Of a DNA stretch of 64,000 nucleotides, positions 1-64,000 are shown piece after piece. Source of the DNA: Thermobifida halotolerans (GTDB taxonomy: Bacteria; Actinomycetota; Actinomycetes; Streptosporangiales; Streptosporangiaceae); NCBI RefSeq assembly GCF_003574835.2, contig NZ_CP063196.1, forward strand, positions 558,001 through 622,000, read 5' to 3'. The notes beneath the pieces were generated by a model. The model was not told the origin of the DNA. It did no database searches and was given only the letters and a program-made list of their open reading frames with translations. How positions within the stretch are numbered: position 1 is the first letter of the stretch; each line of letters begins with the position of its first letter. Made by a program: the position numbers and the translations under genes.

Positions 1-131
1 AACAGCGCCGCAAAGAACATGAGTTCGTTGGCAAGCCACACGATGGTGCCAACACTCACCAGGTCAGGTCGCTTAGCCGCACCATGCACTGGTGTCGGTC
101 CTGTCTCTTGGTTCGCGGTTACTGTCGCCAC
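1..131 (-). CDS. ctaE: Cytochrome c oxidase subunit III, N-terminal fragment
   Basis: Read on the complement, the left edge encodes the N-terminus of the membrane subunit III of aa3-type cytochrome c oxidase (respiratory complex IV). The block [16 protein letters not shown] is the typical start of the first membrane helix of actinobacterial CtaE, preceded by a short polar leader. I place the start at a GTG (129-131), giving [12 protein letters not shown]; no clear ribosome-binding site precedes it, so the start is tentative. About 43 codons are present before the gene leaves the window. It is divergent from trpD, as in Mycobacterium, where ctaE-qcrCAB lies beside trpD. Confidence 0.85.
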
Positions 132-409
132 GCCAGCATTATTGCGGTATCTGGCGAGGGGTGCTGCCCGACCCCCCGTAACGCGTCAGGGCAGGCGGCG
201 TCCCCGGGGGTGCGCGCTGAACTCGTGCTACTCGCGCGAACGCCCCCGCCGCGGTCGCGGCGGCGGTGTGCTCCCCGGGTTTCGGACCGACCCTATACGT
301 TCGGCTCCGGTGGCCGCGAAGGGCGCCAACCGGCAACACCCTGTCGTCTTCGGCGGCACGAGGCAATAGGCTCCCAAGGAGCACCCCGGCCAGTGTAAGG
401 ACGGTAACC

Positions 410-841
410 ATGGCGAACACCGGAACCGACAAGTCGGCTTTGATGCGCGTCCTCGTCTACAGCGACGACGCCTCCGTCCGCGAGCAGGTACGCCTCGCGA
501 TCGGCCGCCGCCCCGCGGCCGACGTGCCCAGGGTCGAGTTCGTCGAGTGCGCGACCGCCCCGGCGGTCCTCAAGCGCCTCGAGGAGACCCGCATCGACGT
601 GGCCGTCTTCGACGGCGAGGCCAGGCCCGCCGGAGGGATGGGCCTGTGCCGGCAGGTCAAGGACGAGATCTTCGAGTGCCCGCCGGTCCTGCTCATCGTC
701 GGCCGCCGCGACGACGGGTGGCTCGCCGCCTGGTCGCGCGCGGACAAGGTCGTCAGCCACCCCGTCGACCCCGTCGCCCTGGCCGAGTCCCTCGCCGAGC
801 TGATGCGCGAACGCGCCCGTCGGTCGGCCATCGCCCGGTAG
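410..841 (+). CDS. Degenerate response-regulator receiver domain protein
   Basis: A 143-residue single-domain protein with a CheY-like fold pattern: strand plus acidic pair VLVYSDD (Asp19/Asp20), a putative phosphoacceptor Asp68 in VAVFDGE, and a C-terminal SHPVDP turn. The invariant receiver Lys before the cis-Pro is replaced by His117, and the Thr/Ser switch position looks like Gly. Phosphorylation-dependent signalling may therefore be altered or lost (inference). There is no output domain. The ATG at 410 is chosen because AAGGA lies about 9 bases upstream. It stands alone between ctaE and trpD, and no partner kinase is visible. Confidence 0.65.
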   Translation: MANTGTDKSALMRVLVYSDDASVREQVRLAIGRRPAADVPRVEFVECATAPAVLKRLEETRIDVAVFDGEARPAGGMGLCRQVKDEIFECPPVLLIVGRRDDGWLAAWSRADKVVSHPVDPVALAESLAELMRERARRSAIAR

Positions 842-1031
842 GCCCGGAAGAAGCGGGTAACAGCGACCGTGTCACTCGCCCGCGCCACCGCGACACCACG
901 CGGCGGCCGGTTCCTCCGGCCCTTCGCCGGCGCTTCACGTCACGGGGCGGACACCGCCCGATGGCGCTCCCGCGCGCCCTCGCCGTGTCCACCCCCTCTC
1001 CCGGTGAAAGCTAAGGAAGCAAGGAATCCCT

Positions 1032-2078
1032 GTGAGTGAACGAACCTGGTCCCAACTGATCGGAGCGCTGCTGGACGGCGCGTCCCTCTCGGCCTCCGAC
1101 ACCGAGTGGGCGATGAACGAGATCATGTCCGGGTCGGCCACCGACGCCCAGATCGCGGGTTTCGCGGTCGCGCTGCGCGCCAAGGGTGAGACCGTCGCCG
1201 AGGTCCGCGGCCTGGCCCAGGGCATGCTCGACAACGCGGTGGAGATCTCCGTCCCCGGACAGACCCTGGACATCGTGGGCACCGGCGGCGACCGCGCGCA
1301 CACCGTCAACGTCTCCACGATGGCCTCCATCGTCGCCTCCGCGGCGGGCGCGCGCGTGGTCAAGCACGGCAACCGGGCCGCCTCCTCCTCGTGCGGCACC
1401 GCCGACGTGCTGGAGCGGCTGGGCGTGGTGATCGACCTCGACCCCGAGGACACCGCCGCGGTCGCCGAGGAGGTCGGGATCACCTTCTGCTTCGCGCCGC
1501 TGTTCCACCCGTCGCTGAAGTACGCGGCCAGGACGCGGCGGGAGCTCGCCGTCCCCACCGTCTTCAACTTCCTGGGACCGCTCACCAACCCCGCCCGGCC
1601 GGTCTCCTCGGCCATCGGGGTCTTCGACCGGGGCATGTGCGAGGTGATCGCCGGGGTGTTCGCCGACCGGGGGGCGCGCGCCCTGGTCTTCCGCGGCGAC
1701 GACGGACTCGACGAGCTGACGACCACCACCACCTCGTCGGTGTGGGTCGTGGTCGACGGCGCGGTCCGCCACGAGCGACTGGACCCCGCCGACCTGGGCA
1801 TCGAGCGTTCGGCGCCCGACGCGCTGCGCGGCGGCGACGCGGAGTTCAACGCCCGGGTCGTGCGCGACCTCCTGGACGGCCGCACCGGCCCGGTGCGCGA
1901 CGCGGTCCTGCTCAACGCGGCGGCGGCGCTGGCCGCGGCCGACGGCGTCACCGGCTCCCTCACCGAGGCGCTGCGCGCCCAGTACGAGCGGGCCGCCGGG
2001 GCCGTGGACAGCGGCGCCGCCCGGCAGCGGCTGGAGGACTGGGTGGAGGCCAGCCAGGCCCGCACCAAGAAGGGCTGA
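1032..2078 (+). CDS. trpD: Anthranilate phosphoribosyltransferase
   Basis: Transfers the phosphoribosyl group of PRPP to anthranilate, the second committed step of tryptophan synthesis (cytosolic). The 348-residue length is normal. The PRPP site [15 protein letters not shown], the anthranilate-site block [18 protein letters not shown] and [14 protein letters not shown] are all present. The start is a GTG preceded by an AAGGAAGCAAGGAA stretch. It is not in a trp operon: the neighbours are a receiver-like gene and, tail to tail, an Lrp-type protein. This stand-alone position beside ctaE is the actinobacterial arrangement. Confidence 0.97.
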
Positions 2079-2099
2079 GACACGGTTCCGTCCCGCGCC

Positions 2100-2134
2100 G
2101 GGCGCGCGGTCCCGTTCGGCGGGGCCGCGCGCCC
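2100..2134. terminator. Convergent terminator between trpD and the Lrp-type gene
   Basis: A 15-bp stem (GGGCGCGCGG... pairing with ...CCGCGCGCCC, one G-T wobble) closes a 5-base loop (2115-2119). It lies between two genes that end towards each other. There is no T-tract, as is common for actinobacterial terminators. Confidence 0.7.
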
Positions 2135-2140
2135 GCGCCG

Positions 2141-2416
2141 TCAGAGCCCCAGTGAGAAGGCCGCCTCCAGGTCGTGCCGGGAGTAGGTGTGGAAGGCGAT
2201 GTGGGTGTCCGACGACAGCACGCCCGGCACCCTGTTGATCCGGCCGGGGATCACCTCGGCGAGTTCCTGGTGCTCGCGGACGCGCACGACCGCGATCAGG
2301 TCGATCTCCCCGGTGACGGAGTAGACCTCGCTGACCCCCTCCAGGTCGGCGATGGTCGCGGCGACCTCGGGAATGCGGCCCACGTCGGCTTTGATCATCA
2401 CGATCGCGGTGATCAC
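2141..2416 (-). CDS. Lrp/AsnC ligand-binding (RAM) domain protein
   Basis: A 91-residue protein that consists only of the ligand-binding/oligomerisation domain of Lrp/AsnC regulators (alpha-beta sandwich; MITAIVMIKAD, VSEVYSVTGEIDLIAVVRV, GVLSSDTHIAF). There is no helix-turn-helix, so it is unlikely to bind DNA itself. Stand-alone RAM proteins may sense amino acids or modulate full-length Lrp partners (family knowledge, not shown here). The start is GTG with GAGGAGG six bases upstream. It lies 34 bases downstream of the rhomboid gene on the same strand, so co-transcription is likely. Confidence 0.9.
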   Translation of the reverse strand: MITAIVMIKADVGRIPEVAATIADLEGVSEVYSVTGEIDLIAVVRVREHQELAEVIPGRINRVPGVLSSDTHIAFHTYSRHDLEAAFSLGL

Positions 2417-2450
2417 GTGTCCTCCTCGAAAAAGAGAGCGTCCGACGGCC

Positions 2451-3227
2451 TCAGTGCACGTCGGACAGGCGGGCGCCCGCCCCCCAGCGGACGCGGTAGA
2501 CGAGCAGCCCCACGACCAGACCGGTGAGGAAGCCGTAGACGTGTGCGGCGTAGGCCACGCTCCCCTGCTGCTCGTCCGGGTAGAGGCTGCTGCTGAGGTA
2601 GAGAAAGTAGTCCAGCGCGAAGAAGGTGGCCACCAGCATCCACCCGGGCAGCCGCACCGGGAGGATGCCCAGCAGCAGCGTGGTCACCCTGCTGCGGAAC
2701 TGAACGACGAGGTAGGCGCCCAGCACCCCGGAGATCGCGCCCGAGGCGCCCACCATCGGGACCACGGCGGGCCCCTCGGCGAGGGCGAAGCCGTAGCAGG
2801 CCGCCAGTCCCGTGCCCAGGTAGATGGCCGCGAAGCGGAACCTGCCCAGCCGGTCCTCCACGCAGGGGCCGAACACGAACAGGTACACCATGTTGCCGAC
2901 CAGGTGCCAGGCGTCGGCGTGCAGGAACATCGAGGTGACCGCCGACACCCACGGCCACGTGCCGGCCGGGTCGACGGAGCACACCGCGAAGGAGTCCACC
3001 TGCTCGGCGCCCAACCGCGTGCCGGTGAGCAGTTCGGCGGGGAAGGCCGCCCAGCGCAGCAGGTACTGCTCCAGCGCGCACACCCGGGCCGACGGGTCGC
3101 CGTACCAGACGGCCAGCATCGACATCGGGGACAGCAGGTAGACCGTGACGTTCACGGCGACCAGCGCGTAGGTGACCACCGGCACTCTGCGTACCGGATA
3201 GTCGTCGCTGAGTGGAATGCCTGCCAT
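2451..3227 (-). CDS. Rhomboid-family intramembrane serine protease
   Basis: A 258-residue polytopic membrane protein. Rhomboid hallmarks are in order: WHLVGNM around residues 107-113 (oxyanion Asn112), the nucleophile Ser162 in GASGAISG, and the catalytic His229 in YAAHVYGF. Six or so hydrophobic helices surround them, matching the minimal rhomboid core. It cleaves membrane-spanning substrates within the bilayer; the substrate is unknown. A long loop after the first helix contains two Cys and could be extracytoplasmic. The Lrp-type gene follows on the same strand, and the nuclease gene precedes it by 40 bases. Confidence 0.94.
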   Translation of the reverse strand: MAGIPLSDDYPVRRVPVVTYALVAVNVTVYLLSPMSMLAVWYGDPSARVCALEQYLLRWAAFPAELLTGTRLGAEQVDSFAVCSVDPAGTWPWVSAVTSMFLHADAWHLVGNMVYLFVFGPCVEDRLGRFRFAAIYLGTGLAACYGFALAEGPAVVPMVGASGAISGVLGAYLVVQFRSRVTTLLLGILPVRLPGWMLVATFFALDYFLYLSSSLYPDEQQGSVAYAAHVYGFLTGLVVGLLVYRVRWGAGARLSDVH

Positions 3228-3267
3228 AGGCCCCGTGTCCGTTTCCTCGGAGAACTCCTGTCGTGAC

Positions 3268-5085
3268 TCAGTCTGTCAGGATTTCCGGCTGATTTTGCGC
3301 CCACGGAGTGGCGTGCCGGTGAATCAGGTGCCGGTACCGCTCCGCCCCGCCGACCGGGCAGACCCAGTCGCGTTCCACCTCCAGCAGCCGTGTCCCCGGC
3401 GACTCCAGCCAGCGCAGCAGGCACTCGGTCTCGGCCGCGTCCGCGCGGGGCAGCGAACCCGTCCCCGCGGGGACGGTCTCGGCGGTGGCCACCAGCGCGC
3501 GCAGGAAGGCCCGCGGGTCGCTTCCGGGACGCATGCGCCCGCTGGCGGCCAGTCGGCCGTGCCGCACCACGCACAACTCCCAGTCGTCCCCCACCGGGCG
3601 GGCCGCCACCAGGTGGGGCACGGCTCCCAGCGCGCGCAGCCGCTGCGTGCGCGCCGCGGCGCCCAGGAACGCCGACAGCCGGTCCCGGTGGACCGCCGCC
3701 TCCTCGTAGCGCAGCTCCCGCGCCAGCGTGGCGACGTGCGCGCTGACGGCCTCCACGACGGAGGAGACGTCACCGGTCATCGCGCGGGCGGCCGCCGCGG
3801 CGTGGACGGTGTACTCGGCGGGGGACTGCGCGCCCTCGCACGGCGCGCCGCAGCGGCCCATCCCGGCCAGCGCGCAGGCGGCGCCCCTGCGGGGCGGGGT
3901 GATCCGGTGGGAGCAGCGGCGCAGCGGGAAGGCGTGGTGCAGGGCGTCGCGCGCCGACTCGGCGGCCCGGGTGCCGGGGAACGGGCCCAGGTAGCAGGCG
4001 CCGTCGTCACGGACCTCCCGGACCACCGCCAGCCGGGGGAACGTCTCGGCGGTCAGCTTGAGCCAGGGCGCGCGCTCGGGGTTGCGGGAGCGCCGGTTGT
4101 AGGGCGGTTTGCGTTCGGCGATCAACCGGAGTTCGCGGACCTCCGCCTCCACGGCGGTGTCGCACACGATCGGCGTGACCCGTTCGGCCAGACCGACCAT
4201 CTCGCGGATGCGGGGCCGGGTCTCCGACGCGGTGAAGTAGGACCGCACCCTGGTGCGCAGGTTGACGCTCTTGCCGACGTAGAGGGACGCGCCCGAGGCG
4301 TCCTCGAAGACGTAGACGCCCGGCGCGTCCGGGATGCTGTCGGCGAGGTGCCGCCTGCCGCGCTGCGCGGGCGTGGGCGCGCTGCGGAAGGCCCGCAACT
4401 CCTCCCAGGTGTCCACCCCCCGGGAGCGGAGCCGTCCGATGAGGCCGCGCAGGACTCCCGCGGTGGCCCGGGCGTCGTCGAGCGCCCGGTGCGTGGGCCG
4501 GTCGGCGACCCCGAAGAAACCGGCGAGCGTGCCGAGCTTGTGGTTGGCGACCTCGCCGCGCGCCACCAGGCGGCGCGCCAGCCGCAGGGTGTCCAGCACC
4601 GCGGGGGAGGGCCAGCGCGTTCCGTGCGCCGCGCACGCGGCCTTGAGGAAACCCACGTCGAACGGGGCGTTGTGGGCGACCAGCACGGTATCGGGGCCGA
4701 AGCCGGCGAACTCCAGGAAGGCGGGGAGCGCCGTCTCGACGGGGGGCGCGGAGTCCACCATGGCCTGGGAGATCCCGGTCAGCAGGGTGACGAACGGCGG
4801 AACGGGGGTCCGCGGGTTCACCAGTGTGCCGAACTCGTCCAGGACCCGTCCGTCGCGGACCCGCACCGCGCCGATCTCGGTGATGCCCGCCTCGCCGGGG
4901 CGGGGGCCGGTGGTCTCCAGATCGACCACCACGAACGTGGTGGCGGCGAGCGGGGTCCCCAGTTCGTCGAAGGCGCCCTGGACCGGATGCCTGGGTTGTG
5001 CCACCACGCCAGCGTACGGGTGTTCGGGACAACGGGGAACCCGCGGGTGCTTTGCGCACACCCGGTCGTCTCCCAGGGCGTTCAT
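3268..5085 (-). CDS. DEDDh exonuclease fused to a UvrC/Cho-like GIY-YIG nuclease
   Basis: A two-nuclease fusion of 605 residues, the arrangement of M. tuberculosis Rv2191, also found next to trpD. The N-terminal part is an RNase T/DNA polymerase epsilon-type 3'-5' exonuclease (VVDLETTG, HNAPFDVGFLKAA, HRALDDARAT carrying the acidic residues and His). The C-terminal part has a GIY-YIG domain (PGVYVFEDASGASLYVGKSV) and UvrC-like middle segments, but the UvrC helix-hairpin-helix end is not obvious. A role in DNA repair is inferred. The ATG at 5083-5085 has no good ribosome-binding site. A GTG near 5008 (VVAQPRHPVQGAF) is an equally plausible start and would remove about 26 residues. Confidence 0.92.
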   Translation of the reverse strand: MNALGDDRVCAKHPRVPRCPEHPYAGVVAQPRHPVQGAFDELGTPLAATTFVVVDLETTGPRPGEAGITEIGAVRVRDGRVLDEFGTLVNPRTPVPPFVTLLTGISQAMVDSAPPVETALPAFLEFAGFGPDTVLVAHNAPFDVGFLKAACAAHGTRWPSPAVLDTLRLARRLVARGEVANHKLGTLAGFFGVADRPTHRALDDARATAGVLRGLIGRLRSRGVDTWEELRAFRSAPTPAQRGRRHLADSIPDAPGVYVFEDASGASLYVGKSVNLRTRVRSYFTASETRPRIREMVGLAERVTPIVCDTAVEAEVRELRLIAERKPPYNRRSRNPERAPWLKLTAETFPRLAVVREVRDDGACYLGPFPGTRAAESARDALHHAFPLRRCSHRITPPRRGAACALAGMGRCGAPCEGAQSPAEYTVHAAAAARAMTGDVSSVVEAVSAHVATLARELRYEEAAVHRDRLSAFLGAAARTQRLRALGAVPHLVAARPVGDDWELCVVRHGRLAASGRMRPGSDPRAFLRALVATAETVPAGTGSLPRADAAETECLLRWLESPGTRLLEVERDWVCPVGGAERYRHLIHRHATPWAQNQPEILTD

Positions 5086-5193
5086 GGAAAGATGGCCTGG
5101 ACTGGTCGATGTCCGCCCGGCCGCGGCCGCTCCGGGAGCGACCGCGCCCCCGTCCGGGCGGCCGGGCCGTGACCGACGGAGGAGGAACGGACT

Positions 5194-5241
5194 GTGAGGG
5201 CTGCGACGGCGCCGCTCGGAAACGGCGGGGCATCGTCATGA
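5194..5241 (+). CDS. Possible 15-codon leader ORF coupled to the NYN gene
   Basis: GTG at 5194 lies eight bases after a strong GGAGGA ribosome-binding site and opens a 15-codon frame (MRAATAPLGNGGASS). Its TGA overlaps the ATG of the next gene (ATGA at 5238-5241). The downstream gene itself has only a weak site. The arrangement suggests translational coupling through a short upstream ORF. The peptide has no recognisable composition bias that would hint at attenuation. Expression is not demonstrated. Confidence 0.35.
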   Translation: MRAATAPLGNGGASS

Positions 5242-6590
5242 CCGACGGTTCCGAGCACGCGGGAGAGGAGCACACGACGGAATCCGCGGAGACGGAGGCG
5301 CTGGACCGGCCGCTGCCCGAGGCGGTCCGCACCCGGATCATCGAGTACGGGGCCGAGATCCTCGCCGCGCTGCCTCCCGCCGAGATTCCTCCGAGACTGC
5401 GCCGGATCGCCAAGTTCGAACCGCGCCGCCGGGCGCGGCTGGCCGGGCCGGACATCGCCGCCCAACTGGAGTCCGACGCCGCGTTCCGCGACCGGGTGGC
5501 CGACCGGATGCGCCAGGCGTGGCCGACCCTGGCCGAGGAGCTCGACCGCGGGGAGGTCCCGCCCGCGGTCGACCCGGTCGTCCTCGGGACGGTCGCCTAC
5601 GTGCTGCGGCCCCCCGGGTGGTCGGCGGTCGTCGAGCGGGTCCACACCGAACTCGACCGCGAGGCCAGGGCCAAGGCCGCGGACAACACCGCGGAGACCA
5701 TCACCGAGCTGCGCGACAGACTCGACGAGGTCAAGGCCGAGCACCGGCAGGAGCTGCTCCGCCTCCGCGCCGAGCTGCGCGAGCACAAGGCCGAGATCAG
5801 CGACCTGCGCCGCAGGCTGCACCACGAGCGCCAGCGCGCCAGGAAGGCGGTGCGCGACGCCGAGCGGTCGGTGGCCGAGGCGCGGGAGCGCAGCGACGAC
5901 GCGGCCGCGCGGCTGAACTCCGTCGAGGCCGAGAACCGGCGGCTGCGCAACCGGCTGGCCGCAGCGGAGGCCCAGGTCGAGAACGCCCGCCGGGCCGCCC
6001 GCGCGGGGCGCAGCGCGGAGGAGGCGCGGCTGCGGGTGCTGCTGGACGTGCTCCAGGAGGCCGCGCAGGGGCTGCGCCGGGAGCTCGCGCTGCCCGCCTC
6101 GATCACGCTGCCCGCCGACCTGGTGGCCGCCGAGGCGCGCGCCGGGACCGCCGGGATGCCGGGACTGGGGCTGCCCGCCGACGACCCCGGACTCGTCGAC
6201 CAGTTGCTGGCGATACCGCACGTCCACCTGCTCGTGGACGGCTACAACGTCACCAAGACCGGGTACGGCACCCGGCCGCTGGCGGACCAGCGCGCCAAGC
6301 TGCTGTCCGGGCTGGAGGGCCTGGCCTCGCAGACCAAAGCCGAGATCACCTGCGTGTTCGACGGCGCCGAGATCGACGCCCCGGTACCGCTGGCGGCGTC
6401 CCGCCGGGTCCGCGTGCTCTTCAGCAGTCCCGGGGAGACCGCCGACGAGCTGATCATCCGGCTGGTGCGGGCCGAGCCGGAGGGTAGACCCCTGGCCGTG
6501 GTCACCTCCGACAAGGAGATCATCGCCGCGGTGCGGCGGGAGAAGGCGCGTACGGTGGCCTCCTCCCTGCTGCTGCGGCGCCTGGAGTGA
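5238..6590 (+). CDS. NYN (PIN-like) domain protein with coiled-coil region
   Basis: A 450-residue protein. Residues about 1-140 form a helical N-terminal domain, about 140-270 a long charged coiled coil (Glu/Arg/Ala heptads), and the last 150 residues an NYN/YacP-type ribonuclease fold. Visible NYN features are the strand HLLVDGYNVTKTGYG with the metal-binding Asp, CVFDGAEID, SPGETADELII and VVTSDKEI. The family is predicted to cut or process RNA; the substrate is unknown. ATG 5238 is chosen from the ATGA overlap with a short leader frame. An in-frame GTG at 5169 is upstream of the ribosome-binding site and so less likely. Confidence 0.85.
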   Translation: MTDGSEHAGEEHTTESAETEALDRPLPEAVRTRIIEYGAEILAALPPAEIPPRLRRIAKFEPRRRARLAGPDIAAQLESDAAFRDRVADRMRQAWPTLAEELDRGEVPPAVDPVVLGTVAYVLRPPGWSAVVERVHTELDREARAKAADNTAETITELRDRLDEVKAEHRQELLRLRAELREHKAEISDLRRRLHHERQRARKAVRDAERSVAEARERSDDAAARLNSVEAENRRLRNRLAAAEAQVENARRAARAGRSAEEARLRVLLDVLQEAAQGLRRELALPASITLPADLVAAEARAGTAGMPGLGLPADDPGLVDQLLAIPHVHLLVDGYNVTKTGYGTRPLADQRAKLLSGLEGLASQTKAEITCVFDGAEIDAPVPLAASRRVRVLFSSPGETADELIIRLVRAEPEGRPLAVVTSDKEIIAAVRREKARTVASSLLLRRLE

Positions 6591-6645
6591 CTCCGCGGTG
6601 ACCGGGGTCTCCGGTTGTGCCGACAGTTACAATTCCTCATCGCGG

Positions 6646-6675
6646 TTGAGGGCCCGGAACCGGGTCCGCTAAGTT
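6646..6675 (+). promoter_or_regulatory. Candidate promoter of the first NlpC/P60 gene
   Basis: TTGAGG (6646-6651), an 18-base spacer and TAAGTT (6670-6675) resemble a sigma-70-type promoter. The predicted leader to the ATG at 6804 is about 120 bases. A similar TTGAGT/TATGTT pair precedes the paralogue at 8162, which supports the reading. Not tested. Confidence 0.4.
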
Positions 6676-6803
6676 CTATTCGGAGTCATGGCTGTGCGCG
6701 CCGAATCGCGCCGCCGACTCCACGCGTCGCACCCCCAGACGCACCCCCCGCTTCACCAGAACCCCTCATGGTGGACTTTGATCGAAGGAGCGTGTACCGC
6801 CCC

Positions 6804-7799
6804 ATGTCTGACAAAGGTGGACGGCGCGCGGCCCGTCGGATCGCGACCGGACTCGGGTTCGTGGCGGCCGGTGGCCTGGTCCTGCCCCAAGGGATCGCGC
6901 ACGCCGAGCCGACCCAGGAGGAGGTCGAGGCCAAGCTCGAGGAGCTCCACGAGGAGGCCAGCGCCCTCGTCGACGAGTACAACGCGATCCAGGAGGAGTA
7001 CGAGGCCGCCCAGGAGAAGGTCGAGGAGCTCGACAAGCAACTGGGCGACGAGGAGGAGCGCTACGAGGAGCTGCGTGAGAAGGTCTCCTCTTTCGCCAGC
7101 GCCGCCTACATGTCTCCCGACCTGGAGGCGGTGACCACGATCCTCTCGGTCGACGACCCCGCCGACGTCCTGGAGCAGTCCGCGGACCTGAGCTACCTCT
7201 CCGAGAGCCAGCGGGCCGAGCTGGAGGAGTTCTCCAACTCCTCCGAGCGGCTGATCCAGCTCAAGGAGGAGAACGAGGAGCTCCTCGCGGACGCCGAGGA
7301 GAAGAAGGACGAGGTCGAGCAGAAGCAGGAGGAGGTCGAGGAGAAGATCGAGGAGCAGGAGACCCTGCTCGCGCAGTTCCCCGACGCCGACCCCATGACC
7401 GAGGCCTCGAACTCGACCGGCGGCACCTACTCGGGTCCGGCCTCGGGCAACGCCCGCACGGCCCTCGACTTCGCCTACGCCCAGATCGGCAAGCCCTACG
7501 TCTGGGGCGGCACCGGCCCGGACGGCTACGACTGCTCCGGCCTCATCATGCGCGCCTGGGGCGCGGCGGGCGTGAGCCTGCCCCGCACCACCTACGACCA
7601 GGCCAACGCCGGGACTCGGGTCAACTACGAGAGCATGCAGCCCGGCGACCTCATCTTCTTCTACCCCGAACTGGGCCACGCGGGGCTGTACGCGGGCAAC
7701 GGGCAGATGGTCCACGCCCCCAGCTCCGGGCGGACCGTCGAGGTGGTCTCGCTGTCGGGGTACTGGTCCAACCACTTCCAGTTCGCGGTGCGGCCGTAG
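6804..7799 (+). CDS. Secreted NlpC/P60 (C40) peptidoglycan endopeptidase, copy 1
   Basis: A 331-residue cell-wall hydrolase related to RipA/RipC, which cuts the D-Glu-mDAP bond of peptidoglycan stems. A signal peptide (RRAARRIATGLGFVAAGG, cleavage after AHA) is followed by a long acidic coiled coil (about residues 35-195) and a C-terminal NlpC/P60 domain with YDCSG (Cys nucleophile), GHAGLY and HAPSSG (His residues). ATG 6804 is preceded by GAAGGAG at 6784-6790. The gene holds the same position as Rv2190c (ripC) relative to the Rv2191-like nuclease and fadD15. A paralogue follows directly, suggesting tandem duplication. The coiled coil may hold the enzyme inactive until an FtsEX-type partner engages it (inference). 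Confidence 0.93.
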   Translation: MSDKGGRRAARRIATGLGFVAAGGLVLPQGIAHAEPTQEEVEAKLEELHEEASALVDEYNAIQEEYEAAQEKVEELDKQLGDEEERYEELREKVSSFASAAYMSPDLEAVTTILSVDDPADVLEQSADLSYLSESQRAELEEFSNSSERLIQLKEENEELLADAEEKKDEVEQKQEEVEEKIEEQETLLAQFPDADPMTEASNSTGGTYSGPASGNARTALDFAYAQIGKPYVWGGTGPDGYDCSGLIMRAWGAAGVSLPRTTYDQANAGTRVNYESMQPGDLIFFYPELGHAGLYAGNGQMVHAPSSGRTVEVVSLSGYWSNHFQFAVRP

Positions 7800-7960
7800 C
7801 CCGCGCCTCCGAGGGGAGGGCGGGGGCTGCCCGGAGCGGTGTCTCCAGGGAGGGGCAGAAGGGTCCGGTCGTGACCGTCGAGGGGTCGCGGCCGCCGCGG
7901 ATCCGTGCGCCTCGGGTGTTCCGTACCGCCCGGGCGTGAGCCGGACGAGAGGTCGTCTCC

Positions 7961-7994
7961 GGGGGTGACGGCGCGGACCCGCGCCGTCACCCCC
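7961..7994 (+). terminator. Terminator after NlpC/P60 copy 1
   Basis: A perfect 15-bp stem (GGGGGTGACGGCGCG with its complement) closes a GACC loop and is followed by GTTTCC. It lies 160 bases after the stop codon and separates the two paralogues into distinct transcription units. Confidence 0.65.
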
Positions 7995-8431
7995 GTTTCC
8001 GGCTTCGTGGGCAGTCTCTCCCCGGCGGAGACAGGGCGGACCGTGCGGAGCCGGAGATCCCGCCCCGGGGTCCGGGTGGGAAGTCCGGGGCCGGACGGAA
8101 TCGGCGGACTCCAATGTGATTTCGGGCTTTTGCGAATTTCGTCCCCAAAATAACGAATTGGTTGAGTTCAGCAGCTCGGATGCACTATGTTCATCACCGA
8201 GCGAAGTCGTGACTCTCGCCATCACCCGATGGCAGCGACCGCTCCCGCCGTACTCCGCGACCTCCCTCGCACGTTCTGAGCGCGGAGGCCGGGAAACCTC
8301 CCTCCTGGCACGCGACCCCCGTCGACGAGTCGTGCCCGGGGAGTTTCTTACGCTGTCGGGACAACTCCCCGTCCCGACCCACACGCGCTTTTCACCGGCA
8401 GGCGGACACGGGAGAAAGGTGTGCCACAACC
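7995..8431 (+). other. Gene-free leader region of NlpC/P60 copy 2
   Basis: No gene is visible. The part 8110-8200 is clearly AT-richer than its surroundings and holds a candidate promoter at 8162-8191. From a start near 8198 the transcript would have an untranslated leader of about 230 bases with several short stems. Cell-wall hydrolase genes of actinomycetes often carry a c-di-AMP (ydaO) riboswitch, but I could not match its conserved blocks here. Confidence 0.4.
8162..8191 (+). promoter_or_regulatory. Candidate promoter of NlpC/P60 copy 2
   Basis: TTGAGT (8162-8167) and TATGTT (8186-8191) are separated by 18 bases within a locally AT-rich stretch upstream of the second endopeptidase gene. 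Confidence 0.45.
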
Positions 8432-9463
8432 GTGGATGATGACCGCCATGACCGTGGCTTCTGGTGCCGTCGTCTGACGGCCGCGGGCGTCATCGCCGCA
8501 AGCCTCCTCGCCCTGACCCCGGGGGTCGCCCACGCCGAGCCGACCGCGGACGAGGTCCGCGAGGAGATCGAGCGGCTGGAGCAGGAGTTCTCCGAGCTCA
8601 ACGAGGCGTACAACAAGGCCAAGGAGGAGCACGAGGCCGCCCGGGAGAAGCTGGAGGACATCAACGAGGACCTCGAGGACACCGAGTCCGAACTGGAGGA
8701 GCTCCAGGGCGCGGTCAAGGCCCTCGCCAGCACCGCCTACAGCGGGGCCGACTACGACTCCCTCCTCTACCTGGTGGGCTCCTCCGAGCCCGACGACCTG
8801 CTGGCGCAGTCGGCCGACCTGAACTACCTGTCGGCGAGCCAGCAGAGCAGGCTGGACCGCTACACCGAGCAGAAGGAGAAGCTGGAGCAGCTCCGGGACG
8901 AGGCGGAGGAGACCGAGGAGGAAGCCCAGGAGAAGCTCGACGAGGCAGAGGAGGCCCGGCAGGAGGGCGAGGAGAAGATCGAGGAGCAGCAGGCGCTGCT
9001 CGACGATCTGACGGCCGAGGAGCAGGCCGCGGCGACGGCCGGGATCAACACGGTCAGCAACTCCTCCGGATCCTCCGGGACGACCTACACCGGTCCGGCC
9101 ACCGGAAACGCCCGGGTGGCCCTGGAGTTCGCCTTCAACCAGGTCGGCAAGCCCTACGTCTGGGGCGGTACCGGCCCCAACGGCTACGACTGCTCCGGGC
9201 TGACCCAGGCCGCGTGGGCGGCCGCCGGGGTGAGCCTGCCGCGGGTCTCCCAGGACCAGTTCTACGCCGGCCAGCGCGTCTCCTGGGACAACATCCAGGC
9301 GGGCGACCTGCTGTTCTTCTACAACAGCACCGCGCCCACCCACGTGGGCATGGCCACCGGAGACGGCCGCATGGTGCACGCCTCCACCTCCTCCAAGCCC
9401 ATCGGGGTGGTGGACCTGACCTCCTACTACCGGGAGAACTTCGTCGGCGCGGTCCGTCCCTGA
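8432..9463 (+). CDS. Secreted NlpC/P60 (C40) peptidoglycan endopeptidase, copy 2
   Basis: A 343-residue paralogue of the preceding gene with the same layout: signal peptide (VIAASLLALTPGVAHA), acidic coiled coil rich in Glu (about residues 38-200), a Ser/Gly/Thr linker, and an NlpC/P60 domain with YDCSGL (Cys), THVGMA and HASTSS. The near-identical block KPYVWGGTGPxGYDCSGL in both copies points to duplication. The start is GTG with GGAGAAAGG 12 bases upstream. It ends at a strong terminator and converges on the acyl-CoA ligase gene. Confidence 0.93.
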   Translation: MDDDRHDRGFWCRRLTAAGVIAASLLALTPGVAHAEPTADEVREEIERLEQEFSELNEAYNKAKEEHEAAREKLEDINEDLEDTESELEELQGAVKALASTAYSGADYDSLLYLVGSSEPDDLLAQSADLNYLSASQQSRLDRYTEQKEKLEQLRDEAEETEEEAQEKLDEAEEARQEGEEKIEEQQALLDDLTAEEQAAATAGINTVSNSSGSSGTTYTGPATGNARVALEFAFNQVGKPYVWGGTGPNGYDCSGLTQAAWAAAGVSLPRVSQDQFYAGQRVSWDNIQAGDLLFFYNSTAPTHVGMATGDGRMVHASTSSKPIGVVDLTSYYRENFVGAVRP

Positions 9464-9485
9464 CGGTTCCGCCGCGACACAGCGA

Positions 9486-9519
9486 AGAGCGTCCCGCCTC
9501 CTGTGAGGCGGGACGCTCT
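9486..9519. terminator. Convergent terminator, NlpC/P60 copy 2 and acyl-CoA ligase
   Basis: A perfect 14-bp stem (AGAGCGTCCCGCCT and complement) with the loop CCTGTG lies between two genes that end towards each other, and so can serve both strands. Confidence 0.8.
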
Positions 9520-9547
9520 CTTCGTGTCCGGCGGCGGCCGCGGGGAG

Positions 9548-11344
9548 TCAGTCCGCGTAGAGCGCGTCGATCTCGGCGCTGAACTGCTTGGCGATGACGT
9601 GCCGCTTGAGCTTCAGCGACGCGGTCATCTGGCCGCCCGCCTCGGTGAAGTCCACGGGCAGGATGGCGAACTTGCGGACCGACTCGGCCTTGGAGACCGC
9701 CCGGTTGCCGTCGTCCACGGCCTCCTGCACGGCGGCCCGCAGATCGGGGTCGTCCACCAGTTCGGCGACGGTTCCGGTCTTGCCGTGCTGCTTCTTCCAG
9801 AACTCGAAGGCCTCGGGGTCGATGGTGACGAGCGCGGCGACAAACTTGCGGTTGTCGCCCACGACCATGCACTGACTGACGATCGCGTGGCCGCGGATGC
9901 GGTCCTCGATCACCGCGGGGGCGACGTTCTTGCCTCCGGCGGTGACGATGATCTCCTTCTTGCGCCCGGTGATGCGCAGGAACCCGTCGTCGTCGAGTTC
10001 GCCGATGTCGCCGCTGCGGTACCAGCCGTCCTCGGTGAACGCGTTCTTGGTGGCCTCGGGGTTCTTCCAGTAGCCGCGCATCACGTTGTCGCCCTTGACG
10101 AGCACCTCGCCGTCCTCGGCGATCCGGATCGAGGTGCCCGGGATGGGGCGGCCCACCGTGCCGATCCGGTTGGTCGCGGGGTCGTTGGCGGTGGCGGGGG
10201 CGGAGGTCTCGGTCAGTCCGTAGCCTTCGAGGATGGTCAGGCCGATGCCGCGGAAGAAGTGGCCCAGCCGGTCGCCCAGCGCGGAGCCGCCGGAGACGGC
10301 GTACTTGGCCTCGCCGCCCACCGCGGCCAGGATCTTGCCGTAGACGAGCCTGTTGAACAGGGCGTGCTTGGCGCGCAGGCCGAAGCCCACCTTCCCGGAG
10401 TCCAGTGCCTTGCTGTAGGCGATGGCGGTCTCGGCGGCGGCGTGGAAGATCTTGCCCTTGCCCTCGGAGACGGCCTTCTGCTCGGCCTTGTTGTAGACCT
10501 TCTCGAACACCCGGGGCACCGCCAGCAGGAAGGTCGGCTTGAACGTGGCGAGGGCGTCGATGAGTTCCGGACCGGTGGAGGGGAAGTGCCCCATCACCGT
10601 CTTGGTCTCCACGCAGCCGACCTGGATGATCCGGGCGAGGGAGTGTGCCAGAGGCAGGAACAGCAGGGAGGAGCGGTCCGGCAGGGAGAAGACCTGGTGC
10701 ATGGGGCCGCTGTTGACGCTCATGACGTCGAACGTCAGGTTGCGCTGGGTGAGTTCGCAGCCCTTGGGGCGGCCGGTGGTCCCGGAGGTGTAGATCAGGG
10801 TGGCCAGGTCGTCGAGGGTGACGGCGGTGCGGCGCTCCTCGACGGCCGAGTCGTCGACGCCGCTGCCGGACCCGATGAGTTCACCGAGGCCGCCCCCCTC
10901 GATCTGCCAGACGTCGCCGAGTTCGGGAAGGTCACCGGCGACCGCCTTGACCAGCGCGGCGTGCTCGGCGGTCTCGACGAAGACGGCCTTGCTGTCGGAG
11001 TCGCTGAGGATCCAGTGCACCTGCTCCTCGGAGGAGGAGTCGTAGATCGGGACGGTGACCCCGCCGACGGTCCAGACGGCGTAGTCGATGACGGTCCACT
11101 CGTAGCGCGTCCGCGACATGAGGGCCACCCGGTCACCGTGCTCGATTCCCGCCGCGATCAACGCCTTGGCGACGTCGACGACGTCGTCGCGGAACCGGGC
11201 GCAGGTGACGTCCCGCCACTGTCCGTTCTCCTGTCGCCGGAACATCACGGCCTCGGGTTCCTCGGCAGCGCGGGCGAAGACGGTGTTGGTGAGCCGCGTG
11301 TCTGGAGGAAGGTCACCCTTCGCGGGACTGGTGTACTCGCGCAC
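9548..11344 (-). CDS. Long-chain fatty acid-CoA ligase (FadD15-like)
   Basis: A 598-residue AMP-forming acyl-CoA synthetase that activates fatty acids via acyl-adenylates for degradation or lipid synthesis. Adenylation motifs are in order: the P-loop LIYTSGTTGRPKGCELTQRN, GYGLTETSAPATAN, WYRSGDIGELDDDGFL, ITGRKKEII, and the C-terminal catalytic Lys in the TASLKLKR block. Membrane association is likely. The GTG start has AGGAG eight bases upstream. The position beside the NlpC/P60 genes matches M. tuberculosis fadD15 (Rv2187) beside Rv2190c-Rv2191; the intervening mannosyltransferase gene pimB' of mycobacteria is absent. Confidence 0.95.
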   Translation of the reverse strand: MREYTSPAKGDLPPDTRLTNTVFARAAEEPEAVMFRRQENGQWRDVTCARFRDDVVDVAKALIAAGIEHGDRVALMSRTRYEWTVIDYAVWTVGGVTVPIYDSSSEEQVHWILSDSDSKAVFVETAEHAALVKAVAGDLPELGDVWQIEGGGLGELIGSGSGVDDSAVEERRTAVTLDDLATLIYTSGTTGRPKGCELTQRNLTFDVMSVNSGPMHQVFSLPDRSSLLFLPLAHSLARIIQVGCVETKTVMGHFPSTGPELIDALATFKPTFLLAVPRVFEKVYNKAEQKAVSEGKGKIFHAAAETAIAYSKALDSGKVGFGLRAKHALFNRLVYGKILAAVGGEAKYAVSGGSALGDRLGHFFRGIGLTILEGYGLTETSAPATANDPATNRIGTVGRPIPGTSIRIAEDGEVLVKGDNVMRGYWKNPEATKNAFTEDGWYRSGDIGELDDDGFLRITGRKKEIIVTAGGKNVAPAVIEDRIRGHAIVSQCMVVGDNRKFVAALVTIDPEAFEFWKKQHGKTGTVAELVDDPDLRAAVQEAVDDGNRAVSKAESVRKFAILPVDFTEAGGQMTASLKLKRHVIAKQFSAEIDALYAD

Positions 11345-11675
11345 TGTTCAACTCCTGGTCCTCGTGCGGGTCGGTGAAAGAATGTGAGGACGGTAACAAT
11401 TTCTACTACTCGCCGGTAGGATCTGCGGTCATTTGGTATCTGATGGTGACCCCGCGCGACGCGACCTCCAGTCGGACATGATGCCCGTTAAGGAAGAATT
11501 CATGTCCACTGCCGAGCGGTCAGTATGTCGCACGTGTCGGCGTTGTGGTAGGCGGCCTGTGGTCGCGTCCCCGGACTTTCTCCGGAGTCGTCCAGGTTTC
11601 GGATGATTGGGCGAGACAGCGGCCCGACAGCCGATTACCGTGATGGTGAGACGACCGACGACCAGACGGGTGAGC
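11345..11675. other. Divergent intergenic region, fadD-like gene and hypothetical gene
   Basis: This holds the upstream regions of two divergent genes. A 34-codon frame on the plus strand (11502-11606) has an AAGGAAG site and three Cys, but its third-position GC is far below that of real genes here, so it is not called. No RNA gene or clear promoter pair was recognised. Confidence 0.4.
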
Positions 11676-12041
11676 ATGGCCAGTCCCAACCGCGACCAGG
11701 GAAACTCCACCGAGATCATCGACGAGGCGCTGCGCCTGGTGGACGCGCTGCAACGCAGGCTGATCGTCGCCGGCGTGCGCAGGGGGGTGAACAGCGTCAC
11801 CTCCCCACCGCCCCGCAGGGGCGACGTGTGGGAGGAGGCCGTCAGAGAGGAGACGGAACCGGACGCCCCCGTGGCGGACCAGGTTCTCGGCATCGCCAGG
11901 GAGACCCTCCCCGAGGTGGGGCGCCACCTCAGCGCCGCGGGCGCCCTGGTGTTCGACGCGATGGGCCGCAGTCTGTCGGCGGTCGAGCGCTCTCTGCGGT
12001 ACCGTCCCGGGGGCGACTCCGCCTCCTCCGACGCGAAGTGA
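11676..12041 (+). CDS. Conserved-looking hypothetical protein upstream of glucokinase
   Basis: Not recognised. About 121 residues from ATG 11676; GTG 11670 or 11640 are in-frame alternatives, and none has a strong ribosome-binding site. It is mainly helical, with a first amphipathic helix (IIDEALRLVDALQRRLIVAGVRRG), an acidic variable stretch and a second helical part (RETLPEVGRHLSAAGALVFDA). There is no signal peptide or membrane segment. Codon use is typical of the genome. Streptomyces glkA also has a small hypothetical gene beside it, but I cannot assert homology. Confidence 0.6.
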   Translation: MASPNRDQGNSTEIIDEALRLVDALQRRLIVAGVRRGVNSVTSPPPRRGDVWEEAVREETEPDAPVADQVLGIARETLPEVGRHLSAAGALVFDAMGRSLSAVERSLRYRPGGDSASSDAK

Positions 12042-12174
12042 CGAGCCACCCATCACCAGGGCCGACCGACCGCTCCGACCGTCGACACTGGTTTAATCCA
12101 ATGGTTTACTCCAATCGGCGAGACCCAGAGGCACTCGGACGTGAGCTCGGGCATGAGGTGAAAGGGAGCCGACC

Positions 12175-13122
12175 ATGCGGTTGACGATCGGCGTGGACAT
12201 CGGTGGCACCAAGGTGGCCGCCGGCGTTGTCGATGTTGACGGCCGGATCCTGGAGAAGGTCAAACACCCCACTCCCGCCGACGGTGACGCCCTCGCCGAC
12301 GTGGTCTGCGACATCGTCGAGGAACTGGCGGCGCGCCACCCCCGGGGCGCCATCGGCGGGGTCGGGGTGGGCATGGCCGGTTTCGTGGACGAGAACCGCT
12401 CCACCGTGATCTTCGCCCCCAACCTGGACCTGTGCGGCGAACCGCTGCGCGACCGCATCCGCCGCCGGATCGACCTGCCGGTCGTCATCGAGAACGACGC
12501 CAACGCCGCGGCCTGGGGCGAGGTCCGCTTCGGTGCGGGCCGCGGCGTCGACCACGTGGTCTGCGTGACTCTGGGCACCGGAATCGGCGGCGGCATCATC
12601 GTCAACGGCCAACTGTTCCGGGGGCGCTACGGCGCGGGAGCGGAGATCGGCCACTACCGCGTCGTCGCCGACGGCCGCCCCTGCGGGTGCGGCAACCGGG
12701 GCTGCTGGGAGAAGTACGCCAGCGGACGCGCGCTGGTGGCCGAGGCGCGCACCCTGGCGCGCACCGCGCCCGCCCACGCCGAACGGCTGCTCAAGCTCGC
12801 CGGCGGAGACCCCGACCTCATCCAGGGCCACCACATCACCCAGGCCGCCCTGGACGGCGACGCAGCGGCGCTGGAGTGCTTCGCCACCATCGGCGACTGG
12901 GTGGGGCAGGGCCTGGCCGACCTCGCCGCGATCCTCGACCCGGAGCGGTTCGTCATCGGCGGCGGGGTCTGTGAGGCCGGGGAGATCCTGCTCAGACCGA
13001 TCCGCGAGTCCTTCGCGCGTCACGTCACCGGCCGTGACGTGCGTCCGCTCGCCGACATCCGCGTCGCCGAACTCGGCTCGGCGGCGGGCATCGTCGGAGC
13101 GGGCGACCTGGTCCGCCTCTGA
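12175..13122 (+). CDS. glk: Glucokinase, ROK family
   Basis: Phosphorylates glucose to glucose 6-phosphate with ATP (cytosol), feeding the sugar released by cellulose breakdown into central metabolism. The 315 residues contain the phosphate-binding motif GVDIGGTKVAAGVVD, the catalytic stretch ENDANAAAWGE, the second phosphate loop TLGTGIGGGI and the zinc motif CGCGNRGCWEKYASG of ROK kinases. AAGGGAG precedes the ATG. The lack of a DNA-binding domain separates it from ROK repressors. In Streptomyces the orthologue GlkA is also a mediator of carbon catabolite repression. Confidence 0.95.
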   Translation: MRLTIGVDIGGTKVAAGVVDVDGRILEKVKHPTPADGDALADVVCDIVEELAARHPRGAIGGVGVGMAGFVDENRSTVIFAPNLDLCGEPLRDRIRRRIDLPVVIENDANAAAWGEVRFGAGRGVDHVVCVTLGTGIGGGIIVNGQLFRGRYGAGAEIGHYRVVADGRPCGCGNRGCWEKYASGRALVAEARTLARTAPAHAERLLKLAGGDPDLIQGHHITQAALDGDAAALECFATIGDWVGQGLADLAAILDPERFVIGGGVCEAGEILLRPIRESFARHVTGRDVRPLADIRVAELGSAAGIVGAGDLVRL

Positions 13123-13234
13123 GACACCGCCGGGGAACCGAGGGGCCACCACGAGCCCTCGACCCGTGCGGCCGTACGGCCGCTGCCGGGAAACTGGGGC
13201 CGGGAGGGTTCCGGGACCCTCGATCCCGGGGGTC

Positions 13235-13490
13235 GTGTGGCCCCGGCCCCGTGGGGGTGGGCGAGAAGCGTTGCAGGACTCCTCCGCCCGAGGGGGCGGG
13301 CTGGCGCTGGAGTGGGGAGGCGCCCCGGCGCCGACCCACCCCCGCCTCCACCTCCCCGCACCCTGAAGGCCACTCCGCACCACGGGGCCCAGCCCCGTGG
13401 TGCCAGATGCTCTCCCCACCAACCCGCCAGTGAAGGCGCGGGCGGCCCGAGCGCTCCGCACTCCTGTCCACTCCGCCGCCACCCCGACTC
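13235..13490 (+). repeat. Dispersed GC-rich repeat, copy A
   Basis: About 255 bases in the 478-base gene-free gap after glk. Its left end (GTGTGGCCCCGGCCCCGTGG, then GTGGGCGAGAAGCGTTG), a central GAGTGGGGAGGCGCCCC and its right end (a GGCGCGGGCGGCCC block followed by a GTCCACTCC-like run) recur in copy B at 14350-14595 in opposite orientation. The right end also recurs near 62495. The frames crossing it are low complexity and unlike proteins. The remaining parts of the gap (13123-13234 and 13491-13600) hold nothing recognisable. Confidence 0.75.
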
Positions 13491-13600
13491 GGCCCACCCC
13501 GGACCACATCCCGGGACCCCCTCACCGTTCCCCGGCATCTCGGCAGTGCCCCCAGTCCCCGGACACGGGCAGAACGCGGCGGACAGGGTAGTGCGGGGGG

Positions 13601-14281
13601 GTGACCACTGTGCTGCGCGTGCTGTCGTACAACATCCGATCACTGCGCGACGATCCCGCGGCCGTCGTGCGGGTCATCAGGTCCTGCCGCCCCGACGTGG
13701 TCTGCCTCCAGGAGGCGCCCCGGCTTCTGGGGTGGCGGCTCGGGCGCTGGCGGCTGGCCCGGCGCTGCGGACTGCGGGCGGCGGTGCGGCGCCGTCCGGG
13801 CGGACTGGAGATCCTCACCGGGCCCGGCGTCACCGTGGAGCGGCGCCGCCACCGGCGGCTGCGTCGCCACCCGCGGTTGCAACTGCGCGCCCTGTCGACG
13901 GCGGTCGTGCGGATGGCCGGGCGGCGCGCCGCCGTGGCGGTCAGCCACCTGGACCTGTGCGAGCGGGCGCGTCTGGAGCACGCGGAACAGGTCCTGGCGT
14001 TCCTGGAACGGGAGAACGCGCCGGTGGTGCTGGCGGTCGACGTCAACGAGGAGTCCCACGGTCCCGCCTGGCGGCTGCTGGCCGACCGCCTGGTGGACGC
14101 GGGAAGCGGCGCCGGACCGACGTTCCCGGCGCGCCGTCCGCGCAACCGTATCGACACGGTTTTCGTCGACCCGCGCCTGACCGTGCTGGCCGCGGGCGTT
14201 CCGCGGGAGCCGTCCGCCCAGGACCTGGCGGCGGCCAGCGACCACCTTCCGGTACTGGCCGAGATCTCCCTGGAGGAGTGA
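13601..14281 (+). CDS. Endonuclease/exonuclease/phosphatase-family protein
   Basis: A 226-residue member of the EEP (DNase I-like) superfamily of metal-dependent phosphoesterases. Visible core motifs are the strand LSYNIRSL (metal Asn), CLQEA (Glu), SHLDL (His), the pair in LAVDVNEES (Asp, Asn) and the terminal SDHLPVLAEI (Asp-His). The substrate (nucleic acid, phospholipid or sugar phosphate) cannot be deduced. It is shorter than most family members and very Arg-rich between residues 45 and 110. No signal peptide. The GTG start has only a weak purine-rich run before it. The gene sits between two inverted copies of a dispersed repeat. Confidence 0.85.
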   Translation: MTTVLRVLSYNIRSLRDDPAAVVRVIRSCRPDVVCLQEAPRLLGWRLGRWRLARRCGLRAAVRRRPGGLEILTGPGVTVERRRHRRLRRHPRLQLRALSTAVVRMAGRRAAVAVSHLDLCERARLEHAEQVLAFLERENAPVVLAVDVNEESHGPAWRLLADRLVDAGSGAGPTFPARRPRNRIDTVFVDPRLTVLAAGVPREPSAQDLAAASDHLPVLAEISLEE

Positions 14282-14349
14282 GGGGAGTTCCTGGACCAGT
14301 GCGGGGGAGTCAAGGGCATGGCGAGGCGTGTCGGTGGTGGCCCGGGGCA

Positions 14350-14595
14350 GGGTGCTCGGGGCGGCGGTGGAGTGGACGGGGGCGTGCAGCGCCTGGGCCG
14401 CCCGCGTCTCCACCGGCGGATTCACCGGGGAAGGTCCCTCTTGGGGGTTGGGGAGCCTGTGGTGCACGGCATCTCCCCAGTGCGGGGAGGTGGGGGCGTG
14501 GGGGGCGCCTCCCCACTCCTGCGCCAGCCCACCCCCTTCGGCGGGCCCTTTCCCACAACGCTTCTCGCCCATCCCCACGGGGCTGAGGCCACACG
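14350..14595 (-). repeat. Dispersed GC-rich repeat, copy B (inverted relative to A)
   Basis: On the complement it begins GTGTGGCCTCAGCCCCGTGG, continues GGGCGAGAAGCGTTG and GAGTGGGGAGGCGCCCC, and ends with a GACGCGGGCGGCCC-type block and GTCCACTCC, tracking copy A closely by eye. It fills most of the 385-base gap between the EEP gene and the next gene. Together with copy A it brackets the EEP gene as inverted repeats about 0.9 kb apart. The rest of the gap (14596-14666) is GC-rich and shows no gene. Confidence 0.75.
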
Positions 14596-14666
14596 GCCCC
14601 CCTGGGGCCGAGGGTGCCCGGAGGTCTTCCCCCCGGGGCCGGTCGCCGGGGTTCCCCGGGGACCGG

Positions 14667-15416
14667 CTAGATGACCGCGCCGTCGTCGGGGCCGGAGGGA
14701 CGGTCGCCCATGCGGATCAGCAGGACCACGAAACCGGTGACGAAGGCGCACAGGGCCACCAGGACCAGCCACCCGGGCACGGTCAGGCCGACCAGGGTGA
14801 CGATCAGCAGCAGGGCCGGACCGCCGAGCAGGCCGGTCCAGGCGAGCCTGCCGACCAGGTCGCCGCGCGGCAGTGGCGGGGGCGGGGGCGGAACGAAACG
14901 CTCCTCGTCGGATTCGTCGCCGGGACCGGAGAGGTCCTCGGCGGGAGGGCGGAGCATCCGGGACGACGGGACCGGGGGGTCGGGATCGTCCAGAAGGGAC
15001 GGGGGGTCGTCCCGCTCGGAGACGTTCTCGGCGTCGGGCCAGTCCCGTTCGGCGGAGTCGGAGTCGTAGAACCGCGCCACCAGGTCGGCCCACACCTCGT
15101 CCGGGTTCTCGGCCTCCGACCGCTCCGGCTCGGACGTCTGCTCGGTGGGGGAGGAGTCCAGGATCCGCTCGGCCGTCCCCGGCAGTTCCGTCCGCAGGAT
15201 CTCCTCGGCGGCCCTCCGCTCCTTGGCGTCGACGTACAGGTGGTCGGTGGAGGCGTCGTCCCCGGAGTCCCCGCTCTCCTCGGTCACCGTGACCGCGTAG
15301 GCGGCGATGCCCGCACGACCCAGCGCTTCGAGCATGCTGTCGGCGAGCACGGGGGTGAGAAGGATCAGTGGGACATAGGAGTCGGCGAGCAGACCATTGC
15401 CACGGCGATCAGTCAT
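14667..15416 (-). CDS. Acidic protein with two C-terminal membrane helices, function unknown
   Basis: 249 residues. Residues 1-80 look like a small folded domain (SYVPLILLTPVLADSMLEAL, then ADSM/AEEILR segments). Residues 85-175 are an acidic Asp/Glu/Pro/Ser-rich low-complexity stretch, then a poly-Pro run, and two hydrophobic helices at about 191-211 and 214-234. It is probably membrane anchored with a cytosolic N-terminus. Its start overlaps the stop of the upstream hydrolase gene by 8 bases, so the two are likely translated together. I do not recognise a named family with confidence. Confidence 0.75.
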   Translation of the reverse strand: MTDRRGNGLLADSYVPLILLTPVLADSMLEALGRAGIAAYAVTVTEESGDSGDDASTDHLYVDAKERRAAEEILRTELPGTAERILDSSPTEQTSEPERSEAENPDEVWADLVARFYDSDSAERDWPDAENVSERDDPPSLLDDPDPPVPSSRMLRPPAEDLSGPGDESDEERFVPPPPPPLPRGDLVGRLAWTGLLGGPALLLIVTLVGLTVPGWLVLVALCAFVTGFVVLLIRMGDRPSGPDDGAVI

Positions 15417-16179
15417 GTTCTGCCCCTTCCCCGCTCCTGCCGTGTTCGCGCACGAAGGCGAGACTGCCGGCGAAGATGGTCTCCGCGTCGTTGTCCAGGG
15501 TGGCGACGTGGTAGCTGTTGTCGAGTTCGTGGACGGTGACCGTGGAACGAACCGCCCTCTTTGTGAGGATACGCAGACTCGCCGGGCCGACGACGTGGTC
15601 CTCGCGGCTCCGGTAGGCCAGGATCGGGGCGGTGATCAGGGGCAGATCGCGCCGGGTGGTCCGCCACAGCCGGGGCAGCGTGGCCGCGGCGGAGACCGGG
15701 ATCCGGTCGTAGCCCACCTCGTAGGCTCCGGGCTTCTTGATGTCACTGGTCACCCCCCTGACCGAGGGCAGCAGCAGTTTCACCACGTGGGCCACGTGCA
15801 GCAGTCGGTCCTCCACCGCGATGGACGGGTTCACCACCACGACCCCCGCAACCTCGTCCGCGTGCACCTCGGCCAGGCGCAGCGCCAGGCAACCGCCCAT
15901 CGACAGCCCCATCACGAAGACCTCGTCGCAAGACGAGCGGACGCGGGAGAACGCCTCGTCCACGGCGCCGAACCAGTCGTCGCCGGTGGTGGCGTTCATG
16001 TCGCGCCACACCGTGCCGTGTCCCGGAAGCAGCGGCAGGTCCACGGTGAGCCCCGCGGCGGCGAGCCGCTCGGCCCACGGCCGCATCGACTGTGGACTTC
16101 CGGTGAACCCGTGGCACAGGACGACGCCGGTACGCCCACCGGCGTGCCGGAACGGTTCGGCCTCCGCAAGCAACGGCAT
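15409..16179 (-). CDS. Alpha/beta hydrolase, carboxylesterase/monoacylglycerol lipase type
   Basis: A 256-residue esterase-lipase fold. Oxyanion region LCHGFTGSPQS, nucleophile Ser in GLSMGG, acid in YRSREDHVV, and His in NSYHVATLDND near the C-terminus; this last block is typical of Est30-type carboxylesterases. No signal peptide. The start has GGAGAGGG eight bases upstream. It overlaps the following acidic membrane protein gene. Placement next to an acyl-glycerol-phosphate acyltransferase (divergent) is consistent with lipid turnover, but the substrate is inferred only. Confidence 0.9.
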   Translation of the reverse strand: MPLLAEAEPFRHAGGRTGVVLCHGFTGSPQSMRPWAERLAAAGLTVDLPLLPGHGTVWRDMNATTGDDWFGAVDEAFSRVRSSCDEVFVMGLSMGGCLALRLAEVHADEVAGVVVVNPSIAVEDRLLHVAHVVKLLLPSVRGVTSDIKKPGAYEVGYDRIPVSAAATLPRLWRTTRRDLPLITAPILAYRSREDHVVGPASLRILTKRAVRSTVTVHELDNSYHVATLDNDAETIFAGSLAFVREHGRSGEGAEHD

Positions 16180-16399
16180 CTCGGCCCTCTCCAGGCGGCG
16201 GTGTGACCAACGCGGAACGCTGGAACTACGAAACTAGCCGAGCGTCGCGACACCCGGTACCCCTCGGCCGCCGCGTGGCGCGGCGGCTGCTTTGGCGGTG
16301 CCCCACCGAGGATGGGAAGATGACCACGATTGTCGGTGGCAGTGGGAGAACGAACGTGGCCGCGCCGGGCGGACACTCCCGCACACGTAGAGGTGGACC

Positions 16400-17209
16400 G
16401 TGTTCTACTGGGTGCTCAAGGCGACTCTCGGACCGGTGCTCGCGGTGCTGTGGCAGCCGCGCGCCTACGGGGTGGAGAACGTTCCCCGCCACGGTCCCGC
16501 CATCATGGTGGGCAACCACCTGTCGTTCTCGGACCACTTCTTCGGTCCGCTGCCCCTGCCGCGCAAGATCACCTTCCTGGCGAAGGCCGAGTACTTCACC
16601 GGCAAGGGCGTCAAGGGCTTCCTCAGCCGCCTGTTCTTCACCGGGGCGGGGCAGATCCCCATCGACCGCTCCGGCGGCAAGGCCAGCGAGGCCGCGCTGC
16701 GCACCGGCCTGCGGGTGCTCGAGCAGGGCAAGCTGCTGGGCATCTACCCCGAGGGAACCCGCTCCCCCGACGGCAGGCTCTACCGGGGGCGCACGGGCGT
16801 GGCCCGTATGGCGCTGGAGGCCAGGGTCCCGGTGATCCCGATGGCGATGATCAACGCCGACAAGATCATGCCGCCCGGCAAGGCCGTCCCCAAGCTGGGC
16901 ATCCGCCCCATCGTGAAGTTCGGCAAACCCATGGACTTCTCCCGCTACTACGGGCTGGAGAAGGATCCGCGGGTGCTGCGCGCCATCACCGACGAGATCA
17001 TGTACGCGCTGATGGAGCTGTCCGGCCAGGAGTACGTGGACCGCTACGCCCAGTCGGTCAAGGCCGAACTCGAGGCCGCCGCCCGGAAGGAGAGGCAGGA
17101 GGGGCAGCGGTCCAGGAAGGAGCAGCGCCGCGCCGAACGCGAGACGAAGCGGCTCCAGCGGGCCCGGCGCAGGGCGGAGCGCAAACGGGAGAAGAAGTCG
17201 CGGTCGTGA
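16400..17209 (+). CDS. 1-acyl-sn-glycerol-3-phosphate acyltransferase (PlsC family)
   Basis: Transfers an acyl chain to lysophosphatidic acid (or a related lysophospholipid) at the membrane. Acyltransferase motifs in order: NHLSFSD (HX4D catalytic pair), GQIPIDRSG, YPEGTRS and VPVIPMAM. The final 50 residues are a highly basic Lys/Arg/Glu tail, a common feature of actinobacterial members such as Rv2182c, which lies in the equivalent position. GTG 16400 with AGAGGTGG just upstream. 269 residues. Confidence 0.93.
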   Translation: MFYWVLKATLGPVLAVLWQPRAYGVENVPRHGPAIMVGNHLSFSDHFFGPLPLPRKITFLAKAEYFTGKGVKGFLSRLFFTGAGQIPIDRSGGKASEAALRTGLRVLEQGKLLGIYPEGTRSPDGRLYRGRTGVARMALEARVPVIPMAMINADKIMPPGKAVPKLGIRPIVKFGKPMDFSRYYGLEKDPRVLRAITDEIMYALMELSGQEYVDRYAQSVKAELEAAARKERQEGQRSRKEQRRAERETKRLQRARRRAERKREKKSRS

Positions 17210-17321
17210 CCCGCCGCCCGCCGCGGCGTGCTCCTGACCCTGCCGACCTGCTCGTTTGTGAAACCGTTTCCGGGTAGAGCATCGCGGGAGAGCGAACACG
17301 GAAAGCGAAAAAGCGCACGAG

Positions 17322-17360
17322 TTGGTCTCAACCCTCACGGGCGCTATGGTCTAGACCATA
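17322..17360 (+). promoter_or_regulatory. Phosphofructokinase promoter overlapped by a DasR-type palindrome
   Basis: TTGGTC (17322-17327), a 17-base spacer and TATGGT (17345-17350) form a plausible promoter. The -10 box is the left half of a perfect 16-base palindrome, TATGGTCTAGACCATA (17345-17360). Its core TGGTCTAGACCA equals the published consensus of the DasR-responsive element of Streptomyces. A GntR-type repressor of the DasR family bound here would block the start site (inference). The ATG is 135 bases downstream. Confidence 0.7.
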
Positions 17361-17495
17361 TGATGGTCGCGGCGTGAGAACGCGGTCCTGCTGTGTGCGT
17401 TCCGCACCGGTGGGGCGACGCCCCGGCCGGGAGCGGCCGTTTTCGTGACACCCGTGACCCACGGGGTCCCAGACGATTTCAAGGAGTACACGCAA

Positions 17496-18521
17496 ATGCG
17501 AGTCGGGGTTCTGACCGGGGGCGGCGACTGCCCGGGCCTGAACGCGGTCATCCGTGCGGTGGTCCGCAAGGGCATCAAGGACTACGGATACGAGTTCGTC
17601 GGCTTCCGCGACGGCTGGCGCGGTCCCCTCGAGGGCGACACCATGCCGCTGGACATCGACGCGGTCCGCGGGATCCTGCCCCGAGGCGGCACCATCCTGG
17701 GCTCCTCGCGCACCAACCTGATGAAGATCGAGGGCGGTGTCGAGCGGGTCAAGGACAACCTCGCCGGACTCGGCGTCGACGCGCTCGTCGCGATCGGCGG
17801 CGAGGACACCCTCGGCGTGGCGCGGCAGCTCCACGAGCACGACGTCAAGGTCGTGGGTGTGCCCAAGACCATCGACAACGACCTGAACGCCACCGACTAC
17901 ACCTTCGGCTTCGACACCGCGGTCAACATCGCCACCGAGGCGATCGACCGGCTGCACACCACCGCCGAGTCGCACCACCGCGCCCTGATCGTCGAGGTCA
18001 TGGGCCGCCACGCGGGCTGGATCGCCCTGCACTCGGGCATGGCCGCGGGCGCCAACGTCATCCTGATCCCCGAGCGCCCGTTCGACATCGACGAGGTCGT
18101 CGCCCACGTCGAGAGCCGCTTCAAGACCAACTACGCGCCGATCATCGTGGTCGCCGAGGGCGCCCACCCGAAGGAAGGCCAGATGGAGCTGGCCAGCGGC
18201 GAGCGCGACGCGTTCGGCCACGTGCGTCTGGGCGGCATCGGCCAGCGGCTGGCCGAGGAGATCGAGTCCCGCACTGGCAAGGAGGCCCGCTCGGTGGTCC
18301 TGGGCCACGTGCAGCGCGGCGGCACCCCGTCGGCCTTCGACCGCGTGCTGGCCACCCGCCTGGGCGTGCAGGCCATCACCGCGGTCAACGACAAGGACTT
18401 CGGCAAGATGGTCGCCCTGCAGGGCACCGACATCGTCCGCGTGGACCTGGCCGCGGCCACCGAGGTCCTCAAGACCGTCCCGGTGGAGCGCTACGAGGAG
18501 GCCGAGGTCTTCTTCGGCTAG
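17496..18521 (+). CDS. pfp: Phosphofructokinase, probably PPi-dependent
   Basis: A 341-residue group-III-type phosphofructokinase making fructose 1,6-bisphosphate (glycolysis, cytosol). It has GVLTGGGDCPGLNAVIR, GSSRTNL, GGEDTLG, PKTIDNDL, MGRHAGWIAL and VLGHVQRGGTPSAFDR. At the phosphoryl-donor positions it carries Asp104 (GGED) and Lys124 (PKTIDND), the pair associated with pyrophosphate use; ATP enzymes have Gly104. PPi use would make the step reversible. ATG 17496 has AAGGAG nine bases upstream. A monocistronic unit with its own terminator. Confidence 0.9.
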   Translation: MRVGVLTGGGDCPGLNAVIRAVVRKGIKDYGYEFVGFRDGWRGPLEGDTMPLDIDAVRGILPRGGTILGSSRTNLMKIEGGVERVKDNLAGLGVDALVAIGGEDTLGVARQLHEHDVKVVGVPKTIDNDLNATDYTFGFDTAVNIATEAIDRLHTTAESHHRALIVEVMGRHAGWIALHSGMAAGANVILIPERPFDIDEVVAHVESRFKTNYAPIIVVAEGAHPKEGQMELASGERDAFGHVRLGGIGQRLAEEIESRTGKEARSVVLGHVQRGGTPSAFDRVLATRLGVQAITAVNDKDFGKMVALQGTDIVRVDLAAATEVLKTVPVERYEEAEVFFG

Positions 18522-18543
18522 CGGACCGTCCCGCTGAACCGTC

Positions 18544-18574
18544 CGGCTCCCGGCGCACGGCGCGCCGGGAGCCG
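18544..18574 (+). terminator. Terminator after phosphofructokinase
   Basis: A perfect 12-bp stem (CGGCTCCCGGCG and complement) with a 7-base loop, 23 bases after the stop codon. No T-tract. Confidence 0.7.
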
Positions 18575-18732
18575 TCGTCCGTCCGCGGGCCGGTGGCGCG
18601 TCCGCGGAGCCCGCGCCGTGGCCCGGCCGCCGACGCGCGGACAAACCGGTTGCGTCGGTGGCCGATACTGGTAAACGGCGGTTCTTCCCGCGGACCGCAT
18701 TCCGTCAAGCTCACATCACCGGAGGTACCGTC

Positions 18733-19998
18733 ATGTCCGCCTCGCTCGACTCCGCGACCGTCGAAGCGCGCGCGGACGGCGCGGTCGGGACATCCGCGCA
18801 GGAGCTGGGCGAGCTGTGCGTGCTCATGAAGCTCGGCGAGATCGTGCTCAAGGGCAGCAACCGGCACCTGTTCGAGCGCCGTCTGCAGAACAACATCCGC
18901 GCCGCCGCCAAGGGCCTGCCCGACTTCAGGATCTCCCAGCGCAAGGGCGTCATCATGCTGCGCATGCCCGACGCCTCCGACCTCGACGTGGCCCAGCTCG
19001 CCGAGCGCATGCGCAACGTGATGGGTGTCGTGTGGGTCCACCTGGTGCGCCGGGTCGCCAAGGACCTCGACACCGTCACCGACGTCGCGGTGCGCTCCAT
19101 GGCCGACCGCTCCGGTTCCTTCGCGGTGCGGGCCCGCCGCCGCGACAAGCGCTTTCCGATGACCTCCTCCGAACTGGCCGCGCACGTGGGCGGCGCCGTC
19201 AAGCAGGCCCACCCGCACCTGACCGTCAACCTCAAGCGGCCCGACCACGCGGTGCAGATCGAGGTCGACAAGGACGAGGTGTTCGTCTTCACCGAGGGCA
19301 TGCCCGGCCAGGGCGGCCTCCCCGTGGGGATGAGCGGACGCGCCCTCGTGCTGATGTCCGGCGGTATCGACTCCCCGGTCGCGGCCTACCGGATGATGCG
19401 CCGCGGTCTCAAGGTCGACTTCCTGCACTTCTCCGGTATGCCGTTCACCGGCCCGGAGTCCATCTACAAGGCCTACAGCCTGGTCCGCCAGCTCGACCGC
19501 TTCCAGGGCGGCTCCCGGCTGTACGTGGTGCCGTTCGGCAAGGCCCAGCAGCAGATCCGCAACTCCGGGGCGGAGCGGCTGCAGATCGTCGCCCAGCGCC
19601 GCCTCATGCTCAAGACCGCCGAGGCCCTCGCCGACCGGCTGCACGCCACGGCGCTGGTCACCGGCGACGCGCTCGGCCAGGTCTCCAGCCAGACCCTGAC
19701 CAACATCACCGCCCTGGACGACGCCGTGGACCTGCCGATCCTGCGTCCGCTGATCGGCATGGACAAGAGCGAGATCATGGACCAGGCCCGCACGATCGGC
19801 ACGCTCGCCATCTCCGAGCTGCCCGACGAGGACTGCTGCACCATGCTCACCCCCCGCCAGGTGGAGACCGCGGCCAAGATCGCCGATCTGCGCCAGATCG
19901 AGAAGCGGTTGGACGTCGAGGAGGTCGCCGAACACCTGGCGACCAACGTCCAGATGCACCGCCCCAGCTTCCTGGGGGAGGAGAGCGCCGCCGTCTGA
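18733..19998 (+). CDS. thiI: tRNA 4-thiouridine synthase ThiI
   Basis: 421 residues. An N-terminal ferredoxin-like region and THUMP RNA-binding domain (about 30-190) are followed by a PP-loop ATPase domain with the signature MSGGIDSPVAAYRMMRRG. A conserved PDEDCC(T) block near residue 375 carries Cys that could take part in sulfur transfer. The C-terminal rhodanese domain of E. coli ThiI is absent, so the sulfur donor route differs. It makes s4U8 in tRNA and may supply sulfur for the thiamine thiazole; thiS/thiG lie 5 kb away. The ATG has a near-perfect GGAGGT site. Confidence 0.94.
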   Translation: MSASLDSATVEARADGAVGTSAQELGELCVLMKLGEIVLKGSNRHLFERRLQNNIRAAAKGLPDFRISQRKGVIMLRMPDASDLDVAQLAERMRNVMGVVWVHLVRRVAKDLDTVTDVAVRSMADRSGSFAVRARRRDKRFPMTSSELAAHVGGAVKQAHPHLTVNLKRPDHAVQIEVDKDEVFVFTEGMPGQGGLPVGMSGRALVLMSGGIDSPVAAYRMMRRGLKVDFLHFSGMPFTGPESIYKAYSLVRQLDRFQGGSRLYVVPFGKAQQQIRNSGAERLQIVAQRRLMLKTAEALADRLHATALVTGDALGQVSSQTLTNITALDDAVDLPILRPLIGMDKSEIMDQARTIGTLAISELPDEDCCTMLTPRQVETAAKIADLRQIEKRLDVEEVAEHLATNVQMHRPSFLGEESAAV

Positions 19999-20003
19999 CC
20001 TCC

Positions 20004-20043
20004 CGCGCCCGTTCCCGGGGCCGTGGCTCCGGGAACGGGCGCG
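20004..20043. terminator. Convergent terminator between thiI and aroG
   Basis: A perfect 15-bp stem (CGCGCCCGTTCCCGG and complement) with a 10-base loop, placed between two convergent stop codons. Confidence 0.8.
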
Positions 20044-20051
20044 GCGGTCGC

Positions 20052-21098
20052 TCAGACGCCGAGTACGGCGGGCTGCGGGGCCGGGGTCAGGGTGCGGCCC
20101 ACCAGCGTGGGCAGGGTCGCCGCCAGGTGCGCCAGTTCGTCCAGGTCGGAGCCGGTCAGCGCCTGCGGCCCGTCGCACAGCGCCGTCTCCGGACTCGGAT
20201 GCACGTCCACGATGATGCCGTCGGCGCCCACCGCGACCGCCGCGCGCGACAGCGGCAGCACCAGGTCGCGCTTGCCGCCCGAGTGCGACGGGTCCACGAC
20301 CACCGGCAGGTGCGACAGCGCCTGCGCCACCGGCACCGCGCTGATGTCCAGGGTGTTGCGCGTGGCCTTCTCGAAGGTGCGGATGCCGCGTTCGCACAGC
20401 ACGATGTCCAGGTTGCCGCGCTGGGCGATGTACTCGGCGGCCATCAGCCACTCCTCGATGGTGGCGCTCATGCCGCGCTTGAGCAGGACGGGCCTGCCCG
20501 CCTCGCCCGCGGCCTGCAGCAGCGCGAAGTTCTGCATGTTGCGGGTGCCGATCTGCAGCATGTCCGCGTAGGAGGCGACCAGTTCCACGTCGCCCGCGTC
20601 CACCACCTCGGTCACGATCGGCAGGCCCGTCTCGTCGCGCACGTCCGCCAGGATCTTCAGGCCCGCCTCGCCCAGCCCCTGGAAGGCGTAGGGGGAGGTG
20701 CGCGGCTTGTAGGCGCCACCGCGCAGCAGGGAGGCGCCCGCGCGCCGGGCCATCAGCGCCGCCTCCAGGGTCTGCTCGGGGGTCTCCACCGCGCACGGTC
20801 CGGCGATCACCGTCATGTGGTCGCCGCCGATCGGCACGCCCGCCACGCGCACCACCGACCGCTTCGTGGTGTTCTCCCTGCTGACCAGCTTGTAGGGGGT
20901 GGAGATCCGCAGTACGTCGGCGACGCCCGGAAGGGCGCTCAGGTCGAGGCTCCCGAACCGCTGGACATCGCCGACAAGCCCGATGATGGTCCGGCTCACA
21001 CCCCGGGTCACATAGGCCGCACCGCCCGCGGAGGCGACGAGGTCCACGATTGAGTCGATGTTGTCGGAAGTGGCGTCGGGTGCCATGACGATGACCAT
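20052..21098 (-). CDS. aroG: 3-deoxy-7-phosphoheptulonate synthase (AroG/AroF, type I beta)
   Basis: Condenses phosphoenolpyruvate with erythrose 4-phosphate, the entry step of the shikimate pathway. The 348 residues comprise an N-terminal ferredoxin-like regulatory domain (about 1-75) and the TIM-barrel synthase with IAGPCAVET, GAYKPRTSPYAFQGLG, QIGTRNMQNF, LLKRGMS, CERGIRTFE and DPSHSGGKR. This is the Bacillus/Thermotoga-type enzyme. Upstream lie an aromatic-rich leader peptide and a terminator, so expression is probably attenuated by aromatic amino acid supply. The position matches M. tuberculosis aroG (Rv2178c), two genes from pknL. Confidence 0.95.
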   Translation of the reverse strand: MVIVMAPDATSDNIDSIVDLVASAGGAAYVTRGVSRTIIGLVGDVQRFGSLDLSALPGVADVLRISTPYKLVSRENTTKRSVVRVAGVPIGGDHMTVIAGPCAVETPEQTLEAALMARRAGASLLRGGAYKPRTSPYAFQGLGEAGLKILADVRDETGLPIVTEVVDAGDVELVASYADMLQIGTRNMQNFALLQAAGEAGRPVLLKRGMSATIEEWLMAAEYIAQRGNLDIVLCERGIRTFEKATRNTLDISAVPVAQALSHLPVVVDPSHSGGKRDLVLPLSRAAVAVGADGIIVDVHPSPETALCDGPQALTGSDLDELAHLAATLPTLVGRTLTPAPQPAVLGV

Positions 21099-21157
21099 TG
21101 AACGCTGTCCTTACACGCGGTGTGGAAAGTGGGACGCAGCGGGAGGTCCGGGCAGAC

Positions 21158-21189
21158 AAAAAAGCCCCGGGCCTGTCGGCCCGGGGCTT
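21158..21189 (-). terminator. Attenuator terminator in the aroG leader
   Basis: On the minus strand a perfect 12-bp stem (AAGCCCCGGGCC and complement) with a 4-base loop is followed by a run of T. It is one of the few hairpins in this window with a true T-tract. It lies between the leader peptide and aroG, so it must be bypassed for aroG expression. Confidence 0.85.
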
Positions 21190-21203
21190 CGAAGTCGTCC
21201 GTG

Positions 21204-21275
21204 TCAGCGCAGCGCTTGTCGGGCGACCGATCCCGTGGGCCGGTAGCCATAAAAGCGCCAGAAGTTCCGCTGCAT
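21204..21275 (-). CDS. Aromatic-rich leader peptide of aroG
   Basis: A 23-codon frame beginning MQRNFWRFYGYRP: five of residues 5-11 are Phe, Trp, Phe, Tyr, Tyr. The TGA is 14 bases before the terminator stem. The clustered aromatic codons would stall ribosomes when Phe, Tyr or Trp-tRNA is short and so favour antitermination, a classical attenuation design for a DAHP synthase. A TATAGT -10 box ends seven bases before the ATG, so the leader mRNA is probably leaderless. Confidence 0.8.
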   Translation of the reverse strand: MQRNFWRFYGYRPTGSVARQALR

Positions 21276-21282
21276 GGGAGCG

Positions 21283-21288
21283 ACTATA
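21283..21288 (-). promoter_or_regulatory. -10 box of the aroG leader transcript
   Basis: TATAGT on the minus strand, seven bases before the leader-peptide ATG at 21275, so transcription would start at or next to the ATG. The matching -35 region is weak (TTCACC about 18 bases upstream). Confidence 0.55.
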
Positions 21289-21386
21289 GCGCACGGGGAG
21301 GACGATGGTGAAGCCGTGGGGGGCATGGGAGGGGGAACGAGAACCTGAAAGGATGACAATGCACCGATGAGCAGGAGAGAGAGCGA

Positions 21387-21989
21387 TTGTCTGAGCGACG
21401 GCTGCCACCAGGGCAGTATGTGCCGAGCGGATGGCCCGCCGTGCACTATGGCCCGGTGCCGCGGTTCCGCCCGCAGCGCTGGGACCTGCGGGTCTACGGT
21501 GCCACGGCGGGGGCGGGGCAGTACCGGTGGGACTGGACCGAGTTCGAGGAGTTGCCGCGCGTCGACGTGGTCGCGGACTTTCACTGCGTGACCAGGTTCA
21601 CGATCACGGACGTCCGGTGGCGGGGGGTGGCCGCCGCCACCCTGGTGGAGCTCGCCCCGCCGGCCGAGGACGCGACCCACGTCATGGTCTGGGCCGAGTA
21701 CGGCTACAGCGCGAACCTGCGCATGGACGACTTCCTCCGCCCCGACGTGCTGCTGGCCACCCACCGCGACGGGGAGCGACTGTCCCCCAAGCACGGACAC
21801 CCGGTGCGTCTGGTGGTTCCGCACCTGTACGGCTGGAAGAGCGTGAAGTGGGTGCGCGCCATCGAGTACCTGACCGTCGACCGGCGCGGGTTCTGGGAGG
21901 AGCGCGGCTACCACAACGTCGCCGACCCGTGGGCCGAGCAGCGCTACTCCTACCAGGAGGAGCCCGGGGAGGGACCGCCCCTGGACTGA
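21387..21989 (+). CDS. Sulfite-oxidase-like molybdopterin oxidoreductase
   Basis: A 200-residue single-domain protein of the oxidoreductase molybdopterin-binding family (sulfite oxidase/MsrP fold). ADFHCVTRFT carries the molybdenum-ligand Cys; the family blocks YGYSANLRMDDFL, LATHRDGERLSPKHGHPVRLVVPHLYG (read in parts) and GWKSVKWV are intact. No signal peptide, so probably cytosolic, unlike MsrP. The start is TTG 21387 with AGGAGAGAG upstream; no ATG or GTG fits as well. The physiological substrate is unknown. Confidence 0.85.
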   Translation: MSERRLPPGQYVPSGWPAVHYGPVPRFRPQRWDLRVYGATAGAGQYRWDWTEFEELPRVDVVADFHCVTRFTITDVRWRGVAAATLVELAPPAEDATHVMVWAEYGYSANLRMDDFLRPDVLLATHRDGERLSPKHGHPVRLVVPHLYGWKSVKWVRAIEYLTVDRRGFWEERGYHNVADPWAEQRYSYQEEPGEGPPLD

Positions 21990-22012
21990 GCGGGCGCCGC
22001 CCGGACGCCCGC

Positions 22013-23929
22013 TCAGCCGAACGGGAACCAGGCCCGGTCGTCGTCGTCACCCCGGCCGAACGGGGAGGTCCAGATCTCGATCTCGGCGCCCTCCCGCGCC
22101 TCCCCCTTGGGGTTGTAGTCGTCGACGCGGTCGCCGATCACCTGGTGCACCGTGACGGTGAACCCCAGTTCCTCGAGTTCCTTGCGCGCCTTGTCGACCT
22201 TCCAACCGCGGATGTCGGGGATCTCGACCATCTCGGGTCCGGAGGAGACGGTGAGGGTCACGGTCTGCCCCGCTCCCACCGTGGTCTCCGCCTCGGGGGA
22301 CTGCGAGACGACCTGGCCCTCGGGGACCTCGTCGTTGTTCTCCTCGACGACCTCGACCTCCAGGTCGCTGGCCTCCAGCAGCCTCTTGGCGTCGTCCACG
22401 TTCTGGCCCACCACGTCGGGCACGGGGAAGCCCGCGCTGATGGTCAGCGTCACGCTCTCCTCGCGGTCGGCCTGCTCCCCCGGTGCGGGCCTGGAGGTGA
22501 TCACCGTCCCCGGAGGGTTGTCGTAGGAGGTGATCTCGTCCTCCACGACGTCGGTCAGCCCCACGTCCTCCAGGGCGTCGCGGGCCTCGGCCACCGAGGA
22601 GCCCTCGACGTCGGGCATCTCCACGTGCTGCGGCCCGTCCGACAGGATGAGGGTGACGAGCGTGCCCGGCAGCAGTTTGTCCCCGGCCGCCGGATCGGTA
22701 CCGGCCACGGTGCCCACGGGGGCGTCGTCGCTGTACGTCGGCTCCTCGGCGGTCTCGACCCGGAAACCCAGGGCGCGCAGGTCCCGGCGGGCCTCGTCGC
22801 TCTCCTGGCCGACCAGGTCGGGAACGGTCTCGTAGCGGCCGTCGACCATCCACCAGCCGAACCCGACGGCCAGCACCAGCAGCAGCGCTCCGACCACCAT
22901 CAGCGGGGTGCGCAGACCGGGCCCGGGAGGACGGTCGTCGTCGTAGTCGTCGTAGTCCACGGGCGGGAGGTCGACGGCGTGCAGCGTCTGGGTGTCGCCG
23001 TCCGACGTCTCGACCGGGGCCGGATCGGCGGGCACCGCCTCCACCACGGAGGTGGCGGCCGTCTCCGGCGTGGACGGCCGCTGCTTCAGGGCCTTCTCCG
23101 CCGCGAACACCGCGGCGAGGAACTGGCCGGCGTCGGCCAGTCGGTAGGCGGGGTCGCGTTCGGTGGCGCGCATCACCAGCGAGTCGACCTCGGGAGGAAC
23201 GCCCGGCACCACCCGGGACGGACGCGGCACGTCCTCGTTGACATGCTGGTAGGCCACCGAGATCGGGGAGTCGCCGGTGTGCGGCTGTTGGCCGGTGAGT
23301 AGTTCGTACAGCATGATCCCGCACGCGTAGACGTCACTGCGGGCGTCGGCGGTGCTGTGTGTGATCTGCTCGGGCGCCAGGTAGGCGGCGGTGCCCATGA
23401 GCGTGCCGGTCTTGGTCAGACCCTGCTGGCTGGCCTCCACGGCCCGGGCCAGGCCGAAGTCGGCCACCTTGATCCGGCCGTCCCGGGTGATCAGGACGTT
23501 CTCGGGCTTCATGTCGCGGTGCACCATGCCCGCCTGGTGGGCGGCGCCCAGCCCGGCCAGCACCGGGACCATGATCCGCAGCGCCTCGACGGGGGAGAAC
23601 CGGGTGCGGGCCCTGAGCGACTCGCGCAGGGTCTGCCCCGGCACGTACTCCATCGCCAGGTACACGTGCCCCCGGTCGCTGCCCTGGTCGTAGACCTGCA
23701 CCACGTTGGGGTGGGAGAGCTTGGCGACCGCCAGCGCCTCGTTGATGAACCGCTGGACGAACTGCGGGTCCCGCGCCAGGTTCGAATGCATCACCTTCAA
23801 CGCCACGCGACGGTCCAGTCGCAGGTCGTGAGCGAGGAAAACGGTCGCCATGCCACCATTGGCGATCCTCGAATCGACCCGGTACCGACCGGCGAGGGTC
23901 GTTCCAACAAGCGCGTCCGCAGCCGTCAT
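22013..23929 (-). CDS. pknL: PASTA-domain serine/threonine protein kinase (PknL)
   Basis: A 638-residue membrane kinase. The kinase domain (about 15-275) has the Gly-rich loop, Lys45, HRD Asp139 and DFG Asp157. An acidic juxtamembrane linker is followed by one membrane helix (342-361) and four extracellular PASTA repeats (about 366 to the end; VPDLVGQ, MPDVEG, VPDVVGQ and IPDIRG starts) that bind peptidoglycan or lipid II. M. tuberculosis PknL (Rv2176) holds the same position next to aroG and phosphorylates the adjacent regulator Rv2175c; an Rv2175c homologue is present at 26459. The ATG start at 23929 is chosen where kinase homology begins; GTG 23935 is an alternative. Confidence 0.93.
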   Translation of the reverse strand: MTAADALVGTTLAGRYRVDSRIANGGMATVFLAHDLRLDRRVALKVMHSNLARDPQFVQRFINEALAVAKLSHPNVVQVYDQGSDRGHVYLAMEYVPGQTLRESLRARTRFSPVEALRIMVPVLAGLGAAHQAGMVHRDMKPENVLITRDGRIKVADFGLARAVEASQQGLTKTGTLMGTAAYLAPEQITHSTADARSDVYACGIMLYELLTGQQPHTGDSPISVAYQHVNEDVPRPSRVVPGVPPEVDSLVMRATERDPAYRLADAGQFLAAVFAAEKALKQRPSTPETAATSVVEAVPADPAPVETSDGDTQTLHAVDLPPVDYDDYDDDRPPGPGLRTPLMVVGALLLVLAVGFGWWMVDGRYETVPDLVGQESDEARRDLRALGFRVETAEEPTYSDDAPVGTVAGTDPAAGDKLLPGTLVTLILSDGPQHVEMPDVEGSSVAEARDALEDVGLTDVVEDEITSYDNPPGTVITSRPAPGEQADREESVTLTISAGFPVPDVVGQNVDDAKRLLEASDLEVEVVEENNDEVPEGQVVSQSPEAETTVGAGQTVTLTVSSGPEMVEIPDIRGWKVDKARKELEELGFTVTVHQVIGDRVDDYNPKGEAREGAEIEIWTSPFGRGDDDDRAWFPFG

Positions 23930-24059
23930 GTCCACGAGGGGCAGTTTACGGGGGATTACGGAATCCGACGGTGTCAAGACGGTTTCTTCGTCGCGGGGCG
24001 GTCCACGACGGCGAACACCGGGGAACGGGAGGGTGAACACCCGCTCCCCGGAGATCGGT

Positions 24060-25058
<999 letters not shown>

Positions 25059-25062
<4 letters not shown>

Positions 25063-26234
25063 GGTCGTTCGACCCCTTCCGATGGTGAGGTGGCGGACGG
25101 GATGCGATCCGCCGCGAGATGGTCGGCGTACCCGGGCAGCCGCCCCGTGGCCAGGGCCTCGGCCATGGCGTCCCCGGTGGCCGGGGTGAACAGCACCCCG
25201 TGCCGGAAGTGCCCGACGGCCAGGTGAAGTCCCCGCACCCGGGTGGGCCCCAGCAGCGGCTCGTTGTCGGGCGGGCCGGGGCGCAGCCCCACGCAGGTCT
25301 CGGCGATCTCCAGTTCGGTGACCCCGGGAACCAGTTCGCGGGCGTCGCGCAGGATCTCCCAGACCCCGCCGACGGTCAGCCGGGTGTCGAAGCCCATCTC
25401 CTCCTGGGTGGCGCCCAGGACGATCTCACCGTCGGCGCGCGGCACCAGGTAGACGGGAGAGCCCCTGACCAGGCCGCGCACCGTGCGGGCCACGACCGGC
25501 TCCGCCCCGGCCGGGGTGCGCAGCCGCAGCAGTTGCCCCTTGACCGGCCGTAGCGGGGGCACCACACCGGCGGGCAGTCCGGCGATCCGGGAGGTCCACA
25601 CGCCCGCGGCGAGCACCACCTGGCCCGCGTCGACGGTGGCGCCGCCGCCCAGGGCCACGCCGCGCACGGTGCCGCCGTCGACCACCACCCGCGTGACCCG
25701 GTCGGTCACGAACACCGCGCCGCGCGCCGCGGCGGCCGAGCGCAGCGCCGCGGCCAGGCGGCGCGGGTCCACCGAGTGGTCGTCAGGCGCCAGGATGCCG
25801 CCGCGCACCGAGGGGGCCAGCATCGGTTCGAGACGGCGGCACTCACGCGAGGTGAGACGCTCGGTCCTGACGCCGAGCCGGTCGCGCACCTCGCCCAGTT
25901 CGGTGAGCGTGGCCAGGTCGTCGGGGTCGAAGGCCACCTGGAGGGTGCCTTCGGTGCGGTAGCCCGGGTCGACGTCGGTGTCCTCGGCGAGCTCGGCGAC
26001 GAAGCCGGGGTAGCGGTCCCGGGAGCACAGCCCGAAGCGCATCAGCGACTCCTCGCCGAAGACCGCCTCGGTCGCGGGGGTCAGCATGCCCGCGGCCACC
26101 CCCGACGCGGCGCCCGGCTCCTCGGCGCAGACCACGGTCACCCGCATGCCCAGGCGGGACGCCCGCCAGGCGGTGACCAGACCGATCAGCCCGCCCCCGA
26201 CGACCAGTACGTCCGGGGATGAGCGCGTGTCCAC
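25059..26234 (-). CDS. thiO: Glycine oxidase ThiO
   Basis: A FAD enzyme of 391 residues that oxidises glycine to the imine used by ThiG. Dinucleotide-binding motif VVGGGLIGLVTAWRAS near the N-terminus; ATQEEMGFDTRLTV, VGLRPGPPDNEPLLG and VGHFRHGVLFTPATG are typical of ThiO/DadA-like oxidases. It uses the aerobic route in place of ThiH. First gene of the operon. The GTG start follows directly after a TPP riboswitch whose last helix abuts the ribosome-binding site. Confidence 0.94.
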
Positions 26235-26239
26235 AACGC

Positions 26240-26335
26240 TCCACTCCCTTCGCCGGTATGACCCGGATCAGGTTCTGCGGTCGGAGGCTGGCAGCCTCCC
26301 TCTCAGCCGGGTTCCACCCGGCTCCCGCGGGGATT
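26240..26335 (-). ncRNA. TPP riboswitch (THI element) controlling thiO-thiS-thiG
   Basis: The minus strand carries the conserved blocks of the thiamine pyrophosphate aptamer: GGCTGAGAGGGAGGCTG, then AACCTGATCCGGGTCATACC, then GGCGAAGGGAG. The closing helix runs straight into the purine-rich ribosome-binding site of thiO with no separate terminator, which favours control of translation initiation. A TAGAAT -10 box lies at 26350-26355, placing the transcript start just before the aptamer. Confidence 0.95.
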
Positions 26336-26349
26336 TCGCTTCCGTCCGC

Positions 26350-26355
26350 ATTCTA
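26350..26355 (-). promoter_or_regulatory. -10 box of the thiamine operon
   Basis: TAGAAT on the minus strand, about 15 bases before the first helix of the TPP aptamer. No clear -35 hexamer. Confidence 0.45.
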
Positions 26356-26458
26356 GGTCGCCCACGCACAGGCGGGGAAAAGACCCGATGAGTACGCCCA
26401 AAGCGATCACGGGCGGTGAGGGGAGGCGTCCGGGCGCGGGGTGTGGGAGATTGGAGCC

Positions 26459-26818
26459 GTGACCCAGATCGATCGTGACACCGATGCTCTCGTGGGTGAG
26501 TGGCTCACGCTCAGGCAGGCGGCCGCGGCGCTCAACGTCAGCCCCAACCGCGTCAAGCAGATGATCCGCGAACACAAGCTGCTGGGCGCCACCCGGGCGG
26601 GGGAGGTCTCGGTGCCCGCCGCGTTCGTCGTCGACGGCACCACCCCCAAGGGCCTGCAGGGGACGCTCACCCTCCTGGCCGACAGCGGCCTCACCGAGGA
26701 GGAGGCGCTGCGCTGGATGTTCACCGCTGACGACAGCCTCCCGGGCACCCCCATCGAGGCCATCCGGTCCAACCGCGGCACCGAGGTGCGCCGCCGCGCC
26801 CAGGCGCTGCTGCTGTAG
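26459..26818 (+). CDS. Rv2175c-type winged-helix DNA-binding protein
   Basis: A 119-residue protein with an N-terminal MerR/excisionase-like winged helix ([20 protein letters not shown], then [17 protein letters not shown]) and a helical C-terminal part ([29 protein letters not shown]). Both halves match the layout of M. tuberculosis Rv2175c. That protein is a substrate of PknL, phosphorylated on an N-terminal Thr that abolishes DNA binding. Here Thr2 and Thr8 are the only N-terminal candidates. GTG 26459 is chosen because of GGGAGA eight bases upstream. The target genes are unknown. Confidence 0.9.
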
Positions 26819-26883
26819 ATGGTCGGCGCCGGGAACCCTCCGCGGCACGGTGGTCCCGGCGCCAGGAGCGACGGAGGGAAGAC

Positions 26884-27540
26884 GTGGACCAGACCCTGCG
26901 GGAACGGCTCGCCGCAGCCCGGCTGTACCTGTGCACCGACGCCCGCACCGAGCGGGGCGACCTCGCCGAGTTCCTCGAGGAGGTGCTGGCCGGGGGCGTG
27001 GACATCGTGCAACTGCGCGACAGGAACCTGGACGTGCGCAAGGAGATCACCGCGTTGGAGACCGTGCGCGAGGCGTGCGAGCGCCACGGGGCGCTGGTGG
27101 CGGTCAACGACCGCGCCGACATCGCCCACGCGGTCCACGCCGACGTGCTGCACCTGGGCCAGCGCGACCTTCCGGTGCACCACGCCCGCGCGATCCTCGG
27201 CGACCGCCCGCTGATCGGCCGCTCCACCAACACCGCGGAACTGGCCGCGGCGGCCGACCGCGAGGAGGGCGTCGACTACTTCTGCGTCGGTCCGGCGTGG
27301 GCCACCCCCACCAAGCCGGGACGCCCCGCGGCCGGTCTCGGCGAGGTGGCGAAGGTCACCGCGTCCGGTCCGACCCGTCCCTGGTTCGCCATCGGCGGTA
27401 TCGACCTGGACAACCTCGACCAGGTGCTGGCCACCGGAGCGCGCCGGGTCGTGGTGGTGCGCGCCATCACCGAGGCCGAGGACCCGCGCGCGGCGGCCGC
27501 CGAGTTCAAACGCCGCCTGACGCAGGCCGGGACGCGCTGA
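26884..27540 (+). CDS. thiE: Thiamine-phosphate synthase ThiE
   Basis: Joins HMP pyrophosphate and thiazole phosphate to thiamine monophosphate. A 218-residue TIM barrel with VQLRDRNLD, the metal/pyrophosphate motif [28 protein letters not shown] and AIGGID. GTG start with GGAGGGAAG upstream. It is on the opposite strand to thiO-thiS-thiG and follows the Rv2175c-type gene by 65 bases, so it lies outside the riboswitch-controlled transcript. Confidence 0.95.
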
Positions 27541-27551
27541 GGAGCCGAAAC

Positions 27552-27582
27552 GCCCGCTGAGCGGTCCGACCGCTCAGCGGGC
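27552..27582 (+). terminator. Terminator after thiE
   Basis: A perfect 14-bp stem (GCCCGCTGAGCGGT and complement) with a 3-base loop, starting 12 bases after the thiE stop. It overlaps the 3' end of the decayed vapC on the other strand. Confidence 0.8.
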
Positions 27583-27938
27583 GGGCACGCCGTACTTGTG
27601 GATCGCCGGGGCCTGGGCGGCCAGGATCAGCCCCTCGTGCCGGGCCCGGGCGGCGAGCATCCGGTCGAAGGGATCGCTGTGGTGGCGGGGGAGCGCTCCG
27701 GCGCGCGGTCCGTGCCCGACGGTGACGGGGAGCTCTTTGAAGCGGTGGTGCCCGATCCGGTGGGCGAGACCGTCCGGTGCCTCGAGTGTGCCGACCGATC
27801 TTTTGACACCGGTCTCCCCGCGCTGACGGAGCCCACGAACACCTCCGGCGAGTTCTCGATCGCTCTACGAGACCGGGTGGCAGCGGTTCGCTGCGGGAGA
27901 GCCACCGGAGCAGAATGTGTGTCCAGCAGGAGCTTCAC
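27574..27938 (-). pseudogene. Decayed VapC (PIN-domain) toxin gene
   Basis: Three frames must be joined to read a PIN toxin. GTG 27938 begins VKLLLDTH; after an apparent AC dinucleotide loss the next frame gives ILLRWLSRSEPLPP. A second shift returns to SRRAIENSPEVFVGSVSA; a one-base loss then moves to ETGVKRSVGTLEAPDGL, FKELPVTVGHG, HHSDPFDRMLAARARHEG and a stop after KYGVPAR. The order matches a complete VapC of about 125 residues, so the gene is full length but inactivated by frameshifts. It overlaps the vapB remnant by one base, as in intact modules. Confidence 0.8.
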
Positions 27939-28186
27939 TACGGCAGCTCCCCGTTGAAGCCCGCCAGGGTCCTCGCATCGAGTTCGTCGAAGTCGCCATG
28001 AATGACGGCCCTACCCTCCCAACCCCCTGGAGTACGCGGCGGCTTTTCGCGGCGCAGAGGGATCACCCGGCCAGGAGGCCCCCCGTTGGGGGGCAGGGTG
28101 ACCTCATGTCCGGATTCGAGGTCACGCTGCAGTTCCGTGATCTGACGGCCGATGCCGTCGGGAGCATACTCGTGTTCCGGCTCCGT
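27938..28186 (-). pseudogene. VapB/Phd-type antitoxin remnant lacking a start codon
   Basis: A continuous frame of 82 codons reads TEPEHEYAPDGIGRQITEL, then LESGHEVTLPPNGGPPGRVI and ends WEGRAVIHGDFDELDART plus LAGFNGELP. This is the organisation of Phd/YefM-like antitoxins whose C-terminus binds the toxin. No ATG, GTG or TTG occurs in frame at the expected start, although AGGAGG is present upstream at about 28215, so initiation seems lost. It pairs with the frameshifted vapC. Confidence 0.7.
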
Positions 28187-28232
28187 GAGACCGTCCGCTC
28201 CGGTTCCTCCTGGCGCCAGGGGAGCCGTCCGG

Positions 28233-29150
28233 TCACGGAGCCGCCACCGCTTTGCCGGAGCCGCCGAACAGCGGCGCGTGCGACAGCGCGCTGGGATTCT
28301 TGCGCAGGTAGCCCTCGATGGAGCGGGCCGGGTGGCCGGTCAGTCGCGCGACGGTCGTACTGACCGCGTCCAGCTCCCCGGCGGCGATGGCCGCGCACGC
28401 GCCGACGCGCGTCTCGACCTCCTGCTCGGAGGCGCCCCGGGAGCGGAGGAAGCCGACCGCCTCCTCGGTGGTCTGCGGGACGTAGACGATGGTCCGGCCG
28501 GTCAGCGTCGACAGCCGGGTGGCGGTGCGCCCCAGCGACACGGCCTCCGGTCCGGTGACGTCGTAGACCCGGTTCACGTGCGCCCGCGGGGCGCGCAGCA
28601 CGGCGGCGGCCACGTCGGCGACGTCGTCGCGCGACACCCAGGCCACCCGCCCCTCCCCGGCCGGGCCGCGGATCGTGCCGTCCTCACCGATCCAACCGGG
28701 CAGCAGGTCCAGGTACAGGCTGGGCCTCAGGAAGGTGTGCGCCACCCCGGTGGCGCGGATGAGCGCCTCGACGGCGTGGTGGTCGCGGCCGAGCGCGCAC
28801 GCCGCGTCCGCGGCCGCGTTGAGGAACGACAGGTAGACGATGTGGCGTACGCCCTCCGAGACGGCCGTCTCCACCACGCGGCGGTGCAGTTCCCCCCGGT
28901 CGCGCGCGTCGGCGGCGGCGACCAGGAACAGCACGTCCGCGCCGCGGACGGCGCGCCCGAGGGCGGGAAGATCCTCGTAGGCGGCCATCACCGCGCTGGA
29001 CTTCGGCAGTTCGGGCGCGCGGTTGAGGTCGCGGACGACCAGCCGCTGCGGCAGGCCCAACCGTGCCAGTCGGGCGGCCACTCTGCCGCCGAGCGCCCCG
29101 GTGGCTCCGGTCGTCGCGATGATGCGTTCCGCTGTCAGATCCTCACCCAT
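28233..29150 (-). CDS. NmrA-like NAD(P)-binding protein
   Basis: A 305-residue atypical short-chain dehydrogenase fold. The nucleotide motif TTGATGALGGRVAARLARLG near the N-terminus, VRHIVYLSFLNAAAD in place of a YxxxK active site, and TFLRPSLYLDLLP are typical of NmrA/QOR2-type proteins, which sense NAD(P) or reduce quinones. The ATG has AAGGAG four bases upstream. Alone on this strand, next to the antitoxin remnant; the role is not deducible. Confidence 0.87.
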   Translation of the reverse strand: MGEDLTAERIIATTGATGALGGRVAARLARLGLPQRLVVRDLNRAPELPKSSAVMAAYEDLPALGRAVRGADVLFLVAAADARDRGELHRRVVETAVSEGVRHIVYLSFLNAAADAACALGRDHHAVEALIRATGVAHTFLRPSLYLDLLPGWIGEDGTIRGPAGEGRVAWVSRDDVADVAAAVLRAPRAHVNRVYDVTGPEAVSLGRTATRLSTLTGRTIVYVPQTTEEAVGFLRSRGASEQEVETRVGACAAIAAGELDAVSTTVARLTGHPARSIEGYLRKNPSALSHAPLFGGSGKAVAAP

Positions 29151-29263
29151 GTCTCCTTATCTTCGGCAAACGGCCCGTCGTGCGCACCTACCGGCGCGCC
29201 GGTGTCCGTCGGGCGGTCACCACGGGGGCTGCCTCCGAGGGCGCGGAGGTCTAGGATCGCCGC

Positions 29264-29773
29264 ATGCACCCCAACGCTCGCAGGGTCGCCGACCTGCTCG
29301 CCGCCCACGGAACCTCCGGAACGGTCCGGGAACTGCCCGACTCCGCCCGCACCGCCGCGGCCGCCGCGGCGCAACTGGGCTGCGAGGTCGGCGCGATCGC
29401 CAACAGCCTCGTCTTCGCCGTGCGCCACGACGGCCCGCCCGAGGCCCCGGACGCCGACCTCCGCCCGGTCCTCGTCCTCACCAGCGGTGCCCATCGGGTG
29501 GACACCAAGAAGGTCGCCGTCCTCCTCGGGGCGGTGGAGGTCGTCCGGGCCACCCCGGAGTTCGTGCGCGCCCACACCGGCCAACCCATCGGAGGAGTGG
29601 CCCCCCTGGGACATCCCGCGCCGATCCCCACACTCGTCGACGAGTGGCTGGACCGCCACGACGTGGTCTGGGCGGCCGCGGGCCATCCGCACACGGTGTT
29701 TCCCACCTCGTTCGCGGAGCTGTGCCGCCTGACCGGCGGCACAGCCGCCGATGTCGGACAGGACCGCCTCTGA
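29264..29773 (+). CDS. YbaK/EbsC-family aminoacyl-tRNA deacylase
   Basis: 169 residues of the trans-editing family that hydrolyses mischarged tRNAs such as Cys-tRNA(Pro). The core is visible: CEVGAIANSLVF, RVDTKKVAVLLG, IGGVAPLGHPAPIPTLVDEW and AAGHPHTVFPTSFAELCRLT. No ribosome-binding site precedes the ATG. TAGGAT at 29251-29256 lies seven bases before it, so the mRNA may be leaderless. Confidence 0.9.
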   Translation: MHPNARRVADLLAAHGTSGTVRELPDSARTAAAAAAQLGCEVGAIANSLVFAVRHDGPPEAPDADLRPVLVLTSGAHRVDTKKVAVLLGAVEVVRATPEFVRAHTGQPIGGVAPLGHPAPIPTLVDEWLDRHDVVWAAAGHPHTVFPTSFAELCRLTGGTAADVGQDRL

Positions 29774-29800
29774 GGCGGGCGGAGCGCCTAGGGTGGCCGT

Positions 29801-30415
29801 GTGGACACCGAAATCGAGCTGTGGGAACTCGCCGCACCGGCCTTCGTCAGCGCGCTTCCCGCACTGATCGAGATCTATGCGGCCGCCATGGCCCCGCCGG
29901 AGGAGCAGCTTCCGGGACGGCAGGCCATCATGCGCCAGCACGCCGAGTACCCGCTGTTCCGCTCGGTGGTCGCCGTGATCGGGGCGGGGGACGCGGTCGG
30001 GTTCGCCTACGGGTTCCCCGGCCGCCCCGGACAGTGGTGGCACGACGTGGTCACCGCGGGACTGGCCCGCACCGACCCCGCGGCGGTGCGCCGCTGGTTC
30101 GCCGACTCCTTCGAGGTCGCCGAACTCCACGTGCTGCCGCAGTGGCAGGGCCGTGGAATCGGCCGGGCCCTGCTGCACCGGCTCACCGCGTCGCGCCCGG
30201 AGCGGACGGCGGTGCTGTCGACCCACACCGGCCCCACCCCCGCCCACGGGCTCTACCTGTCGTCCGGCTTCGTGGACCTGATCACCGACTTCTACTTCCC
30301 GGGAACCCCCGACCGGGCGTTCACCATCATGGCCGCGCCGCTGCCGCTGCGACTCCCGGTCGGTGGGCGCCCACCAGCCGCTGGTAGACCTCGCGGGTGG
30401 CCGTCGACCGGTTGA
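29801..30415 (+). CDS. GNAT-family N-acetyltransferase
   Basis: A 204-residue acetyl-CoA-dependent acetyltransferase. Motif A is [21 protein letters not shown], shown by [10 protein letters not shown]; the C-terminal [17 protein letters not shown] block is typical. M. tuberculosis Rv2170 lies in the equivalent neighbourhood. GTG start with TAGGGT (29789-29794) seven bases before it, again suggesting a leaderless mRNA. The last 29 codons overlap the 3' end of metF on the other strand and encode a Gly/Arg/Pro-rich tail that may not be part of the ancestral protein. Confidence 0.85.
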
Positions 30416-31268
30416 ACGTGATGAAGTGGATGCCGGGCGCCCCCTCGGCCAGCAGCCGCTCGCACAGCCGCGTGGCGTGCTCGACGCCGAGCGCGCGCAC
30501 CGCCTCGGGGTCGTCGGCCACCCGCGCGAACTCCTCGGCCAGGCGGGCGGGGAAGGGAGCCCCCGACAGTTGCTCGGAGCGGGCGATGGTCGAGTACCTG
30601 GTGACCGGCATGATCTCGGGGATGATCGGCACGTCGCACCCCCTGGCCGCCACCCGGTCCCGCAGCCGCAGGTAGTCGTCGGGCTCGAAGAACATCTGGG
30701 TGATCGCGTAGTCGGCGCCGGCCCGGCACTTGCGGACGAAGAACTCCACGTCGGTGTCGACGTCGGGGGAGCGCGGGTGCTTGTAGGGGAAGGCGGCCAC
30801 ACCCACGCAGAAGTCGCCGCTCTCCCTGATCAGCCGCACCAGTTCCTCGGCGTAGGACAGCCCCTCGGGGTGTTTGACCCACTCTCCCAGCGGGTCGCCG
30901 GGCGGGTCGCCGCGCAGCGCGAGCATGTTGCACACCCCCGCGCCCGCGAAGCGGCCGATGAGGTGCCGGAGTTCGCGCACGGAGTGGTTGACGGCCGTCA
31001 TGTGCGCCACCGGCAGCAGTGTGGTGTCGGTGGCGATGCGCTCGGTCACCTCGACCGTCCGGTCGCGGGTGCCGCCGCCCGCGCCGTAGGTCACCGACAC
31101 GAAGGACGGACGCAGCGACTCCAGTTCACGGATCGCCCGCCAGAGCATGCGCTCCCCGTCGGGGGTCTTCGGGGGGAAGAACTCGAACGAGAACGTGGGT
31201 TCGCCGGTTGCGAGCAGGTCGCTGATGCGGCGCGGCCGGGACACGGGACGCGTGGGTGATCCGAGCAT
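30327..31268 (-). CDS. metF: Methylenetetrahydrofolate reductase
   Basis: Reduces 5,10-methylene-THF to 5-methyl-THF for methionine synthesis. A 313-residue FAD TIM barrel with [54 protein letters not shown] and [11 protein letters not shown]. The M. tuberculosis counterpart is Rv2172c, divergent from the polyprenyl synthase Rv2173 as here. Tail-to-tail overlap of 89 bases with the GNAT gene. Confidence 0.95.
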
Positions 31269-31354
31269 GGCTTCAACTGTAATCGACCATGTCGGTGGGG
31301 TTTGTGGCGTGTCGGAGCGGAGACGGGTGTCGGAACAGCCGATAACCTGCCCTC

Positions 31355-32425
31355 ATGACCTCCTCGCACATGTCTCCGGTCGCTTTTGTGCGCCCCGTGA
31401 TCGACGCGGAGCTCGCGGCGTTCGTCGCGGGTCGACGCTCCCTGCTGTTGGAGATCGGCGCGGAGCTGGAGCCGGTCCTCAACGCGCTGGACTCCATGAT
31501 CGGCGGCGGCAAGCGGCTGCGTCCGACGTTCTGCTACTGGGGGTGGCGAGGCGCCGGAGGCGGCGAGGAGCCCGGCGTGTACACGGCCGCGGCGGCACTG
31601 GAACTGCTCCAGGCGTGCGCGCTGATCCACGACGACGTGATAGACAACAGCGACACCAGGCGCGGCCAGCCCGCCGCGCACCGGAGGCTGGCCGCCCTGC
31701 ACGAGCAGTCGGGGTGGAGCGGCGACCCGGAGGTCTTCGGGCGGGGGGCGGCGATCCTGCTGGGCGACCTGTGCCTGGCCTGGTGCGAGGACATGTACCA
31801 GTCGAGCGCGCTGCCGCCCGAGTCGCTGGCCGCGGGGCGCGGCCCCTTCGACCTGATGCGCACCGAGGTCATGGCCGGTCAGTACCTGGACCTGGTGGAG
31901 CAGGCCCGCGGCGCGGACACCGTCGAGGCGGCGCTGCGGGTGATGCGGTTCAAGTCCGCCAAGTACACCGTCGAGCAGCCGCTGTGCCTGGGCGCGGCGC
32001 TGGCGGGGCGGCACGCCGACCTCGCCCCCGTCTACACCGCCTACGGCATTCCGCTCGGCGTCGCCTTCCAGATGCGCGACGACGTGCTCGGCGTCTTCGG
32101 GGACCCGGAGGAGACCGGCAAGCCCGCGGGCGACGACCTGCGCGAGGGCAAGCGCACCGTGCTCGTGGCCGAGACGCTGCGCCGCGCCGGCGCGGCCGAC
32201 GCCGAACGCTTCCGGAGGCTGCTGGGCGACCCGGACCTGGGGGCCGAGGAGGTGGCGTGGATGCGTTCGGTGATCACCGACAGCGGCGCGCTGGAGGCGT
32301 GCGAGGCCCGCATCGCCGACTACGTGGCCGACGCGACCCGGGCACTGGAGGACGACGCGGTCGCCGACGACGCGCGTTCGGCCCTGTCGGACCTGATCGT
32401 CGCCGCCACCTCGCGCAAGCACTAG
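31355..32425 (+). CDS. Polyprenyl (geranylgeranyl-type) diphosphate synthase
   Basis: A 356-residue trans-isoprenyl diphosphate synthase. First Asp-rich motif LIHDDVIDNSDTRRG, second motif VAFQMRDDVLGVFGDP; GGGKRLRPTFCYW is the substrate-binding Lys/Arg region. Before the first motif small or polar residues occur where farnesyl synthases have aromatic ones, so a C20 or longer product is likely (inference). It corresponds to Rv2173 (idsA2), divergent from the metF-like gene. The ATG has no ribosome-binding site but TAACCT lies eight bases before it, so the transcript may be leaderless. Confidence 0.93.
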   Translation: MTSSHMSPVAFVRPVIDAELAAFVAGRRSLLLEIGAELEPVLNALDSMIGGGKRLRPTFCYWGWRGAGGGEEPGVYTAAAALELLQACALIHDDVIDNSDTRRGQPAAHRRLAALHEQSGWSGDPEVFGRGAAILLGDLCLAWCEDMYQSSALPPESLAAGRGPFDLMRTEVMAGQYLDLVEQARGADTVEAALRVMRFKSAKYTVEQPLCLGAALAGRHADLAPVYTAYGIPLGVAFQMRDDVLGVFGDPEETGKPAGDDLREGKRTVLVAETLRRAGAADAERFRRLLGDPDLGAEEVAWMRSVITDSGALEACEARIADYVADATRALEDDAVADDARSALSDLIVAATSRKH

Positions 32426-32449
32426 ACCCGGCCGGGACCGGGGAGCCCC

Positions 32450-32820
32450 GCAAGGTTTCGGTGCCTCGACCCGAGGGGTTCTGCGGCCGGGGCCGGGGAG
32501 CCGGGAGGAGAGTCTCCGGGGAGCCTGACCTTCAGGAGAAGTACCAGGTGGCCTGGGCCTGAAGGGGCGTGAAACCCCGGTTCTCCGGGAGGGTTCGGGG
32601 TGCCCCTGGCTCCGGGGGGTCTTGTGGCCCCAGCCCGAGGGGAGACTTCCAGGCCGCCTTGACCCCACGGGGCCGGTGCCACAAGGCCCCCCGGGGCTGA
32701 GGCCATCTGAAAACCCCCTCGGGGGCCGAGGCTTCACCAACCTCTCGGGTCCAGGCCACCGGGAACTCTCCCTCCGGGGCTGAGGCCGCAGGACTCCCGC
32801 CGGGGTTCCCCTCACCCGTT
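32450..32820. repeat. Dispersed GC-rich repeat region, copy D
   Basis: Most of a 627-base gene-free gap. It is built from imperfect units around CCGGGGCTGAGGCC (32693, 32780) and its complement (TTGTGGCCCCAGCCCGAGG near 32621, CCGGCCCCGTGGGG near 32672), separated by short variable stretches such as ACCCCCTCGGGGGCCGAGG. The units resemble the outer ends of copies A and B. Frames through it are low complexity. The rest of the gap (32821-33052) is less repetitive and holds the HEPN gene's ribosome-binding site. Confidence 0.65.
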
Positions 32821-33052
32821 CTTCTCGTGTTTCCCCAGGCCAAAGGGGTTGACGAACAACTGTTCGAGGATGTTCACTGGAATCAGCTCGAACTGCCTTT
32901 CGGCCTTGACGGCTGTGGAGTCCCCCGAGTCGGGCTCGTTCCGGGGCGGCCGCCCCCTTGGCGCTCCGGGACGTGAGCGGTCGGGCGGGGGGAGGGGAAG
33001 CCCCTCGCTCGACCGCGGCCACAACGGCGATCGGCCTGGAGGTGACGGCCCC

Positions 33053-33505
33053 ATGTCCCAACCGGCGATCTTCTCCGTCTCCGAGGTCACGCGGCGTCCG
33101 CGCAGAACGCTGGCTCCGTCGGTGGCTCCCGCGCTGAGAGCGGCGCGGTCCCATCTGCGTGACGCGAAGGAGGCGCGCTCCGCGCCCGAACGCTACGTCA
33201 GCGCCCATCTGGCCGCCCTGCGCGCGGCGGCGGCGGTCCTGGCGCAGCGCTCGGACCCGGCGGCGCGGTCGGGTCGCGGCCGCCGACCGCGCAGCGCCTG
33301 GGAGCAGTTGCCCGCCGCCGCACCCGAACTCGCCGAGTGGGCGGCGTTCTTCGCGGCCGGGGCGGCGAAACGCGCCGCGGCCGAGGCGGGACTGACCAAC
33401 GCCGTCACCGGGGACGAGGCCGACGCCCTGGTGCGTGAGGCCGGGGTGTTCCTGTCCGTGGTGGAGTCCCTGCTCGGCTGCCACCCGTCGCACCGCGCGG
33501 GGTGA
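33053..33505 (+). CDS. SAV_6107-family HEPN-domain protein
   Basis: A 150-residue all-helical protein resembling the actinobacterial SAV_6107 HEPN family: RAARSHLRDAKEARSAPERY, HLAALRAAAAVLAQR, ELAEWAAFFAAGAAKRAAAE and ALVREAGVFLSVVES. HEPN domains often carry RNase activity with an R-x4-6-H motif; no unambiguous one is visible, so catalysis is doubtful. ATG 33053 with GGAGGT nine bases upstream. Single gene with its own strong terminator. It also follows a dispersed repeat region. Confidence 0.82.
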   Translation: MSQPAIFSVSEVTRRPRRTLAPSVAPALRAARSHLRDAKEARSAPERYVSAHLAALRAAAAVLAQRSDPAARSGRGRRPRSAWEQLPAAAPELAEWAAFFAAGAAKRAAAEAGLTNAVTGDEADALVREAGVFLSVVESLLGCHPSHRAG

Positions 33506-33525
33506 GTCCGAAGTCCCGCGGACAC

Positions 33526-33565
33526 ACGACGGCGGCCGCTCCCGTCAGGGAGCGGCCGCCGTCGT
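33526..33565. terminator. Terminator after the HEPN gene
   Basis: A perfect 18-bp stem (ACGACGGCGGCCGCTCCC and complement) with loop GTCA, 20 bases after the stop codon, between this gene and convergent bldD. Further weaker GC-rich stems follow up to 33728. Confidence 0.85.
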
Positions 33566-33728
33566 CTGATCGCCTCCCGCCCCTCGCGGGGAGGGGCGCC
33601 CTCAGCGGCTCGGCGCCCCGGCGAGGAGTCGGTTGCTCCTCGGCGGTCCGGGACCGGACACCGTCCGGTCGGCACGCCCGGAGCGGTCCACCGGACAGGC
33701 TCCGGCGGACCCCGGAATCCGGCGGACC

Positions 33729-34223
33729 CTAGAAGGCGTCCACCGCGCGCCGGGCCTCGGGGTCGAGCACGCCCCAGTTGATGAGCTCCTCGGTCAGGTC
33801 GGCGGGCGAACGGTCGTAGATGACCGCCAGCGAGCGCAGGTCCTCCTGGCGGATGGACAGCACCCGGCCGTTGTAGTCGCCGCGCTGGCTCTGGATGGTG
33901 GCCACGTAGCGGGCGAGCGGTCCCGCCTTGTCCTGGGGCAGTTGCTGCATGCGCTCCAGGTCGATGACCAGCTTGGGCGTCGGGCCCAGCGGCGTGGGCG
34001 CGGCCCCGCCCGGCAGCAGCTCCGACATCGGCACGCCGTAGAAGTCGGCGAGTTCGGCCAGTTTCTGCACGGTCACGGCACGGTCGCCACGCTCGTAGGA
34101 GCCGACCACGACGGCCTTCCAGCGTCCGTGGGACTTCTCCTCCACGCCGTGTAGGGACAGACCCTGCTGAGTGCGGATGGCGCGCAGTCGGGCGCCCAGG
34201 GCTTTTGCGTATTCCGATGGCAT
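33729..34223 (-). CDS. bldD: Developmental master regulator BldD
   Basis: A 164-residue XRE-type repressor that holds back sporulation genes in Streptomyces when bound to tetrameric c-di-GMP. The helix-turn-helix (RLRAIRTQQGLSLHGVEEKS, VVVGSYERGDRAV) is nearly identical to the Streptomyces protein. The C-terminal c-di-GMP signature is fully kept: Arg114-Gly-Asp116 and Arg125-Gln-Glu-Asp128. It lies divergent from pyrR, as in Streptomyces. The ATG is not preceded by a strong ribosome-binding site. Confidence 0.96.
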   Translation of the reverse strand: MPSEYAKALGARLRAIRTQQGLSLHGVEEKSHGRWKAVVVGSYERGDRAVTVQKLAELADFYGVPMSELLPGGAAPTPLGPTPKLVIDLERMQQLPQDKAGPLARYVATIQSQRGDYNGRVLSIRQEDLRSLAVIYDRSPADLTEELINWGVLDPEARRAVDAF

Positions 34224-34708
34224 TTTTCTCGTGCTCCCCGGCCGTGAAAGTGGCTGAGATGGGCGGCGGGACCCGCGGCGGGTTCGTTGCGCGAACCCCG
34301 TCGCGTCGAAAACGACCTGTGTGCGGCTCAGTCGGCGACTCGCGGAATCACACCCCCACAGTGGTTACGGACAGTGACGGTAGGGCGGTGCAACCTCTCA
34401 GGTCAAGCCGTTGGGTGAAAACGCGACGATTCAGTGGCCAAACTGTGTGTAAGTGAGGCGACTCTCATACGCTCCCCAAACGGGACACAACGGATCGGCC
34501 GTCCCCTTCCAAAGTCCTGTCTCGCAGCGTTTCTCCGCTGGTGGTGGCGCTGTTTTGCGCGGTGCGCGCACCTGCTGAGCCCGGATGTTCGCGGAGAGTC
34601 AAGGACTCTGAGCGTGATCACTCTCATACTTTTCGGTTGTTGCGTCCATGCTACGTCACCCGGGGAAACCGGCGCTGGTACCGTGAGAGCCGTCCGACGT
34701 CCTTTAAC
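34224..34708. promoter_or_regulatory. bldD-pyrR divergent control region
   Basis: A gene-free, relatively AT-rich region. It contains a 10-base direct repeat ACTCTCATAC at 34461-34470 and 34620-34629, each preceded by GTGA within eight bases, so candidate operators or -10 regions. Small frames here have poor codon use. The pyrR leader element follows at 34709. Confidence 0.45.
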
Positions 34709-35372
<664 letters not shown>

Positions 35373-35373
<1 letters not shown>

Positions 35374-36314
35374 TGCGACACCTGCTCTCCACCGGGGACC
35401 TGACCCGCGACGAGGCCGTCCTGATCCTCGACACCGCCAAGGAGCTCGCCCAGGTCGGCGAACGCTCCGTCAAGAAACTGCCGACCCTGCGCGGCCGCAC
35501 CGTGGTCAACCTCTTCTACGAGGACTCCACGCGCACCCGGATCTCCTTCGAGGCCGCGGCCAAGCGCATGTCGGCCGACGTCATCAACTTCTCCGCCAGG
35601 GGTTCCAGCGTCGCCAAGGGCGAGAGCCTCAAGGACACCGCGCTGACCCTGCAGGCCATGGGCGCCGACGGCGTGGTCATCCGGCACAGCGCCTCGGGCG
35701 CCGCGCGCCGCCTCGCCGACTGGGTGGACGGCGCGGTCGTCAACGCGGGCGACGGCACCCACGAGCACCCCACGCAGGCCCTGCTGGACGCCTTCACCAT
35801 GCGCGAGCGCATGGGACGGCTGGAGGACCTGCGCGTGGCCGTCGTCGGCGACATCCGGCACAGCCGCGTCGCCCGCTCCAACGTGCTGCTGCTCAACACC
35901 CTGGGCGCCGAGGTCACCCTCGTGGCCCCGCCCACCCTGCTGCCCGTCTCGGTGGGCACCTGGCCCTGCTCGGTCTCCTACGACCTGGACGAGGTGCTGC
36001 CCAAGAGCGACGTCGTGATGATGCTGCGGGTGCAGGCCGAGCGGATGAACGCGTCCTTCTTCCCGTCCGCGCGCGAGTACAGCCGACGCTACGGCCTGGA
36101 CGCCGACCGCTTCGCGCGGATGGCCGAGCACGCCATCGTCATGCACCCGGGCCCCATGATCCGCGGCATGGAGATCTCCGCGGAGGTCGCCGACTCGCCC
36201 CGCTCCACCGTCGTGGAGCAGGTCACCAACGGGGTCAGCGTGCGCATGGCCGTGCTGTACCTGCTGCTGGGCGGAGCGATGCAGACAACGGGGAACCAGG
36301 GGGAGACCAGATGA
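35373..36314 (+). CDS. pyrB: Aspartate carbamoyltransferase, catalytic chain
   Basis: Condenses carbamoyl phosphate and aspartate. 313 residues with the carbamoyl-phosphate motif [13 protein letters not shown], the Ser-Lys loop [36 protein letters not shown], and the aspartate-binding MHPGPMIRG. No pyrI regulatory subunit is present, as in other Gram-positives. Overlaps pyrR and pyrC at both ends. Confidence 0.97.
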
Positions 36315-37606
36315 CCGACACCAAGCGCTACCTGATCCGCGACACCCGCGTCCTGGGCGGCGAGCGCACCGACATCCTGCTGGGCTCCGGCCGCATCGAG
36401 CAGATCGGCGCGGACCTGCCCGCAGACGGGGCCGAGGTCGTCGACGCGGCGGGGGCGATCGCCCTGCCCGGACTGGTCGACCTCCACACCCACCTGCGTG
36501 AACCCGGACGCGAGGACGCCGAGACCGTCGCCACCGGTTCGCGGTCGGCCGCGATGGGCGGCTACACCGCCGTCTTCGCCATGGCCAACACCGACCCCGT
36601 CGCCGACACCGCCGGAGTCGTCGAGCAGGTCTGGCGGCTGGGCCGCGACGCGGGCTACTGCGACGTGCACCCCGTGGGCGCGGTCACCGTCGGCCTGGGC
36701 GGCCGGCAGTTGGCCGAACTCGGCGCGATGGCGGACTCCCCGGCCCGGGTGCGCGTGTTCTCCGACGACGGCATGTGCGTCTCCGACGCGCTGCTCATGC
36801 GCCGCGCCCTGGAGTACGTCAAGGCCTTCGGCGGGGTCGTCGCCCAGCACGCCCAGGAGCCGCGGCTGACCGAGGGCGCCCAGATGAACGAGGGCGTCGT
36901 CTCCGACCGGCTGGGCCTGGCGGGCTGGCCCGCGGTCGCCGAGGAGGCGATCATCGCCCGCGACTGCCTGCTCGCCGAGCACGTCGGCTCGCGCCTGCAC
37001 GTCTGCCACGTCTCCACCAGGGGGTCGGTGCAGATCATCCGCTGGGCCAAGAGCCGCGGCTGCGACGTCACCGCGGAGGTGACCCCGCACCACCTGCTGC
37101 TCACCGACGAACTCGCCGAGAGCTACGACCCGGTCTACAAGGTCAACCCGCCGCTGCGCACCGCCGAGGACGTCGAGGCGCTGCGCGAGGGACTGGCCGA
37201 CGGCACGATCGACATCGTGGCCACCGACCACGCGCCGCACCCCAGCGAGGCCAAGGAGACCGAGTGGGGCCAGGCCGCGATGGGAATGCTCGGCCTGGAG
37301 ACGGCGCTGTCGGTGGTGCAGCACACGATGGTCGACACCGGCCGCCTCGACTGGGCCGGGGTGGCGCGGCGCATGTCGGCCACTCCCGCCCGGATCGGCC
37401 GCGTCACCGACCAGGGCCGCCCGGTCGCCGTCGGGGAGCCCGCCAACATCACGCTCTACGACCCGACCGCCACGCGGGTGGTCGACCCCTCCGCGATGGC
37501 GTCCAAGAGCCGCAACTCGCCCTACGTCGGCATGACGCTGCCGGGCCGCGTGCTCGCCACCTTCCTGCGCGGGGTTCCGACCGTCCTCGACGGGAAGATC
37601 CAGTGA
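36311..37606 (+). CDS. pyrC: Dihydroorotase
   Basis: Cyclises carbamoyl aspartate to dihydroorotate. A 431-residue type I amidohydrolase: metal motif [26 protein letters not shown] and the catalytic Asp in [10 protein letters not shown]. The ATG overlaps the pyrB stop (ATGA). As a type I enzyme it may associate with PyrB (family knowledge). Confidence 0.97.
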
Positions 37607-37608
37607 CC

Positions 37609-38862
37609 ATGAGCGACCACTTCCAGGCGCCCGCGACCCCGCCGCCCGCGAACGGCGCGGCGGGCGGGGAGCGCCGCAGCGACCAGACCACACCCATCCG
37701 TCCCGCAGAGGGGAAGAAGAACGTGCAGGTGCCCGCGATCCTGGTGCTGGAGGACGGCCGAGTCTTCCACGGGGCCTCCTTCGGAGCCGAGGGGGAGACC
37801 TTCGGCGAGATCGTGTTCAACACCGGCATGACCGGCTACCAGGAGACTCTCACCGATCCCTCCTACCACCGCCAGATCGTGGCGATGACCGCGCCGCACA
37901 TCGGCAACACCGGGGTCAACGACGACGACCCCGAGTCGGGCCGCATCTGGGTGGCCGGGTACGTCGTCCGCGAGCCCGCCCGCATCCCGTCGAACTGGCG
38001 GGCCAAGCGCACCCTCGACGAGGAGCTGCGCCGCCAGGGGATCGTGGGCATCGCGATGCCCGGCACCCGGGCGCTCACCCGCCACCTGCGCGACAAGGGC
38101 GCGATGCGCGCCGCGATCAGCACCGTGGAGCTCGACCCGCAGCGGCTGCTGGAGCGGGTCCTGGCCAGCCCCCGGATGGCGGGCGCCGACCTGGCCGGCG
38201 AGGTCACCACCGCCGAGCCGTACACGGTCCGCCCGCCCGAGGGCGTGCCCACCCGGTTCACCGTCGCCGCGGTCGACCTCGGCATCAAGGCGATGACCCC
38301 GCAGCGGCTCGCCGAACGCGGCTGCGAGGTGCGGGTCCTGCCCGCCGACACCACCGCCGAGGAGATCCTCGCCCTCGACCCCGACGGCGTGTTCTTCAGC
38401 AACGGCCCCGGCGACCCCGCCACCGCCGACACCGCCGTGGCGGCGATGCGCGGCGTGCTGGACGCGGGCAGGCCGCTGTTCGGCATCTGCTTCGGCAACC
38501 AGATCCTGGGCCGGGCCCTGGGACTGGGCACCTACAAGCTGCCCTTCGGGCACCGGGGCATCAACCAGCCGGTCCGCGACACCCGGACCGGGCGCGTCTA
38601 CATCACCAGCCAGAACCACGGCTTCGCGGTGCGCGCCGACGCCGACGGTGCGTTCGACACCCCGTACGGCCGCGCCGAGGTCAGCTACATCGGACTCAAC
38701 GACAACGTGGTCGAGGGGCTGCGGCTGCTGGACCGTCCGGCGTTCAGCGCCCAGTTCCACCCCGAGGCCGCCGCCGGACCGCACGACGCCGCCGAGCTGT
38801 TCGACGCCTTCGTCGACCTCATGGCCGCCCACCGGGACGCGCGCGACGCCGCACGGGTCTGA
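37609..38862 (+). CDS. carA: Carbamoyl-phosphate synthase small (glutaminase) subunit
   Basis: Hydrolyses glutamine and channels ammonia to CarB. The class I amidotransferase domain carries the Cys nucleophile in FGICFGNQI and the His-Glu pair in QFHPEA. From ATG 37609 the protein has 417 residues, about 38 longer than usual. The extension is Pro/Ala/Gly-rich, but its third-position GC is typical of coding DNA. GTG 37723, after GAGGGGAAG, would give a standard 379-residue protein, and GTG 37603 would overlap the pyrC stop. Start uncertain, identity certain. Confidence 0.93.
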
Positions 38863-38973
38863 ACCGCCCGACCACGGCGACCGCCGCACCACACCCCGCG
38901 GAGACCGACACGCCCACCGGCGGCGGTCCGCGCCACCAACGCCTCGACCCGACACTGAGGAATACACAGAGCT

Positions 38974-42291
<3,318 letters not shown>

Positions 42292-42299
42292 CGGATCCG

Positions 42300-42333
42300 C
42301 TCGGGGACGGTCCGTACGCGGACCGTCCCCGAG
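42300..42333 (+). terminator. Hairpin between carB and pyrK
   Basis: A perfect 15-bp stem (CTCGGGGACGGTCCG and complement) with loop TACG, nine bases after the carB stop. It resembles the gene-end hairpins elsewhere in the window and would separate pyrRBC-carAB from pyrKDF or limit read-through. No T-tract. Confidence 0.7.
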
Positions 42334-42470
42334 GCGCGCCCGGGTACGGAACAATGGGGCAGCGAGCGCCCGGACACGGGGTTCTTCTCCGCGAGGCCCC
42401 TTCACGGCCCGTCGCGCGACGGTCGGGAGGGCGCTCGAGGCGGCGGTGAGAATCGAGGGGACCCCCAGGA

Positions 42471-43364
42471 GTGAGTGACGTGCGGCCGGTGCAGATGAGC
42501 AGCCCGGTGCTGACGGTGCGGCAGGTGGACGCCTACCACGCCATCACGGTGGTCGCTCCGGGGATCGCGGAGCGGTTCCGGTCGGGACAGTTCGTCGCGG
42601 TGGCGGTGGGCGGCGAGCACTCCAGCATGCTCACCCGTCGGGTCTTCGCCATCCACGAGGTCAAGCCCGACTACGGCGGTACCGTGGAGTTTCTGTTCAC
42701 GGTGCGCGGCAGGGGCACCGCCTGGCTGGCCGAGCGCCGCTCCCGGGACCTGCTGGACGTCATCGGCCCCCTGGGCAGGCCGTTCCCGCTGCCGCGCGAT
42801 CCGGTCAACTGCGTCCTGGTCGGCGGAGGGGCGGGCAGCGCGCCGCTGTTTCCGCTGGCGCACGCGCTGCGGCGGCGCGGCTGCCGGGTGGACTTCGTGC
42901 TGGGGGCGGCCACGGCGTCGCGGGTGTTCAGCGCGATCACGGCGCGGCGGATCGCCGAGACCGCGACCTTCACCACCGACGACGGCTCCTTCGGGACGCG
43001 CGGCAGGGTCACCGACGTCCTCGACCAGGTGATCGACGACGCCTGTTCGGACGTGGTGTACGCGTGCGGGCCGATGCCGATGCTGCGCGAGGTCACCGCG
43101 GCCGCGGCGCGCCACGGGATTCCGATCCAGGTGTCGGTGGAGGAGACCATGGCGTGCGGCACCGGCGTCTGCATGTCGTGCGTGGTCCCGGTGGTGGGGG
43201 AGGACGGCATCACCCGCATGGCGCGCGCCTGCGTGGACGGCCCGGTGTTCCGGGGCGAGCGCGTGCGGTTCGACGACGTCGGGACGATTCCCTTCGACGC
43301 CCTGGGAGCCCCGGGGTGGAAGGCGCGCGCGAGCGGGGAGGACCGGGCACGCGAGGCCGGATGA
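42471..43364 (+). CDS. pyrK: Dihydroorotate dehydrogenase electron-transfer subunit PyrK
   Basis: A FAD and [2Fe-2S] protein passing electrons from PyrD to NAD+. 297 residues: ferredoxin-reductase-like FAD domain (TRRVFAIHEV), NAD-binding VLVGGGAGSAPLFPLAHAL, YACGPMPML, and the cluster Cys in MACGTGVCMSCVVPV plus a fourth Cys in ARACVDGPVF. GTG 42471 is in the longest frame; GTG 42480, eight bases after AGGAG, may be the real start. Seven bases before pyrD. Confidence 0.94.
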   Translation: MSDVRPVQMSSPVLTVRQVDAYHAITVVAPGIAERFRSGQFVAVAVGGEHSSMLTRRVFAIHEVKPDYGGTVEFLFTVRGRGTAWLAERRSRDLLDVIGPLGRPFPLPRDPVNCVLVGGGAGSAPLFPLAHALRRRGCRVDFVLGAATASRVFSAITARRIAETATFTTDDGSFGTRGRVTDVLDQVIDDACSDVVYACGPMPMLREVTAAAARHGIPIQVSVEETMACGTGVCMSCVVPVVGEDGITRMARACVDGPVFRGERVRFDDVGTIPFDALGAPGWKARASGEDRAREAG

Positions 43365-43371
43365 GCACGCG

Positions 43372-44349
43372 GTGACGGCGACGGAGAGGACGGCGATGAT
43401 CCCTGATCTGCGGATCGGGCTGGGCGAGTGGGAGCTGGCCAACCCCGTCATGACCGCGGCCGGATGCGCCGGGTCGGGACGTGAGCTGGCGAGGTTCTTC
43501 GACATCGCGCGGATCGGGGCGGTGGTCACCAAGTCCGTGACACTGGAGCCCCGGGCCGGGCGGCCCGCGCCGCGCATCGCGGAGACGCCCAGCGGGGTGC
43601 TCAGCGCGGTCGGCCTGCAGGGGCCGGGCATCGACGTGCTCCTGCAGCGGGACCTGCCGTGGCTGCTGTCGCGCGGTGCCCGTGTGGTGGTGTCGGTGGC
43701 CGGGGGGAGCGCGGACGAGTACGCCGAACTCGCGCGGCGGCTGTCGGAGGCACCCGGAGTGGCCATGATCGAGGTGAACCTCTCCAGTCCCGACCCGGCG
43801 CGCGGGGGGCGGCACTTCGTGCAGGACTCCGCGGCCGCGGCCCGGGTGGTGGGCGCGGTGCGGGAGAACGCCCGGGCCGACATCCCGGTGTTCGCCAAGC
43901 TCTCCCCCGACGTGTCGGACCTGGTGGGGCTGGCGGCGGACTGCGTCGAGGCGGGCGCGGACGGGCTGGCCATGATCAACACGGTCCGGGGGATGGCCAT
44001 CGACGCCGACACGCTGCGTCCGGCGGTGGCGGGCGGCATGGGCGGGCTGTCGGGACCGGCGATCCGCCCGATCGCCGTGGCCTGCGTCTACCAGGTGCAC
44101 GCGGCGCTGCCCGAGGTGCCCATCGTCGGGATGGGCGGGGTGCGCACCGGGGCCGACGCGATGGAGTTCCTGCTGGCCGGGGCCAGTGCCGTGGCCGTGG
44201 GCAGCGCGCTCTTCCACGATCCGTCGGCGTGCGTGCGGGTGGTGCGGGAGCTGGAGCGGGAGTTGGTCGACCGGGGGGTGGAGCGGGTCGGCTCCCTGGT
44301 CGGCGCGGCGCACCGCACCGCGGGGGCGGCGGGCGTGGCGGCGGAGTGA
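43372..44349 (+). CDS. pyrD: Dihydroorotate dehydrogenase catalytic subunit (class 1B-like)
   Basis: Oxidises dihydroorotate to orotate with FMN. A 325-residue TIM barrel; pairing with PyrK identifies class 1B. Blocks: NPVMTAAGCAGSG, GAVVTKSVTLEPR, AKLSPDVSDL, GGLSGPAIRPIA and GMGGVRTGADAMEFLLAGA. The position of the usual catalytic Cys (NLSCPN) holds Ser139 (EVNLSSPDP), a residue normally used by membrane-linked class 2 enzymes. ATG 43396 preceded by GGAGAGGA is an alternative start. Confidence 0.93.
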   Translation: MTATERTAMIPDLRIGLGEWELANPVMTAAGCAGSGRELARFFDIARIGAVVTKSVTLEPRAGRPAPRIAETPSGVLSAVGLQGPGIDVLLQRDLPWLLSRGARVVVSVAGGSADEYAELARRLSEAPGVAMIEVNLSSPDPARGGRHFVQDSAAAARVVGAVRENARADIPVFAKLSPDVSDLVGLAADCVEAGADGLAMINTVRGMAIDADTLRPAVAGGMGGLSGPAIRPIAVACVYQVHAALPEVPIVGMGGVRTGADAMEFLLAGASAVAVGSALFHDPSACVRVVRELERELVDRGVERVGSLVGAAHRTAGAAGVAAE

Positions 44350-44713
44350 GCGGGCGGATCCGGCGTGGACCGCTCGACGGGGGCGCCTGCGGCCCCCGGG
44401 CGCGGGGACAACCGAAAACCGGCTGAGACGTCCTGTACCGGGTTGGAATCGACGAGTGACCCTTTCCTGGCGGAGAGGGAAGTTGGGGCGCTTGTGGCGC
44501 TTTGGGCGCGTTCTGTGCCTGTTTTCAGCTCGCTGGCGCGTTTGGGCGCCCAGGAAGAGCGGGGTTTCCCGGGAGGCGGGCATGATCGGTCCGCGGAGGG
44601 GAACCCACGGGGACGGCGGGTGCGCCGCGAACAGCGGCGGACTGTCCCCACGGCCCCGCCGTACCGGCGGGGCGTGATCCGACCAACCGTGACACGCATG
44701 AAGGAGAGCCATC
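44350..44713. other. Gene-free spacer between pyrD and pyrF
   Basis: 364 bases. Contains GCGCTTGTGGCGCTTTGGGCGC-like repeated GGCGCTT elements (about 44490-44550) but no gene, RNA or convincing promoter that I can recognise. Its length suggests pyrF may have its own promoter. Confidence 0.35.
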
Positions 44714-45415
44714 GTGGCCGCACCCATCGCCGTCGCGATCGACGCACCGGAAATCGAGACCGCCGCCCGCTGGGCGTCCGCGGTCGCCCCCCACGTCAGC
44801 ACGCTCAAGGTGGGGCTGGAACTGTACCTGCGCTACGGCCCCGAGATCGTCGCGACCATCCGGGGCGCCAACAAGGTGGAGCTCTTCCTCGACCTGAAAC
44901 TGCACGACATCCCCGCGACGGTCGCGGGCGCCGCCCGTGCCGTGGCGCGTCTCAGGCCGCGCTTTCTGACCGTGCACGCCACGGGCGGGTCCGACATGAT
45001 CCGCGCGGCGGTGGAGGCGGCGCCCGACACGCGGATCGCGGCCGTGACGGTTCTGACGTCGCTCGACGAGGCGGCTCTGGAGGCCGTGGGCGTGCGCGGT
45101 CCCGCCTCGGACGCCGTGCGCCGTCTCGCGGTGCTCGCCGTCGACGCGGGAGCGCGGGCGCTGGTGTGCTCCCCCCAGGAGGTGGCCTCGCTGCGGGCGG
45201 AGGTCGGGCCGGACATCACGTTGATCACACCGGGGGTGCGTCCGGCGGGCGCGGAGCGGGGCGACCAGGCTCGGGTGGCCACCCCGGAGGAGGCACTGGC
45301 CGCGGGGGCGGATCTGCTGGTGATCGGCCGTCCCATCACCCGTGCCCCCGACCCGGGGGCCGCTGCCGCGGCGATCGGGGCCGCGCTCCGGCGGGCCCGG
45401 GCCACGGCTTCCTGA
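44714..45415 (+). CDS. pyrF: Orotidine 5'-phosphate decarboxylase
   Basis: Last step of UMP synthesis. A 233-residue barrel of the bacterial short type: Lys-Asp network in [13 protein letters not shown], the start [28 protein letters not shown] and [16 protein letters not shown] with AAGGAGAG upstream. Separated from pyrD by a 364-base spacer. Confidence 0.96.
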
Positions 45416-45721
45416 CCGGCGGAAGTCTGTTACGGTCATCAGTCAATTGCGGATTTCTTCGTCCGGAATCCGGAGATCCGGCGGGAATGTGGCCAAGCTC
45501 ACGTCAGCGCCCTCGGTGGGAGTCGCTGTCCTGTCCGGATTGTCAAGCAGGGCGGAAATCCGAAAATCAGCAACTGTGAGTAGCTTCCCGTGCGCTGTGC
45601 GTAGTTCCTTGAAGGAAATAGCGCGTGAAAAGCGACTTTGCGTTGCCGAAGAGGGGCGGAACCTACTAACTTGCGCAGGCGTCCGCCCTCTGAAAACTAG
45701 AGAAAACCGAGGTGACCCGGC
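45416..45721. promoter_or_regulatory. Upstream region of mihF
   Basis: 306 bases, distinctly AT-richer than the flanks. TACTAA near 45665 is a possible -10 box. AGAGGGGCGGA and TCCGCCCTCT around it form a stem that would lie at the transcript start. No gene seen. Confidence 0.4.
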
Positions 45722-46039
45722 GTGGCCCTTCCTCCCCTCACTCCTGAACAGCGCGCCGCGGCTCTTGAGAAGGCCGCGAAGGCCAGAAAAGAGCGCGCGG
45801 AGGTCAAGCACCGCCTCAAGCACGGCGGCATCTCGCTGACCGAGGTCCTCAAGCTCGGCCAGACCGACGAGGTCATCGGCAAGATGAAGGTCTCCGCCCT
45901 GCTTGAGTCGCTTCCCGGCGTCGGCAAGGTCCGGGCCAAGCAGATCATGGAGCGGCTCAACATCGCCGAGTCGCGGCGTGTCCGCGGCTTGGGCGCCAAC
46001 CAGCGCGCCGCGCTGGAGAGCGAGTTCGGCGGCCAGTAG
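45722..46039 (+). CDS. mihF: Actinobacterial integration host factor (mIHF)
   Basis: A 105-residue nucleoid-associated DNA-binding protein, essential in mycobacteria. It matches the family end to end: basic N-terminus, KHGGISLTEVLKLGQTDE, the helix-two-turn-helix SLPGVGKVRAKQIMERLNI and RRVRGLGANQRAALE. GTG start with GAGGTGA upstream. The order mihF-gmk-rpoZ-coaBC-metK is a conserved actinobacterial block. Confidence 0.97.
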   Translation: MALPPLTPEQRAAALEKAAKARKERAEVKHRLKHGGISLTEVLKLGQTDEVIGKMKVSALLESLPGVGKVRAKQIMERLNIAESRRVRGLGANQRAALESEFGGQ

Positions 46040-46084
46040 TTCAGGTGAGTCGGGCGCGCCACAGAGCGCGCCTCAGCCTTTGGC

Positions 46085-46125
46085 GGACTGGCCCGTCGAC
46101 GCCCCGGGCGTCGACGGGCCAGTCC
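46085..46125. terminator. Perfect 20-bp inverted repeat after mihF
   Basis: GGACTGGCCCGTCGACGCCC (46085-46104) and its exact complement (46106-46125) meet around one base. It lies 46 bases after mihF and about 100 bases before gmk. Most likely a terminator or transcript-stabilising stem that lets abundant mIHF be made apart from gmk. TATAAA at 46139-46144 could then be a -10 box for gmk. Confidence 0.7.
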
Positions 46126-46224
46126 CCGTTGAGCTGGTATAAAAAGATCCATCCGCGCCACCGGGTCGTGGTCGCGGACCACCGTCCAGCCCGCCCAGAG
46201 CGGGAGCCGGGAGTCTGAGAACCA

Positions 46225-46806
46225 GTGCCTGTTGAGTCCGGTATCGGCCAGCCGAAACGCCTCACGGTCCTGTCCGGACCCTCCGGGGTGGGCAAGAGCA
46301 CCGTCGTCAAGGAGTTGCGCCGCCGCCATCCCGAGGTGTGGCTGTCGGTGTCGGTCACCACGCGATCCCCGCGCCCCGGAGAGACCGACGGAGTCGAGTA
46401 CCACTTCGTCGACGACGCCGAGTTCGACCGCCTCATCGCGGAGAAGCAGCTGCTGGAGTGGGCCGAGTTCGCGGGGAACCGCTACGGCACCCCGCGCGAG
46501 CCGGTGGTCGAGCACCTGGCGGCCGGCCAGCCCGTGCTGCTGGAGATCGAACTGAACGGCGCCCGCCAGGTACGCGCCAACATGCCCGAGGCGTTCCTGG
46601 TCTTCCTCGCCCCGCCGTCCTGGGAGGAACTGGTCCGCCGACTCACCGGACGCGGAACCGAGTCCCCCGAGGTGGTCCAGCGCCGACTCGACACCGCCCG
46701 CGTCGAACTGGCCGCCGAGAAGGAGTTCGACGTCACGCTCGTCAACACGTCGGTGCACGACGTGTGCGATGAGCTGCTAGGTTTGATGGTTGCGCCGTCC
46801 ACGTAG
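46225..46806 (+). CDS. gmk: Guanylate kinase
   Basis: Phosphorylates GMP to GDP. 193 residues: P-loop [16 protein letters not shown]-binding [12 protein letters not shown] and [18 protein letters not shown], and the lid RLTGRGTES. Start GTG 46225 has only a weak GGGAG about 20 bases upstream; TTG 46231 is possible. Follows mihF and precedes rpoZ. Confidence 0.97.
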
Positions 46807-46944
46807 CGACCAGGCGCACTCGGGGGCGTCCCGTCCGGCGGAGCCGGACACCGGTCCGTGCCGACGGTCCCGCGCCCCGTGTCCATCCGCATTCCACGGC
46901 GCCGCGCACGGCGCGGAGCCCCGACCGTCTAGGGGTTAGGCACC

Positions 46945-47211
46945 TTGGCTGGTACACCGCCCGTCGCCGAAGGCATCACCAACCCGCCGATCGACGAACT
47001 CCTCGAGGTCGTCGACAGCAAGTACAGCCTCGTCACCATGGCCGCCAAGCGGGCCCGGCAGATCAACGCCTACTACGCCCAGCTGGGCGAGGGGCTGCTG
47101 GAGTACGTGGGCCCCCTCGTGGAGACCCAGGTCCAGGAGAAGTCCCTGTCCATCGCGCTGCGCGAGATCAGGGAGGGCCTCCTGAGCGCCGAGGCCCAAG
47201 AGAACGCATAA
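46945..47211 (+). CDS. rpoZ: RNA polymerase omega subunit
   Basis: 88 residues that assist assembly of the beta' subunit. Diagnostic blocks: [38 protein letters not shown] and [15 protein letters not shown] 46945 is chosen because the N-terminus ([15 protein letters not shown]) then has normal length. TAGGGGTTAGG directly before it may act as promoter or ribosome-binding site. Confidence 0.95.
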
Positions 47212-47345
47212 GAGCCGTCCCGACCTGCGGGCTTCCCGCGGACCGAGTGCACCCTACCCCGCCCGTCCCACGCGGGAGGGCGACGGATAGGGTCGCGGTC
47301 GGCGGGAAGCCGGAAGGTGAGCAGTGAGGAAGGGACGGTGCCGCG

Positions 47346-48584
47346 ATGTCGGCTGAGCGCGCACCCGAGGTCGTTCTCGGCGTCGGCGGGGGAATCGCCG
47401 CCTACAAGATCTGCGAGCTGTTGCGCCGCCTCACCGAGTCCGGTCACCGGGTCCGGGTGGTCCCCACCCGCGACGCCCTGCGGTTCGTGGGCGAGCCCAC
47501 CTGGGCCGCGCTGTCCGGCAGACCCGTCGCCACCGACGTGTGGCAGTCGGTGCACGAGGTCCCCCACGTACGCCTCGGTCAGCACGCCGACCTGGTGTTC
47601 GTCGCCCCGGCCACCGCCGACCTGCTGGCCCGGGCCGCCCACGGCATGGCCGACGACCTGCTCACCAACACGCTGCTCACCGCGCGCTGCCCGGTCGTGT
47701 TCGCGCCCGCCATGCACACCGAGATGTGGGAGCACCCGGCCACCCGGCACAACGTCGCCACGCTCCGCTCCCGCGGCGCGATCGTGCTGGAACCCGCCTC
47801 GGGGCGGCTCACCGGAGCCGACACCGGCAAGGGGCGCCTGCCCGAACCCGCCGAACTGTTCGACGCCGCCCGCCGTGTGCTAGCCCGCGGCTCACTCCCC
47901 ACCGACCTGGCCGGGCGGCACGTGGTCGTCTCCGCGGGCGGCACCCGCGAGGCCCTCGACCCGGTCCGCTTCCTGGGCAACCGGTCGACGGGGATGCAGG
48001 GGTACGCGCTGGCCGCCACCGCCGTGGCCCGCGGCGCCCGGGTCACCCTCGTCTCCGCGAACGTGGCGCTGCCGCCCCCGGCGGGAGCCGACGTGCGCCC
48101 GGTCACCTCCGCGGTGGAGTTGCGCGACGCGGTCCGCGAGGCCGCGGCGCGGGCCGACGCGGTGGTCATGGCGGCGGCCGTCGCCGACTTCCGTCCCGAC
48201 ACGGTGGCCACCGGGAAGATCAAGAAGACCGGTGGGCGTCCCGCGCCGATCGCCCTCGTGGAGAACCCCGACATCCTCGCGGAGCTCAGCCGCGACCGGC
48301 TCCGGCCCGACCAGGTCGTCGTGGGCTTCGCCGCCGAGACCGACAACGTGCTGGAGCACGGCCGCGACAAGCTCCGCCGCAAGGGCTGCGACCTGCTCGT
48401 GGTCAACCAGGTCGGTGACGGCAGGGCGTTCGGCACCCCCGACAACCAGGCGGTGGTGCTCGGCCCCGACGGACTGGCCGTGGACATCCCGCGCGGTCCC
48501 AAGGAGGACCTCGCCGACCGGGTGTGGGATCTGGTGGCCGAACGTCTTGGCGGCACGGTGCGAACCGCTGATCCTGGGCGATAA
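47346..48584 (+). CDS. coaBC: Phosphopantothenoylcysteine decarboxylase/synthetase
   Basis: A bifunctional coenzyme A enzyme of 412 residues. The N-terminal CoaC flavoprotein has VGGGIAAYKICELLRRL, VAPATADLLAR and PAMHTEMWEHP; the C-terminal CoaB synthetase has SAGGTREALDPVRFLGNRST, AAAVADFRP, KIKK and GFAAETDN. ATG with GAGGAAGGGA upstream. The lengths of both domains are standard. Confidence 0.97.
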   Translation: MSAERAPEVVLGVGGGIAAYKICELLRRLTESGHRVRVVPTRDALRFVGEPTWAALSGRPVATDVWQSVHEVPHVRLGQHADLVFVAPATADLLARAAHGMADDLLTNTLLTARCPVVFAPAMHTEMWEHPATRHNVATLRSRGAIVLEPASGRLTGADTGKGRLPEPAELFDAARRVLARGSLPTDLAGRHVVVSAGGTREALDPVRFLGNRSTGMQGYALAATAVARGARVTLVSANVALPPPAGADVRPVTSAVELRDAVREAAARADAVVMAAAVADFRPDTVATGKIKKTGGRPAPIALVENPDILAELSRDRLRPDQVVVGFAAETDNVLEHGRDKLRRKGCDLLVVNQVGDGRAFGTPDNQAVVLGPDGLAVDIPRGPKEDLADRVWDLVAERLGGTVRTADPGR

Positions 48585-48824
48585 TGACCACGGCGTTGCG
48601 CCACTCCACCGGAGGAGGCCACCAGGGGCCGGTCCGGCGAGGCCGCCCGTCACCACATCCGAGGAGCTCGACACAGCAGCCGGTCCGGCATGTGTCGATC
48701 CCCACTACAGTGGACCAATAAAACCAACCCCGCCGGTCGGGAACGGCCGGGGAGCCCCGAGGCGCCCCGGGCCCGGACGGCACGACAACTGTCAGCCAGC
48801 AGCCGCTGCGAGGAGTCCCACACC

Positions 48825-50018
48825 GTGTCCCGTCGACTTTTCACTTCCGAGTCGGTCACCGAAGGCCACCCCGACAAGATCGCCGACCAGATCAGCGACG
48901 CGATCCTCGACTCGATGCTCAAGGAGGACCCCCGGAGCCGGGTCGCCGTGGAGACCCTCGTCACGACCGGTCAGGTGCATGTCGCAGGTGAGGTGACCAC
49001 GTCCACCTACGTCGACATCCCCACCATCATCCGCGAGAAGATCCTGGAGATCGGCTACGACTCCTCGGCCAAGGGCTTCGACGGAGCCTCCTGCGGCGTC
49101 TCGGTCTCCATCGGCGCGCAGTCGCCCGACATCGCCCAGGGCGTCGACACCGCCTACGAGACGCGCGAGAACGAGGCCTCCGACGACCTCGACCGGCAGG
49201 GCGCGGGCGACCAGGGCCTGATGTTCGGCTACGCCAACAGCGAGACGCCCGAGCTGATGCCGCTGCCGATCAAGCTCGCGCACGCCCTGGCCCAGCGGCT
49301 GGCCCAGGTGCGCCGCGACGGCACCGTTCCCTACCTGAGGCCCGACGGCAAGACCCAGGTCACCGTCGAGTACGACGGCCAGACCCCGGTCCGGCTGGAC
49401 ACCGTCGTGGTCTCCAGCCAGCACGCCCCCGACATCGACCTGCGCGAGCTGCTGACGCCCGATGTCAAGGAGCACGTGATCGCCCCGGTCGTGGCCGAGT
49501 ACGGCCTGGAGGCCGACAACTACCGGCTGCTGGTCAACCCGACCGGGCGGTTCGAGATCGGCGGTCCGATGGGCGACGCCGGACTGACCGGCCGCAAGGT
49601 CATCGTCGACACCTACGGCGGATACGCCCGCCACGGCGGCGGCGCGTTCTCCGGCAAGGACCCGTCCAAGGTCGACCGCTCCGCCGCCTACGCCACCCGC
49701 TGGGTCGCCAAGAACATCGTCGCCGCCGGGCTGGCCGAGCGCGTCGAGGTCCAGGTCGCCTACGCGATCGGCAAGGCCCAGCCGGTCGGCGTCTTCCTGG
49801 AGACCTTCGGCACCGAGCAGGTCGCCCCGGAGATGATCGAGAAGGCCGTGCTGGAGGTCTTCGACCTGCGGCCCGCCGCGATCATCCGCGACCTCGACCT
49901 GCTGCGCCCCATCTACTCCAAGACCGCCGCCTACGGCCACTTCGGCCGGGAGGTCCCCGAGTTCACCTGGGAGCGCACCGACCGCGTCGAGGCGCTGAAG
50001 TCCGCCGTGGGTGCCTGA
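48825..50018 (+). CDS. metK: S-adenosylmethionine synthetase
   Basis: Makes SAM from methionine and ATP. 397 residues: [73 protein letters not shown] 48825 with GAGGAG nine bases upstream. TACAGT near 48708 is a possible -10 box. I saw no SAM riboswitch in the 240-base upstream region. Confidence 0.98.
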
Positions 50019-50039
50019 TCCGCACTTGAGGACAGCCGA

Positions 50040-50069
50040 GTGGCCCCGGTCCGCGCGGACCGGGGCCAC
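50040..50069. terminator. Bidirectional terminator between metK and the DUF418 gene
   Basis: A 30-base perfect palindrome (GTGGCCCCGGTCCGC and complement) 21 bases after the metK stop and 15 bases after the convergent gene's stop. Confidence 0.85.
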
Positions 50070-50084
50070 CACCGTCGTGCGCGG

Positions 50085-51299
50085 TCAGCGCCGACCGGCG
50101 CCGCCGGTGAGCGACAGCACGGACTTCTGCAGCCACTCCAGCGGCCCGTACCGGAACCGGCGCAGCCACAGCGACGCGGAGACCAGCAGGAACAGGCTGA
50201 CCCCGGCCCACAGGCCCAGCACCCACCACGGCCCCGAACCGCTCATGCGCGACGCCAGGCCCAACCCGAAGCCGTAGCACAGCAGCGAGCACAGCACGTT
50301 CTGCGCGACATAGCCGGTCATCGCGGTACGGCCCAGGGCGGACACGGCTTTGGTGACCACGCCGGACCCCGGCAGGCGGTCCACCAGCAGCCCGACCAGG
50401 CCGATGTAGCCCACCGCGACCACGGGAGCGGCGACATAGCGGTCGAGCAGGAACAGGTCCGCGCCGCCCAGGGAGGTGGCGAGGTTCAACGGAAGGCCCA
50501 CCCCCAGCCCCCAGCGGGCCATGCGGACGCGCATCCGGCGCCCCGACGCGCCCGGGTCGAACGCTCCGGCGCGCATCAGCCTCACCCCGACGAGGAACAG
50601 CGCCACCAGCAGTGCGAAGGCGACGACCGGCTCGATCCGCAGGACCAACGCGTTGTCCATCCGGAACAGCACCTGCTCCGGGTAGCTTCCGTCGGCGTAC
50701 AGCGCGGTGAGGTCGGCCACGTCGCGCGGGCCCGACTCCTCCTGCGGGGCTGTGGCCAGCGCCCAGGTGAGCAGCGACATCAGTAGCACGTGCAGCACGG
50801 CCGCCGACCACAGCACGGCCGAACGCACCCCGCGGGAGCGGGTGAGCAGCCAGGCCACCACCAGGCCGGTCACGGCGTAGCCCATGAGCACGTCCCAGGC
50901 GAACACCAGCGTGAAGTGGACGGCTCCCTCGACCAGGAGGAACAGCGCCCGCCCGGTGTAGGTCCCGGGCCAGCGCCGCCCCCGCCGCTCGGCGGAGCGG
51001 TACTGGAGGGCCAGTCCCGCGCCGAACAGGACGGACAGCAGGGCGAGGAACTTGCCGTTGGCCAGGAAGCGGAAGACGGCCTCCACCGCGCCGTCGACGG
51101 AGGAGACGGCGGAGACGTCGACCAGGGCCTCCGCGTCGACGAGCGGAGCGGTCTCTCCCAGGGGCGAGGCGAACAGCCACACGTTGGTGGCGAGCGTGCC
51201 CAGGATCGCCGTCCCGCGCAGCACGTCCAGCAGGGGGATGCGGGCGGCGGGCGGAACGTGGCGGGTCCCCGCCGCGGGGGCGGGTTCGGCGGTGTCCAT
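50085..51299 (-). CDS. DUF418-family polytopic membrane protein
   Basis: 404 residues with about ten hydrophobic segments. The start IPLLDVLRGTAILGTLATN and the C-terminal blocks GRTAMTGYVAQN, PLEWLQKS and WLRRFRYGPLEW are hallmarks of DUF418 (YeiB-like) proteins; their function is unknown, with acyl transfer suggested by distant similarity. ATG 51299 with GGAG six bases upstream. First gene of the accessory block between metK and priA. Confidence 0.88.
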   Translation of the reverse strand: MDTAEPAPAAGTRHVPPAARIPLLDVLRGTAILGTLATNVWLFASPLGETAPLVDAEALVDVSAVSSVDGAVEAVFRFLANGKFLALLSVLFGAGLALQYRSAERRGRRWPGTYTGRALFLLVEGAVHFTLVFAWDVLMGYAVTGLVVAWLLTRSRGVRSAVLWSAAVLHVLLMSLLTWALATAPQEESGPRDVADLTALYADGSYPEQVLFRMDNALVLRIEPVVAFALLVALFLVGVRLMRAGAFDPGASGRRMRVRMARWGLGVGLPLNLATSLGGADLFLLDRYVAAPVVAVGYIGLVGLLVDRLPGSGVVTKAVSALGRTAMTGYVAQNVLCSLLCYGFGLGLASRMSGSGPWWVLGLWAGVSLFLLVSASLWLRRFRYGPLEWLQKSVLSLTGGAGRR

Positions 51300-51557
51300 G
51301 TCGTCTCCGGTCCTCCACTGATCGGTCGGCACCGCCGATGCTCTCCCGGACGCGGCCTCCCGCGCGTCGGGCGGACGGAGGACGAGGACGTACTGCTTTG
51401 GAAGGAGCGGACAACGGCGGCGGCCCCGGCCGTGCGGACCGGGGCCACCGCTTCCCCGAGGGGAGAAGCCCCGGAGAGTGTGTTGCCGGTGCCGATCAGC
51501 GGCGGGCGCCCTGTGCGGAGGCACCGCCGGTCAGGACCGGGACAGCAAGGCCGGACA

Positions 51558-51953
51558 TCAGGTGACGAGATCGGCCTCGCAGCGCAGCCCCGGGGTCCGG
51601 GTGAACTTCGCGTCGCAGGTCGGCAGCGGGGCGTTCCACTGCTCCGCTGCCGCTACGTAAACGGCGTCGTGGGGAGAGCAGTTGTGCCGCAGTTCCCACA
51701 CCCGGGGCGTCAACGGCTCCTGCATGATCCGCCCGATGGGGATGCCGCCCGTGCTCACCTTGCGGAGTGCGCCTTCTGCCTCGGCCGGCGAGAGCTTCGA
51801 TGCCTTGGCCAGGCCGCGCGGCACACCGGCGAACTCCGGGTCGACGACCGAGGGAGCCAGCAGCCTCCTGCCCTTGACCCGTGCGGCCACGGCCGCGCTC
51901 GTGGCGCTCGGAAGGAGCCGACTGGCCAGGGCGGAGGTGTCGATGACGATCAT
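51558..51953 (-). CDS. VapC-type PIN-domain toxin
   Basis: A 131-residue putative ribonuclease toxin. The acidic PIN quartet is complete: Asp5 (IVIDTSAL), Glu40 (VDPEFAGV), Asp96 (SPHDAVYV) and Asp114 (TCDAKFTR), so activity is likely retained. The ATG overlaps the antitoxin stop (ATGA). A stem GGCCCCGG/CCGGGGCC at 51422-51446 follows the gene. Targets are unknown. Confidence 0.92.
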   Translation of the reverse strand: MIVIDTSALASRLLPSATSAAVAARVKGRRLLAPSVVDPEFAGVPRGLAKASKLSPAEAEGALRKVSTGGIPIGRIMQEPLTPRVWELRHNCSPHDAVYVAAAEQWNAPLPTCDAKFTRTPGLRCEADLVT

Positions 51954-52246
51954 TCGGGGCGTCCCTCGTGGAGGGCGGCCAGAATGTCCTCGGTGGTGAC
52001 GTTCCCCTTGACGCTGTCACGGAACTCGGCGGTGTCGGTGACGAGTTCATCGGTGACGGGGGCGGGGAGTCCGCCCTCCGCCAGCAGGTCGCGGGGGGCG
52101 GACGGAACCGGGTGGACGATGTCGGCCTCAAGTAGGCCGACCAGGTAGTCCCGCAGGGACATGTGGGCGGCCCGCGCCTTGCGGAGCGCGGCTTCCGCCA
52201 CGTCACCGGGGATCTCCAGTGCTTCGATCGTGATCGTGTCGTCCAC
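51950..52246 (-). CDS. VapB-type antitoxin
   Basis: A 98-residue partner of the adjacent PIN toxin. The N-terminus (ITIEALEIPGDVAEAALRKA) looks like a ribbon-helix-helix DNA-binding domain, followed by RDYLVGLLEADI and an extended C-terminus ending VTTEDILAALHEGRPE, a typical toxin-binding tail. GTG 52246 with GGTGGA upstream. Presumed autorepressor of the pair. Confidence 0.85.
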   Translation of the reverse strand: MDDTITIEALEIPGDVAEAALRKARAAHMSLRDYLVGLLEADIVHPVPSAPRDLLAEGGLPAPVTDELVTDTAEFRDSVKGNVTTEDILAALHEGRPE

Positions 52247-52377
52247 GGTTCCACCGGCCCCACCCCGTGTGGGCTTCGAAGCGTTCGATTCCTTTGCGTA
52301 CCCGTCCGAAAACGGCTGACAAAACGGACGCACGCTGGTCAAACGGTGTCCGTGACGGGGGAAGTTCCGCGGAAACG

Positions 52378-52842
52378 TCAGATCCGCACCACGGTGCTGC
52401 GCACGATCTCGAAGACCGGGTGGTGCGCCGCCTCGCGCTCGAACTCCTCCAGGGAGGCGTCGGGGCCGACCCGGAAATAGGGGCCGACCACGGCGGCCCG
52501 GGGGCCGTCGAGGTACTCGCGCAGCACCGGGGCGGCGCGCTCGGGGCTGACCTCGACCACGCTGACCAGTTCGATCCACCCGCCCCGGCGCAGCGTCGCG
52601 TAGCCGTCCTTGCGGATGTTGCGCACCCAGCCGACCTCGCCGTAGGGCGCCACCAGGAAGCGGCCGTCGGTGTTCTCGATCAGACTGACCGGGGTGGTGC
52701 GCAGAAAACCGGTCCTGGCCCCGCGGGTGGTCAGCAGGTGCAGTTCCCGCGGGCCGAGACCGTAGGCGACCGCCCCGCCGATGACGGCGTTGGCGACGCG
52801 CCGCGCCCGGGTCATCTCAAAACGCTTCGTTCCGTGCTCCAT
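52378..52842 (-). CDS. Deazaflavin (F420)-dependent nitroreductase-family protein
   Basis: 154 residues of the Ddn/DUF385 split-barrel family. Markers: LTTRGARTGFLRTTPV, GRFLVAPYGEVGWVRNIR and GWIELVSVVEV. Relatives use F420H2 to reduce quinones or other substrates. ATG 52842 with GGGAGAGG upstream. Confidence 0.88.
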   Translation of the reverse strand: MEHGTKRFEMTRARRVANAVIGGAVAYGLGPRELHLLTTRGARTGFLRTTPVSLIENTDGRFLVAPYGEVGWVRNIRKDGYATLRRGGWIELVSVVEVSPERAAPVLREYLDGPRAAVVGPYFRVGPDASLEEFEREAAHHPVFEIVRSTVVRI

Positions 52843-52919
52843 CGCACCTCTCCCTATCACACCCCCATTGTGGGGCGTGCGCGGAGTCCCTCGCGTCTGA
52901 GGCATACCCGGGCGGCCGC

Positions 52920-54113
52920 TCAACGGAACGCGGAGACGCCCGTCACCGCCTGCCCGAGGCTGAGCGCGTGGATCTCCTCGGTGCCCTCGTAGGTGGCGAC
53001 CGTCTCCAGGTTCAGCATGTGCCGCAGCACCGGGTAGTCCAGGGTGATCCCGTTGGCGCCGTGCAGTGAGCGCGCCCTGGCGGCCACCCGCTGGGCGGCG
53101 GCCACGTTGGCGAGCTTGCCGAAGCTCACCTGGTGGTGGTGGCAGGCCCCCGCGTCCTTGAGCCGCCCCAGGTGCAGGGCGGTGAGGGCGGCCTGGTTGA
53201 CGTCCACCACCATGTCGGCGAGTTTGCGCTGGGTGAGCTGGAAGGCGGCGATGGGGCTGCCGAACTGCTCGCGGGAGGCGGCGTAGTCCAGCGCCGCCTC
53301 ATAGCAGGCCCGGGCCGCGCCCGCCGCGCCCCACAGGATGCCGAACCTGGCCTCGTTGAGGCAGGACAGCGGGGCGCCCAGCCCCTCGGCCAGCGGCAGC
53401 CGCGCCGATTCGGGCAGCCGCACCCCGTCGAAGGAGAGCGCGGAGGTGACCGACGCGCGCAGCGACAGCTTGCGGTGGATCACGGTCGCGGTGAACCCCG
53501 GGGTGTCGGTGGGGACCACGAAACCCCGGATGCCCTCGTCGGTCGCGGCCCACACCACGGCCACGTCGGCGATGGAGCCGTTGGTGATCCACATCTTCGC
53601 GCCGTCCAGCACCCAGTCGGAGCCGTCACGACGGGCCCGGGTGCGCATCGACCCCGGATCGCTTCCCGAGTCCGGTTCGGTCAGTCCGAAGCAGCCGATG
53701 GCCTCGCCCGCGGCCATCCGGGGCAGCCAGTGGCTCTTCTGCTCCTTTGAGCCGTACCGGTGGATCGCGGCCATGGCGAGCGAGCCCTGCACCGAGACGA
53801 AACTGCGCAGCCCGGAGTCGACCGCCTCCAGTTCCCGGCAGGCCAGCCCGTAGCAGACCGCGCTGGTCCCGGCGCACCCGTAGCCGTCGAGGTGCATGCC
53901 GAACAGGCCGAGCTGTCCGACCCGTCTGGCCAGGCCGCGCGGATCGGGGATGGTGCCGGCCTCGAACCACTCGGCGACGTGCGGCAGCAGTTCGCGTCGG
54001 CCGAACTCGCGCACGGTGTCGCGGACGGCGGTCTCCTCGGCGCTGAGCGAGGAGTCCACGGCCAGGAAGTCCAGGGGGTCGGGGGCGGCGGGTCTGCTGC
54101 GTGAGGTGCTCAA
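52920..54113 (-). CDS. Acyl-CoA dehydrogenase, glutaryl-CoA dehydrogenase-like
   Basis: A 397-residue FAD enzyme. GCFGLTEPDSGSDPGSM, WVLDGAKMWITNGSIAD, DYAASREQFGSPIAAFQ, LDYPVLRHMLNLETV and TYEGTEEIHALSLGQ (with the catalytic Glu) fit the glutaryl-CoA dehydrogenase branch, which oxidises and decarboxylates glutaryl-CoA to crotonyl-CoA. TTG 54113 has GAGGAG 12 bases upstream; the start is uncertain. Last gene of an operon with a class III CoA-transferase and a DUF3870 protein; the transferase could make its CoA substrate. Confidence 0.9.
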   Translation of the reverse strand: MSTSRSRPAAPDPLDFLAVDSSLSAEETAVRDTVREFGRRELLPHVAEWFEAGTIPDPRGLARRVGQLGLFGMHLDGYGCAGTSAVCYGLACRELEAVDSGLRSFVSVQGSLAMAAIHRYGSKEQKSHWLPRMAAGEAIGCFGLTEPDSGSDPGSMRTRARRDGSDWVLDGAKMWITNGSIADVAVVWAATDEGIRGFVVPTDTPGFTATVIHRKLSLRASVTSALSFDGVRLPESARLPLAEGLGAPLSCLNEARFGILWGAAGAARACYEAALDYAASREQFGSPIAAFQLTQRKLADMVVDVNQAALTALHLGRLKDAGACHHHQVSFGKLANVAAAQRVAARARSLHGANGITLDYPVLRHMLNLETVATYEGTEEIHALSLGQAVTGVSAFR

Positions 54114-54169
54114 CTGAAAACTCAACTCCTCGAGGTGATCGGGCGGGTTCTGCGGTGCGGGGGAGGGGA

Positions 54170-55405
54170 TCAGCGGACCGGGTGCTGGACGACGGCGCCG
54201 CGCTCGACGAGGGCGGCGATCCGCTCCGGGGACAGGCCCAACTCCTCGAGCACCGCGGCGGAGTGCTGCCCCAGCAGCGGGGGAGGCAGCACGGCGCCAC
54301 CGCCGGGGGTGGGCGCGTCGAAGCGGAACCCCGGCCGGACCAGCTCCAACTCGCCCAGGGTGGGGTGTGCCACGGTCATGGTCGCGTCGTCTCCGGAGGC
54401 GTCGGCGGTGCGGATCGCGTCCAGCACGCCCCGCACACTGCCCACCGGCACACCGGCGTCGGTGAGGATCGCGGTCCACTCCTCGGCGCTCCCGGCGGCC
54501 AGCGCGGCGGTGATCTCGGCGACCAGGGCCCCGCGGTGGGCGACCCGGTCGGTGTTGCTGCGAAACCGCGGGTCGTCGGCCAGTTCGGGGCGGCCCAGCG
54601 CCACGCACAGCTTCCGGTACAGCGCGTCGTTGCCGGCGGCGACGACGAGGTCTCCGTCACCGGTGGGAAAGGTCTGGTAGGGCACGATGGTGGCGTGCGC
54701 GTGCCCGACCCGCTCCGGTTCGACACCGGTGACCAGCGCTCCCTGGCCCACCTGCACCAGTCCCGACAGCGCCGAGTTGAGCAGCGACACCCGGATGTGG
54801 CCGCCCCGACCGGTGGCCGCGCGCCGCACCAGGGCGCCGCAGACCGCCGTGGCGACGTTGAGGCCGGTGAGCACGTCGGCGAGGGGGATGCCGATCTTGG
54901 TCGGCGGTCCGCCGGGCTCGCCCGTGGTGCTCATCAGCCCGCTCTCGCCCTGCACGACCACGTCGAAGCCGGGCCGGTCCGGTCGGACGTGTCCGGGGCC
55001 GAAGCCGCTGATGGAGCAGTAGACGACTCCCGGATTGTCCGAGGCGACGTCCGCGTGCCCCAGTCCGAGCCGTTCGGCCACGCCCGGCCGGAAGTTCTGC
55101 ACCACCACGTCGGCCCGCGCGCACAGCGCGCGCACCGCGGCCAGCCCGTCGGGGTCCTTGACGTCGACGGCCAGGCTCCGCTTCCCCCGGTTCAGCGCCA
55201 GGTAGTAGGCGGCCTGGTCGCCGGCCCACGGCGGACCCCAGGCCCGGGTGTCGTCCCCCCGCTCCGGGTGCTCCACCTTGACCACGTCCGCGCCCATGTC
55301 CGCCAGCAGCATCGTGGCGTAGGGGCCGGCCAGCACCCGGGACAGGTCGGCGACGACGACGCCCGCCAGCGGTGCCGCGGGGCTGTCCGGAGACGCGGGC
55401 GTCAC
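54170..55405 (-). CDS. CaiB/BaiF class III CoA-transferase
   Basis: 411 residues. The fold start VVVADLSRVLAGPYATMLLADMGADVVKVE is shown by its VLAGPYATMLLADMGADV core; the catalytic Asp lies in PGFDVVVQGESGLM, with further blocks KIGIPLADVLTGL and GNDALYRKLC. Moves CoA between acyl-CoA and a free acid. Its GTG overlaps the DUF3870 stop (GTGA). With the glutaryl-CoA dehydrogenase-like enzyme downstream, a dicarboxylate such as glutarate is a reasonable acceptor (inference). Confidence 0.92.
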   Translation of the reverse strand: MTPASPDSPAAPLAGVVVADLSRVLAGPYATMLLADMGADVVKVEHPERGDDTRAWGPPWAGDQAAYYLALNRGKRSLAVDVKDPDGLAAVRALCARADVVVQNFRPGVAERLGLGHADVASDNPGVVYCSISGFGPGHVRPDRPGFDVVVQGESGLMSTTGEPGGPPTKIGIPLADVLTGLNVATAVCGALVRRAATGRGGHIRVSLLNSALSGLVQVGQGALVTGVEPERVGHAHATIVPYQTFPTGDGDLVVAAGNDALYRKLCVALGRPELADDPRFRSNTDRVAHRGALVAEITAALAAGSAEEWTAILTDAGVPVGSVRGVLDAIRTADASGDDATMTVAHPTLGELELVRPGFRFDAPTPGGGAVLPPPLLGQHSAAVLEELGLSPERIAALVERGAVVQHPVR

Positions 55406-55773
55406 TGTCCGCCTCCCTCGGGTCGGTGGGGGTCGCGCAACTGCAACCCGGTCTCCAGGCAGCGGCGCAGCGCGGTGCTCAGGGCCGCGCCGGACTGGCC
55501 CGCGTAGCGGCTCTGCACGCGGCGCACCAGTTCGGCGATGTCGTCGTAGATCGACAGGCCCTCGGTCAGCACCCGGAAGAAGTCCCGGGCCAACTCGGTG
55601 ATCAGGGTGGTGTCGGCGGCCACGATGCGGCCGGTGGACCGCTCCACGGCCAGGACCACTCCGAGCCGCTCGTACTGGTGGCGGCCCGCCACGGTGTCGG
55701 GCAGGCGGGCATACCCCGAGATGAGGACGACGTCGGGGTTGTCCAGCAGACGGCGGCGCGTTTCCTCGAGCAC
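55402..55773 (-). CDS. DUF3870-family protein
   Basis: A 123-residue protein resembling the uncharacterised DUF3870 family: VLISGYARLPDTVAG, LGVVLAVERSTGRIVAADTTL and ITELARDFFRVLTEGLS. GTG start with GAGAGGG upstream. It heads the operon with the CoA-transferase and glutaryl-CoA dehydrogenase-like genes and overlaps the former by four bases. No catalytic residues can be assigned; a regulatory or assembly role for the pathway is possible. Confidence 0.8.
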   Translation of the reverse strand: MLEETRRRLLDNPDVVLISGYARLPDTVAGRHQYERLGVVLAVERSTGRIVAADTTLITELARDFFRVLTEGLSIYDDIAELVRRVQSRYAGQSGAALSTALRRCLETGLQLRDPHRPEGGGQ

Positions 55774-56133
55774 GAAACGAGCCCTCTCTTCATAGGCACA
55801 CGAAACTCTCGCTCTGGAGTCTCGCGCCTGGACAGGACGTCGGCGAGAGGCGGTGCGGGGCTCCTCGTTGGCGTCCTCGGCGGGAGGGCAGACGCCTTCA
55901 GTATGCCAGCGGGGCTCCCGCCGGTGTCAAGGGTCCTTGATGTTCCGGGCCCTACGCCTCTGAACAGGGAGAACGAAACTCCGAGAAGCTTGGTGAAGCA
56001 CTGGGAAACAAGGTGAGAATTATCCGATGTGTCAATTTCCGCGGAGGCGCTACCATCGAAGGCCAGTGACCGAGGTCACGGTGGACGAGTGTCGGCCGCG
56101 CCCTCGACGGCCGACGGTTGGGGGAACGCAATC
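55774..56133. other. Divergent intergenic region, DUF3870 operon and methyltransferase-like gene
   Basis: 360 bases with no gene. TACCAT at 56051-56056 is a possible -10 box for the rightward gene. Ten bases further a 14-base near-perfect palindrome GTGACCGAGGTCAC (56066-56079) could be an operator. Confidence 0.4.
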
Positions 56134-56856
56134 GTGATCGAACAGCGGCAGGCACTGCCCGTCGACGCCGACCCCCGCTCCCCGGCGCTGCCCGGGCCCC
56201 GGGTCATCCGCATGGACGACTACCGTGCCGACACGCGCGCGGCCCCGTGCGAGCACGAGACCGCCCGAGCCGCCCGGATCGCCGAGGCCGAACACCGGTT
56301 CCTCCGCCGATGTGTCGGCTACCTCGCCGCCGACCTGCGGATACGACAGTACGTCGACTTCGGCTCCCGGGTGCCGCACTCCCGCGGAATCCACGACATC
56401 ACCGACGAACACCTCTCCGACGCCCGCGTCGTGCGGATCGACACCGGAACAGCGGTGCCGCTGCACACGCGGGCGTCGTCGCACCGGTCGGCCGCCCTGT
56501 GGATCGAGCACCCCCGGGCCGAGGAGCTGGTGGCCCAACTCGGCCTGCGCGGCCTCGTCGACCCGGGCGAGCCCGCGGCGGTGCTGCTCGACACCGACCT
56601 GCTGCCCCGCGAACTCCCCGTCTCCGGCGTGGTCCACGCCCTGCACGACGCACTCGCCCCCGGCAGCCACCTCGTGCTCCGCCAGCGTCCCGGCAACCCG
56701 GCCGACCCCTACGCCCGCGGCATCGCCGCCGCGCTCTTCGAACCGTTCCTCCTGCTGGAGCCCGGAGTCGCCGACCTCGCCTGGTGGCCCTACCCCGACG
56801 AGGAGGTCGCGGCCGACGGAGTGGGCGTCCTGGCGGGACTGGCCCGGCGCCGCTGA
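56134..56856 (+). CDS. Divergent SAM-methyltransferase-like protein (DUF574-like)
   Basis: 240 residues from GTG 56134, which has a GGGGGAA site eight bases upstream. The middle resembles the DUF574 methyltransferases of actinomycetes: AEHRFLRRCVGYLAADLRIR, QYVDFGSRVPHSRGIHDI and an Asp strand VVRIDTGTAV. The usual glycine-rich SAM loop (GxGxP) is altered to FGSRVP and the second half is short, so SAM binding may be lost. Function unknown. Confidence 0.65.
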   Translation: MIEQRQALPVDADPRSPALPGPRVIRMDDYRADTRAAPCEHETARAARIAEAEHRFLRRCVGYLAADLRIRQYVDFGSRVPHSRGIHDITDEHLSDARVVRIDTGTAVPLHTRASSHRSAALWIEHPRAEELVAQLGLRGLVDPGEPAAVLLDTDLLPRELPVSGVVHALHDALAPGSHLVLRQRPGNPADPYARGIAAALFEPFLLLEPGVADLAWWPYPDEEVAADGVGVLAGLARRR

Positions 56857-56875
56857 GCGCGCCGGGCGGGGCGGG

Positions 56876-57667
56876 TCAGGACGCGGCGGGCAGCGACTCC
56901 CAGCGCCGCCACGTCCGCCGGTAGGCGTCGACCAGCCAGGCGTCGGCCCATGCCTGGTCGGCCGAGCGCGGCAGGTCCGCCTGTTCGACCAGCGCGGCCA
57001 GGCGCCGCTCCTGCTCGGCGGCCACCTCCAGTGCCTCCTGGCGGCTGTGGCGGCCCTGCCGCAGGTCGCGCAGCCACGTCCGCCACGGTTCGGGCATCGG
57101 CAGGGTGATGCGTCCGGTCTCCAGCAACTCCACCCCCTGCAGGCCCAGCCGGATCATGTGGGCGGCGAACTTGACGTCGAACCCGTACCGGTCGACGAGT
57201 TCGGGGCGGTTGGTGCGCCCGCCGCGCCGCCCCAGCATCCGGTCCCGCTGCGCGCGCAGGTAGCCCAGGAAACGGTGGCCGGCCGAGCGGGAGACGAACC
57301 GCTCCGCGTTGGCCCGCAGGTCGCGTCCCAGGTCGTCGACGTGGACGATCTCGGAGTCGGGCACGAACAGCGGGATCAGCACCGTGGGGTTGCCCGCCAG
57401 CGCCAGCCGGGTCCACTTGCGCAGCGAGTACACCGTCAGGTCCAGATCGCCAGGCCCCGAGCGCACCCCCTCGGGCTGGGTGCGGAAGACGTACTGCTCG
57501 AAGGCGCGCAGCCCGACGACGTACTCGGGAGGTTCGACGCAGATGCCCATCTCGTCCCGGTCGTCCTGACCGGACACGGCGATGCCGTGCACTCCGGAGC
57601 CGACCTGGCAGCGCAGCACGGTGCCGCGTTCGGCCAGCCGGGCGAACTCGGGATCGGAGTGCTTCAC
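56876..57667 (-). CDS. Nucleotidyltransferase-fold protein (RlaP/DNA pol beta superfamily)
   Basis: 263 residues. The active-site region GSGVHGIAVSGQDDRDEMGI corresponds to the GS-x(n)-D-x-D pattern of minimal nucleotidyltransferases; a helical second half carries FVSRSAGHRFLGYLRAQRDR and KFAAHMIRLGLQGVELL. Members are often phage- or stress-linked and of unknown substrate. GTG 57667 with AGGAGG five bases upstream. Confidence 0.82.
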   Translation of the reverse strand: MKHSDPEFARLAERGTVLRCQVGSGVHGIAVSGQDDRDEMGICVEPPEYVVGLRAFEQYVFRTQPEGVRSGPGDLDLTVYSLRKWTRLALAGNPTVLIPLFVPDSEIVHVDDLGRDLRANAERFVSRSAGHRFLGYLRAQRDRMLGRRGGRTNRPELVDRYGFDVKFAAHMIRLGLQGVELLETGRITLPMPEPWRTWLRDLRQGRHSRQEALEVAAEQERRLAALVEQADLPRSADQAWADAWLVDAYRRTWRRWESLPAAS

Positions 57668-57752
57668 GACAACCTCCTGGGATCGGCGGAAACCGACCCT
57701 AACCGGGGAGTCCGGACGCGGCCACCGGTTTTCTCCGGAGTGCGCGGCGCGC

Positions 57753-59789
57753 TCAGACCACGTCCAGCGGGTCCATCCGCACCTGGACGGCCCTCTCCTC
57801 CCGGCGGGCGCTGCGGGCCGCGCCCGCGGCCTTGAGCGCGGCCGACAGTTCGCGGGAGGCGTCCCGGGAGACGCGCAGCAGGGCGCGTTCGACGCCGTCA
57901 CCGCCGACGGGGACCGGTCCCAGCAGCTCGGCCGTCGGCGGCAGGGCGGCCTGGTCGAGGAACTCCCGCACCCGCGCGGCCTCCCCGGTGACCGAGGCCA
58001 TCGTCACGGCGGGCGGGAAGCCCAGTTCCCGGCGTTCGGCCAGCTCCCGTTCCGCGAAGGCGGCCGGGTTCCACCGGATGAGCGCCTGCACCGCCGGGAG
58101 CGCCGCGTCGGCCAGCACCACCACCTGCCCGCCGTCCTCGGCGGGACGCACCAGGGCCGAGGCGTTGCACCAGCGGCGCAGCGCCTCCTCGGCGGCCCGC
58201 AGGTCGGCCCGGCCCAGCAGCGCCCAGCCGTCCAGGAGCACCGCCGCCGCATACCCCCCGGCCGCGGTCGGCTCGGCGCCGGGGGTCGCCACCACCAGCG
58301 CCGGGGTGTCGGGAACCTCCGCGAGGACCTCCTCGCGTCCCGAGGTGCGCACCGGTACCGACGGGAAGGCCCGGCCCAGTTCCTCGGCGGTGCGGCGGGC
58401 GCCGACCACGGTCGCGCGCATCCGGGGGAACTCGCAGGAGGGGCAGCGCCAGTCCCCGGCGATGTGGCCGCACCAGCGGCAGTACGGCATGGCGTGGGCG
58501 CTGCGCAGCGCCAGTGGCCCCCGGCAGGCCGGGCAGCGGGCGGGCGTGCGGCAGCGCGCGCAGGCCAGCGCGTCCAGGTAGCCGCGGCGGGGGACCTGGA
58601 ACAGCACCGGTCCCCGGCGCGCGGCCTCCCGGGCCACCCGCAGCGCCATGCTGGGCAGCCGCGCCGAGCGTGCCGCCTCGTCGCGGGCGAGTTCGGCGTC
58701 GTCTCCTGCGGCGCGGACGAGGGGGGCGCGCCGCCGCACCAGGTCCCGGTCGGCGAGGATCGGGTGCGCCCACCCCGACTCGACCAGGAGAGCGGACTCG
58801 ACGGTCCTGGTGAAGGAGCCGAACAGCGCCGCGGACCGGGTTCGGTGGGCGCGCAGCGACAGCACGGTGCGGGCGTGCGGGTAGGGCGCGTGGGGGTCGC
58901 AGTGCACGTCGTCGCCGTCGTCCCAGAGCACCACCAGGCCCAGGTCGGTCACCGGGGCGAACATCGCGGCGCGGGTGCCCACCACGATCCGGACGCGGCC
59001 GCGCAGCACCGTCAGCCAGCGCCGGTAGCGTTCGGCCGGGCCGAGTTCGGCCGTCAGCGCCACGTGGCGGTCCCGGCCGAGCCGTTCGGTCAGTGCGGCG
59101 TCCACCCGGGCGACGGCACGGCCGTCGGGCACCACGACGAGCGTGCCGCGGCCCGCGGCCAGGGCGGTGTGCGCGGCCACCGCGATCGCGTCGCACCACC
59201 GCGGCCCAGGCAGGGCGGTCCACACCGCGCGCGGCGCCCGGTCGGCGCGCAGCGCGCCCAGGAACGCCGGGCCGGTCGGGTAGTCGGTCCAGGGACCGGC
59301 GTCGAGCGGGGCGTCCCCGATCCCGGGCGGCGGTTCGGCCGCGGCGGGCTGCGGCTCCTTCTCGACCCGGGCGTGCCGCGGCGGCACGGCCAGCCGCAGC
59401 ACGTCGCTGAGCGTGCCCGCGTAGTGGTCGGCGACGGCGCGGGCCAGCGCGGCGATCTCGGGGGTGAGTACCGGCTCGGGGGAGACCACCTGGTGCAGGT
59501 AGGCCAGGCGGCCCGGGAACGCCGACTCCGCGACCCGTTCCAGCAGGAAGCCGTCCAGGGTCTGGCCGTTGAACCGGACCCGGACCCGGCAGCCGGGCAC
59601 GGCGGTCTCGTCCAGGGACTCGGGCACCCGGTAGTCGAAGGGGCGGTCCAGGTGCGGCAGCGGCGTGTCCACGACGACCCGCGCCACGGACAGCGTGGCG
59701 GCGGGCCTGCGGGGGCGGGGTCGCGGGGCCGTCGCGGCGCGGGGCGCCTCGAAGAGGGCTCCCTCGTCGGGGGCGGACTGGTCGGACAT
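57753..59789 (-). CDS. priA: Primosomal protein PriA, helicase-degenerate actinobacterial type
   Basis: A 678-residue replication-restart factor. The N-terminal 3'-DNA-binding domain (VVVDTPLPHLDRPFDYRVPE) and zinc region (CARCRTPARCPAC, YCRWCGH, WRCPSC) are intact. The Walker A motif is missing (ALPGPRWCDAIA in its place) and the DEAH-type box reads WDDGDDVHC, so ATP-driven unwinding is unlikely; this loss is known for actinobacterial PriA. ATG 59789 lacks a clear ribosome-binding site. metK-priA-fmt synteny is broken on both sides by insertions. Confidence 0.93.
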   Translation of the reverse strand: MSDQSAPDEGALFEAPRAATAPRPRPRRPAATLSVARVVVDTPLPHLDRPFDYRVPESLDETAVPGCRVRVRFNGQTLDGFLLERVAESAFPGRLAYLHQVVSPEPVLTPEIAALARAVADHYAGTLSDVLRLAVPPRHARVEKEPQPAAAEPPPGIGDAPLDAGPWTDYPTGPAFLGALRADRAPRAVWTALPGPRWCDAIAVAAHTALAAGRGTLVVVPDGRAVARVDAALTERLGRDRHVALTAELGPAERYRRWLTVLRGRVRIVVGTRAAMFAPVTDLGLVVLWDDGDDVHCDPHAPYPHARTVLSLRAHRTRSAALFGSFTRTVESALLVESGWAHPILADRDLVRRRAPLVRAAGDDAELARDEAARSARLPSMALRVAREAARRGPVLFQVPRRGYLDALACARCRTPARCPACRGPLALRSAHAMPYCRWCGHIAGDWRCPSCEFPRMRATVVGARRTAEELGRAFPSVPVRTSGREEVLAEVPDTPALVVATPGAEPTAAGGYAAAVLLDGWALLGRADLRAAEEALRRWCNASALVRPAEDGGQVVVLADAALPAVQALIRWNPAAFAERELAERRELGFPPAVTMASVTGEAARVREFLDQAALPPTAELLGPVPVGGDGVERALLRVSRDASRELSAALKAAGAARSARREERAVQVRMDPLDVV

Positions 59790-59941
59790 GACTGTCCCAG
59801 TCTTACCAGAGCCCTGCCGGGGCTCCGGGGCCACAGCGGGGGCGGGAAGTCAACGGTCGCTGACCGTGCGCTCCGTGTGACTGACCGGCAGCTTCTCGAA
59901 AGACCCCGTTTCTGGTTCATGCCCCCGAAACGAGGATCATT

Positions 59942-60215
59942 GTGAGTGATCTGCTGCTGCGTGGCGGCGCGATGGCAGCGGCCGTCCCGGCCTTCTCCGC
60001 CAGCGCCTGGTTCGGGTGGGCGCAGGAGCGCCCGCCCGCGGGCTGGAAGATCCCCCTGGCCGTGGGCTCGGTGGGCGGATGCTGCTCGCGGCCGCAGCGG
60101 GCACGGTCGCGGGGCTGAACCGGACCACCGGCCCGGCTCTCGACGACGCGGAGAACTTCCGGACCCATCTCGTCACCGTGGCGGTCGAGTCCGGGCTGGC
60201 GGCCTCCGCCGCCCG
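59942..60215 (+). pseudogene. Frameshifted, truncated membrane-protein gene
   Basis: GTG 59942 with GAGGATC upstream opens a frame reading LLLRGGAMAAAVPAFSASAW, FGWAQERPPAGWKIPLAVGS, then after GTGGGCGG one base appears to be missing. The sense continues in the next frame as MLLAAAAGTVAGLNRTTGPA, LDDAENFRTHLVTVAVESG and LAAS. The two hydrophobic segments look like helices of one small membrane protein whose 3' half is gone. Lies between priA and cel6A. Confidence 0.6.
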
Positions 60216-60263
60216 GCCCCCCGGGGGCCGCGGCGCGCCGAAACGGTCGGGGGGGGACAGGAA

Positions 60264-60290
60264 GCGGCCCGAGCCGAGGGCTCGGGCCGC
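60264..60290 (-). terminator. Terminator of cel6A
   Basis: A perfect 12-bp stem (GCGGCCCGAGCC and complement) with a 3-base loop, 20 bases beyond the cel6A stop. Confidence 0.8.
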
Positions 60291-60310
60291 CCCGTGCACT
60301 GCCGGGAGGG

Positions 60311-61825
<1,515 letters not shown>

Positions 61826-62049
61826 TCATAGAAGTGACAGAGTGCCGTGTACGCGGCGTGGTCGGGGATTCCGCAGATGTCTGATGATGCGCGGAAATAT
61901 TTCTGAATCCAGAAAACGCAGGCGGAAGCCGATGGAAACCACTTCGGGCGGAGAACTGACTGAGGTGTGGGTGTCGGGTTCTGCGGCGGGTGCGGGGGTC
62001 TTCGCGGAGAACCCGGGGGTGGGTGAGGTATTCCACCCCGGCGTCCGGG

Positions 62050-62238
62050 GCGGGCCACCACCGGCTGGCCGCGCCTGGTCGAGGCGCCCCCCGGGCGGAC
62101 AAGCCGCAAGAACACCAGAAACCCCGGACCGGTCCTCCGGGGGAGCGGGACCGTCTCCGAAGGTGCGGGTGGGTGGGCCGTATCCGGGCTCGGCGCCCGG
62201 GGCGCCTCGACCGGCCACCGGCAGCCGGTGGTGGCCCG
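62050..62238. repeat. Inverted repeat of about 38 bases per arm
   Basis: The arm CGGGCCACCACCGGCTGGCC plus GCGCCTGGTCGAGGCGCC (62051-62088) recurs inverted at about 62201-62238 with few differences. The 112-base interior shows no gene. It is part of the 970-base gene-free region between the cel6A promoter and fmt. Confidence 0.7.
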
Positions 62239-62329
62239 CTTCTGAGGAGTCCTGCGGAATGCCTCGGCCTCGCCGGGGCGCAGTGGAACCGCATCCGCCG
62301 CGAACCCGGCTGTCAGACCTCGGTGAGGG

Positions 62330-62570
62330 GGCGAGCCCACCTGTGATCCCCCTCCGGGGTCGAGGTTGCAGGGCCCCCTGGGGTGGAGGCCACCCGAAAC
62401 CTCCTGCGGGGCCCGGGGAAGGCCGTGGTGCGCGATGCCTCCCCGCGCCCTGGAGGCAGCCCTGCGCCCTCAGCCCTGATGCCGCAGAACGCCCCACCAA
62501 CCCGCCGGTGGAGGCGCGGGCGCCCCGAGCGCTTCGCCCACCTGTCCACCCCACCGTGCCCTTGCCCCAC
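62330..62570 (+). repeat. Dispersed GC-rich repeat, copy C
   Basis: Contains CTCCGGGGTCGAGGTTGCAG and CTGGGGTGGAGGCCACCCG, like the outer units of copies B and D. It ends with CCACCAACCCGCCGGTGGAG, GCGCGGGCGCCCCGAGCGC and GTCCACCCCACC, closely matching the right end of copy A. No coding potential seen. Confidence 0.65.
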
Positions 62571-62747
62571 CCAGGCCCCCTCCTACGACCGGACCGCCTC
62601 CAGGGCAGGAAGACGCGGACCCCCGTCCACAGCGTGTCGGACGGCGGCCACGGATTCCGCGAATGGCAATACGCTGGACCCGGGCGGGCGTCGCAGGCAC
62701 GCCGCGGCGGGGAAGGCCGCGGTCGACATCGCACATGGGGGTCGTAC

Positions 62748-63680
62748 ATGAGACTGGTCTTCGCGGGCACACCCGAGGTGGCGGTGCCGTCTCTGGAGGC
62801 GCTGCTCGCCTCCGAGCACGAGGTGGCCGCGGTGGTCACCCGCCCCGACGGCGCCGCGGGCCGGGGCCGCCGCGTCTCGGTCAGCCCGGTGGCGCGCCGG
62901 GCCGCCGAGGCCGGAATCGAGGTCCTCAAACCCGCCAGGGCCAGCGATCCCGAGTTCCTCGACCGGCTGCGCGCCATCGCCCCCGACTGCTGCCCCGTCG
63001 TGGCCTACGGCGCGCTGCTGCGTCAGGAAGCACTCGACATCCCCCGCCACGGCTGGATCAACCTGCACTTCTCCCTGCTGCCCGCATGGCGCGGCGCCGC
63101 CCCCGTGCAGCACGCCGTCCTGCACGGCGACGACATCACCGGAGCCACCACCTTCCGCATCGAGCAGGCCCTGGACTCCGGCCCGGTCTACGGCACGGTC
63201 ACCGAACCCATCAACCCCCGCGACACCAGCGGAGACCTGCTGGAGCGCCTGTCGCGCTCGGGGGCCGAACTCCTCGTGCGCACCCTGGACGGCATCGCCG
63301 AGGGCGAGCTCGTGCCCCGGCCGCAGAGCACCGAGGGCGTCACCTACGCGTCCAAACTCACCTCCGACGACGCGCGGGTCGACTTCACCGCCCCCGCCAT
63401 GCACGTCGACCGGCTCGTCCGCGCCTGCACCCCCGCCCCCGGCGCGTGGACCCTCTTCCGCGGCGCCCGCCTCAAGCTCGGCCCGGTCCAGCCCGTCGCC
63501 GACGCCCCCGCCCTGCCCCCCGGCCGCCTGGCGGTCGGCCGGAAGGAGGTCCTGGTCGGCACCGCCACCCACCCGGTGCGGCTCGGCGACGTCCAACCGC
63601 AGGGCAAGAAGGCCATGCCCGCCGCGGACTGGGCGCGCGGCGTGCGACCCGGCGACGACGAGAGCCTCGGAGACCGGTGA
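62748..63680 (+). CDS. fmt: Methionyl-tRNA formyltransferase
   Basis: Formylates initiator Met-tRNA. 310 residues: [16 protein letters not shown], the substrate loop [13 protein letters not shown], the catalytic Asn-His in [16 protein letters not shown] and Asp in LDSGPVYG, then a small C-terminal barrel. ATG 62748 with GGGGG upstream. Precedes rsmB as in most actinomycetes. Confidence 0.96.
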
Positions 63681-63766
63681 TCACCGGCGCGGATCGATAC
63701 CCTCGTTGACGAGGGCCGCACCACGGCGGCCGGCGCAGACACGACCAGGCATGAGGCGACTCCACC

Positions 63767-64000
63767 GTGACCGAGAGATCCCGCTCCCCGTACCGCCCGA
63801 CACGCCGCGGACGCGGAGGACCCGCGCCGCAGGCCCGCCCGAAGGACCCGGCGCGCAGGGCCGCCTATGACGTGCTGCACGCGGTGCAGAGCCGCGACGC
63901 CTACGCCAACCTGCTGCTCCCGGTCACCCTCAGGGAACGCGACATCACCGGACGCGACGCCGGGCTGGCCACCGAGCTGACCTACGGGACCCTGCGCCGC
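63767..64000 (+). CDS. rsmB: 16S rRNA (cytosine-967-C5)-methyltransferase RsmB, N-terminal fragment
   Basis: 78 codons up to the right edge. A basic Arg/Pro-rich leader is followed by the NusB-like RNA-binding domain start: RRAAYDVLHAVQSRDAYANL, RDAGLATELTYGTLRR. The catalytic domain lies outside the window. GTG 63767, 86 bases after fmt. Confidence 0.9.
   Translation, partial: MTERSRSPYRPTRRGRGGPAPQARPKDPARRAAYDVLHAVQSRDAYANLLLPVTLRERDITGRDAGLATELTYGTLRR

Follow-up and report, generated by a model that had tools for sequence, protein, structure and literature searches.

The DAHP synthase gene in the window (the whole 64-kb stretch of DNA analyzed here) is very probably controlled by a ribosome-mediated transcription attenuator that would respond to the supply of charged aromatic tRNAs. 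As judged from the letters and their counterparts in relatives, the element is most likely leaderless. Its leader reading frame contains a cluster of codons for the end products of the pathway, and in the window an intrinsic terminator lies between this leader and the structural gene. We also identified a candidate antiterminator, mutually exclusive with the terminator and conserved in relatives; an earlier note on this DNA had named none. The parts are as follows.

21307..21312, minus strand: -35-like hexamer TTCACC, 18 nt before the -10 hexamer
21283..21288, minus strand: -10 hexamer TATAGT, ending 7 nt upstream of the leader ATG, a spacing that predicts a leaderless start
21204..21275, minus strand: leader reading frame, MQRNFWRFYGYRPTGSVARQALR, 23 residues plus stop
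21243..21263, minus strand: aromatic codon block, Phe5 Trp6 Arg7 Phe8 Tyr9 Gly10 Tyr11
21237..21248, minus strand: segment A, GGCTACCGGCCC; partner of B (hairpin) or of terminator arm C (antiterminator)
21222..21229, minus strand: segment B, CGGTCGCC; partner of A (off state) or of E (on state)
21194..21200, minus strand: segment E, GGACGAC, shortly 3' of the leader stop; partner of B in the antiterminated fold
21161..21190, minus strand: intrinsic terminator, arm C (loop side GGGCC) and arm D, 13 pairs, loop GACA, T-rich tail
21108..21112, minus strand: AAGGA, a sequence resembling a ribosome-binding site for the DAHP synthase gene
20052..21098, minus strand: DAHP synthase gene, type I-beta

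Leader, promoter and terminator

The earlier note had placed a DAHP synthase gene downstream of a leader and a terminator, and matches to TIGR01361 (389 bits) and NF006421 (474 bits) at 21098-20052 bear this out. The 23-codon leader with Phe-Trp-Phe-Tyr-Tyr among residues 5 to 11 is likewise present as described (F5, W6, F8, Y9, and Y11). The note's 12-bp, T-tracted terminator stands as a T-tailed terminator, with its length corrected to 13 pairs; 12 of these are Watson-Crick and one is a G-T pair, which explains the earlier count. The hairpin has a 4-nt loop and starts 13 nt past the leader stop, and the RNA from leader to terminator folds 6.3 SD below the mean of 200 dinucleotide shuffles. 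That the terminator belongs to an upstream gene is ruled out by the nearest gene on the opposite side of the locus (21387-21989, plus strand), which is divergent, so that the minus-strand terminator sits between the leader promoter and the DAHP synthase gene. T-boxes, riboswitches, and other Rfam riboregulators are ruled out by Rfam scans of the window at gathering cut-offs and of its own locus and four relatives at E values up to 0.1. One sub-threshold match was seen, Thr_leader over the aromatic leader of Actinomadura kijaniata (L149, 1338-1460, plus strand; 31.8 bits against a cut-off of 55). The sole gathering match in the window is a TPP riboswitch (RF00059, 66 bits) at 26228-26338 on the minus strand, adjoining ORFs that look like thiamine-synthesis genes.

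TTCACC and TATAGT, spaced by 18 nt, form the sole promoter-like site of this kind in 21060-21420 (shuffle mean, 0.0; n = 50). The earlier proposal that the leader mRNA is likely leaderless agrees with the promoter geometry of all 67 leaders compared, in which a TAnnnT hexamer ends 6 to 9 nt, mostly 7, upstream of the start codon; the starts in these 67 were chosen chiefly on aromatic content and secondarily on the -10 box. From this spacing, transcription is predicted to begin at, or no more than a base or two from, the start codon. Leaderless leader peptides are reported from RNA-seq in Streptomyces lividans, according to the available part of that study (PMC8079986).

Conservation of the leader

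Conservation of the aromatic codons had been proposed as a check on the reading. Among the best 80 of 568 named relatives in the GTDB collection, a set hence biased toward close relatives and scored with the -10 box as part of the leader criterion, 78 of 80 loci carry a similar leader, which excludes a lack of conservation. Thermobifida fusca (L116) is one of the 78; the two loci of these best 80 at which the leader is missing belong to Trebonia kvetii (L186) and Actinokineospora auranticolor (L193). Phe, Trp, and Tyr are all encoded in 75 of the 78 leaders drawn from the best 80 of 568, and in all 78 a strong hairpin (arms of at least 11 nt, T tails uncounted) starts 6 to 18 nt past the stop. 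The aromatic residues persist while their order varies, as in FWRFYGY, FWFWYGD, YFFWFDQ, and YWFGFGY.

The same was seen when the -10 box was not used to pick starts. A match was found in 51 of 60 genomes searched, the window's own included, and all 30 loci fetched first (the window's own plus the 29 that matched next best) have a similar leader. Starts at 29 of the 30 were the same as in the later, -10-aided pick; at L019 the automatic start was a GTG, and the start adopted later is an ATG 9 nt upstream.

A chance origin of the leader is rejected. We used a rule calling for an ORF of 10 to 40 residues whose ATG or GTG lies 5 to 9 nt behind TAnnnT and which has at least four Phe, Trp, or Tyr among residues 2 to 14. 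The leader is the sole ORF found to satisfy it on either strand of the 64-kb window. The rule was passed by 70 of 80 upstream regions from the best 80 of 568 named relatives, against 0 of 80 reverse strands of the same regions and 0 of 4,000 Markov-random sequences.

Across the class, 127 of 394 sampled genomes have a DAHP synthase of this type at an E value of 1e-60 or below. Within the window's own family (f1; 41 sampled genomes), by our reading of the two match tables, a full-length match to R1, a model of the leader, lies just upstream of the gene and on the same strand in 40 of 40 gene-bearing genomes, 31 of which are absent from the model. Outside this family a leader was found at 27 of 84 DAHP synthase genes examined, 6 through R1 and 21 of 78 by direct reading. 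This count leaves out G043, G204, and G267, together with second, ~53% identical copies in G127, G179, and G331; two of the 78 upstream stretches read directly run into a contig end (28 and 82 nt), and three candidates lacking a -10 box are uncounted. By our reading of the listings, Trp is in the aromatic cluster of 16 of these 27 leaders. R1 matches at an E value of 0.01 or below occur in 213 of 394 genomes, a figure that is no tally of leaders because many of the matches span the terminator part only; full-length matches alone were used.

A candidate antiterminator

Segment A lies directly 3' of the aromatic codons and reads GGCTACCGGCCC in the window and GGCGACGGACCC in one large clade. Its 3' half is complementary to the loop side of terminator arm C (GGGCCG or GGGTCC), and its 5' half to segment B (CGGTCGCC or CCGTTCGCC), which is also complementary to segment E. 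In an alignment of 30 sequences, A and C are 90.4% paired with 15 double-change cells, and the paired percentage, the double-change cells, and the covariation score are each reached by 0 of 500 shuffles; slid registers give at most 56.4% pairing. The number of A:C pairs with a double change (two) and of further pair types (six) is not above shuffles, 464 and 466 of 500 of which reach them. On a DAHP synthase tree of the 78 named loci from the best 80 of 568, arm C shows one change of type; the compensatory change therefore counts as one event, which leaves the paired-rows test without power. In a comparison of own with swapped duplexes across 64 distinct leaders, 0 of 2,000 permutations were as good as the leaders' own A:C, B:E, and A:B duplexes, which were the more stable, and the same held in 21 representatives below 80% identity (0/2,000).

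A 5' terminator that is fixed, or that works through a protein or Rho, with the leader a by-product of a leaderless promoter, is an improbable reading. The terminator is indeed very stable and wins the full-length equilibrium fold, and a 2005 survey, in its accessible part, reports mutational tests in which the ilvB and leuA leaders of actinobacteria failed to act like classical attenuators (PMC1262725); mutations of the candidate codons in the S. coelicolor ilvB leader are reported there to be without effect (PMC1262725). However, such a terminator leaves unexplained why aromatic codons are conserved in a changing order, why A:C and B:E complementarity is kept in divergent leaders, and why the codon sets differ with the gene downstream. 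We give a still smaller chance to a functional or ribosome-arresting small peptide, in which the conserved C-terminal part (RTVARQ-LR) would act as a peptide. C-terminal residues are conserved in many leaders of the window's family, but their codons overlap segment B and, in the window, also a stretch complementary to the 5' end of the leader; moreover, the C-terminal peptide differs in other families.

How the attenuator would work and which codons it would sense

In the ribosome-mediated attenuator that we favor, transcription would start at the leader ATG and a ribosome would initiate on the leaderless mRNA. If all three aromatic amino acids were plentiful, it would cross codons 5 to 11 and cover A, or later free A to pair with B; the terminator C:D would then form, and transcription would end before the DAHP synthase gene. 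If charged tRNA-Phe or tRNA-Trp were short, the ribosome would stall at codons 5 to 8, where it would hide at most the 5' part of A and leave CCGGCCC largely free. B could then pair with E, A would capture arm C, and RNA polymerase would continue into the DAHP synthase gene. A stall at Tyr9 would have a weak effect, and one at Tyr11 little effect, or it might even favor termination.

We folded the transcript as far as the terminator loop while a ribosome hid 15 nt either side of the first P-site base. Averaged over 64 leaders, the leader's hold on arm C has a probability of 0.86 when codon 5 or 6 is in the A site, 0.85 at codon 7, and 0.76 at codon 8; it is 0.53 at codon 9, 0.35 at codon 11, and 0.11 at codon 14. 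Capture runs at 0.76-0.86 for codons 5 to 8 versus 0.11-0.41 for codons 10 to 18. A footprint of 11 to 17 nt moves the stalling edge by one to two codons (21 representatives). A ribosome at the stop codon also frees A in equilibrium folding (0.86-0.87), and the full-length minimum-energy fold gives the terminator as winner in spite of a ribosome masked at codon 6, in all 6 of the leaders whose folds were inspected. Since A is free at the stop codon and the terminator wins the full-length fold, termination in the fed state would have to depend on timing or kinetics.

Across the 64 leaders, Phe occurs most often at codons 5 and 8, Trp at codons 6 and 8, and Tyr at codons 9 and 11. The masked folds lead us to predict that Phe and Trp would be sensed strongly, and Tyr weakly through codon 9 and little or not at all through codon 11. 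One leader might sense all three aromatic amino acids, as the earlier note had it, since all three are encoded in 75 of 78 leaders (best 80 of 568), but the masked folds make equal sensing of Tyr doubtful. Sensing is probably unequal, because in these folds the antiterminator strand stays largely free only when the stall comes no later than about codon 8; a stall at Tyr9 is borderline, and one at Tyr11 would cover it.

It is quite possible, if a little short of an even prospect, that the attenuator works and senses only Phe and Trp, the Tyr codons being structural or historical. Codons 5 to 8 hold Phe and Trp, and Tyr is found mainly at codon 9 (51 of 64) and codon 11 (35 of 64), where weak or little antitermination is predicted; codon 11 is Asp in 21 of 64. 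The Corynebacterium glutamicum aroR leader, with Phe-Tyr-Phe, answers to Phe and not to Tyr in the portion of the report at hand (PMC11802643). Against this, of 64 leaders, 59 have Tyr (51) or Phe (8) at codon 9, which suggests selection, and with a shorter assumed footprint this codon still antiterminates (0.83 at 11 nt).

The earlier note had also raised the idea of a whole-pathway sensor. DAHP synthase is encoded in the window's genome by one type I-beta gene and at three type II loci, of which one is beside a TrpG-like ORF, one beside an isochorismatase-like ORF, and one is split over several frames. By our own reading of the neighboring ORFs, the three type II loci look to be in secondary-metabolite surroundings, which makes a whole-pathway role for the leader plausible; the attenuated gene would then be the main DAHP synthase for primary metabolism. 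None of the three (L108, L111, and L112) has an aromatic leader behind a -10 box.

Related leaders before other genes

R1 also matches loci in another genus (g53, probably Streptomyces) in which the next gene encodes chorismate mutase. At L086 the family models NF005894 and TIGR01808 identify that gene, and tblastn with its protein does so at all 30 loci fetched. A pattern taken from the TrpL1 peptide of S. lividans matched 0 of 9 genomes, 8 of which belong to g53. A model built from 14 loci of this genus, R2, has a match at an E value of 1e-8 or below in 99 of its 101 genomes, 4 of which contributed to the model. The leaders, e.g., MLTHPTFLFTYGNRPTGCHGRAA, encode Phe and Tyr and no Trp in all 29 that are readable of the 30 (L279 is a partial locus and is omitted); Trp is present in 2 of the 14 R2 model loci (L064 and L085). 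R2 recovers the window's own leader at an E value of 3e-7, which argues that the DAHP synthase and chorismate mutase leaders are related in sequence and layout. A chorismate mutase also lies behind an aromatic leader in two other families (L088 and L099). Loci at which an aromatic attenuator before chorismate mutase was noted are L278 and L273-L302.

In the window's genome, R2 finds no second element beyond the DAHP synthase leader (its other five matches have E values of 0.016 or above). PF01817 finds no AroQ chorismate mutase there, and 13 of 14 control genomes have one; the window's genome presumably uses another chorismate mutase type. It does have a Trp-only, leaderless-looking leader, MRPTLMTQHQWWRRC, with a hairpin (L317, 879-926), before a trpE-like gene that scores 280 bits with TIGR00564, below the curated cut-off. 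At L089 (~2000-2130) the leader MQRYYWFTWPARSGPVGVNLR precedes a type I-alpha DAHP synthase (TIGR00034), so aromatic leaders precede more than one type of this enzyme. Before type II DAHP synthases, none was found behind a -10 box at 7 loci of 6 g53 genomes. Given the Trp-only leader of the trpE-like gene and the mostly Trp-free leaders of chorismate mutase, the codon set tends, with exceptions, to follow the branch of the pathway fed by each enzyme. Leaders with a run of Thr, e.g., MQRAFVTTTPESPPAR, are likewise matched by R1 at L069, L097, L098, and L100, where the downstream ORFs look by eye like threonyl-tRNA synthetases.

Relation to known attenuators

In the Escherichia coli ilvGMEDA and thrABC operons, one leader combines codons for several amino acids made by a common pathway and has a Shine-Dalgarno start. 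The window's leader shares this multi-end-product design; the E. coli leaders are for other amino acids.

The other comparisons draw on the available portions of the papers cited. The aroR leader (Phe-Tyr-Phe), which lies before aroF, a DAHP synthase gene of C. glutamicum, is responsive to Phe and not to Tyr (PMC4046766, PMC11802643). Like the window's locus, it is an aromatic leader before an actinobacterial DAHP synthase gene, and it acts by ribosome-mediated attenuation. The quoted aroR run, compared here by description and not as RNA, has Phe and Tyr and no Trp, whereas Phe, Trp, and Tyr are found together in 75 of 78 leaders here (best 80 of 568) and the gene is of type I-beta. The trpL/trpE attenuators of Corynebacterium and Streptomyces resemble the window's element in having a leader, an antiterminator, a terminator, and a conserved GC-rich triple complementarity (PMC1262725, PMC8079986), and trpL is leaderless in S. 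lividans (PMC8079986), as we predict for the window's leader; they differ in having Trp codons alone and a different gene. E. coli pheL/pheA and pheST likewise use attenuation through aromatic codons, but these are for Phe only and the downstream gene is not a DAHP synthase (PMC11802643). The E. coli DAHP synthase genes are described as repressor-controlled (PMC11802643).

Upstream of Phe/Tyr operons, the 2005 survey of RNA regulation in actinobacteria, with T. fusca, S. coelicolor, and Streptomyces avermitilis among its genomes, reported no conserved RNA structures in its available portion (PMC1262725). In the accessible part of the S. lividans study, eight leaders are listed, two for Leu, two for Trp, and one each for Ala, Ile, Met, and Thr (PMC8079986), and its main text, to the same extent, lacks the terms chorismate, pheA, aroG, and shikimate (PMC8079986). 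Our literature search, which covered titles and abstract openings of the top-listed papers and few subscription journals, turned up no Phe-Trp-Tyr leader or chorismate mutase attenuator in actinomycetes. Ribosome-mediated attenuation is already known, and we class the Phe-Trp-Tyr leader of DAHP synthase as a new form of it.

Significance

Set against the 2005 survey, as far as that source was available (PMC1262725), 78 of the best 80 of 568 named relatives, T. fusca (L116) among them, carry a leader before the first enzyme of the shared pathway. Tentatively, and with slightly more doubt than confidence, we propose that leaderless aromatic attenuators form an ancient family common to the actinomycetes. 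One RNA switch would have had its codon set re-tuned in each branch, to Phe, Trp, and Tyr before DAHP synthase and to Phe and Tyr before chorismate mutase, beside separate Trp-only trpE leaders. Codon position would weight the amino acids, strongly for Phe and Trp and weakly for Tyr, and one mRNA would compute a weighted sum of three tRNA signals. A three-aromatic leader is a natural test of such codon-position weighting of several tRNA signals. The chorismate mutase version, with its matches in 99 of 101 g53 genomes, would control aromatic precursors of antibiotics and would offer a handle for strain engineering.
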